From Amia ocellicauda (Eukaryota; Chordata; Actinopteri; Amiiformes; Amiidae), in assembly GCF_036373705.1 (NCBI RefSeq), contig NC_089869.1, positions 14,271,676 to 14,335,675 on the forward strand: DNA of 64,000 bases. Direction: 5' to 3'. The number at the start of each line of letters is the position of its first letter. Position 1 is the first letter of the stretch. Below are positions 1-64,000 of this stretch, in pieces. Under the pieces are notes generated by a model that worked only from the letters and a program-made list of their open reading frames with translations, was not told the origin of the DNA and ran no database searches. The position numbers and the translations under genes were made by a program.

Positions 1-1428
1 TGTTCCCCATCCCAAGGACAACTGACACATTACAGGTGTCAGCACCGTGAAGTATTTGTACTCATAACACAAATCCAGAGTTTATGGGCGACAATCCCAT
101 TACAAATGGCGACAATGTTTCATAGAAAGGAAGCATGGTACCCAGAAGATAAAAACAATACCTCAGAGCATCATGCCAACACTGACAGTTTCACTGACAT
201 TTTCATTAATAGCATGGGAGAGCGCATCAATATAAAGCTGTTACACTGTGGTTTCATGAATGAATGGTACTGCTTAAGCTGTGTAGGCAAGAAACGCAAA
301 GACAATACATTCTGACGTCTCCTGTAGTCTTATGCTAAATTGTTTGCTAAAGCTTAGTTTAAAGTGAGTGAAAGCTGTAACATTCCAGCGAAAAGCAAAC
401 CAAAATCATTGTTAGAAAGACATAAAAATAAGAGGTTTTATTTCTGTGCACCAAGTTAAAATACAATAGACCAGTATAAAACACAACAACTTCCTTTTAA
501 CATTAGCCAGCAAAGGCATAGTGGTAACAGAGGATGCACATGTATTTAATGTACGTGTTCTCAAGTAAGCTATACAAAAATAGTTTAAAGCAGTTTGTGT
601 AGCAGAGGGGAAGGGTGTACGTTTTCTTAATTAACTATGTTACCACTTAATCCAAGAATGCCCCAAATTTGACTGATTTAATTGATCCACTTCACTTCAC
701 TTACAGCTAAATAACTGTACAGCTACAACTAAAACAATGAAACTTTGGCTTGCATACCTTATGCAGGAAAAAATAAAATTCCAAATACAAACCTGAATTA
801 AAAATACAAGTGTCAGTTTTGGTGGAGAATTAAAGAATCTGAATCCAGAAATGCCATAATGCCCTGAGTAGATAACAGCCCTGGTTTATCTAGGTCACTC
901 TTTACAGCTCAGGGATTGTCTCTGATTTTTCTTACAGAGAGGAAATAGAAACAACTGATTTCAACATCTTGATAGTGGCTGTTTGGAAAGATTCCCAAAT
1001 ATTCCCAATCACTGTATAGAATGGGAATCTGCTGAAGGAAAGACTACCTTTTAAACACGTTCTAACACCCAATAACTGCCGAGCTTCTACAAAAGCTCTA
1101 AAGCTTCTACAAACTTTAAACTGCATGGCTCCTTTTGGGTCCCAGGGGCAAATAACCTCTAACTGAAAATGAACCCTCTCAACTCAGAACATCAACAATT
1201 TGGTGTCTTTTGCCCCTAGTTTCTCATGGCTCTAAAAAAGGTTACTGATTCTCACTTGGATTATTCACAGAAGGACGTCTCAAAAACAATTGTTTTTCTG
1301 AGATGGCTGCTGCCCACAGACCTTTCCAAACACAGGAAACCGAAATTCTGCAGATCTTGGTGCACCACACATGTCACTGATGGCTGTGAAATGTTCTTAT
1401 CCACTCCGAGGGGGTCATGATGGGCTGC
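1..1428 (-). other. R3HCC1L 3' UTR and downstream DNA
   Basis: No exon or RNA gene was recognised. The part from about 430 to 1428 is probably R3HCC1L 3' UTR. Short open frames here have no protein-like features. Confidence 0.5.
437..442 (-). promoter_or_regulatory. Candidate poly(A) signal for R3HCC1L
   Basis: AATAAA on the minus strand (TTTATT on plus), about 1 kb beyond the R3HCC1L stop. I saw no better match between it and the stop, so the 3' UTR is probably about 1428 down to about 420. Confidence 0.45.
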
Positions 1429-7592
<6,164 letters not shown>

Positions 7593-7610
7593 CAGCAGCC
7601 ACAACTCAGT

Positions 7611-10600
7611 CTGCAATGGCAAGAATCAAGCCTGTAAAAACACCCAACGGACAGCAGACACTCGTAATTTAGTTCTGTAGTTGTCAACGCTTGAAATTGT
7701 ATTACACATTTCAAATCATACTCATCATAATTTAAATCATATTTAAAAATGGACACAAAAACATTACACCAAGGGAATACATTTTTTAAACCTATACAAA
7801 GTTTTAACTGATATATTGTAAAAGTAATAATGTATGCTATAACCATGCATATTAGCTAGGAATTCTGAGATAAAATAATGATGATCAATGAGATCAGTTA
7901 TTGTCCCAAACTACATAAAGCCAGACACAGAGTTTTGGCTGGTCTGTAAAGCAATTCAGGCATTTAAAGATAATGCACCTGTAGGAAGGCAATGCCAAAT
8001 ATAAAATATATGTTATTGATTGTGGAACAACACCTGGCAGCAATCTTGTTAGAATTATTTCAGAAACTCTCAGGCCACTCTGTCATATTATATACTACTT
8101 TCCCAATACTCGATGGATGATGGATGAATACAAAAAATAAATACACTGTACTCCTATCCAGTGAAAAACATGAATTTCATAACAACCAATAACAAAAAGG
8201 TTCCCATACGAGTTTTCCACTATAAGTACGAGTTATCAGATTGAAATAGGGGAAAAAAAGTAGCACTCCTCATTTATATCTAAGTGTTGTGTATGTGATG
8301 TGAATTTCACCTTTTACTCTAATTACCAAAATGGAAAATATACACTTCATAATGCAGACATTTTTTAAAGTAGAAAAAAAAACAATGCTAGTTTTCTCGT
8401 TTTTAAGCACAACAGTAAATTTATGGCTGGTTGTAGTGAGATCAATCAAGGCGTGGAGGATTGGTAATTAATGCAGAGAGATGAGAGATGGGGCTCGCCT
8501 CTATACTCCCCCCCTCTTTCTCCTTGTTTATTTATCTTCACTGTCAGCCTGTTGTTCCGATTATGGATGTCATACAGCAATAAAGCGCTCTGGGATCAAT
8601 AACCCTGAAATTAAACAAAAAAATGAATTTCCGCAGCTTGCTGTAATCTACTGCCAGCTTCCTCTGTTTGGGACATCACTGCAAATTTACACAATAAGAA
8701 ACAGATAATTACTGCAGGTTAGTGTAGGGAAGGCAATGGTTCAGGAAAACTGGACTGCTGAACATCATGTAGAAATTAAAATGCCAGCTGTTAGCAGAGA
8801 AAAGAATAGTTTCAATTTAAGGCAGACAAAACAAAATGCAAAACAGTGTTTTAGAATTTTGTTCATTAGATTAAATGTTAATAAGTTCTAGAAGGTGCCA
8901 AGAATGTTTGGGCTACATAGTTTTACGTGGTTCACATCATATTATAGGTTATCTAATTGACTCTCAATCTTTTTTCTTTGTTAATCATCACATCAGCAAC
9001 CCTGAATATTATTTACAAACCTGATCAAGAGGACACCAATAGGACACAATGATTATAACCTCTTTAATATATTTAATTCAACAACAGGATCTAGTAAATC
9101 TAAAAAATATTAAAAGACAATATTATGGTGGTTACCTACGTGAGATATTATCGTTACAACTATTTCAGAAGTTTTAGAAAAACACTATCAGGAAAATAAA
9201 GTGATAACTAGCCATGTAAATCAGAGACTTTGTCAAACAGCATGCCATTAATAAAATAAACCCATGACCATCTCTCAAATTAATAATATAGATTTACGTA
9301 TGATGTGAAATTAAGCACATTTGAAAATAAAAAATCTAAATGAATAGAATCCCATTTCCTTTTTAATGATCAGCATCATCTGAAATTAACTTCAGCAGCC
9401 ATTTCATTTTCAGCCCCAGACGACCCCCGAGTTTTGGTATTGACAGCTGGCCTGCAGATTCATCTTCTGTCAGAGAGCTGGCGAGGCGCGGGAGACGGGG
9501 AAGATGAATGACTGAGCAGGAAGCCACCCCCGACACACGTCCACTATCAGACACGGCCCGCATTTCTCAGCACCCTCTCCCCAGTGTCAGGCAAATCGTT
9601 TGTCTCTTGGTTGGACTCAGGGAGCTAAATCGATCTAAACTTAATGTCTGCACTACAGGAAGACAATGATGCGAGAGAAAATCAGCTGGCTCCGCCCCAC
9701 AGTGACAGCCCTCTCCATCTTTGCGTAATAAGTTTTCTTTCTATCAACTGAAGGCGTTAACAGGCCCTGAGAACACTGAGGGGTGAGCCCTCAGATTCAT
9801 GTCCTTCTCTCCACCCTTTAAACTGAAGAGGGACCCTGCTAGGTTTAGTTAAAGAAAAACTAAACATTTCAATAATATTGGATGACTGTAAGGGACATAT
9901 TACATTTAGGTGAGGGGTAAGGGATGAAAGAGCTGCAAAGAGTTAGTGTGAATGCTGTATCCTTTCCCCAATTATAAAAATAATATTACCACAAAAATGT
10001 TTGGGTTTGTACACAATAGGATTGTATTTTAAAACATTTTAAGACCAGAAACTTTTTTTTTTTTATAGCAAGCTGATTGTGTATTATAACAAGATGCACC
10101 CCTTGACCTTATAGTCTGTGTTATGTAACTAAGAAACACAATTGTTTCCATCTGGAACTGACAACTGTTCAGAAACACTGGCAACAAATGAATCCACAAC
10201 AGGATTCTTAGTGTGAAAAACCCCACTGCATTTGTGAATGCGTGTTACATGACAAAATACATGTATTACTCATGTCTCATATGTGCATCAAGGCTGTAAC
10301 AAGTCTGCCAAAAGCTAAGATGCAATTGACACAGACCACAAATACATTTGACATGTTTATACTTGAAAGCTTTCAAATCAATCCACTTACATACAGAGTG
10401 GAAAATGCAGGAAGGGCTTGACCTAAAAAATACTGGAACCAGAAGCAAAAATGATGCAACAAACTAAAAACATCAGTCACTTTAAAAAGTTTATCTGCGG
10501 CAACGTCTGTTTTAGGTGAAATATAAATCAATATAACACATTTAGAAATTTTGCCTAAAACTATACTGAAAGTGACTATGTAAAGAGCAAAGATGTATCT

Positions 10601-11874
10601 GTTTAAAAGAGTGTTCAGGTGACTTACATAAACATACAAAAACAAGACTTCCACCCATCTCTTGCAGTGACCATTTTCTACAACACAAGTTTTGAAAAAA
10701 ATACATATCTGAGCTTTAAGACTGAATGATAAATTGCACTTAACTAACAGCCTATATATTGCAGGAGAACATTAAACACTTTTTAGTCATTCAAAAGTAT
10801 GCCAGTCACATACCCAATATCAAGAGTAGGCAAACCCTGCCCTACAGACTCACAAAGGCATTCTGGTTTTCATCCCAATTACGGTCTAAATGCCTTGACC
10901 TACAATTAGTGCAATGGTTGGTTGAATTAGTACAAGTTCATAATTTATAATTGAAAGTTAGCTATACAACTTATAGAATCACATCTTTCCGGGAACAATG
11001 ATGGATTCAAGAGGCTGTGACAAGCACAACACTTTCACTTTTGAGACAATAAAAGGAAAGTGTTGTGTTTTGGGGTAGACTTAATAGGAAAATAATGTGA
11101 CAGACACAGAAGTGATCAAAAATAAATACATTACAAATGTCCAGCGAATATACACAGTGTACCCATAATCCCTTACTAAGTAGAATCAAATGTTCTTGTT
11201 AATCTATACAGGCAAATCAGATAGTCTCTTACAGGAAAGCAGCTCCATTTCCTTTGTCATTCCAGGCAAGGACAGTATTTTTAGTGTACACTCCTGGTCA
11301 CTGTCTCTCTCATTACAGGGACTCGGTGGTTACATCAATACTAAACCTTCTAATATTACACCTTCTGGCGCCACACAACAACAATAATCCCACAGCCCCA
11401 TGTTGTTTCTCTCTCAAAGGAGCAGATATACGAGCTGAGAAGGACTGCAATTATCTCTCAAAGCTCTGTCCAGCATAGACAAATCCACACTTTTTTATTA
11501 CCTAGATATGGTCAGATTGGACTGGTAAAACAGCGTCCTTTATTTTATACCCAATACTTACAGGATGTGTCTCAGTCAATGCCCATGTTATACTAATAAA
11601 CAATTAATTAATTAGATACTTATAACATAGTCCACAAGTCGCAAAACATTTTCTAAGACATTAACGTAACGCCATACGTTTGCTATTTGACTGAATTGAC
11701 TCATTTCCCCCCCCAAGGCCTGTGGGAACACAACAGACCAAGGAAGTCAAGCTTGCTCAGGGTTTAATAAAATATAGCAATAACAATACAACATAACAGT
11801 AACAGAGCTGTACTCAAATGCCAGATACTTTATTTCATTTTTTTGGATAAACAGTTTCTGCTATTTTTAAATAC
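7611..11874 (-). other. R3HCC1L 5' intron (inferred)
   Basis: A strong acceptor at 7611-7620 shows that at least one upstream, probably non-coding, exon exists. No upstream coding exon was recognised on the minus strand. The 9.38-9.60 kb part is clearly GC-richer than its surroundings and might be a conserved regulatory element. The remainder is AT-rich and unremarkable. Confidence 0.4.
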
Positions 11875-11930
11875 CTCGTTTGTTTTGTGTTTTCCTCAGC
11901 ATTCACTAATCTCACAGCACTACGCACACA

Positions 11931-12007
11931 CCGGATGTTTGGCTTTGGCCCTTTCTTCCTGACGTCATCAAACAGCGCAAGGCTAAGGGAAGTCTGGTAG
12001 ATGTAGT
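11931..12007 (-). promoter_or_regulatory. Candidate R3HCC1L promoter (ETS, CRE and ZNF143-like motifs)
   Basis: Read on the minus strand, the order is ACTACATCTACCAG (12007-11994, one base from the ZNF143/ACTACAnnnCCCAG promoter motif), the full CRE palindrome TGACGTCA (11967-11960) followed directly by GGAAG, and ACATCCGG (11938-11931, ETS-like). Such clusters are typical of housekeeping promoters. A possible first-exon donor CGAG|gtattt lies at 11875/11874. The assignment to R3HCC1L rests on orientation and position. Confidence 0.45.
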
Positions 12008-12058
12008 TTTTAAATATACATTTTCCCGTTTAGCCTTTTTACTATGACATCTGTTTAT

Positions 12059-12060
<2 letters not shown>

Positions 12061-12131
<71 letters not shown>
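12061..12131. repeat. (TAA)n microsatellite
   Basis: About 24 uninterrupted TAA units. Confidence 0.97.
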
Positions 12132-12531
12132 GATATAACAGTGCACGAAGGAAAACACAAAGTATTTTACTGGGAACAAACAATAGGTTTATATATAGAA
12201 CATATAGAATTAGAATTACATCAATACTAAAATTATGTTTTTTGAGACACTGGAATAACTCCTGCTTTAATTGAGTCATTATATATATGTAAAGCTATCT
12301 ACTTTGCATCTCTGTTTTTGATTGTTGTTCCATCATAATTGTTCAGTGCAATTATTAGATTATTTCCTATTTGGAGGGGTTGTTTTGCATTTATATTTAT
12401 CCCATTATTTAAAATGGTTTCTTTGAGTAGGTTGCTATTTTCCTTCATGGACAGTGTTGTTTTCTGATAAAATAACATTTAAGAAGTTCAGGAAATGGGT
12501 CTACAGATTGTATGAGTTAGAACATGATTTA

Positions 12532-12748
12532 CAGTGCATCCGGAAAGGATTCACAATGCTTCACTTTTTCCACATTTTGTTATGTTACAGCCATATTCCA
12601 AAATGGATTAAATTAATTATTTTCCTCAAAATTCTACAAACAATACCCCATAATGACAACGTGAAAGACGTTTGTTTGAAATCTTTGCAAATGTATTAAA
12701 AATAAAAAACAAAAAAAGCACATGTACATAAGTGTTCACAGCCTTTGC
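12532..12748 (+). repeat. Left terminal inverted repeat of the Tc1 element
   Basis: Begins CAGTGCATCCGGAAAGG and is the inverse partner of 13955-14167, ending at CACAGCCTTTGC. Repeats of this length usually carry inner and outer transposase-binding sites (IR/DR type); the two sites were not separately resolved here. Confidence 0.9.
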
Positions 12749-13768
12749 TCAATACTTTGTTGAAGCACCTTTGGCACCAATTACAGCCTCAAGTCTTTTT
12801 GAGTATGATGCTACAAGCTTGGCACACCTATTTTTGGGCAGTTTCTCCCATTCTTCTTTGCAGGACCTCTCAAGCTCCATCAGGTTGGATGGGGAGCGTC
12901 AGTGCACAGCCATTTTCAGATCTCTCCAGAGATGTTCAATCGGGTTCAAGTCTGGGCTCTGGCTGGGCCACTCAAGGACATTCACAGAGTTGTCCTGTAG
13001 CCACTCCTTTGTTATCTTGGCTGTGTGCTTAGGGTCATTGTCCTGTTGGAAGATGAACCTTCGCCCCAGTCTGAGGTCCAGAGCGCTCTGGAGCATGTTT
13101 TCATCAAGGATGTCTCTGTACATTGCTGCATTCATCTTTCCCTCGATCCCGACTTGTCTCCCAGTTCTTGCCGCTGAAAAACATCCCCACAGCATGATGC
13201 TGCCACCACCATGCTTCACTGTAGGGATGATATTGGCCAGGTGATGAGCGGTGCCTGGTTTCCTCCAGACATGACGCTTGCCATTCAGGCCAAAGAGTTC
13301 AATCTGTGTTTCATCAGACCAGAGAATTTTGTTTCTCATAGTCTGAGAGTCCTTCAGGTGCCTTTTGGCAAACTCCAGGCGGGCTGTCATGTGCCTTTTA
13401 CTGAGGAGTGGCTTCCATCTGGCCACTCTACCATACAGGCCTGATTGATGGAGTGCTGCAGAGATGGTTGTTCTTCTGGAAGGTTCTCCTCTCTCCACAG
13501 AGACACGCTAGAGCTCTGTCAGAGTGACCATTGGGTTCTTGGTCACCTCCCTGACTAAGGCCCTTCTCCCCCGATTACTCAGTTTGGCCAGGCGGCCAAC
13601 TCTAAGAAGAGTCCTGGTGGTTCCAAACTTCTTCCATTTACAGATGATGGAGGCCACTGTGCACAATGGGACATTCAATGCTGCAGACATTTCTCTGTAC
13701 CCTTCCCCAGATCTGTGCCTCGATACAATACCATCTCGGAGGTCTACAGACAATTCCTTGGACTTCAT
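12749..13768 (-). pseudogene. Tc1-like transposase with two in-frame stops
   Basis: The frame runs from ATG at 13768 to TGA at 12749, 340 codons including the stop, the usual Tc1 length. The N-terminus has a helix-turn-helix region (YREMSAALNVPLCTVASII) and the GRPR-like linker RVGRLAKLSNRGRR. The DDE catalytic residues are visible in [15 protein letters not shown] and NPIEHLW. A TAG at 13510-13508, where related elements have CAG, and a TGA at 12901-12899, after KMAVH where related elements have CGA, interrupt the frame. No frameshift is seen, so decay is limited to point changes. The product cannot be full length. Confidence 0.93.
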
Positions 13769-13954
13769 GGCTTGGTTTGTGCTCTGACATGCACTGTTAA
13801 CTGTGGGACTTTATATAGACAGGTGTGTGCCTTTCCAAATCATGTCCAATCAACTGAATTTACCACAGGTGGACTCCAATCAAATGGTAGAAACATCTCA
13901 AGGATGATCAGTGGAAACAGGATTTCAATTTTGAAATCAATTTTGAGTGTCATG

Positions 13955-14167
13955 GCAAAGGCTGTGAATACTTATGTACATGTGCTTTTTTATTTTTTTA
14001 TTTTTAATAAATTTGCAAAAATTTCAAACTTCTTTTACGTTGTCATTATGGGCTATTGTTTGTAGAATTTTGAGGAAAATAATGAATTTAATCCATTTTG
14101 GAATAAGGCTGTAACATAACAAAATGTGGACAAAGTGAAGCGCTGTGAATACTTTCTGGATGCACTG
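13955..14167 (-). repeat. Right terminal inverted repeat of the Tc1 element
   Basis: Inverse partner of 12532-12748. The plus strand ends ACTTTCTGGATGCACTG, then TA. Confidence 0.9.
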
Positions 14168-17100
14168 TATCCCCACAGTCAAATAAAGTGTAATGTGTAA
14201 TGGGAATTCAGTTAGTCTTTACTGTTAATTATAATAATAAAAAACTATTCCTCTTCATTGTGGTTTCTATAGTAGACACAAGATCTACTGTACTACAGTA
14301 TTGTAATGCACTCTAATTAGCTGTAATAGAGATGCTAATAAACTGTATCACATCGTATAGAAGAGCTTTCTTCTGTCAATGGAAATCCAACTCCTAAACT
14401 GGAGAAAATAAATTTTGGTGTAACCTTGAACAGTATATCAGCTATCTAGACTATACTATGCAGCGCCATACTGTTACTGAAGTGGAGCGCTGTTCGCTGT
14501 CCAGTTGTCTGCCCCCCCCCCCACCCCCACCTAAAATCTCTCAGCGATGGTGAAGGAGCTCTTTCACAAATGCTTGTTTAGTTTATTTCCTGGGATCGTC
14601 TATAAAGTACAAAGCCTGTTATGTCATCTAATCAATATTTGAACATCAGATTTTTTTTCCCCTTTTCTACACACTAGATTTATTCTTACAGCCAGAAGGG
14701 CATAAATCACATATTCATACACTAAATTAAAAAATGATTTATGGCTTTTAAAAACTCTTTGGAAAAAGCACTGATGTAAAACATAGTAAATATTTGTTGA
14801 ACGGGGCAGCATAGAATATTTGAAAAGCATTTAATTAGCCTTTTAATGTATAATTGCTGAGGTGTTTTTTTGTGTGGAGAGGAGGGGGTAAAGATGGGAC
14901 TTATACAGCTTATTAGAATAGAGTGACAGTTTCAGAGGAATAACAAGGAAAGTTATAATATTTATTACTTTTCCCCGTGGTGATAAAAGTCACACCCCAC
15001 TCTATTGTTATTTATTATAGTGATAGGTAAAATGGGCTGAAAATTTGGAAATAAGGTTTGTAAGTAATAACAGTCACAGTGCTAGAGATCAGATAATGTA
15101 GTGTTTTCTCAGTTGTTCTGGTGATAAATTGTTTGGTGCTAATCTGTCAGTAAGAAGTGCAGTAGCTGGGCTGAGGCCAGTAAATAGATACACATGAATC
15201 CATCAGGCAAGATAATTCAATTCAGAGCTTTAAATATGTCTCACGAATTTAAGTCATTGGTAATGGACATTCTCAGTTTTCAGATATTTGTGATTTAAGG
15301 TGACCTACAAAACTCACTAAATTGGGGATCCCTGGGACCAGGTTTGGAGACCCTTGAATATAGGCAATGTAATCTCTATGGTGTAATGTATGGAAATTGA
15401 GTCTTGAAATGACCATGACAAGTCTCTTTAGTAGTAGCTTTGGCTTGGGAGACATACACTTCTAATGATATTGCGATAAATCATGACACATTATATGGAA
15501 AGCTATTGTGATTTAATGCAAATTTTCCCATAAGGTACTCATTCAGTGCAAACCAACATGCTCTGGAGAATACAGCTGTAGACTACAGATTTCAGCCATT
15601 CCTTCACACAGTCAATCATACAATCAAACAGAATGGTAAATGTTTCCATCTAATAAGTTAGTATGCTATAGCATGAAAAAAGTGTCCTGGAAATTGACAT
15701 ACAGGAAGGTAAATGGAAAAAAACATGCTTTTACAATGTGAAACCTATTATGATAAACATGGATTGCCCATTCCTGATGGGGTACAATTCAGCAGAAGGT
15801 GAATTATGATGCATATAATTCACCATCAGTCAGGAGGTTATAGGACTGTATGAAGGAATCTACCAAGGACATTTACAGAAAAGTCAAAGCTGGTGATGCA
15901 TGGAGCACTGAAGGCTCTGCATCCATGCTTCGCCTCTTGGTGCCCACAGAACATGGAGTCTGAGTCATCCAAGGGTCAAGGTTCACACGGCAGGCACCCT
16001 CCTCTCACATACAGGGAAAGCAATGACAGTGTCCTCTGTGGGATGGAGATTCAATATTGAGGCACTCTGTACATAAAGAACACTGTACTTGTATCTTTTT
16101 CTCCTGCAATTTCATGCATCTAATCATAAAATCTTGAAAGAAAACCTTGACTTCCTTCAAAACTGTTTTGTTTGATTTTCGTATTATAATTCTACAATCA
16201 CTGGTGTGTATTATGTAACAAAGAGGTAAAGTGTATCTTGATCTAAAACACAATTCAGTTTTAAAACCCTTAGTGTCTATAGTTATGCTCCTGAGACTCT
16301 GCAGCTCACACCAAGCTGTCTGTTTTCACCTAACCAGACCACACATTTACCCAGTCATTCAGAATGATATTGGGCAGTGGGCAGTGTAATGGGACTTTAG
16401 CCAGTGCCGAGTATTGGGCTTGTCCTCATAGGTTTCTCCTGAAGGGGCATCTCATTTGGGTCCTGAGGGACTGAGAGCCTTCAGTAATGGTTAAGGATTT
16501 GAGATTGATGTTCCATTGTACAACGATGAACACCCATTTGATTGTGGTACCATAAATTCTTCTTCTAATGTTTCGTTTTGAAAAGATACTTCTTTTGTTG
16601 AGTCAGACTCATCTGAGTTTTAGAAGGTTCATCACTTCTCTGCTCTTACATGAGTCTCTGCCCAACCTTCAGCCTCTGAGGGGAGGTCACAGGAAGTCTC
16701 CTGTGGGGTTGATTAGCCACAGCCATGCTAATAAGGGTATAAAACTAAATTGATGGGGGACGTAACATTTACGAGCTGTCTAAACCACTCTCTCACTCTC
16801 CCTCTCTCATGCTCTCTCTCGCTCTCACCATGACTGTGCTAATCCAGGTGTCACTGCATTGCTTTGCAGCCAAGGAGGTGTTGCAGGTAGGAACACCAAG
16901 TTAGCCTTAAGGAGATACTGGATTGTGAATCCAAACTTCAGCTTGATTCTTTAGACATTGAAATTGAATTGAAAATTTAAACAGTACATTTTTCCACACA
17001 GGACCAGGGCACATCAGAGCTCTGCTTACCTGTATGTTTTACAAAAAAAAAATGTCTTCAAATTAATAAACAAACAAAAACACCATCACAAACAACATCA

Positions 17101-20100
17101 ATATATTCTGTATTTGTTAATAAAACCTTAACTTGTTAAAATAAAAGTATACACCATTGTGTTTCTGAATTGACAATATGGCCTTTCCAATAAATACTTC
17201 TGCATCTTCTTACTTAGTAAGGATATTTTAAATGCATTATTAATTCATTTCAGTGTTTATTACATAATGCAGATCAAGAACCTCTCATTTGCCAACCTAT
17301 AGAGGTCACTCAGAATATACCTTCACACATCATTCCCACATTGGAAACTAATATATATCATAAAGAATATGTGTATCAATCAGATTTATATCTAAAATAA
17401 ATTCTACTCTGAGTATCATAAAATAAAATGAAAAATAAGTGAATCAAACTTAATATTAAAAAGAAATTAATTAGAATACTATTAATAATGAAAATGATAA
17501 GTACACTTAATTAAACACTAATTATTCATCCAAAGCTTCATTAAATTACTGAGGGACATATTAAAGACATTCAATTACTCCAATTTGTTCATGTTATAAA
17601 GGAATATTATAAGCTTTTTTTTTTTTTATCAGAAACCCACTGACAGTTATTTATGAGTTAAAAGCCCATAGGACTGAAACATCTAATTTTGGTGGGGATC
17701 CCAGGGGGTATCTAAAGCAGTGGTGCATGAATGAGGAATAAAACAAACTGCAAACAAGCTGCAATAAAAATGAATACTGCTCCTGGCTGAGGGCCCACCG
17801 CAAAGACACCCGTCTGCGGAGAGGAGGCTCATGGGCTCAGCTCTGTGACCTGCTCAATCAGACCCTATAATCTGCCAGCTCTGCAGTATTTGCTGGGGAA
17901 ATTTCAACACATCAGGTAATGGAGAAATAAATCATAGGAAACATTAAACAAATGCGGGTATATACTTTTAATAACAGGCACATTTAGAAAACCATTAATT
18001 TTATAAAAACTTTTATTTTCTACTTTCCAGGAATCAATTTCTCCTGTTGGCAAAGGCTTCAGGAGGATCACAGGCCATAGCTTTTCCAGCAGCTGGCAAA
18101 ATGAAAGAGTTCCATGAGCTTAGTACTGCTAAATTGGTTGCAAACAAATCTGTTTTCTTCTACAACTTATTTTACCATTAGACAGACCACTTAGATCCGT
18201 CTCCTGTAGTTTTCAACTATTCCTCAAGAATTAGCACTAGCCCTTCATTTTTGCTCCTGAGTGATGTACATATCTGATATTGTAGTGGCAGTGGATAACA
18301 AGAAATGATGCAATTTGTTACATTGAACGAAGTTATGGGATTGTATTAATGTACTGTAATTTCTATCTTCTGTATTATCGATGTTTTCTGTACCCTTCTG
18401 TACCCTTGCTATGTTCTTTAGTTTGTAATCAATCAATTAATCAAATCAAGGTTTTAATGACAATCTTTCCCCTCTCCAATATACACACACCTTATTTTTT
18501 GCGCCACAAATCTGTCTGACTATCGCATCAAAAGGGAGTAAACATGGGAACATTTAGCCTTTTTCTTGCCCTACTATTAATTTCCACTCCATTCAAAGTC
18601 CCAGCATCCAGGCCCACCTCCAAACACTAATGTTGTTTAGGTTAAAGGTTTCCTACAATGGGACTGATGGTCTTTACCAGTGTGAAAGCAATCATCTCTC
18701 ATGGCATTGATCTCTTCCTATTTCAGTCTCTCAGTCTGTCAAACTGTCCTGCTTTCATAGTATATGGACAGGTTTCACATAAATCAGCAAAAGCAACACC
18801 CAGTCATGCCTCTGCATGCTTCTCATTGGCCAGACCCCTCAATTCATATTCAAACAGCTCTCCCATGATTGGCCAGGCAGTTGCACAACAGCTTGCATAA
18901 AGCAGGAGCCTAGTAGAAGTTGTGTAAGAAAAACTAGGGAAGAATTGAAGAGATATTGGGGACACACTGGGCACAACTTAAGGAACCACTACTGTATGTC
19001 ACTCAGCAGATTGACAAGTTGGTGACTGGCTGATCCCTCTCTTCACTGTGAGTACTGAGGCTTTAATGAAATTATTCCTGCAGTGCTGGCAGCACAGAGC
19101 ATGGTGCAGCTCACACTGTACCACAGTAACTACTGCTTCAAACTACCTTGCAATTCATTTTCTTTTCAGTAAGCACAACTGTCATATCACTGCATTCTGA
19201 TTCAACACCATCCTTTCCTTTTTTTTTTTTTGCCTGGCTGCCAGAGAAAGAAAAAGAAAAATGAGAGGTGATGTGATGTTGGACATTTACCGGAAACTGG
19301 CATGTTTAATGTGTTAGAAAATCTTAATCTTAATTATGTTTTTAAATTCAGAACATTTTCCCTACTTATTCTTTTGTTAGTTTTGTTTTCCATAAAAGCT
19401 GTTTGCATATTAACAAAAAAAATCTATGTAATATATTTTTATTTATACAAATACACGCATACATAAATGTGTGTTTGCAAATATGTGCTTGGGTGTAGGA
19501 ATGGGGGGGGCTGTTACATTTGAATTCCACCTTTTCACTTGAAGAGTAAATACTAAATTCTGTGAACTAAGCATTGTAATACAATTGTTCCAGCATGAGA
19601 ACTGCTTTACATTTTCATTATAAATTACAAATATGAAATGTAGAGACACAAATGATACACACATTCATATACACATATACTTTGCATCATGCAGATGTAC
19701 ATGCAGACCTGAGGCCATGCATGCATATTGTGTTGGTAATGATACGAATCACAAAATAATGCTTTAGAGTTAGATTGTGTTCATTATATATTGGTGAAGA
19801 CATCATTACGTATGTATGATCTATTTCTCTGTTATTTGTAGTCTATGGTATTTCTATTTCATTTGCTATGGACAGGGCTCAAACAGTTAATTTGTGTGTC
19901 AGGGCAATGCTCTGAAACGTGCTGTGAAATTATTGTCAGTGTCTAAGGAATGAGATAAGAATGGTTATCTCAATTTGCAGGTTTCTGTTTTGTTGCTGTT
20001 GTCATTGCAAAATGTAAAAGCAGAGATTCGAAACAACTACCATAATAGCTGTTATGAACCCAGATCTGTGTGTTTGTTCATTTGCTTAGAGAATGCAGAA

Positions 20101-20269
20101 ACCAATTTTGGAAGTACAGATCTGTAATCTGGAAGTACCCTGAGAATATGAAAATAGACCATCTTTGAATAACTTTTAAAAAGCTCTACTTAACGGAAGA
20201 TTATTTCATAAAATTACCTATTATCACAGCGTGCCATAAGAATAAAATGTATTTGTTTTAAATGATATA

Positions 20270-20351
20270 TACAGCTCTGGACAAAATTAAGAAACCACTT
20301 CAAGTTCAGAAATCAATGTTAAGTGGTCTCTTAATTATTTCCAGAGCGGTA
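20270..20351. mobile_element. Short palindromic MITE-like element with Tc1-type ends
   Basis: The left arm TACAGCTCTGG...TTAAGAAACCACTT (20270-20300) pairs with the right arm AAGTGGTCTCTTAA...CCAGAGCGGTA (20320-20351), leaving a loop of about 20 nt. The ends resemble a fish Tc1-family terminus starting TACAGCTCTGG (from memory). It is best read as an internally deleted copy about 80 nt long. Confidence 0.6.
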
Positions 20352-20618
20352 TATATATGTATATTTAAACTTGCTGGGTTTAGTGTATTGAAAGAGTGAT
20401 TTGTCCATCATAGTTTTTGGGATATGACAAAGAAATGGGAAAACAATATTAGTGTGCCCAATCTTAAATTTTCTATCCGAAAAATAAAGTATGGGAAGTT
20501 CACAAAGTACTATAAAAGAACATGAGTTTTGGAGGTGCACTGTTAGTTAACTTATAGGATAAGTTTCAATCAAATGTTGCAAAACTGTTATTAAAATGTA
20601 GAGAAGGCTCTTTCTGGT

Positions 20619-20619
20619 A

Positions 20620-20650
<31 letters not shown>

Positions 20651-20655
20651 TTTTT
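20619..20655. repeat. (AT)n followed by poly(T)
   Basis: About twelve AT units followed by about 13 T. Confidence 0.95.
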
Positions 20656-23391
20656 AACTCAGAAGAGTGTGTTTTGAATTGATGACTTATGTTTTTTGTT
20701 GTATGCCGTGAAAAAGGCTACGAAGTACTGGAGAGTGGCCTTCTGTCACTGTTTTTACTGAGCGTAAACTGAGCAGTTTTGCAGCTTCTTGCTTCATCTG
20801 TTAAAGCCACTTGACCTTTAAGGAAATCTTCTATATTTTCAGTGAGGCGGCGTTATTCAATAAAGTATTTTAAATGAAGTCTGCCTCTAAATTGAAGCAT
20901 GTGACCTGTGAACAGGGAGGTATACATTGATTGTAACACTAAGGAGTTTGTAACACTAAAGCAGTCTTTGATAGGCATGATATTAGCTACATATAACTGG
21001 CAGTGGAAGTAAAGTCTAGATTAAGCATGAACACTGTAGTAACAGTGGGTATCATATCTGTCTTAGGACTTTCTGTGACCACACCCCATAGTTGATGCCC
21101 TCCATCTTTCCTGTGGCAGATGCCAGGTCTCTCTGGGGAGGCAGAGGGCAGTGTGGCCACTATCAGCGCTGCCTGCCATCTCCCAGCCCTGCTGCAGTAC
21201 TGTACTGGCTGCTGGCTGCTGGCACGGCCCTGGCCTGAGAGGCTGGTTGGAGGGCTCACCATGACTTGGAAATAGGGTGCCTTGGTCTGCTTTTACCCAC
21301 CTCTCAAGAAGCAATATTTGCTTTGCTTGTTTAATAGATTCTCAAAAGTACATTTACATGACAAAGTTTCTGAATTGAACTGCAGACCCTCTCAAAATGC
21401 TGTTGAGACTGTCTCCCGACCACTCCAATTAAAGTGCTCTATAAACGATATCTAAATGCAGGCTTTAGATTTTCTGTATACATGAAACACCTCCTTCCCC
21501 CTGAAAGTCCTCTATTTCTTTGTTCTCCATCACCATGCCCTGCCACCGCATCCCCCCCTCTATCAGTCTTGCTCTCCGCTCCAATACGGTGTCTGATTAA
21601 AAGCCAATAACTCTCGAATGTTCTCCTGAATGCTCTGTGCTGCTGCCAAAGGCTCATCATGACTTCATCAGTCATTACATCCTCAGTCAATAGAGGGAAC
21701 CTCCAACATTTTCAATAAAGTTGTTAATTACTAGGCTGCTGTAATATCTACTGTACTTAGTAGCTTTTTTTCCACATTAGGACCAGGGGTTGAATGTTCC
21801 AGTGTGAGGGAGTATTCTTTAGTCAGTGGAGTGTATCTATGCGTTGGCATTTTATAACTCTGCAATAACTTTGAGCTGTCACTCCCATACAAATTGTGCA
21901 AAAGGTTGATTTTAATGTAAGTATCGATCTTGAGGTAGGTATAATGTTAAATGTTAATCCTTAGCTCCAAGAAATGAACATTATAAAGTCTTCTCAAGTA
22001 CCCAAAGAAAATAAGTCTAAATAAAAATGAATGTGTTTTTGTTTGTAAATCTGCCAGGTTCACGTGGCAGCTCGTAAAAAAAACAATTTTCCCTCTTCGC
22101 CGTGTACAGACGGAGGACATTGGTCTTCCTGCTCTGCTCTGGTCTGTAAGATATAATTTGCAGGTGCCAGTGTTATTCTCTGCATTGAAATAAAATAAAA
22201 AAGCGCACCAGCTGGAATGTTATTACTGCATAGGTCAATTGTAAACTGCAACTTGACAACTTTGCCTCCGAAGAAAAGATTAAGCCACTTAAGTAGAACA
22301 TACAGAGCAAAATCAAGGAATTGGATGCAGATAATGTAAAGTGCAACACTTGGGAGAGCAAAGCGGCAGGCAGTAATTCAGAGTCAGAGCAGTAATGAGG
22401 AGATCCACACGCCGTTTCTCAACTTCCACTGCCGCAGTTTACGGCTCTTGCCTTGGAAAGCTGTCTTGTATTGTACAGATGTATTTAAGCAGGTATATAT
22501 ATATTTGTAGTCTGTTTTGCTAGGACATTATTTAACTTTGGGATTAATAGCATAACTTTAGTTAATAAAATGCCCTAATACTTCATCTAATATCCAATAT
22601 AGGAAATGCACTGAATTTGGTGAATCACTCATTTGTGGCTGCATAGTATACTATCAACACCAGCATCCGTGATTAGTTCACTTCTCAACCCCTTTTCTCT
22701 TTGACCATTGACCCACATAGTCCCTAAATCTGTTAGATCAAAATATGAAAGACAATCAACTTTGCCTTCCAGTCTCTCCATTAACACCCAATGTATAAGC
22801 ACTGAGCCTCTTTACTACTTTTATCTACAGCTTACAGCATTCTGTATATATAATCAACCATTTGCCCAAGTCTGCTGTCTTTAACCAGTAAGAGAGTTTG
22901 CCTCTTCTCACTTTAGCCATTTTACTGATCTCCAACAGATCCATTTTTTATATTACTCTTTCCGTCTGTGCCCAAGATCAAATAACAGTGGTCTGCAGCT
23001 GTTTATGGATTTTCTTCTTTGTGATTATTTCCCGGCGCTGCAGATTGCTTTACCTTGCAACTTCTCCGTCTTGTTCTGCTGCTAAACCTGTCCCTGTTTC
23101 ATTATTTATGTCCCTCTCCAGTTTAAATGTTTTCCTTTACAGGTAATTACTTTTTATAAAGAAAGACACATTGGCAGAGCAGATTGTTTAAATATCAGGG
23201 GAACGCCTGATGGTTTTCCTTGAGTGGCACATTTCTCCTTCCATTTGGTTGTGGTTTCACATGAGCAGTTTTAATATTTAATTTTATGTAAAGATTATTT
23301 TAAGGTTTACCTTGTGTACAACAGCCAACGCTTAAAAATTGCCTATTGCTCTCATTCGGAGAAATTAAGCAAAGGGATCTGTGCTACAGAA

Positions 23392-23480
23392 TAAGAACAT
23401 AAGAAAGTTTACAAACGAGCAGAGGCAATTCGACCATTCGTGCTTGTTTGGTGTCCATTGATAACTAAGTGATCCAAGGA
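23392..23480. repeat. Possible interspersed repeat fragment
   Basis: The segment AAGAACATAAGAAAGTTTAC, continuing to GTGATCCAAGGAT, resembles a dispersed repeat I recall from several fish genomes. The identification rests on memory of the leading words only; family and limits are uncertain. Confidence 0.3.
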
Positions 23481-23724
23481 TAAATAAAGAGTCCTGTCTG
23501 TAATTCTGACATCTCACTGACAGGCAGTAAAGTTGGTCTAATAAAGGAGTTCAAGTTTGGGTTCAGCTCATCTCTTATTTGGCACTATTCCTGCAGCATT
23601 GTTCTGTATCAGTGGTAAACATTGAATGGTAGCATATGAGGGATTTAGCGGTTGAATGTTTGGAGGCATGGGAGAGCTGTGAGGGTGCTGTGGGTGACAG
23701 TGTGACTGTCTCAGCAGGGGGAAG

Positions 23725-23918
23725 ATGGCTCTTTGGCCCTTGCTACTCCTGCTGGACCTGCCTGGCCTGTCCTGTAGCCAGCGCTCAGAGCCCATGTTTA
23801 TGGCAGTCACCAAGACTGTGCTGCCCCCGGACTATGACAACAACCCCACGCAACTCAATTACGGAATGGCTGTGACTGATGTGGACGGGGACGGGGACCT
23901 GGAGGTGGTGGTGGTAGG
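23725..23918 (+). CDS. CRTAC1: CRTAC1 exon 1: signal peptide and first FG-GAP strand
   Basis: ATG at 23725 in a good context (gaagATGG). The hydrophobic MALWPLLLLLDLPGL is followed by SQRSEPMF, matching human SQRAEPMF. The donor GG|gtaagt ends the exon at 23918 (64 codons plus 2 nt). A cctgtcctgtag just before the SQRSEP codons looks like a splice acceptor, but the upstream signal sequence is in frame and aligns with human without a gap, so a single exon is preferred. Confidence 0.88.
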
Positions 23919-26900
23919 GTAAGTCTCCTCGACTCTTCATTCTGACCGACAGTCTTAATTCTCCCTTTAATATGAAGTGAAATTTTCTCAGCCAAAAGTT
24001 TATTTGAAAGGTTGGTCATAAGCCTGTTGTGTTAACCCAACACTCGACTGGATTTTCTTCTCTCAGGGCCTGGGGTACAGCCCTTTTATAACAGGGGAGT
24101 CTGAGCAGTTCCTGTATTTTTTAAAGTTTTGAAGATCTATTTATTCTGCACAGACAAATACAATTAAAGCAATTCGCATCAGAGCTATTTGCCAGTGTAA
24201 GAGAGATAGGAACGTGACTCTCTTGTTTCTAGGTTTAGCCTAGCTTTCAACAAAATCTAAGGGCCTTTTTTGACGCCTAGAGGGACTTTTGCAGATCGAA
24301 ATCGAGGTAATTAGGTTACTGTCCTTCAGCGGTGACAATCGGGCAGGTCCGTCAGAAACAGTTTCCTGGGGGATGGAGGCTGAAAGGCTGAGCCTGGACC
24401 GCAGCCCCACAGTCACTGTCCTCGGGGCCCCCTCCTGGCAGGCAGCAGGGCCAGGACAGCGGAACGGCCGCATGCCAGAAAGGAGGATGTCAGTGGGAGC
24501 ATTGAGCCTCCCTTAATCACATCACCCCCTGCCTCTCTAACAGCCATCAGACAAACATCCAACAGTGGAATAGCACTGAGAGAGTACGATAATTGCCCAA
24601 GTTTTCATTTTCACAAACGGGACGCATTATGGGTATGGTTGCTAGACATGATTTTTTGGAAGCGATAATCCAGACATTAGGATAAATCAACTTAATTGCC
24701 TCTCCTCCCAGAGATACAACAACACAAGACATCAATAACCCTCCATGAATGGACTAAATAAAATATTGATTATATGTGCATATAGAAAATGTTTTTACTT
24801 CACATCTATACAAAGGAATCCTTGAATTTGCTTCATCGAGGTGATGTTACTTCAATGCGCTTTTTAATGGACTTTCAAAACTCACCCTAGCCATGTTCTG
24901 AGTTCATAATAATTAGTCAGCCCGTTTGTTTTACCGTTGCCTCCTCACTTTGGAACACTCTCTCTCTGAAGACATCAGTAGTTATCCCACCTAAATTAAA
25001 CATTTTTGAGTTTGGCAAAACTTGAACTGAGCCTTTAGATGACTGGGCTTAGCAGGAATTGAATATTTAAACTGATTCATTAATAATGTGGTGGTGTTTT
25101 ATTGGGATATTACAATATTCAGCCTTTGGTTCATTTCCTTAATTTTCTTCCTTTTAAGATGCATATTATTCAATAAGGTCTGTGCAGTTTGGTGTCAGGG
25201 TGACGGAGTACAATTTCAAAAACAATTTCGGCTTTCTCATGAAAAATAAACATTCAGCATAATAGAAGAAATTACTTAAAGGATCTTTGTAGCAGAAACA
25301 GATACAAAACTGCAAATATTTGCCCAAGTCATTCAGCCCCAAAACTGAATTCATGTCAAGTTTTGGCAGGAATTCAAGTTACACAAGCAGTGTTTTATAA
25401 GTGGAGTTGTGTAAGGTGTTTACTGTGTGACTGAACAAGACTTCCTATCCATATCCACAGCATATATGAATTCGAAAATACGAGTATAGGAGTTTTGATA
25501 TTTAGATTTTTGTAAACAAATAGCACAAGGACCCTTATTCGAGATTTTAGGAACTGAACCCAGATAATTTTTGAGATTCAAAATGCATGATATATGGTTA
25601 GAAAGCACAGATTAAGTTCAAGATGATAAAATAAAGATTTGCAGAAGAACAATGACGCAGAATTTACAATTATTGTATTGTATATAAAAGTCAAAACCAT
25701 TCCTTTTAAAATAATGCCTGCCATTACAAAATGACAGACAAACATGATGGTCGTGTCGAGTATAAAATTTGTCTTGCTATTGGTGAGTGAGTAAAAATGT
25801 TGATTCCATCCTAAATCACTAAAACTACAGATTAAATGGTTTGCATATCCTTATCTCTTGCAGCTATAGATCTAAAAACAGTTTAAGCCTGCTGGCCTCT
25901 TCAGCCATGTCATGTGATGTGTTGTTGTTCAGGTACAATGGTCCAAACCTTGTTCTGAAGTATGACCGAAGCAAGAAGGTTCTCTATAACATTGCTGTGG
26001 ACGACCGGGATTCCCCCTTTTATGCCCTACGCGACCGCCAAGGCAACGCCATCGGAGTGACAGCTTGCGACATCGATGGCGACGGCAGGGAGGAGATCTA
26101 TATCCTCAACACCAACAACGCTTTCTCAGGTACGCAGGCAGAGTCTCTTATGATAGGAAACGATTCTACTTCTCATCTGAAGGACAGAGCAGAGAAAGGT
26201 GTAGTGACATCTTCAGGGTAATGCCTGGACTTGACCCACAAACGTCTAGGAGCAAGTGCTTTCTCTTAAGCACTGGATTACCTAGAATCAATTGTTTGGA
26301 CATACTTGAATAATAGAAAGTATAGTCTTTAAGAAGATTCATGCTGGTGCCTTTTTATGTCTCAGACAGCTCTTTGTCAGGTTTAAATATATACCATTGG
26401 TCTTTCTAGTAGTTAGAGAGTCACAGATTGGCATCAGCCTCCATACAGCCATGCACTCAGGGAAGACAACGTGTATTATATGAAATTAATCAAACTGTCA
26501 GATTAGTACCCTGAGATTAGTATACTGCTGTGTTCCTGTTCTGTCTTTCACCATTCTCAATTTCTTCTGTTTCGATCTAATTATGCACTTTTTAGGGGCT
26601 AAGAGGGAAGTCTTGTCACCATGTCTGTCAATCCATGGCTCATTTTCCCAAAGTGCTCTGTTCAGTTCTGTCTTAGGCCTCTACAATAAATGGAAGTCTC
26701 CTCTATTAATTTTGTACATCAATACCTGAAAGGGCCCAGACAGATGCCTTTTCAGCATGGAAGACAAAATGGGTGGCAAGCTGATGTCAAAGTAAATCAT
26801 TCTCCTGTTTTGTTTAGTTTGTTTGTGCCTTACTATAACCTAGACTCTGTTTTTTCCCATGCAAGGTTTGGCAACATACTCTGACAAGCTTTTCAAGTTC

Positions 26901-29900
26901 CGCAACGGCCGCTTTGAGGATCTACTGAGTGATGACATCAACGTGCGCAGAGACGTGGCAAATCGCATGGCTGGGCGCTCAGTTGCCTGTGTGGACAGAA
27001 AGGTACCCACAATTCCCTTTTCCAGCTTCCTCTCTCACGTTGTCTGCACACAGCCCTAATACATAGTGTTCTACATACACACCATCACACATTGGTATTG
27101 TAAAAGACCTCACTATAAATGCGTCTATTTAAGAAAATAATCTGCAGGTATCTTAGTCTTGTGAAAAGGGTTCGTAGATTGGGTTGTATGTGCTGGTTAA
27201 CATATAGTATGATTTGCTATACTTATTAACTGCACTTATGTTTTAGATACACAGAAATGAGGATGCAAAATCTCTTTGAAATTAAAATGTTATGTAAAAT
27301 TGTTATTCAGAAACTACAATTCTTGATCAACAAGAATTAATGAGCATTCTAATGTTTCTTTTCTCATTGAGATGTACACTACTATTTATCAAATTACATT
27401 TGCAACATCGATCATTTCCCTCCTTCTCACCAAATTATTTTCAGTAGCAAACCAGTTGCCAAGAAACATTTTTAGGAAAAATTGAAGAGGAATTATAGTA
27501 ATCCTGGTACTGAGAAAAGACCATTTCAAAATGCACATAAAATAAAGCACTGAGCCTACAAGAGTATATTGGTAGAATTTGTGAAAATCTAAATTGACAG
27601 TGTCTAGCCCTCTCATTTGAGGCACCCAAAATAACTTCATGGCACTTGCACTTTTTACTTGAGAAAAAAACAGTTTATTTTCTTCTGTCAGCTTTTACCT
27701 GTCAGAAGCCTCCAGTCTTGTAACAGCAGCTGTCAGTATCACACTGCATATCACAAGACCACATACAAAACGTTGCTGAATGTTTCCAGGAGTTTAAAAC
27801 TATGCGGCTTGACATACTCTCTAAGTAGGGAGGGAGGGTAATAGCTCTGACTCCTGTTTAGCAATGGCTCTGTCACCCAGATTAAAGCAGGGTGGCATCC
27901 CAAATAAATGTAATTCAGCAAAACCAGTAATTATAAATAGTTTCACTACCCACAAGCTTTATATACATGGAAAACTACAGGATTTCCATTTCTCCTCAAT
28001 GCTTGCATCTATACCAGAGAAAGGTTTCCCAGAAATCCAGGCAATTTACAGTAATGTACGATAAAAACATTATACAGTACTATACAAAATACAGTAATTT
28101 ACAGGTGAATTTACAACAATTGTTTACAGTGTACTTATAAAACTTTAATAAAACTTTACTGTATAAAGGTTAATCCACAGTAAAGTGTAGGAAAGTATGT
28201 GAACACAGATATGTCTTTAGAAGCCTCATGTTGGTGTGAAGACACTATTCTCAGCCCTCAGCATTGTACCAATAACTTTTAATATTCAAACAGCACACTT
28301 GTCACTTTCAAAGCACTAGAGATCATATTAATCAGACAGGAGTAACCCAGACTGCAGTGCCCAGCTCTTTGATTTTTCTATAATTACTTTTCATGCCGGC
28401 GACGTTATTTGATATTTCTGAAATAATTTATCGAACCCCTATGCTTTTGCTCAAGTGATCCAGATCCATTAGACTTTGGATTAAAAATACTTCTATTTGC
28501 ATCTGCAGTTATTTAGTCACAAAATCTTTAAAAACATAGATGGAGGTCCCTGAAGGTGGGCGTTCCTGTCTCCTGAACAGAGAAGTATTGAGATGACGGC
28601 ACAGGTCACATGGGTAAAATTGCTCTTTTGCTTCAGATCTTCCAATAGCAAAGTCACAGAATATGGGATTTCTTTGAACCCTTTTTTTTCCCCATGTACA
28701 CGATTTTTCTGGAGAAAACAATGCATGTCAGAATCATTAAAAGGTCTTAGTCAAGCAGCAACATTGATATAGTATTTCACAAGTGTGCATTTAAGCACAG
28801 ATCAATGAGCTAGGCAGGAGCAGACGTTACTGTAATCTGAGGGACATGGTGGTTGGTTTAGGGGTCTTGAGGTATTCTGTCTGTCTCATCTGTTTATTGC
28901 TTCTGATAATCAGCACAGTCCAGATCACTGAGAGGAAATGCAAGGTGACAAGAGCTATAGGCTATTGAAGAGCTGTTGAAGTTCTTTGAGTAACGGAAAC
29001 ATCAAATAATAAATAATGCACATCTGTGCAATAGGAGCATGACTGAATTGTACAATATCAAAATAGTCAAAGAACCTTATGTGGATTTCAGTAACAGAAT
29101 ATCTGGAATTTGCCAGAGGACTATAGCCCATATTTACACCAAGGACGAAAATATCCTATGTTGTACCACTACTATCCAACAATTCAAAGTAATTTAAGAT
29201 TTAAAGATGATAGCAATTTATTTGTCAATTGGAGTTAGAAAATCATTATCATTTAGTTACCTGCTGTCTGAAGGCTGCAGAAAGGCGACATATCCTGGAA
29301 TCCTTCCCAGCCATTGTCAAACCCGTTAAACACACGTTTGAAGGCAGAAAGGAAGGTTTTAAAGGCAAAAGAGATTACAATATTACTATATTACTGTATT
29401 ATAAGTAGGGGTATTACAATACAGACCAAATACATTAAATTTTTAACTCTTTTAAAATGTAAAGTAATGCTTTAAACTGAAACAAACAAAGCATTTGTAA
29501 AGCACTCTCTAAATTAGCTCAGTTTTGCTGGCAAATCGAGCGGCCCAGAAGTAGAGACGCCAGTCTTGACTGGAAATGGAGCAACAGACTGACAAACATA
29601 TTCTGTTCCAATCAATTGTTTCAGTTTAACTACAGGAGGAAAACATGTGTTGAGTAAAAGACACCCTTGTTGTCTCATCTGTGTCTATTACTTGAATATT
29701 CCTGACCACTTGCGGTTTATTGATTTATTTATTTTGGGATTTTGTAGTGCCATGAAAACCCAGTGTGCTGAAGCTCTGAAGCCCTTAATCTCCTCATTGA
29801 ACACCACAAAAAAATATGAATTTAAATGTAATTTACTCAGGACAGGACAAAACACAAATCATCCCCTGCTTTGTAATACTGAAAACAGATACTTGCTACA

Positions 29901-32900
29901 AGGATTGTGTCTAATAAGCATAAGCGTTACAGTCAGACGTGCTGGCTAGCTGTACTGTTATGGTCGAAGTAAGCATGTTTACATGTTTGGTTTGGTCACA
30001 AGAAGCTATTCTCAGAGCGCCTTCATTTTACTGGTGGTTTTACAGACTCTCTTCATCTGTAGATTTTGTCATCAACAGCTTTTCCCTGATGCACAGAGAA
30101 CTATCACAGACACCATTTCACTCCTTCTGGTTAAAAGCTGTTGACAGCAATGGTGGCAATGAGGTGAAGGGAAAATTAGGGTGTGTGCATATAAGGTTAT
30201 GTAATTCACACCATTTGTTTATCATACAGTCATTTGATTTTACATTTTTGTTGCAGTTTAAATTCAGTCAGCACTAGAAAGTAACCTTGTCTCTGAGAAA
30301 CGCCATTGTGAATGCCAACAGAGTCATGCTATCGGGATATTAAGTGCCTTGTTCCTTTCTGCAGGTGTTTAGATATTTCGAAGTGCAATGTGAAACACTA
30401 GTATCCATAGAATATGACCTGCCTATTAGTATAGTTTCAGGTGTACTGCCACAAAATTAGAGGTCATTTTACAGGGGTTACATTGCAGAAACACAGTACT
30501 TAAAACAATGTGCTATCTAGTAAACCTAACATTTTTCTTCCATATTTATGGCAATTATATAGTGGCAATTTTAATGTTGAAGGGGAAATTGCCACATCAC
30601 CGTTTGCATTCACTACATTTACAATTTTTGCATAAGTCTATTAGCATGGTTCAGTATATTTGTTCATTTCCACAGAGACTCCGTCCTGATAATGGAGTGT
30701 GAAATTAATATCTGGAGGGATAGGGAGATTGCTCAGCACTGTGATTCTGCATGCGCACCATCTTGGATGTGCATATGGGCCTGAAAAAACAGTAGGGGCT
30801 ATTCAAACAGGGTTGGTCAACTCCCTGTTGAGCCAAGTAAGGGTCAAGTTGTGAAGGTGGCCCATCACATGAGCATCATGCTGCAGAAATCAGTGGTTCA
30901 AGTCGCAGCTATGATGAATCCTTGACTTTGACCTTGACTTTCAGATACACAGGGAACCTCATTTGGGCCAAAGCATTACCCTGGGAAAAGAATGGAAACA
31001 GTCTTACTATTCTGTACTTCAAGATACGGTGGATCTCAAGTTTCAACCAATTGCAATCATCTGCTGATCGGGTTCAGATCGGGTGATTTTCACGTCCCTC
31101 ATTTAGTTCTCTTTGCCAACATGGGAGTCCCAATTTGTGGTCAAAGTTGCATTTGTCTAGAATAGGGATACTAAAACTGGACAAATGCTTAATTATGATT
31201 ATGATAAATTTAAAGTCAACTGAGCTCTCCTTTATTCCCTCTCTCTTGCAGGGAACTGGACGGTACTCCATTTACATTGCCAACTATGCCAGTGGGAATG
31301 TGGGCTCCCACTCTCTGATTGAGATGGATGAAACTGCTAGTGACCTCACTACAGGGGTCATCGCTCTGTCAGATGTGGCTAGTGAAGCCGGAGTCAACAA
31401 GTTCACAGGTGGATATACAGTAGGGAAAGTTAAGCGAATAAAAGACAAGCAATAGTTATTATAAAGCATAATTTAAAAATTAAATTGAGCTATATGATGT
31501 GATATTCATAAGCAGAAAGCACAAGTGAGTGATCAATGCAGAATTGCATGTATATCCAAGGTTGATAAAATCGGTGTAAACTAACTTAATACACATTTCT
31601 GGGGCACTGAAGGATAGAGCATAATTATACTCTAAAGATTAAATGACCTCACAAATATTGATCTTGATCAAATTGCTTTTGTTTCTTCAGTAAATTACAG
31701 CTGCTTCAACATGCTTTGGTAGACCATATGTTAATATCACCTCATTATACATTATTAAGTTTTCCAAATTCAAATATTTATTCAGAGGAATTGTTTGTAC
31801 TTTCAAAATTCTCAATCATCTCGATTGGGTGATCTATAAGCCTTGATACATGTGAAGTAGGCAGTGAACATATATCTGCTACACTTCTAGTAAATTCTGT
31901 CACTATGTATAGTATGAGGTAAATGGAATGTGCCCACCTCTTCCAGCCAATCTGCACCCACATGTGCATGGCTCCCTTGCCCTGCATTGCATTCTCCAGG
32001 CTGTGGATTTATGAAGTGCCTCTGTATTGGAGGGGGGACGTTGAAACAGCAGCAGCAAGTGCACTTTTGGCCCAGTCAGCTTTTTGCAGCACAGAAAGTC
32101 ACGGAGAAGCGCAAGGACGATGAAGCTATATTTCAGCCCTGACTTGCTCAATGGGCCAAAGAGTCAATTAATCAGTAGGTTGTATAGGCACAGGCATGAG
32201 TCTGAGCCAGAGACTGACTTCTTCATGCAACGGTGACACACTAAGGGGGTAGAGGGTTAAGATGGCTCAGGGTGTAGGAGCTCGTTCAGGTGAGTTGTGG
32301 TTGGGGGGGTGCTGAGAGACTGCTGTTCGAATCCTGACTGCACATGCTACAAAAGACTTGTTAGAGATGTGGAAAGGGGATCTAGAACTGGCCTAGAGAC
32401 TGTATAAAACACACAATGGTTGAGGGTGACTCTGCATCACCATTTCATCAGCATCTACCTTGGAAGAGAGTTGAATCTCTTTTGAAATGGAATAGGGTGA
32501 ATAAAAGTGTAATGATTTAAAATTAGCACTAACAGTTACTGTTGGATTTGTATGGAGTTTAAAAGCATGATGATATGTACTTCAGCAAATTAAAGATATG
32601 CTAAATCTAGGAATATGTGAATGCTAAGTTCCTTCAATGTCAGTGAAGGGACAACTTCCCACAATCCTTACTCCCTTTCCCATCAGTGTGCTGCTCTGAA
32701 CCTTCTACTCAAACCCTGCATTTACCCTCATGAGATCAAGATTTCTTAGAATCTGTGGTTCACAAAGGGTACAGAATATAATTAAGGACTGACTAGGGAT
32801 GCTACAGTCACAAATTACTTTTCACCAGAACACCTTTCTCCCTCCCTGGTCATAAGAGAATCACAACAAACCTTTTGTTTATCAGAACTGTGCATTAATT

Positions 32901-35900
32901 CAGTCATCTAACTACAACTACATGCTACCCAGGGATGCACAGGCATGAGTTAAAATATGCTGTGCGGTTTACAGTTGGTGAAAGAGATCTTCGTAGGCGC
33001 ATTTGTGGCAGTGCTGTGATGCAGAATGAATGCAAAGTGTAAAGACTCTTAATGGAACTAAAATGCATGTGTCAGCAGTACGCTCTCTGTACTAGGTAAA
33101 TGACTTGGAAAGAAAGGGTAATGATTTTCACACTGCACTTAGCACTATTGTCTGTTCTTGTCTTCATATGCAGGGGGGCGTGGTGTAGTGGTGGGACCAA
33201 TCGTCAGCAAGACGCGGTCAGACATCTTCTGTGACAACGAGTATGGGGCCAACTTCCTGTTCAAGAACAATGGGGATGGGACCTTCACGGACGTGGCAGC
33301 CCAGGCAGGTGGGTGAGTGAGTGAGTGTGCCAGCCAGCACTCAGGCAACTTCAGTTTCCACTGCATCCTCGACAACAGGTCTACTCTGAGCTGCTAGTCA
33401 GATTACTGTGAAAGAACTGGAAAAATCCAGAAATGTGTTTTTGAATTTGTACCATGATAGAAAAAGTAAAAAAAAACAGCCGACAAAGAAAACATTGTAG
33501 CTTTCTGCAGCGGGACAAAAGACAGTTTGAGCTACTGTGAAGAGTTAAGATTGCAGCAGTGGTGAACAGATGAAGCATGGAAAAGCAAACCCAGATATAC
33601 TGCATATGGCTGTGACATTCTGCAGTTAGGAAAGCAAGAAATACCACTGTCCATCTTGATGACTTGATGACAATTGCGGCTGTATTAATAGGTTCTTGCC
33701 CAGAGTGCCACGAATTGCATTTAGAAACTGTACCGTGCCTGAACCTGTGAGAGTGTCCACCCCTGAGAGGAAACCCGATAAGAGACTTTCCAGACACACG
33801 GGAAGATATGAAAGCCTCTCTCTTGCTACCCTTAGCCTGGGCGAGAGATGCGAAGGCTGTTTGGGCGTGGGCTTGTAAAAGTGACGAGATGCCCTGTGTC
33901 AGCGGTGTGGGAGTCAGGCCTGGTCTCTTGACTGTGGTGTGATGTGCCTGCAGGCTGAGCGCTTTTTCGTCCATGCACCACTCTGCCACAGTCCGGCTGA
34001 AATGCCAAGCTCTGCTCATATCTGAGAGAGCCTTTTCCTACAGGCACTGCCACTAACCTCCCCTTCACAGAGCTCACAACCCAGTGTTCAGAGATGTTAA
34101 GCTTTAGTTTATCCACTCAGCAATAGCTCAAATGAAATGACATTTAAAGAAAGAAAAAAAAAAGTTAGCAAAGCCAAGGTTCAACAACTACTTGTTTCAT
34201 AGAGAAAACATGTCTTAGTTCACAATAACACCATTAGTTCATATGTTGCTTTCTTGGCTTTGGCATGGGCTTGCTCACTTTCTTTTTGTGACAGGTGTTG
34301 AGGACTCCTCGCAGCACGGACGGGGAGTCGCTCTGGCTGATTTCAATCGGGACGGGAAGACAGATATAGTGTACGGCAACTGGAATGGCCCACACCGCCT
34401 CTTCCTGCAGACCAACACCAATCGGAAGCAGAGATTCAAGGTAAGGGGTTGGAGGTCTTTACAGACGTTTTCACAGCACATAAATTGCATGTTCCTTCGG
34501 TTTTAGGAAAGGGGGGATGCAGGGGTGGTCAGAGGTTGCCTAATTTCTCCCCTCATTAACTCTGCCTCTGAAGTCCAGTAAAGAGTAATTACAGCTGTGT
34601 GGGAAATGTGCTGACGAGGAGAGTGCTGTCCTCCTCAACAAGACCGACACCTCTGGAGACTTCCTCTCAACACTGTTGGCTGCTGTCCTCATGTTCACTG
34701 CTGCAGTGACCGAGCCCACCACACGGCAATACGATGGCAAAACACACAGACGGATGTCAAACGTTGTGGTGCAGGACTGTAATATATTCCCTGGCACACA
34801 TAACTTAACTGAAATGTCTAAGAATGGAATTAGTATAAGAGATTGTTACTAAACACAATATTTCTTCCCACAGTATGGGGTTTTAATCACTTAAAGCAGA
34901 GCCATGTTGATTCCTCTACCTATAGTTTACTACCAGCCACGTAAGCCTTTCAACCTGCAAACACAGCTCCATAAACTCAGTCGTGAAGATCGGCAGCACA
35001 TTGGCGCCCTCCTCAGTCAACAGTAGCTGTCTTGCCAAGGACACTCTCATAAAACACTTCAAAACATTATGAAGCATCTGCAATGGTGCCTATTATTTGT
35101 ACAGGAGGGTACATCTGGTTTGTTTTACCTCCTGTTTCTAGTAGCATCTCTAGCTTGTGTCCTCTTTCTTTCTTGGTAGACACAGTTCCTGTCCTTTCTA
35201 AAGGTCTTCTTGAGATTTGAAACAATTTGAACTGAAAACTTGGCTACTCTGAATTGCTGCAGATCTAGCACCAGCTCTTGTTCTTCCAAGGTCACAGTGG
35301 GTGACATCTTGGCCTCATTTGTTTTGTTTTTCTCTAAGTGATGTTGGCACAACAAGCTTGGATGAGATAGAGCACAAGAATTATTGTTGCTTGTTCTTCA
35401 TAGCCGAAACCTCAGAAGTCAGGTGAACTCTGCCACGTACAATTAAATTGTAATGTCGCTGCAGTAAATTGCTAATTAAATCTGTACAAGCAGCTTGTAC
35501 TGACAGTAGAAAATGCAGCTTGATGGTTTTTTTTTTAAATATATAATTAAAAATAATAGGTCAGCAAGCCTCCCTCCCCCAACTTATCAAATTAGATCTT
35601 TCTGTCTTTCTCACTCCCCCATCACTATACCTGTGAATATGAAAACTTTCCAAGCTATTCCTTCTTACTAACCTCTCACTCTGGACAATGAAAAATAAGT
35701 TGCATGAAAATGATGACTACTGGCCTTAACCCATTTTTTTTTTTTTTTTTACTCTTCCAGTTGTGAGGAAAAAAGGTTATTTCTGCTTTTTTGTTGATAT
35801 TGCAAGTACAAGGTTTACATACGAATTTAGTCAAAGGGATTTTTGTTGAATGCTACAAACCCATCATTTCAAAATTCCTTTGGTGACAGCTAACTTGTGA

Positions 35901-38900
35901 ACTATGATCTTTAAGCATGCATTTAAGTCATTTTGGCCTCCTCTTTGAACTGGGGGCGGCTTATACAGAAACAAACAATAAATCATACTTAAAAAACGAT
36001 TATGAAAAACTAGGAAAACTGTTTGGAAATGAACTTTTACACAGGTATTCCTGTTCAAATCAGAGGTGGAAGACGGGGTAATTTCCAGTGGCAGTCCTAC
36101 CCTTGACTTAGCGTGGCTGTCCTGTCCCATCAACGCCCCCGCACACCTCAGACTGAGCGAAGGTCACCCTCTCACTCTGTGGCAGCAAGTTTTATGAGGC
36201 TTATAATTAAAACCTGGAGTAAATACTGATGTGTTGAAAAGGTGCCCATAATTCTTCTGAAACTTATTGCAACGTTGACGAAGCACATATATATTAGTTA
36301 CATTCACATAGAAGATATTTCCCCTTTGATTACAAGAGACTGCGGTTTACCTGGGGGAGTCAGCCATGTCCTGGGCTGAATGCAGGCCACACAGCTTAAA
36401 CCTAGAAGAAAATATAATTGATGTGCTTCCAAAGCAGAAGACTGCGAGTTACGAAAGGGGTGTGTTTGTGAATCAGAGTCGGTGATGTTTGGCATGTCTT
36501 TCTCTTTCTCTCAGGACATTGCCACCCAGAAATTTGCCATGCCCTCTCCAGTTCGCACGGTCATTGTGGCCGACTTTGACAATGACAATGAGCTTGAGGT
36601 CTTCTTCAACAACATTGCCTACCGAGGGCCTTCGGCCAACAGGGTCTTCAGGTCAGTGTCACAGCTTGTAGCTTCTCTGCAACACTTCCATGTCTGATGT
36701 GGATACTTTTCTTGATCTAGAATCCAGTTGTATATCTTTCAAAAGGTTAAACCCTCCTTACAGGAACACATCAATAAGCAGGAAATAGTTGAGATTTCAG
36801 TTAATCTCTTTGGAAATTGACTATTTGTACAGGTTTGGAGAAATCCAGACAGAAGACCTAGCCAGTCGGATTTTCAGCCAGGCCACATTTCATTGAGCCA
36901 AAACCCTATGGTTACCAACACGACTGCAGGCCAGGCCGACTCCTGACACCCATGTGGAAAGAATTTATTCTCCACATACTCCAGAAAAAAACCTGACACA
37001 TTTTCTCTCCCCCATTGTTATCAGGAAGCTATGAATCTCATATGATCCATTTTGATACAGACATTGCGTTTTGATCTCCGTTCAAAAGACTTGCCAAACT
37101 TTCCAGCCACTGTTGGCCCTGTGGTGTGATTTGCACATTGACTCGAGGCGGTTGGGGTCTGCACTGCTTCTGTTTTATAAATATCGACAAGTAACGCATT
37201 CAAAGTAGGAGTCAAATGAAAGTGGAAATCCAGTGAACTAAGTTAAGAAAGTTCATTGGCATTGAAACTAAATATACTGCAATGCTGTAAAGAAGAAAGG
37301 TCATAAGCCGAGCTGACAATATAGTTCTTAACATACGTGTAGAATCCATGTAGAATTCTAAATTCCATTTTGCACAGAACGGTTTCAGGTTCATACCAAG
37401 AGAGCGTAAGAGTGAAACCCATTTAAAAGCCTTCCCTGGACTTCATGTCTCTTCAGGGTCTCTCGGAGGGAGCACGCTGACCCCCTTATTGAGGAGGTCA
37501 ACGTAGGAGACGCAGCAGAACCCGAGGGCCGCGGGACGGGTGAGTAGGGGAGCTGTGGCTTTATAGCAAACGAAAGTGTCCAAGCCACCCACATCATTAT
37601 ATGCTTACTAATACTGACTGACTAGTCTAAATACATCTCTCAGCTCTGGAATCAAGCTTTGTTAGGGAGAGTGAACTGCAAGCATAAACAACTTTGTCCA
37701 AATACCGCAAAGTACATCAATAACAAGGGGAGAATGCCTTGCAAGCTCTACTAAAGAAGTCAGTGTGATTTACCTTTTTCTGAGAGGAAAAATAAAAACA
37801 TAAGAGAAATTAACAGTTCCATGATACAACGTGAAAGCAAGCAGGGATTAGGTGCTCTCAGATAAGGGAACGGTTGTAAAAATGTGAGTTGCAGGAAACC
37901 TCTGTAAATAATCTTTTATTGGGCTGTTAATGCTGCATTTTGTTGCATAGCCTATTTGCTCTACTGTGCCATTTTCAATAAAGTGGAAGGGTCTTATCAG
38001 CTTCACCCACAAGGTGGCATCAGAGATCCACTTCTCTGAGCGACTGCATGTTCTCCAGAGTGTGAATGAACATGTAGAGAAAATCTTACGGGAGTTTTGC
38101 TACCGAGATCAGTAGGTGTTTCTGGGCTTCTAATCTACTCCTTGGGTATTTTTTCCTCTCTGATCATCAATTTTTGGATTGCACTAAAAAAAAATCTCAT
38201 AAGAATTAAGGCTTCAAGTGAATTAGTTTGTAAACATCCATGGATACTCATCTCCTCCACAGTAACAGTGCTGCCTGTCTTTGCTGTGCTGCAGGGGCTG
38301 TAGTGACTGATTTTGATGGGGATGGGCGCCTGGACCTGCTGGTGTCCCATGGGGAGAGTGCAGCTCAGCCCCTCTCTGTCTTTAAAGTCAACCCGGTAAG
38401 TGCACAGTCTTGGTGTCCCATCCCATCTTTCCATTCCTGAGGTGGTCTACATATCTGGAAGAGTTCTCTGGCACAATCTGAACATTACAATGACAGTACA
38501 CGTGTACACATGACCAGCTATGGTAACCGAGTTTTTCCAGGTGTCCAACTTAAAAAATACTCTCCCCCCACACAGGGCTCTAACAATAACTGGCTGCGTG
38601 TGATCCCTCGCACGCAGTTTGGAGCCTTTGCACGGGGAGCCAAGGTAGTGGCATATACGAGAAGGAGTGGCCCGCACACGCGTATCATCGATGGGGGCTC
38701 GGGGTACCTGTGTGAGATGGAGCCCGTCGCCCACTTTGGAGTCGGTAAGGCCTGATCCTGACTGAACTGCACATCGCAGGCCAGAGAAGTGGCTTAAAGC
38801 AATCAGAATTTAATTATTTTGGATGTTTATTGAGCAGATGCCATGTGCAATCTGGACCAGACCCTTGTACAAGTGAACTGGATTGTTATACAGCTTGTTA

Positions 38901-41900
38901 TATACACACACTGAGGTAAAGAGGAGGCTGCTGGAGAAAGGTCAAGCAGAGAACGGAAGGTGCTTATACTGTAACAGGGAGCTCTCGTCATCCCTTCTGA
39001 CAGCATCGGAGATGAAACGCTGGGGACAGGGGCTTTCAAAATGTCTTGCTCTGAAGGAAAATTAGGCAGGGGTTACCATGGTAGCTATAACAGAACGGTC
39101 TGAATAGCTCTTGCACAGGCCAAGTTTATTAGAAGTAATTTTACTTTCAAAAGTTGCCCAATCCACCCCACCACCAACACCCTGCAAGGCACTCTACACA
39201 GACCAACAGGGTGAGGAAAAACAGACACCAGCTGGTCCTCATGGCAGAACAAATGCTTCACAGTCACACAACACTGTGAGCAACTCAAGGAATGCACAAA
39301 AACATTTAAAGTGGTGTTGAGAAAGAATGGTAAAGACACATTTGACGAGTGTGCCGTCTTTTCTGGCTGAGCAGTGTGACTTTTCAGTTTGTGTGGTGTC
39401 TCACTGGCAGTGGCGAAGCAATGGAGTTACTACAGGGCAGTTGCATTTGATCAAAGCCTGCAACTCGCACAATGAAGTACAGTCACAGGATATTAATTGA
39501 AGAGCAATGACAAATGGGTACAAGCTGATGTTACGTACTAATGCCTTAATGAAAGCAGCCTGCATTGGGTCAAGGCTGAAGCATAAAAAACCAAGCATGA
39601 AAAAAGCACTTTTGGGAAGTATTTCAGCCTGCATCCATTAGGACAATTCTGATTTTAATTTAAGTTAATATCTAGGACAGTAACCTGCTCTTTGCATCTA
39701 CATGTGGAAAGCATTGTCATAATATCCCTCTTGATTAATGACCCAGGGGGAATGCACACAAATACAATGCGCTAATGCTCCATGCACAGGTGCAGTAACT
39801 GGTGTCTTCAGCAGTGCATGGCCTCCCGCAGGCCTTAGGTTTCCACCCTAGTGCTGCCATTAATGGCTTCCAGAGAGAGGCTGTGTTGCCCAGGCAGCAT
39901 GATGCTATGTGTTTGGAGTGCAGTTAGGCAGGGAGCAACATCTGATTGCTCTTAATTTACTGTGAAGAATAAACCGTTTGCCTCGTGCCCTCAAAGCAAA
40001 GACCTTCACGTTTACTGGCAAGGAAAGCTGATCAGCCTTCCATGACTGTTGGGTTACCCCAAGCTGGGAAACGAAGCAACTCTCTTAGTGGACCTCCCTC
40101 TTGCCTCATCAGTGCTGCTAAGAAGCTGACTTTGAGATGCAAGACTAGAGTTTGAGCTGGTAGCAATGATACATTACCCTCCCCCTCCACTCTCCACATT
40201 TACCTTCTCAACCTCTCTCTTCAGTCCCAGCCCTGCTGTAGCTAAGAAAGGTCAATTTAATTAAGGACAAGAGGCCCTTCAAAGGCTTTTCACGCTTCAT
40301 AAAAACGTTTAATTTGAGGAAAGACGAGCTGCTTGGGGCAGAATCGTCCCTCTGTTTTCCCGTGTCTCTGAAGAACTGCGCTCCTCCCAGCCGAGCCCTT
40401 GTTATTCTTGGAGCGTCTCGCTATTTTCAGCCAACAATGCTCGCCAGGAATCAGGATTAGCCACGCTCTCATCCGTGTGCCAGCCTGCCTGCCAGTGCGT
40501 CTGTCTGTTTGTCTGTCTGCTTGCCAGATCATTTAAAGATTGAGTGAGGGGGTGACGTTCTCCAGCCCTTTCCTTGTCCATCTGGTGAGAAGACAGAAGA
40601 ATCCCATAGAGGCAGTATTACATCAGTCCAGTTTTCTTATAGGTTGTTTAAATGGCTCACTGACTTGACCAGAGACTTCTAGTCCAGCTCCCCGAACCAG
40701 ATAAATATGATCTAAGCAATCAGTAATCTCATGGAAAGAGGCTGAGTTAATTGATGCCAGAGCTTCCTGGCCCAAGAATCTCCCTTGGACTGTCAGCTTC
40801 GAAACATACCATATTGTTCCTACACAAATAAATAAATAAACAGATGAATTTAGATTCTTCTGAAAGTACTACTCCGAACATATCTTACATTTCACAGATT
40901 AAATACTTTATCTAGCACAGGCTTCAAAAAGGCCAACAAGGACCTTTTAGTGTCAGGTGGAGGGCCCAAAGCTCCCAGTGAATCTGCCTAGGCAGCAACT
41001 ATTGCCTGGAGAGTCAGAGACCCCTGACCCCACTAATTTGATTTCATTTGATTTGTGGAAACAGATGCATCTAGGCATGCTACTCTGGCCACTTACCGAG
41101 CTTTCTGAATGGTCCACAGGGAAGGATGTGGTGACCAGAGTGGAAGTGTATTGGCCGGATGGGCACTCAGTGGCACGCCCCCTAGAGGCAGGTGAAATGA
41201 ATTCTTTACTGGAGATCTCCTACCCAAAGGCTGAGGTGGAAGGGACACAGCCCACAGAGATTGAGGTAGGCAACCATTCATCTCCTGGAGAACATTTTCT
41301 GGTATTAATGAATAACTAACATGTTTTGTACATTTAACACAAAAACAACATTTTCCCCCCATACATTTGTCTATTCTAAAACATTCACACATTGAAGCAT
41401 AGAGGAATCCAGGAGTATAGTTCCTGGTACAGTCCAACAACAAATATTTTCTCCTTGCCAACACAAATGTAAAATGGCCAACTTTGCTTTCACTAGTGTG
41501 AGTTTCTGGAAACATTCATTGTCTTAAGATCTAGGTTATGAATCTCAGCGGTTGAATACTCAGGCCTTTGTCCTAAAATGCACTTGTTGTCTTTCAGTGT
41601 GGAAACGGATTTATTGCCAATGAAAACGGTCGCTGTACAGGTAAGCTGATCTCCAGCCCCTAAAATCAACTGATTGATTCACACGTGGTGAAATGTTATA
41701 CGTTGAATTTGATTTGATATTTACATAGGGAGAGCAAGGATGAATACTATCACTCTCCTATAATAAGTGATCCTAATAATATTTTCAATACTTCTGTCCC
41801 AGCTGCAGTCTTTCCTGCAATCCACGGCATGGACTGAATTATGTTTTATGCTTTGCAATCCTCTTCTCCCTTCCCGTTTTAGAGAGCTTTCCTTGCATTG

Positions 41901-43000
41901 CTTTCCAGATTACTGCCCGTATTTACCCTGCTGTGGTGCATAATCTTTGACCTTTCATGTTTAAGAAGCCTGTAACTCCATCATACTAAAGATCCATCAT
42001 CTCTACTTCCATTCTCCCCTTCTGTGCTGTGCTCTTATTTTTTCTGTTCATCCTCTTGTATTCTTCTTAGGCACTTTCTTTCTCTTTCTTGCTGGCAGGA
42101 TACTTTGAGCATGATTTTCAAAAAAGGCAAAAACAAGAAGCTGCAAAGTGATTTTTTAAGGCCTGATTTATATGAAGCAATTAATTTATGTTTTTAAAAG
42201 GTAAATACATGAAATGTTTAATATAAGCCATTTGAAAGGAGTTGATGAAGTGAAGTGAAATGACCACATTCTTATTTTTGAAAATCAGTTTTCACTCCCC
42301 TATATTCTGCTATAATCCCCTATCACTGCATGCTGTGGGCCCTGTGTTGTGCTGTGAAACCCCAATCCCAGCTCCCTGTCTCCCCCAGACAAAGATGAAT
42401 GCACCCAGTTCCCCTCTGTGTGCCCCCGCGATCGCCCGGTCTGCATCAACACCTACGGAGCCTTCAAGTGCCGCTCCAACAAGAGGTGTGGCCAGGGGTT
42501 TGAGCCCAGTGAGGATGGTACCGCCTGTGTGGGTAAGTGGCGACAGGGCTGGGGGCCAAGGCTGGGGCTGAGGCTCTAGACTTAGACGAAACGATCAGGA
42601 AATAGATGAGACACACCCTGACAGAAAGGGCAACATCACCGAGCTGCATTACACTTCATTCTCAGCTCCTTCCATTTCTGTCATGCTGCTTCCTATTACC
42701 GAGCCTAAAAGCACTCCATTCTGCGCTCTCCAGCACCCGTCACCACAAACCTCATGGGCGCACTCCAAGATCACCATGCATCTTTCTCCACGAGTGGCAT
42801 GTTTGACAGTATGTCCGAGAAAGAAGTGAGACAAACCCTTTTCTTCTCTCTCTCTCACTTTCTCCTACAGCTCAAATCGCTTACTTTGGGGGGAATCATG
42901 CTTCCTCCTCTTCCAGGCTCTCTGCCCAGCTCTCCCAGTTCTCTCTTGCTCTGTTGGGGTTCGCAGTCTGGCTCCAGGCCTGAACACGTCACTCCCTGGC

Positions 43001-43047
<47 letters not shown>

Positions 43048-46000
43048 TCATCCCAGAACTCTCAGAGCTGCACCTTCCAAGCCCTTGGGGAATCTGCTCT
43101 CAGACACACTCCCCGTGGCATCAGGGCACCACAGCCTGCTCTGCTCCCTAAGGGCCAGATTCTCTCCAGCTCTCTCATCCTTTTCAGCCTTTAAAGGACT
43201 ATTACATTCAACTCAGCATGCCTGCTGTGCACAAGGAATCTGTGTGTTTAAGTCTGATCTGCTACTTCATACAACTGTGTCTTCGTATCGCCTGGTCCTG
43301 TCGGGTCCGTCACCTCAGCCACCGAATGATACATGGACTAAACATACGGTTCACATATAATAGTGCCATTTGAAGAAGAAGAAGAAGAAGAAATATTATT
43401 TCTATTTTTCCATTTCTTTTGGTTTGTTACTTTTTCATCCTTCCCAGCCGTTGGGGATCCCTCAGTTTCTCATGCCTGGACTGCACATAGTTTCAGATTT
43501 ATAACATTGAGGTAGAGCACTGAATCAGACTTTTGTACTTGGTGTAGCTACAACAGTGAAAACACTGAATCTGCAACTAGAAAGATAACTCATGCATTTC
43601 CTTTCAGGTTTCTAGTTTCAGTGATGGCAAAGTTGAAGTTTAAAATGCGGCTGAAGGTTTTTCATATGAAATGATCATAACTTATGTAAAAACAGACAGT
43701 TTTTCAGGAATCTCCCAGGGACACAACCCCCTCACTCCCCAAGAGAGAAAGACCCAGTGATGGGCACGACATGAAGGGCTCCTCTACATGTAGCTCAGTT
43801 GTACACCTCCTCTAAATACAATGTCAAAAACACAGACATACCATTGCCACCTATGTCCTGTGCATAACAGTGCCAGTAGACATGACAAAAGTTATTATCA
43901 CACAGGCTGGTCAGTACAGCAGTATTTGAAATTGTTGAATATCAGAATAGCCATCTTTCCCTTGCTCTAGCTTTTGTTGGAAACATCCCATGATAGAAAG
44001 CAACAGTAAGAGAAAAATAAACAAACAAGTGAACAATTATTGCAAGCAACCTACGAAATGATAAACTCTCAATATGAATTATTAATATTATACTATATTA
44101 GCAAACCCCTGATGTGTGAAATTGCCATTGGCATGCTGGGAAGGATGCTTGACTGACTGGGATGCTTTGCACAATGACAAAATCACAGACTTATTTATAT
44201 ATATGGAGCATTATTGAGGCAAGATCCTCTGTGACATGATTTATGGTCTTGAGTGCATCTATTTTGATGAGATTTGATTTGTGCTATCTGTAACCACCTG
44301 AGAAATACCTGACATTGAAAATAAATCATGAAATGAGATACTGTGCTGACTGGTGAACCCTCTTTTTAATAGCAGAATCAAACAAGTCAAGATTCAAAAC
44401 ATAAAGCAAGAAACAGGGAGAAGCAGCAGATGACATCTGAATAAATAATGAAATTAATTGAAAGAAACTGCCAGAAGGAAAATATTTGGTGCAATAACAA
44501 TGCCGAGTCCAACTGGCACAATTTACAGCAACACCAGTACATAGAGACTGAAAAGAAAAATATTTCCTAAATTTACTTCCCGAGTTGTTACTTGTTGGAT
44601 CGGTAACAGTGACAGCTTTATGCTGTTCACAATAAGAGGTCCTGTCACCTTCTGGACTGAGACACAACACAGCGGACAGCGTTCCTTGTAGCTTTGCGTT
44701 CTCAATCTTCTCGTGTGTTTTTTGTGGCTTTTAGAGTACAAACACAGAGAACACACTAAACCCTGCTTCCAGAAAATAATGTAAATCATGTCCTGTAAAT
44801 AGTCTGTCTCTTCCATTATTGACTGCTTTAATTTGATTTTATATTGTACTTTTCTTGGTTTTGTTTCAGTTGGAAACATATCACATTTAATTTAATAAAC
44901 AGCTGTATTTTTGCAGAATGAACTTTGTTGGTGAAGATATTCTTGTGTAAAATAAAATAATCTCCACTTGGCTGAGTTTTTCTATTTACAGCTGACCTGT
45001 GTGAAACACACCCTCACCCTCCTGTTGGTATTGTCCCAGGGCTTGGCCCTCTTTAACCTTTCAGATTCAGTGAGAGGGTATGTGGAATATAAAAACAGAT
45101 CTATTTCATTTTTCCCCGAGCAAAACAACATCTATCTTAACAACAGCGGCCTTTGCCAAGGGTGAAATCTCCTAAACATAGTTGTTCTCTGTCCTACAGG
45201 TTACATTTACAAACAGTCGTGCAAATGACTGTGCAGCTTTTGCAATTCACACCCTGGTCTCTGTAGGTCACTTTGATCCACTGATAATAAGAATTACTAT
45301 TATTATAATTATATTCTTTTAGAGTTCGGTCAATCTTTGTCAAAAAACGAAAATATCTATGTTTTATTTAGTGTATAAAATTCTGATTAGAAAAGTAAGC
45401 AAAAGTCACAAAGTTATAGCTGAAATTTCAGACCTGGCTCGAAGTAACGTTCGAAGTAAATCACGGCCGGAAATTCAATAACCGTGCTTATTGAGGTGTG
45501 GCACTCCCTTTGGCTTCAAAAACAGGTTGACATACTGGAGAAGTTGTTTTTCTAAACTTTTAAGTCCATGTTAAAAATCTTAACTCTAGCAGCTGTTCCA
45601 CATAAATTCTGTATGACAATCTCTTTAAAATGAACAAGAAAGAAAGAAAGTTAGACTTATTCTGCCATGTGGTAGTAAACATTTATCTGAATTTAAAAGG
45701 GAAATTGGAGTGATTCCTTAATCTTAGGGAGAACATTTTTCTCCAAACTCTATATTTTCCCCAAGAGTTAAGACTTGCTCAACGGAAAGTCGCAACTGTA
45801 ACAGAATTTATGTCCTTTCTTGGAAGCCATTGTTTTGGACATGTGATGCTGCAACAAAGTTATTCACTGCTGCCTCCCTGTTTTGAGAATACCTATAAAT
45901 TGTAGGAATTAGGCCTGATTTGGAAAAACAGGGATGAATTGCCAAGGCCCTGACATTAATCTGGGGTTAAAAGCAGGGCACTTATTGACTGCCACTCAGG

Positions 46001-49000
46001 TAGCCAGCTAGATGTCATGTCTAAATTTAAGACTGTAAATTATGTATAAGACATGGAAACGAACAAACAATCCATTTATAAATTTAAACCATCATCCTAC
46101 AGTCAAATTAGATCAGTTTGGTTGCACCTGGGGATCACTGTTCTAGATATATGGGGTGTTTCTACAAGTCTGGAAACCACCATCTGCAAGGTCACTTCAG
46201 GACTAAACTTGACAATAAGAACTGCCCAAGACACGTTGTGAAAGAATTTGGTCACTGAAGATTTCAGAAGTGATGTGTCTTGCTCAGATTGGAGAGATCT
46301 TAGGGGAAGTCTGCTGGAAGGAGCCCCAGGGTCAGGGTGAAGTAAGGATTCCCTTATCTAATCTGCAAGTGATGAACTTCAAAGACCAACAGATGGAGTG
46401 AGTTCAGGAGGGGAAATATTCAAAGATGAATGGTTAGAAAGAGCCCAAAGTAGAAAGATCTTGTCTGAGAAAAGTTAGGCCTCGAGTTTCCCTGCTATAA
46501 TATAAAAAAGGGTATAACAAGTGTCCACATTTGTGTGAAACAAAGAAACCCAATCCTTTACTGAAGTCAGTATTTTTGCTGTCTGAATTATCGTGAACTT
46601 TTTTTTGTAGGTCTTTGAATTAATGCATCACTTTCTATCAATTAAAAAAAAACAAGGGATAATCATTTTAATTCTGGTTTTCCCATACCATTACTTTATT
46701 TTGTAAGCACTGTGTTCTTCAGAAACGGTTGGCTTATGACGGTCACTCTACCGTTCAAACGTTTCTCCTTGCAAAAAGAGAGGCGGGAGAGATCTAAGGA
46801 GAGATTAGATCTGAGAAAGGAAATGCAAACAGATCGGGCTGTCGTGATGCCGCTGTCTGTTTGTTGTCTTTGAATGCAACATTAGGTTCCTAAAGCCCTT
46901 TGAAGAGGTTTGTGTTAGGGAGACGGATTTGCTGATACGCGGTGTGAGGCAGCCCCTGGCAACGTATACTCTGTATGGGCCAGCAGGAGCGGAACAGAGG
47001 GCACACGCCACAACGGCATCGCTGTTTACTCAGGTGCGGTCCTCTGGCCGTTGACAGGCATTGTGCCAAACAGGACAGACCCACTAGACTTATTGACTCA
47101 TCTCTTCACTGCCGAATAACTGGGGGAAACCTGCTGAAGTGCAAGGGATAAAACCGTGTAGAGAAATAGAGTTTGACTTCCAATACACCAAGGTCATCTT
47201 CAACATAACTGGCAAGCAGCTCAATTCTGCAGATCTTTCCCCTTCTGATCTGTGTGCTGTGACTGCCGAGCCAAACCGAGGGAAATCAATCATATTATTC
47301 GGCGTATGAACTCATTTATGCACTCCTCCAACTGGATGTGAGCTATGCCTTCGCTCTCAAGGGCTGGCGTTATCTGATTCAGGCCCTGCAGAAAGGAGAG
47401 CAGTCGGTGATAGAGAAAGGGAGAGTGAGTGAAGCGAAGCGAGGAGGTTTTGGGCCTAGCGGTGAGGTCTCGAATGAAATTGCTGGCTAGTTTAATCAGT
47501 GGGGCATTGGAGTACAAAGCAAGGTGCCGACTGATTGAAACCCTCCCCGATAGAGCTGGGAGTCTTTCTGAATCAGGGCATGTTGCAGCGGCTCCCCCTG
47601 CAGAAACCCCCCCAGGAAGAATGGCTAGGCCTTTCAGTGGTGTTGTAGCATGGCAATGACACATGAGTGCACACCAAAAGGAAAATGACATTCCAGGCAA
47701 GTGCCATAACAAAAGCTAGAAAGAGAAGACATGATGCGATATCATCTTTACTGCATTTGAAGGTTTCAAAAAGAATACCACCCCCCCATTTGAAATGCAT
47801 CTTTTCTGCTCCATCTCTCCTCTATTGCTTTTTTCTCCAGGCAATCCTCTAATGTGTGCTTTGATACGGTTTGATATGATATCTATTACTCTAACCATTT
47901 TTAGTGAAAGTTTCTGATAGACTTGCAGATGAGATAAAATTATCAAGGTTTTTTTTTGTTAGCTAAATAAAGGAATGGATGAATTAGTCAGAATGATGAG
48001 ATCATATGTTGAGATGTAGATTTATTGTCTCATATAGGCTCAATATGCACAACGGCAAGAGTGTACATTCTTTGACCTGAAAGGAAATATCCATGTGGTA
48101 ACCTCTAGTAGGTTTCATCATTACAGAAAGTTAATTGAGCTTAAAATGCAAAATACTATACTAAGGTGCACCCTTAAATTAAACCTGACATGAAACAACA
48201 GGGAAAATGAAAAGAATAACACACTGGCTGCTTCTCAGATTCAACTGCATCAGGTGTATACTATATCATTACAAAAGCACGCCTGTATCAACAATAACTA
48301 ATTGTCATTAGTATTTTCCCAAAATGTAAAATAATATCCATGACTTTCTCTTCATTTGAATAACCACAGAAAGTGGTTCTTGACTTGAATTAGAAACTCT
48401 TTCAGAGCCTTTATACTCAGTCTCAAAATCAGCTGAGCAAACCAAGATGGATACGTTTAGGAATCATTGTTGGGTTACAATAGGTTTAGTTTAATGAGCA
48501 ATATCTATTAATCCTATGAGTGACTGGAAAACATTGATTCAAATGAAGGGTGTGAATACTTTCACCTCTCAGAGGCAGTTGCTGGGACTACATGGCAGTC
48601 TGAGCATCTTTGAAAACCATCATCAAAAACCTCACAGCAGTCTCATAAAAGGAAATGTCCAAATCAAACTTCAGATCAGTAAATACAGAATAAAACCTGC
48701 AGACACAAAATGCATACCAAGAGGGAAACCAGTTGCATTGCATTTTATAAATGTCCAAGCAGCTGGGTGAAATGCCATGAATCTTTCTTACAAAATAAAA
48801 AACACTGGCAGAAATATAATCGGCAAAGTCACACACAATTATCAAACCCACTGTACAGCTACACCCAATATAACCACACAATTGTAAGCATTTTTGCAGA
48901 AAACATTTAAAATATATGAAGGTATTTTGTATTGTTAAATTGCTGCTTTATAATTAAGATATAGAACAGTTCAGTATACATTAACCCATGTCTATTAGTT

Positions 49001-49744
49001 AGAGCTTGGTGAGGGTATGCTACATTATAAGAGTAAGCTAGCATCCCCTGTCTCTCTTAGACATAGACGAGTGCTCTCGGGGCCTCAGCGAGTGCAATCA
49101 GAAATGTCTCAACACTCAGGGGTCCTTCTCCTGTCACTGCCATCCCGGGTACAGACTCACTGTGTCTGGCCAATGTGTGGGTGAGTTGGCCATTTTATTT
49201 CCAATAATATTCTATGAGGTATTCCACATGCTGTCCCATGACAACTTGAAAAAAAATGAGATCATGAGGTGTTTAATTAAGAAAACTGTAATGTAAACAT
49301 ACAGGAGACTGAGGTAAAATTACATTTGCATTAAAGTCATATTAGCTTATTTTACCACCAGCACAAACTGAGATCAAAACACCCAGGCACTTTCCTGTGA
49401 ATTTGCTCTTGCCTGAAGGTACAGGTAGATAACAAAAAACCATTTAAACAGAGCAGAACAGATTTCTTTTTGTTAGTTTTGTGGACTAGCTTTAATAAAC
49501 CACAGTCAACTCTATCATACACAAATGATTGCTACCCTGTGTTTTTCGCCTCCACTAGTGAGGCTATCAACATATGGGCTGATGACGTGTTCTCTGTGTA
49601 TGTGCCGTTTCAGATGTGGACGAGTGTCAGGAGCAGGCCGGAGCGTGTGAGCATGTCTGCCACAATGAGCGCGGTTCCTTCCACTGCCACTGTCACCCAG
49701 GCTTCAATCTGGCCAACGACCAGCGCCGATGCCAGAGAGCCTAG
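23725..49744 (+). CDS. CRTAC1: CRTAC1 (cartilage acidic protein 1 / LOTUS), 15 coding exons, EGF-terminated form
   Basis: Joining the fifteen exons listed separately gives 680 codons including the stop, with every junction GT/AG and phase-consistent. Domains: signal peptide (about 1-17); FG-GAP/VCBS-like repeats with calcium-binding D-x-D-G-D-G loops at about 52-58 (DVDGDGD), 111-116 (DIDGDG), 289-294 (DFNRDG), 342-347 (DFDNDN) and 401-406 (DFDGDG); ASPIC/UnbV domain (about 435-515); three six-cysteine calcium-binding EGF domains (about 549-596, 597-636, 637-677) starting DKDEC, DIDEC and DVDEC. CRTAC1 is a secreted or membrane-associated glycoprotein of cartilage and brain; the LOTUS form antagonises Nogo receptor 1 (family knowledge). 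Human CRTAC1 has one EGF domain as I recall, so the two further EGF exons are notable. Divergent from R3HCC1L, convergent with GOLGA7B. An alternative terminal exon lies at 59622. Confidence 0.95.
25933..26129 (+). CDS. CRTAC1: CRTAC1 exon 2
   Basis: Acceptor gttgttgttcag and donor TCAG|gtacgc; 197 nt, residues 65-130. It encodes YNGPNLVLKYDR and ALRDRQGNAIGVTACDIDGDG, nearly identical to human. Confidence 0.96.
26866..27002 (+). CDS. CRTAC1: CRTAC1 exon 3
   Basis: Acceptor tcccatgcaag and donor AGAAAG|gtaccc; 137 nt, residues 131-176, encoding TYSDKLFKFRNGRFEDLLSD and ending GRSVACVDRK. Confidence 0.96.
31252..31408 (+). CDS. CRTAC1: CRTAC1 exon 4
   Basis: Acceptor ctctctcttgcag and donor CACAG|gtggat; 157 nt, residues 177-228, encoding GTGRYSIYIANYASGNVG and a following EAGVNKFTG. 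Confidence 0.96.
32262..32345 (+). repeat. Possible tRNA-derived SINE head
   Basis: GATGGCTCAGG near 32262 resembles an A box, and GTTCGAATCC (32325-32334) fits the RNA polymerase III B box. Spacing and orientation fit a tRNA-derived SINE. The cloverleaf is degenerate, so an active tRNA is unlikely. The end of the element was not found. Confidence 0.35.
33174..33308 (+). CDS. CRTAC1: CRTAC1 exon 5
   Basis: Acceptor tcatatgcag and donor GCAG|gtgggt; 135 nt, residues 229-273, encoding GGRGVVVGPIVS, SDIFCDNEYGANFLF and NNGDGTFTDVA. Confidence 0.96.
34295..34440 (+). CDS. CRTAC1: CRTAC1 exon 6
   Basis: Acceptor ctttttgtgacag and donor TTCAAG|gtaagg; 146 nt, residues 274-322, encoding QHGRGVALADFNRDGKTDIV and YGNWNGPHRLFLQ. 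The same core is found in bacterial ASPIC/UnbV proteins. Confidence 0.97.
36515..36651 (+). CDS. CRTAC1: CRTAC1 exon 7
   Basis: Acceptor tctttctctcag and donor TTCAG|gtcagt; 137 nt, residues 323-367, encoding MPSPVRTVIVADFDNDNELE and VFFNNIAYRG. Confidence 0.97.
37457..37539 (+). CDS. CRTAC1: CRTAC1 exon 8
   Basis: Acceptor catgtctcttcag and donor GACGG|gtgagt; 83 nt, residues 368-395, encoding RREHADPLIEE and AAEPEGRGTG. Confidence 0.94.
38295..38395 (+). CDS. CRTAC1: CRTAC1 exon 9
   Basis: Acceptor tgctgtgctgcag and donor AACCCG|gtaagt; 101 nt, residues 396-429, encoding AVVTDFDGDGRLDLLVSHGE and AQPLSVFK. Confidence 0.96.
38576..38744 (+). CDS. CRTAC1: CRTAC1 exon 10: ASPIC/UnbV domain, first part
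   Basis: Acceptor ctctccccccacacag and donor GTCG|gtaagg; 169 nt, residues 430-485, encoding NNWLRVIPRTQFGAFARGAK and IIDGGSGYLCEMEPVAHFG. Confidence 0.97.
41120..41265 (+). CDS. CRTAC1: CRTAC1 exon 11: ASPIC/UnbV domain, second part
   Basis: Acceptor tggtccacag and donor ATTGAG|gtaggc; 146 nt, residues 486-534, encoding VEVYWPDGHSVARPLEAGEM and NSLLEISYPK. The last third is variable and acidic. Confidence 0.94.
41598..41640 (+). CDS. CRTAC1: CRTAC1 exon 12 (43-nt micro-exon)
   Basis: Acceptor ttgttgtctttcag and donor GTACAG|gtaagc, encoding CGNGFIANENGRCT (human CGQGFSQQENGHCM). Confidence 0.93.
42389..42532 (+). CDS. CRTAC1: CRTAC1 exon 13: first calcium-binding EGF domain
   Basis: Acceptor tgtctcccccag and donor GTGTGG|gtaagt; 144 nt, phase 1 to 1, residues 549-596. 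Six cysteines, with DKDEC at the start and VCINTYGAFKC in the middle. Corresponds to the single EGF domain of human CRTAC1. Confidence 0.96.
43003..43043. repeat. (CT)n microsatellite
   Basis: About twenty CT units. Confidence 0.97.
43372..43392. repeat. Short (GAA)n tract
   Basis: Seven GAA units. Confidence 0.9.
49061..49180 (+). CDS. CRTAC1: CRTAC1 exon 14: second calcium-binding EGF domain
   Basis: Acceptor gtctctcttag and donor GTGTGG|gtgagt; exactly 120 nt, phase 1 to 1, residues 597-636. It encodes DIDECSRGLSECNQKC and a following SFSCHCHPGYRL, six cysteines. A symmetric exon like this can be skipped without changing frame. Confidence 0.93.
49614..49744 (+). CDS. CRTAC1: CRTAC1 exon 15: third EGF domain with stop
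   Basis: Acceptor gtgccgtttcag, phase 1. It encodes DVDECQEQAGACEHVC and a following SFHCHCHPGFNL, six cysteines. TAG lies at 49742-49744, three residues after the last cysteine. No hydrophobic tail or GPI-type signal follows, so this form is predicted to be soluble. Confidence 0.92.
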
Positions 49745-50146
49745 GGTGCTAACTGTGCACCTCAGCTCTGTCTCTCCCAGCTGCAGAGATATTGCCATGC
49801 CTGCATCTCTTTCTAGATCAAACTCAAGAGAGACACCCAATACAGGTGATGGTCAACCTTCTTTAGCTTTTAGGATAAATAGATCCACTAATATTAGGAT
49901 CCGAGTGTCTGAAAGGCACACTGGACAAGTCCTGAGCTGCTTGTGCAGACTGTCACCCCTTCCCATCTTAACTTCAGTGTGTACTGTGTTGGTCTTTCAG
50001 TGGTTACCGAAAATGATGAAAAGACTGATTGATTGGTATTGTTCTGCAATGAGTTGAAACGGAGGTGTTTCAACTTTAAACTTCAAACAAATGATACATA
50101 AAATACAAATAGTATTTCAGCGGTTACTGAAAATCTCATGTGCTCT

Positions 50147-50152
50147 AATAAA
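50147..50152 (+). promoter_or_regulatory. Poly(A) signal of the EGF-terminated CRTAC1 form
   Basis: AATAAA about 400 nt beyond the stop at 49744. The short 3' UTR would be 49745 to about 50170. Confidence 0.6.
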
Positions 50153-50690
50153 TCTCTATTATCATCTATACGTGAGTGTCCTTCATCTCTTCACAGCAGC
50201 TTGTATAGAGTTGTCAATCCATGGGTTACTGGAGGTTTAATGATAGGGCATAATGGCTTTAAGAACTACGATCTAAAACTAAGCTAGCACAATCTTAGTC
50301 TGAACTAATATATACTAATATATAATACTAATCATGGTAGTGTAAATATAAAAATAAACTTAAACCAATAAACAAATGCACATTCATTCAAGCACAAACC
50401 TCTAGAATTACAAAAATAAAATGTATTTCCATAAACTACGCTACGTACCATTCTAAAATATAGATACATCATGTGTTGCTTTTCGCTATAAATATAAGAA
50501 AGTGGCATTTGAAAGCCGTTTTTTTGGGTACACTGCCAAGAAAGCCCAATCAGGAAGTGTTTTCGTCAGTAACGTCACCTACTAAACATCACCAGTAACA
50601 AAACGCGCAGGATTTAAAATACAATATTATTATTAGATCTGATATAAATAAAAAAATATATACTTGGCACTTCATAAGATAAAGCACAAA

Positions 50691-50749
<59 letters not shown>
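50691..50749. repeat. (TAA)n microsatellite
   Basis: About nineteen units. Confidence 0.97.
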
Positions 50750-50754
<5 letters not shown>

Positions 50755-51235
50755 TCTGATACTTAATTTATCCTAAATTTTATCTGGGTAGAAAGTCACT
50801 TCAGCATAAACAAAGCTCTTATAGCTGTTACACTGTTGCCCCTCCTTCCAAATGTAATTGAATGAATCTTCTAATATATTTGAAGAAATCCAGAAAAATA
50901 CAGATAAAAAGTGAAAGAATACTCACCAACAAGATGCTATTTTGTCTCCATGTGGCACCAGAGATATATCACAGGTGTTTCCAACAGTGGAACACACTTC
51001 CTTTTCCTGTTTACCTACTGAGTGTGTCAGGGAAACAAGCCCCTAAACAAGTACAGTTGAAATTGTTATATTTGACTCTCTGTAGCGAGAAATGTTTTGA
51101 TTTTAAGCACCACAATGACTTTTCTAATTTGAACATATAATTTAAACATTATGATGCTTTTTGGATTAACATTACAATCATTTCCTTTCTGCATTCATCA
51201 GGAGTCCAGTCCTAAACCAAATACACTTTATTCTC

Positions 51236-51238
<3 letters not shown>

Positions 51239-51287
<49 letters not shown>
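51239..51287. repeat. (TAA)n microsatellite
   Basis: About sixteen units, 0.5 kb from the previous one. Confidence 0.97.
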
Positions 51288-51288
<1 letters not shown>

Positions 51289-51778
51289 CTTTTGTACTGT
51301 AATAAATGGCTCTAAATGTTTCCAGAGTATAATAGCACCTTCTTAAACACAACATGATGGTAGCGTTCAAGAAGCTGTTATGATAATGATGATGATGATT
51401 ATTATTATTAAGCATTATTATCTAGCTTGTTTGAATGAAATGTATACACATATTTTGCTCTTGCTAAATATCACTTATATCACATAGAGGTGTTTTCTGT
51501 TCATGCTTTTAATAAAGGAGACAGAATACTGGCCCACAATCCCGCTGGAATCTCCTCCAGCAGGTGAAGAACGCCTGACAGTGGCCTGCTTGGCAAAAAG
51601 TTCAGAAGCTGGAGGCGGCCAGTCACTCCAGCTGTGGAAATGTGTGGTAGCCGGCAGATTAGAAAAGGATGTGCCTCCGTTTCCATCAATAGAAATGAGA
51701 AGGAGCTGTTTCAGTTTGACTTCTCTCTGAAGAAGGGGCTCTGTTTCTCTTACCTCAGGCATGACACGGCTTTGGTCT

Positions 51779-51780
<2 letters not shown>

Positions 51781-51810
<30 letters not shown>
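51781..51810. repeat. (TG)n microsatellite
   Basis: Fifteen TG units. Confidence 0.97.
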
Positions 51811-51813
<3 letters not shown>

Positions 51814-54800
51814 CGGTGGGTGGGGGGGGTAATCGCGACAGATGCTTAAAGGCCAGGCCAGGTGATGCATTCAGAGAGTTGGGCTGCAGCTGAGAGCCGC
51901 GAGCTGGGCCAGATAACTGGAACAAAACCTCCCTTGTACAACAGAAATGGAAACTCTCAGCAAACACCATGAAAGCAGAGCCTGACCTTTCTGCACAGGT
52001 GTTGTGTCATTAGTATAACTTTTTGGTGTTTTCTTAAACACTCCCGAATTTGTTAAGCTCCATGGTTGGTGAAGGCTTATCTTTACTGGGAATATGAAAG
52101 GGCCCTGATTGATGCATGGGTTGCACTTTCTATTCTGATAATCCTACAATAACAACGTTTTTTTTTTTTTACCCCTACTTTGATGAATTAGCCACTTATA
52201 AAAGGCTGCTGCAGCAACAGTGACTATAGCCTTCACACTAGGTGCTTCTGTGCCAAAACCACCTGTTGTTATCTGTGTATTGAGGACCTGTGATAGGAAT
52301 GCATTTGAGCATATCACATTAAACCATTTTAGTCCCTCAAGGTGGCACTAACATCTAAAACAATATTGTTTTATGAACTGAAGCTGAAACCATATTTCAT
52401 TCTGAAGGACTCTGCATATGCAATGCAAATGCATGTACTAACAGTAAAATAAGAGGTGACAATGGGGCATCACTTTAAATTATTTCCACTTTCAGGCACA
52501 AGCCTTATAAATAAATATCAGCACTAGATATTGGTCTCCTGATTCCTTAAACCCAATTCACAAAGGATTCCTAGGGCTCAGGAATGACTGAATTCCTCTC
52601 CAACCATCAATCATCATTTGACATTCAAATGTATCCACTCTTGAATTTCCACTAATTTAACACCGGTTCAATTTGGTAACCAGTAATACTGGCTATGGTA
52701 ACATATCTTCACCCAGTGCTGAGGGGACTACAAGTCATTACCAAGAAGGTTTTAATCTTTATTAATAGGCAATACCTGTGTCAGTGCTTCCAAACTGAAT
52801 TCCACCAAACAGCGTTTACAGGTCTGCATTTGACAGCCCCATCTCATTCATGCTGTGCAATAGCTTATTTTCAGCTAACATGATCTGGTCACCTACTTTT
52901 AATTTATGATTTTGTTTAACGTCCTGAAACACCCTTGCACAACCAGCCATCATACCTCACTCCTCGCTCCATATATCTTGTTAATGCAGAAAATGAATCA
53001 TCTCTTTGAATCAAGTTGAAAAGGATATATTTTTATTTGATTTATTTGGTGCTAGTTTCTTTCTCCTCATTTCTTTTTCTCCATTAAAATCTCTTTGTGG
53101 CAGACAGGAAGATTTATACTGAAGCCTCTGTTAATGTGAGAAACCCCTTAATTAAATCGCTAAACTAAGGAGCCATTGTGTGGGCTGGTTAATGGTGCTG
53201 GTGTTTACTGAGTCACGCATCCCCGATCTGACCATTTGATAAGGCAGTTTGGTGACTCTCTGTAACAGTACATTCCCACTGTGCTCCTCGGTTTATGGTC
53301 GTAGTGTTGCACTGTGTGTTTACCTTCTTAATGGACCACATTTAGGCAAAAGAAATGGAACAAACTATGTAAATATTTGGTAACAATATATTTAATCTTG
53401 AACCGACCCAAAACTTAGGAGCTTTTTTCCTACCGCAAAATTGAACAATGTATGCAGAAAAAGAGAAATGCATCATAGCTGCCTCTCTTACTGAAGAGTG
53501 TATATTCCCTGTAGGTCTGTATAATATCATGACTTGACATGACTATAAAAGAAGCAAATATAAAGAGGAACCTTCATGGGCATTGCTTTTGAAATATAAT
53601 CACTCTGCAATGTGCAGATGGTAAAGATGAGGTATGTTCCAAAGACCTGCCATGTGACTACAATTTTGGCTCTTTTTTTATTTTGGTGTGTTTGGTTTGA
53701 GTACCCATCACTCTCACACACATGCAAACACACACATTCACTGGCGATGAAGTCAGTGGCTGTCTGGGCAGGTGATGAGAGACGGACTGTGCGTCAGTCT
53801 TATCTGATCTGACACACACGGTCCGGACTGCCTCCAGCAGCCAGGCGCGTCACCCTCACACCCCGGCACTGAAACAGGAGCTGCCAGGACGGCTCGGCCC
53901 TGAGATACAGCAGATTCCCCCGCTGGGACTGGCTACCATAGAAGGGTAGGAAGGTTTCATTTGACTGGAAATGATTCAACCTCCACATATAAAGTGGTTA
54001 CCATGGTACACTTGCAAGGTCCCTTTTCAGATTTCCCATGATTCTCTAGTGCGTTCTTGATACTTGCACTGTACTCTTCCATCCCACGCCATCCTTTAGC
54101 GGGTGCGATGATACTATGCTATTATTCTGTCATGCTTTAATACCTTTGTTATCTGGCATACCAAGGGGGATCTTTTCACAGAGAGGTATCATGCATGCTG
54201 CTATTCTTCATTAAGAAACTGAATCTACAGCCCCAGTCTTCCCAGTGGGGAATTCATCTACTATGGAGTGGGCAATTCATGGATAGGGAAAAATCTCACT
54301 CAATCACTCAATAGTAAAGAAAATCTAACTTTTCTCCTGTATACTGCTGCCTGAGACATGAGGAAACTGTTTTATAATAAACAAACTAGTAGAAAAATCA
54401 GCTGCCACTCTAATCTCACTTCTATCAAGGAAGTTTTGGTGTATTTCTTCTATAAGGTAAGCAGAGTATGTTTTCACAACAATAATTTAATGTATGTAAT
54501 GCTTTTGTCCAAAGGGACGTAAAGCAGAGTGTGTCGTTAAATGCTTTGTGAATGGGCACCTTTGTTTGTGTGTCCCTCTCTCTCTGAAAGGCGCAGTGTT
54601 TCTCTCATTAAGGTCGAGTTTGGCGGAGGTTACCTGTCAATCTCAAGGCTGGGGGGTTAGAGGTCCCGGCTGGCCTGCGCCTGCCCATGTCTCTGGATCG
54701 GCAGCCTCCCCCACACTGGAAAAGCAATAACTGTTATCTGCAGTCCCTGGGCAGAGCACAAAGCTGTCGGATCAAGGATGATTTAATTTCTTTTAAAACA

Positions 54801-57800
54801 GGGGAGCGATTTGTCCCCCCCTTATAATAGCACTTTTGTCTGTGGCTGAGCCTTTCCTATCGCTCCCATCTCGGCGCTGCGTGATCTGGCCCTGAATTGA
54901 GCTTGGGCTCGACTGTGAAGTGTCCCAGGCCGAGAGGCAGCAGGTGCAGGGTGGTGGTGGGCAGTGATGGAGCTCTATCCCACACGCTGGGTCTGTTTTT
55001 GCTATTACTATTACTACTATTACTATTGCTATTTTGCTATTACCAGATACAGCCAACCTTGAAGTCAGCTATGTGACCATCTATATCCAGACATTATAAT
55101 CTTCTCTGTGAGCTACAAACGCATTGACAATGTCGTGCTGTGGAAACACTAACTGAGCTTAGAACATATACAAGTTCCAGAGGGTTTCTTGACCTTAAAC
55201 CCTATTTTGCACTCATAGCGATCTTGCAGGCAGTAGGAACCTTAAAATAAATTAATTTAATGAGAACACTCACATCCACATCACATGCCACACAGAGACC
55301 ACACACCAGTCATCCAAAAATCGATAAAGGAGAGATCTTAAAAAAACGAAAACAAACACAATTTATTTGAAAACATGCTCATGTCAGTAACAGATGCATA
55401 GCAATTGTAAATGTCATTGAATAAGGCGTTGAGACCGCATCACAAATCCAGTTTGATCAATGTTTCGCTGCACAGGCAACATTACATTCAGACTGAAGTC
55501 ACGACACAGCGTTCTGCACAAAACCCAGTGTGAGGACCTGTATGCTTTGAGGGCCTTTGCCGTTTGTAGGAGTCACACGACAGCACTTTCTTTATTCTTT
55601 CCTTGGAAAAGAGTTGTAGCTGCCTAGGAATGCAAGCAAATATATGTTGAGATACTTACTTTAGCTCCATCCATAGTCTTGATTACTCACAACTGATTGC
55701 AGACACTTTGGTTCTGTATTTATTTAATACTATGCTCTACTGCTAGATTAAATCATTAATGCTGTTCCGAAAACGATGTAATTATTCAATGTGAATTCCT
55801 AGGACTTATGGATACAGAAAACTCCTGGTGCTGGAGATACACACATTACTTACTACTGCTGTCCACTGTATCTTATGTATGTGTAAAAATAATTAAGATT
55901 TTTCTGATACTTCCATTCATAATCTTATAATTCATAAATCAACTGCTGCATGGTATCAAAATCAAATCTTCAGTATCTTCTGATTTGGGAACATATAAAA
56001 AATAATCTGAAATGCTGTATTATGTTTTCGGATGTAAATTACATAATTGGAGTCATAAGACAGTCCTGGGACAGTTCAGCAGTAGAGAGCACCGAAACCC
56101 TGCAGCAGTATGGTAGTACTCTGAATTGATTTATGTGCATGTTAAATATCAGAGCCATTATAATTATGTTGGATATGACATTTTTAGAATACATAACAGC
56201 ACCATGTGCAGCAGCAGTAGTCAGGAGCGTGTGTTATGAACACCACTAGATGGTTGTGTAGCCCATCAAATTCTAACCAGTTATTTCTAGGTAGAGCCAC
56301 ATTAAATGGCCAGACTTCTTCTCTGTATACCTGGATGTTTGATATTGATACATGTGCTCACTGTAATGTACATTGACACATCTTTTCTCTGGTTCTCTGG
56401 GGTGAAGAGGCAATGATTTGATCACAGATTTATTTCTTAACCTAATGAATGTTTACTTGTGTGTGTCCCAAAGCTCTTACAACGTATTGCTTCCATTTGG
56501 ACAAACCTGATTTACCATGGAAACAGGATTCACAATTCTGAGCAACATTGAGAGTTATGGGTGGAGCTTACCACAGGTTAATAGCCAATGACTTTAAACT
56601 GTAGAGCGTCACTTTGAATGTCTGCTCCTTGGACTTTTGATAGGGGCCCATTATGTTTTAAGTGTTTTCCAATTCAATTTGAACATTCTGGAATGAGCAA
56701 ATCCAGAATTAACTGAGAACTGTACAACAAGTGAATTTCTCCCCTATGTTTTGAAACAATGCCTTGTCTTAACAATAAATAGAATTTTTTTCAGTTGTGA
56801 AAAATATTACTTGAAACAAAATCACGTGAGCACCATCCAAGAGATTGTACATATTACCAACAACAACAAAAAGGAAACTATACTAGGTTTCTTTACTTCA
56901 ATATCAGTTCACATATTTTCTCATAGTTTCCCCTGTTTCAGACAGGAACACCAGTGAATCCTCAGGAGATTTTCATGTGTTTTAGAAAGTAAGCTCCACC
57001 CTAGGTCTGTTCTTTCTCATCTGTAGGAAGACTTGCTTAATCCCCTTTATATTATGGGTTGCTACATCAATATAATACATTTGCATTAGAAATACAAAAT
57101 TGATCAGACAGTAGAATACAGAAACGTGGTTCCTGAAGAGAAGAGTTGTAGGATACCCTCCCCACATCGTCTGCTTCACAGATCCGTCTCCTAAGTCTCG
57201 CTAGTTCACAATGATTTCATTCAGATGTGAAAACCTCCAGTCATTGTCCAGTTACCCTTGTTATCCCTCATCACAAAATCCTAAACTTCGAATCTCACAC
57301 TTTACAAAATGTTATCCCTCCATGAAGGATGCTGGGTTAGACTCATGGTTATTACTCTGTTATCCCACTATGACTTCTCATTTAAACCAGGCCTACTTGG
57401 CCTCTAACCTTATACTGCCTACTCAGGCCTAACTGCCATCATGACAGAATACACTATGTTGCATAGTCAGTGAGACCAGGCTGTTTTGCTCCTATGCTAG
57501 TTTTGCCCATCGTTCAGATTAGGTCTGCCTGTCCCTCATCTCTCCCACCCACCCCTGTAACCCGTCCCCCTCCCCAATCCCAGGATCCGTGTTAAGGAAG
57601 GGGATTTTTACAGAACAACAATACAAGATTCCCACTCAGTTACAGTACACTCACTGCTGTACAGGAAGGTTTTTCATGCGTTACAGTGCTCATGTACAAT
57701 ATACAACGGCTCAGTGGCAGTTCAGAATCCGTTTGTCAGCCCCAGGCTGGGGATCCACAGGAATGAAACATGAAGGCATCAAGCACAGGAGGCCTTGAGC

Positions 57801-58505
57801 GAGTACTACTGGTCAGGTGTGCAGTTTGGAGGGGTGCTGGAAGAGGCCGAATGGGCAACTAACCTTTAGAAATGCGCAAAGTCTGAGGAGTTTTTAGGGT
57901 AGCCAGGTGAGAAACTGAAAATAAACAGAAAAACAGAAAAAACAAATAAATGAGAGTGAATTCAAAAACAAAGAAATAAACAAACAGACAAATAAATAAG
58001 TAAATAATTAAATAATTAAATATCAGCTCATAAACGAGGACTGAAATGTTGCTTTTTGTCAGCCGTGAGCGGGGCCGGTCACTCACCATACCTCTGCCTG
58101 CGAGAAGCTTTACAGTTTCTCTGGCAAGGTGGGCACTGAGAGAAACCTTGTGAATTTTGGTAATTTCACATCAAAAAAAGACCAGACTATAAAGCGATTA
58201 AAAAAATGGAAGTGAAAGGATGGGTCTGTTGGAAATGTGAACAATGAATGAATCAATAATAACTGTAGTAGTAAAAATAATTATAATAATAATGTGAAAC
58301 GATGAAAACACATGTATGAAGAATAAAAATCATCAAGACAAAAAAGACTTGCGTTTCCATGGGGACCTATTCTCAGTGGATATTTTGGTGTATATAAATG
58401 ACGTCTGCAATCACATTCTCTGCATCTTTATCTGTTTCTACCAGTCGCTGCTTTTAGGATTCTGGTCGAACCCTTGTTGTCTTAGCAAAGATGCATATTT
58501 TAGAT

Positions 58506-58511
58506 TTTATT
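58506..58511 (-). promoter_or_regulatory. Candidate poly(A) signal for GOLGA7B
   Basis: AATAAA on the minus strand, 1.2 kb beyond the GOLGA7B stop. Longer 3' UTRs are possible, so this is only a candidate. Confidence 0.3.
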
Positions 58512-59488
58512 ATAGCCTAAACTATTGGTCTCAATCCTGACACGCATAAACCCAATGAAATAGAGATAGTTTAGAAGATAGTTTAGTTGATCTTGATAGA
58601 GGATAAATGTCTATTGATTACCTCATTAAATTCAGCAGCAGGGTATCTCTATTAAAAGCTATGGCTCTATTATTCGCCAGTATAAACCCATAAGGCTGTA
58701 TTTAACAATCAGAAAATGCCTACTGCCGTGCTAACAGTGGCTGTGTACTGGATAATTGTTACTTGTAATTCCTGTGAAGGTCAATTCTACAGACAGATGG
58801 AGAGAAGGCTTCCTTCTTTCGTAAACTATTTTTGGTTACTTTAATCAAAGGTTCTGTCATAAAAGGAGGGATGAAAACTGCAGCACACAGTTTACAATAA
58901 GCCTCCAAATGGATGTGGCTCTCCAGTATGTTGGCTTTTGAATGAGGTAATGTAGAAGAGGACCTGCTTGGTCTCCCATGCCACCAGTCCTGGTCAGCAC
59001 TGGAAGAGGCATTGGTGAAGGGGAGTGAGTTCCAACAGTCTGCACCAGTTGGACAATGGCAGTGATCTAAAGCGGTTTTCATTTCTTCAATGGAAAAAAT
59101 GAGTTGTTCTATGAAAAATAGCAGCAGCGTAACAGCAGATTAATGGCACATTAGCAGGCTCTGTCTGTCCAGGAGGCCAAGGATGAGATGGACACTGGTC
59201 AGTAATGACCTGAACCTTGGTTAGGGGCCCTCCATGGCAGAGTGGAGGCACATTGGTATAGAAAAATTACTTTGCCCATACCAACTAAGGATTGCAAAGA
59301 TTCATGGGTAAATATGATCATTAGAAACATCTCATCAGCACTAACTTCACCTATAAAAACTGGAAAGTGAGATGTCCTTACGTCCACCAAAGAATAGAGA
59401 TCACCTTTTCCTAAGTGCTGCTGCTGAGGCAGATCAAAGTAGTGGATGAATTGGGGATGAATTCTTGCCCAAGGAAACGCAGCCAGTG

Positions 59489-59590
59489 AGAGGGAGGGAG
59501 AGAGAGAGAGAGAGAGGTCGGGGGTGGCGGCGAGAACACGTGTGGGTGTGTGTGAGAGAGAGATCCCCTGGCTGTGTGTGTGTGTGTTGG
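59489..59590. repeat. (AG)n and (TG)n-rich tract
   Basis: An uninterrupted AG tract (about 59498-59516) is followed by mixed GT-rich and AG-rich runs to about 59590. On the minus strand this is CA- and CT-rich sequence within the expected GOLGA7B 3' UTR. On the plus strand it lies just before the CRTAC1 alternative acceptor at 59621. Confidence 0.9.
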
Positions 59591-59621
59591 TGGGGAGGAT
59601 GCTGGGCCCCTCCCATGTCAG

Positions 59622-59872
59622 AATCTGGTGCTCTCATGTTTCAGCATGCGGATCTTGGGGAGCCTCCCGGCCCCCCTGTACCCGTACCCCTGGTGCTGCT
59701 CCTCCAGTCACCGGCCACTGCTGCTGGATGTGGAGCTGCTGCTGGAGCTGGAGCCGCTGGATCCCCGGTCCTCGAAGATGGATATCTCAATCTGAGAATT
59801 GGGTGTCAAGGACAATCAACCCTCACACTGGTCTTCCCATCTGTCAACACACCGTCCATCAGCCATCACTGA
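59622..59872 (+). CDS. CRTAC1: CRTAC1 alternative terminal exon (isoform A-like), antisense to GOLGA7B coding sequence
   Basis: Acceptor gggcccctcccatgtcag ends at 59621. The phase-1 donors of the EGF exons at 42532 and 49180 both join it in frame. It adds about 83 residues: a leading ESGALMFQHADLGEP, a Pro/Leu stretch, an Ala/Gly-rich run (TAAGCGAAAGAGAAG), then [11 protein letters not shown] and a 20-residue tail ending at TGA 59870-59872. Human CRTAC1 isoform A, as I recall it, ends with an Ala-rich run followed by APVLVDGDLNL, which supports homology. Codons 59708-59791 are exact reverse complements of GOLGA7B codons. Use of this exon in the fish is inferred, not shown. A second acceptor (tgtttcag, ending 59644) would give another frame lacking the Ala/Gly match. 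Confidence 0.7.
59708..59791 (-). CDS. GOLGA7B: GOLGA7B last coding exon, serine-rich tail
   Basis: Acceptor gacacccaattctcag just above 59791. The 27 codons encode [10 protein letters not shown], then 17 residues of which 13 are Ser, ending GR, and TGA at 59710-59708. Ser codons are only AGC, TCC and AGT. No TCA, CTA or TTA is used, which is what keeps the antisense CRTAC1 frame open. Confidence 0.94.
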   Translation of the reverse strand: MEISIFEDRGSSGSSSSSSSTSSSSGR

Positions 59873-62169
59873 CACAGTCTGGAGCAGCTCCAAGAAGGCA
59901 TGGCTGCCTTTCCACCTACCCTCACACAGATTAATTATTTTACTATCTGAAGCTATTCAAAGCTCTGATCTCTGAAAATCTAATCTCTTCAAAGTAACCC
60001 ATACTGTAAGCCTGGCCTCAAGGATGAGGGATGAGATGACGATGAAATTGAAAGGCAAACATTAATGGAGCACATATTTTTGATTGGGTACAATGGTCTG
60101 GTATTAGAAATACCACCCAAACACTAAAGAGGTAAGAGAATAACTGTTCCAAGTGGTCAATAAAGGAATATAACATTTTAAAGGGGTTATGAAAGATGCA
60201 TTTGTAGATTTGTTTGGGTGAGCAGTAGTGCTGTAAGGAAATGCGTAGACCACATATTTGCACAAGTTTTTTTTCTTATTATGCCTAGCAGCAGTTTTGT
60301 TACACTTTATAGTCCAGGGATGATTGATAGCATTTCACCAAGTTTTACTTTAGGGGAAAATATTTTAGTAGGCTAAAACTTGCATTGCTGAGCTGAGAAA
60401 TCCACAAACGGAGAAGAAAAAAAGACATCGAAATGAGAAAAACATTTAGCTGGGGATGAATCGCCATGAGAGCATGCTCTCTGGAAACCTTTCATCTGAG
60501 ATGCTACAAAAGGAACAGCTCATTTTAACATCGAACCCCATCGTTCATAGACATGGTTAACCACAGCAAAGCAGCCTGCCATTTGAAACCTTTCAAGTTT
60601 GCGGAGGGCTGGCATGTCAGGGACTCATCTGCAGCGTGGGACCACTTAGCACTGTGTGCAGAATCATGCAGTGTGAGGTGTGGTGCTGCAGGGCAGGGGA
60701 TTCGGTTTCTTCAGGACTTGACAGGGCAACAGAGTCTGCATGATGTCACCCTTTCTGAAGGGGCCAGGGACAGTTATTTATTGGATTATTCTGAAAAGCA
60801 CTGAGACAGCTGATAAGTATCTCGAGCCATCTCTGGTAATTTCTTGTTTTGTGTTGTGTGTAGTCATATAAGCTGAGGTGAATTTGGAATGCCTTCTGAT
60901 TAAATAAAAGCTTAAGTAGTCGCAGTGCCCTGTTCTCCCAAAAGGAGGTGCTGACACCAACATCATCGTGATTGATGGACAGGTGCAATTGCAGATTTAC
61001 CACTGTGATAAGTGACAACATCCTCTCTGGGTGAACTGTTGCATAGAAACAACTCTTGGAAAAAACACATTTTTCCTTAAGTCATAAACCAAAACACGTG
61101 ACAGTCCTGCTAGGGCTGTGTGATGGTCTGTTTGATATATATATATATATATATATTTGCTCATGAAATCGACAACTACCCTGAGACTAATTAATAAATT
61201 ATAGAATTTAAAAGAATGGCATATTTCTTGGAAACATTCTCGGAGAAAAGCTTATGATTACTGTACCTGGAGAGCAAAGGGTTGAGCGTAGCCAGATGGG
61301 AACTCTAGTTAAGTGCATATTAATACATGACTTTACACAGACACGCAGAAACCATTCCCTCAGACAGCTCCTTTGGGTCACCTAATATCTTCCACCCTAC
61401 ATAAAGCGTTCACTGTACGGATTTGGACTGGAGAAAAGTTGAGGGGGAGGAAGAGTTACAGGCACACAGTTCCAAGTTCAAAATACAAAAGTGTTCTATC
61501 TTTATGGCAGAAACCGTGCCTTTACAGTTCCCTAAAAACAACTGATATTGTCTTCCTGTCAGTCTCAATACAAATGATGTGCAGAAACAAAACTAAAAAC
61601 TCGATTTTGTCTGCGCGTTACACGCCACAGGGGTTGTATTGTCTGTTAGAATGGGCATGATTCTAATTCTTCAAGTGTTAGTGAAAACCCATTCACAATT
61701 AGAAAAAACCCATTGGGGGGCAGTAGTCATTATTGACAAGCTTGTATTTGTTATATTAAGGCTAGGCCTGTGATATTTCCTTCCTACTGTGACTGTGTGT
61801 GTTTTGGGACTCTCAAGTCAGGTGATAAATAACCAGAAAATCTTGTATAGAGCTTGAAAGTTTATCTTTATGGATTGTAAAGTGTTCTTGACTCTTGTAG
61901 CTCAGTTTAAATCAATGGTGAATAGCTTGACTCTGCAAGTATATTAAAGGAGCATGCATTAATAAAATAATAAACCTTAGAATATAACTACAAATGATCT
62001 GATGATTGCATTGCTCCAGGGGTGTAATGCTAGCAGGGTTTCGTGGCCTCCACCTGTTGAAGGATACAACCCTCATGCCTCTTTCAATGGGGTCTGTGAT
62101 GAGGAGCCCTCGAGGCGCGTAGATCTTCTCATTCTGCTCCTGGATGAACCTGGAGATCTTCTTCAGCAC
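59708..62169 (-). CDS. GOLGA7B: GOLGA7B, last two coding exons (partial; 5' part beyond the window)
   Basis: The exons are 62169-62068 and 59791-59708, joined phase 0 to 0, encoding the last 61 residues. The first matches [20 protein letters not shown] and the following GLLLTDPVERGMRV of vertebrate GOLGA7B with few changes. The second gives [13 protein letters not shown] and a serine-rich tail to TGA. The Ser-rich tail and the ISI-EDR core identify GOLGA7B rather than GOLGA7. GOLGA7-family proteins are palmitoylated partners of DHHC acyltransferases; GOLGA7B is reported to work with DHHC5 at the plasma membrane (family knowledge). The remaining exons, including the cysteine-rich palmitoylated segment, were not found up to 64000. 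The gene converges on CRTAC1. Confidence 0.93.
60159..60164 (+). promoter_or_regulatory. Candidate poly(A) signal for the long CRTAC1 form
   Basis: AATAAA about 290 nt after the stop of the alternative terminal exon, inside the GOLGA7B intron on the other strand. Confidence 0.45.
61135..61156. repeat. (AT)n microsatellite
   Basis: Eleven AT units. Confidence 0.95.
62068..62169 (-). CDS. GOLGA7B: GOLGA7B penultimate coding exon
   Basis: Acceptor gctctgtaacag lies just above 62169 and donor AGGGTT|gtatcc ends the exon at 62068. It is 102 nt, exactly 34 codons, encoding [20 protein letters not shown] and ending DPIERGMRV. Confidence 0.96.
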
Positions 62170-64000
62170 CTGTTACAGAGCAGCACGCATATCAGCGAGA
62201 CAGAGAACAGATCCAGCAGCAAAGTGCATGGCCACGCACAGAGCTCTGCTGTGCATTACATCACCGCCTTCCCAGAAGTCACCTGGGGGCCCGAGACTGT
62301 AGGGCTGAAACAGTATCTTAGAACCTTAGAAACTACTGAGTTTGCATAGTCTTTTGATTCCGCTCTTCTGGTCTCTTGGAAACTGAGCATAATTTCATCA
62401 AACAGTAAACAGACACTTATGATGTCTTTGTAGTGCCCTTGAAAGTAATTACTTCAATTGATTGCTTTAGTTTTGCTGCATTAGCTTTCAATTTTCCCAT
62501 TTTTGCTTTTCTCACTGAAGCGAGATCATATTAGACAGCACCAGAAATATTTCAGGGCCATTTGGAAGTACAAGAAAGAGAAGGAGATAGTTTATTTAGA
62601 TTGGGTCAGTACAATATATTTTAATTTAGCAAATAAGCAGGGAATTGGCTGCAACTCCATAACTGCATGACTCACTGAAATGAACCTGACTATTAGCCCC
62701 TGAAGTTCAGACTTCTTTGTTTTCCCTGGTAAGGTAAGACACCATGACTGAATAAAACACATAAGTGCTTGGGGAAGGGTATTGCCTTGATCTGGTTTCA
62801 GTTCAGTGATAATTGCACATCTTACTGCTATAATCACCTGTCTTTATTTTATATCATGGAGTGACGCTCCATATAAATGTCAGTTTGGCATTATTTTACA
62901 TGCTTTTATAAAGTTTAACTAGGCTTACCCCCTGATTTGCCGTGCTTTCTAGCATTTATCATGCTTAGCTGTGCTTTGTGTCAACTACTACAATGGGTGC
63001 AGTTTTAGAGGATGGATGAAACGACTCTTTGGCCACAAGCATTGCCTGCTGCCTCGTTGTCTGTGTGAGGTAGGGCTGTATTTTTTCAAGGTTCGCTAAA
63101 ATCGTAGGCTGGTTGACCCAAAACCTTTAAATCAGGCTTCTTTGATGGCCCCAGTATAGTGGGCTGTCCCTGCCCAGGGGAGTGTAGCTGGCGATGGGCT
63201 GTGTGCCCAGGCAGTGAAGGGAGACGCCCTGGTGCACTGAACCCACACTTTGCCATGCACACAGAGAGCAGGCGCCAGGGGACACACAGCCTTTCTCATG
63301 CAGATAGAGTTGCCCCTGAAACAAAGGCCGCCTGTGCAGAACAGGGGCTGGGCATCAACGGGGCAGTGATCTGAGGAGAATGAGCTGCACCACACTGCCC
63401 CGTCACCCAAGGCCTCCACAATGCCAAGTGAGGGGGAGCGACTGCTGGCACTCCAGAGGCGGGTAAAGAAAACCAGAGGAAGATGGAGAGAGATCTGAAT
63501 GCTAACCTCTATCAGCTGGTTTCACAGACCTTGAATGGCACTAGTCTTGGACTTCTGTAGCTAAAATACCATCGGGGAACACAAGACTAGTGCTAATCTG
63601 GGTCTGCAGCAGCCCAATATATTTTTCCTCATGTTCTCTCTGCTGGAAGCTTTTTCCTATACAGTCCAGTTTCCTTGTGATTAAAGTGCTAAAATCCTCA
63701 ATCTGAGTATTTAATCTTTCCCAGCTGTCATGGTAATCGATGCGTTAGTGTAACCCCTGTTCTTTTTCTTGATTGATCTTTATACAACATGATTAAATCG
63801 GTTAGCTTTGCTGGGGAATTCTCCCGAGTTATGCATTATTGTGTTCGTTTGTGGGCTTTTATCAGCTTCAAGAAAGTCTGAGAGCGTGAGTGTAAGTTAC
63901 CAAACTTGGTGCAAAAAATAAATCATAACTTTTTGCTTACATCTTATAGTAAACTACTTATGATAGGTTAAAGAAACAATTCTTACAGACTTCATTTTAG
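62170..64000 (-). other. GOLGA7B intron, running off the window
   Basis: No GOLGA7B exon encoding the cysteine-rich region was found. A GC-richer block at 63.13-63.47 kb has open frames but no recognisable protein. Confidence 0.5.

Follow-up and report, generated by a model that had tools for sequence, protein, structure and literature searches.

An antisense open frame opposite the last GOLGA7B exon of bowfin and its relation to the A-type tail of therian CRTAC1

Genes and open frames at the bowfin locus

The window (the whole stretch of 64,000 nucleotides of Amia ocellicauda DNA that was analysed) contains a convergent gene pair, with CRTAC1 on the plus strand from 23725 and GOLGA7B on the minus strand (Table 1). 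Identity of the CRTAC1 exons to the annotated Amia ocellicauda protein (P0001) is 100% for its initial 65 residues and for both the first and the last EGF; outside those parts identity is lower, exon-edge residues being counted in. The annotated bowfin protein ends in EGF3, and the gar protein (P0002) in EGF2 plus EGF3. A B-type terminal exon is also present, matching a sturgeon tail (P0018, 38 residues) at 71% and carrying an acceptor that scores 8.4. EGF2/EGF3 endings are also seen in gar, sturgeon and paddlefish proteins, and a pigeon protein (P0262) has them after B-type residues. Given this distribution among proteins, the EGF2/EGF3 ending of CRTAC1 looks old. Upstream of CRTAC1, minus-strand open frames at 5110-5400 and 4243-4422 look like part of another gene, which we take to be R3HCC1L-like; a Pfam scan of the 5110-5400 frame gave no match.

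For GOLGA7B the analysis covers the last two coding exons, which the GOLGA7 chains 9oa6_B and 8hf3_B match together (E 3.9e-21 and 8.1e-21). Its stop lies about 10 kb past the last CRTAC1 exon backed by an annotated protein. At the protein level the last-exon tail is nearly identical to that of gar (P0141), and the GC content of the exon is 61%. The motif IEISI(Y/F)EDR is exact in 70 of the 120 listed GOLGA7B-search proteins, and a looser pattern allowing the variants seen finds it in 112 of them. As a degenerate DNA pattern, the motif had two viral-contig matches (L001, L002) and three bacterial ones (L003-L005), all of which are taken as chance.

Table 1. Exons, acceptors and repeat of the CRTAC1/GOLGA7B pair in the bowfin window
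Feature	Position	Strand	Remarks
CRTAC1 first EGF_CA exon	42389-42532	+	Phase-1 end; donor TGG/GTAAGT
CRTAC1 B-type terminal exon (by similarity)	42871-42983	+	AQIAYFGGNHASS...VWLQA, then stop; reads AQIAYFGGNH...
CRTAC1 second EGF_CA exon (EGF2 cassette)	49061-49180	+	Phase 1; 70% to gar P0002 over 40 residues
CRTAC1 third EGF (EGF3) terminal exon	49614-49744	+	100% to P0001 residues 597-639
Candidate A-type CRTAC1 terminal exon	59622-59872	+	Open frame in codon register with GOLGA7B
Competing acceptor	59645 (first base)	+	Joined to a phase-1 donor, it enters another open frame, which is longer
Competing acceptor	59708 (first base)	+	Best score of the three local acceptors; out of register
GOLGA7B last coding exon	59708-59791	-	27 codons plus TGA stop at 59710-59708
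6/18-base tandem repeat	59718-59759		Source of most of the GOLGA7B Ser tail; antisense reads Ala/Gly
GOLGA7B penultimate coding exon	62068-62169	-	Phase 0 at both ends; joins the last exon in phase

Opposite the GOLGA7B tail, the plus strand carries the open frame that the first-pass annotation of this DNA had singled out. It starts G/AA at 59622, stays open for 83 codons and stops at 59870-59872. Two statements of that annotation are borne out: the last coding exon of GOLGA7B (59708-59791) lies wholly inside this frame, and the codon table over the exon puts the two frames in exact register. Every plus-strand codon there is the reverse complement of one GOLGA7B codon, from the TCA (Ser) that faces the TGA stop to the AAT that faces the first ATT. 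The same annotation had the frame spliced in frame from CRTAC1; the phases agree, because the phase-1 donors at 42532 and 49180 both fit an acceptor at 59620/59621, which leaves the stretch a candidate exon.

A stretch of 90 bases here holds three fair acceptors, with first bases at 59622, 59645 and 59708 and rough scores of 4.5, 3.6 and 5.9 on an approximate matrix. Of these, 59622 alone is in phase (one in three, the chance expectation), and the top scorer, 59708, is out of phase. The 59622 site ranks 120 of 4157 AG sites. It falls inside the range of real sites, since the nine acceptors assigned to CRTAC1 score from 2.4 to 10.8, that of the EGF3 exon 2.5; a further probable exon scores 2.0. 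The frame entered from 59645 and 59708 is the longest open frame listed locally (59461-59934). Runs of GA and TG dinucleotides occupy 59488-59587, directly upstream of the candidate acceptor. An AATAAA at 60159, downstream of the candidate exon, says nothing either way about a terminal exon.

A-type tails and predicted double coding in therian mammals

Which CRTAC1 proteins carry an A-type tail was surveyed among listed representatives of 90% clusters. The first protein search comprised the best 120 of 2720 CRTAC1-search proteins, and a tail-directed search, which included words of the bowfin tail, comprised 68 proteins at E up to 10 (497 candidates); the tail survey covers 178 different CRTAC1 proteins listed. 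The A tail is found in 11 of these, from 9 species, all therian: macaque, Piliocolobus, Mirounga, Sarcophilus, Monodelphis, Manis javanica (three models), Dama and two Myotis. All 11 belong to the 68 proteins of the tail-directed search. By script rules, the other endings among the same 178 are 122 with the B-type pattern, 5 with EGF2/EGF3 and 40 otherwise. The A tail was not found in the listed CRTAC1 proteins of platypus, birds, frog, newt, caecilian, shark, ray and ray-finned fishes; bowfin or gar A isoforms could be hidden within the clusters of P0001 (5 members) or P0002 (9 members), and its absence among listed cluster representatives is not proof of absence. The A tail that the first-pass annotation had cited for human is present in macaque and other therians, the species compared here.

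Double coding can be assessed at the protein level with a residue-pair test, which asks whether any codon for one residue, when reverse-complemented, encodes the other. Uniformly taken residue pairs are compatible in 13% of cases. Each A tail was set against the best of 11 GOLGA7B tails from related species. The tails of Myotis myotis and Myotis lucifugus are compatible with Eptesicus GOLGA7B at 38 of 38 residue pairs, that of Monodelphis with Gracilinanus GOLGA7B likewise at 38 of 38, and those of macaque and Piliocolobus with rabbit GOLGA7B at 37 of 37. In the perfect fits, the residue that faces the GOLGA7B stop is Ser. Eptesicus and Gracilinanus are from the same families as Myotis and Monodelphis, respectively. 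Best-partner fits elsewhere are 36/37 for Sarcophilus and Dama, 33/38 for Mirounga and 33/37 for Manis, tail lengths differing in the last two.

On a wider grid, the 11 A tails were compared with 31 GOLGA7B tails that included several bird and reptile sequences. It yields 7 perfect pairs among 341, and the median per A tail lies between 0.86 and 0.89. In-register values on this grid go down to 0.78, below the highest value in any other register tried (0.83). When the macaque stretch is shuffled 20,000 times, the mean is 18.4 compatible pairs and the maximum 28, against 37 observed of 37. For the Ser/Gly part alone, the 28 observed compare with a mean of 21.6 and a maximum of 27; taken by itself, this low-complexity part is therefore weaker evidence.

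Judged by these protein comparisons, an in-register coding overlap between CRTAC1-A and GOLGA7B, extending over the last GOLGA7B exon and its stop, is a well-supported prediction for therian mammals. By the residue-pair fit it spans about 37 codons, codon against codon. The proposal that the A tail is the antisense of GOLGA7B is thus supported at the protein level for therians (38/38, 38/38 and 37/37), and in bowfin the likeness is passive.

Origin of the bowfin frame

The bowfin register frame encodes an Ala/Thr-rich segment followed by PVLxDGxLNL, which is not diagnostic of CRTAC1-A, because the GOLGA7B sequence forces it. The residues that bowfin shares with the macaque sequence APVLVDGDLNL face IEISI(Y/F)EDR of GOLGA7B, and the final Leu of the tail faces the CAG of the GOLGA7B acceptor. 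The bowfin likeness to PVLVDGDLNL thus follows from conservation of IEISI(Y/F)EDR together with the acceptor CAG.

Two Manis pentadactyla models (P0117, P0246) read what is apparently the same exon in a frame unlike that of other mammals, perhaps through an annotation error or another splice path. The P0117 segment GPRRWKSRSA matches bowfin in the same wrong frame at 7 of 10 residues, against 8 of 11 for the register frame. Since the wrong frame matches pangolin about as well, antisense likeness of this kind needs no translation of the register frame. The pangolin frame is also the one that a bowfin CRTAC1 read-through would enter if it were spliced into 59645 or 59708, with a tail that is unrelated or non-coding and lies opposite GOLGA7B. 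The top score of 59708 and the length of the entered frame would suit such splicing; the acceptor scores are rough, however, and this route is regarded as highly improbable.

The position of the therian splice site bears on whether bowfin could share it. Most therian tails start G-TLGQ or similar and then have the Ser opposite the GOLGA7B stop, which puts the therian acceptor 14 bases upstream of the complement of that stop. At the corresponding bowfin position (59692-59693), assuming no indel between, there is GG and no AG. The LG..PGP pattern common to bowfin (LGEPPGPP) and macaque (LGQSPGPRP) was considered as homology and rejected, as the pieces misalign once the sequences are anchored on the GOLGA7B stop; with that anchor, macaque QSP aligns with bowfin QSP (59705-59713).

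These observations weigh on the reading of 59622-59872 as a real bowfin CRTAC1 terminal exon, ancestral to bony vertebrates and lost or unannotated outside therians. In its favour are the in-phase acceptor with its fair score, the 83 open codons from that acceptor to the stop, the matching tail residues and the AATAAA at 60159. However, the tail was not found in the listed fish, amphibian, bird and platypus proteins, the annotated bowfin CRTAC1 has a different last exon, and the acceptor is off the mammalian position; moreover, GOLGA7B dictates the matching residues and the chance of an open frame is not small (16%, see below). Such an exon is unlikely. The fuller scenario seems very unlikely: register double coding would go back to the ancestor of bony vertebrates, bowfin CRTAC1 would be spliced into 59622, and both bowfin and therians would have retained a secreted A-type form for more than 400 million years, while in other lineages it was lost or is unannotated. 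The origin before the fish-tetrapod split that had been proposed for the arrangement is accordingly not upheld, given an A tail restricted to therians among the 178 listed proteins, the GG at the acceptor position and the other annotated ending in bowfin.

How readily the register frame might stay open by chance was estimated from 5000 synonymous versions of the GOLGA7B tail, with codons drawn from 501 CRTAC1 codons of the window. The share of draws with an open frame was 16% for the register frame, 100% and 19% for the other two frames, and 1.8% for all three at once. In bowfin, the plus strand is open in all three frames across the last GOLGA7B exon. Because this observed state makes up only 1.8% of draws, the null describes the exon poorly; it is imperfect in that the repeat and the composition are not modelled well.

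The first-pass annotation held that the frame survives because the GOLGA7B tail avoids TCA, CTA and TTA. There is indeed no TCA among its 14 Ser codons, but this carries little weight: a tail without Leu has no place for CTA or TTA, and 16% of draws are open anyway. Selection on GOLGA7B synonymous sites, keeping the register frame open across vertebrates because CRTAC1-A is needed, would account for the missing TCA, and also for PVLVDGDL being almost invariant in the 9 A-tail species though the GOLGA7B codons could vary. The Ser tail is mostly tandem repeat, however, and the compared mammals are fairly close relatives; together with the share of open draws, this leaves such selection with very little probability.

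The explanation that we favour, and hold to be quite probable, is that bowfin 59708-59791 is the last exon of GOLGA7B with the antisense frame as its passive mirror, and that an ancestor of therians exonized this mirror. In bowfin, the mirror frame would be a passive product of a conserved, repeat-encoded and GC-rich GOLGA7B exon, and it most likely is not translated as CRTAC1. As for coding on both strands there, the register frame is open, the other two plus-strand frames are open too, and no fish A form is listed. In stem therians, a 3' splice site might have arisen in a CRTAC1 read-through transcript shortly past the GOLGA7B stop, by which the mirror frame would have become the low-complexity terminal exon of secreted CRTAC1-A. 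We infer this exonization step and its date; the anatomy of the bowfin locus and the protein-level compatibility of the mammalian tails are observed. More generally, where the sense protein is conserved, finding similar antisense open frames in distant species is no evidence that they are translated.

Comparison with known antisense overlaps

In human, the CRTAC1 and GOLGA7B genes overlap, and the CRTAC1 C-terminus comprises 56 low-complexity, O-glycosylated residues (PMC10477339); the available part of that account mentions neither a coding overlap nor its register. Human CRTAC1-A and CRTAC1-B have been described as splice forms, long and short (PMC8536980), whereas the bowfin exons comprise a B-type and an EGF2/EGF3 ending, the A form being a candidate only. 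Among the open-access literature matches listed, covered by their titles and the starts of their abstracts, none concerned codon-register coding of CRTAC1/GOLGA7B.

The THRA (TR-alpha2)/NR1D1 (Rev-erb-alpha) pair is the closest known comparison (PMC3047299, PMC4569393). The TR-alpha2 sequence passes through 67 codons of Rev-erb-alpha in antisense and reaches the final intron (PMC3047299). As at the present locus, the two genes are convergent neighbours, and an alternative last exon is antisense to the partner's stop and last coding exon and runs into its final intron; the THRA/NR1D1 arrangement is restricted to mammals (PMC3047299, PMC4569393), as A tails are among the listed CRTAC1 proteins. 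There are also differences. The TR-alpha2 overlap covers 67 Rev-erb-alpha codons and that of CRTAC1-A about 37 GOLGA7B codons; the former is reported as unique to eutherians, whereas annotated CRTAC1-A tails include those of marsupials; and the GOLGA7B tail is of low complexity, whereas the end of Rev-erb-alpha is a ligand-binding domain. If the overlap holds at the DNA level, CRTAC1-A/GOLGA7B would join TR-alpha2/Rev-erb-alpha as a clear case in mammals of an alternative last exon derived from the antisense of a neighbour's last coding exon.

Platypus is reported to be without TR-alpha2 and yet to have an antisense frame without stops, and in platypus and birds the virtual antisense translation resembles TR-alpha2 (PMC4569393). 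The open antisense frame of bowfin resembles this stop-free frame of platypus. The bowfin locus may show what the raw material of such an exon possibly looks like before it becomes one: an open, in-register antisense frame that is there for other reasons.
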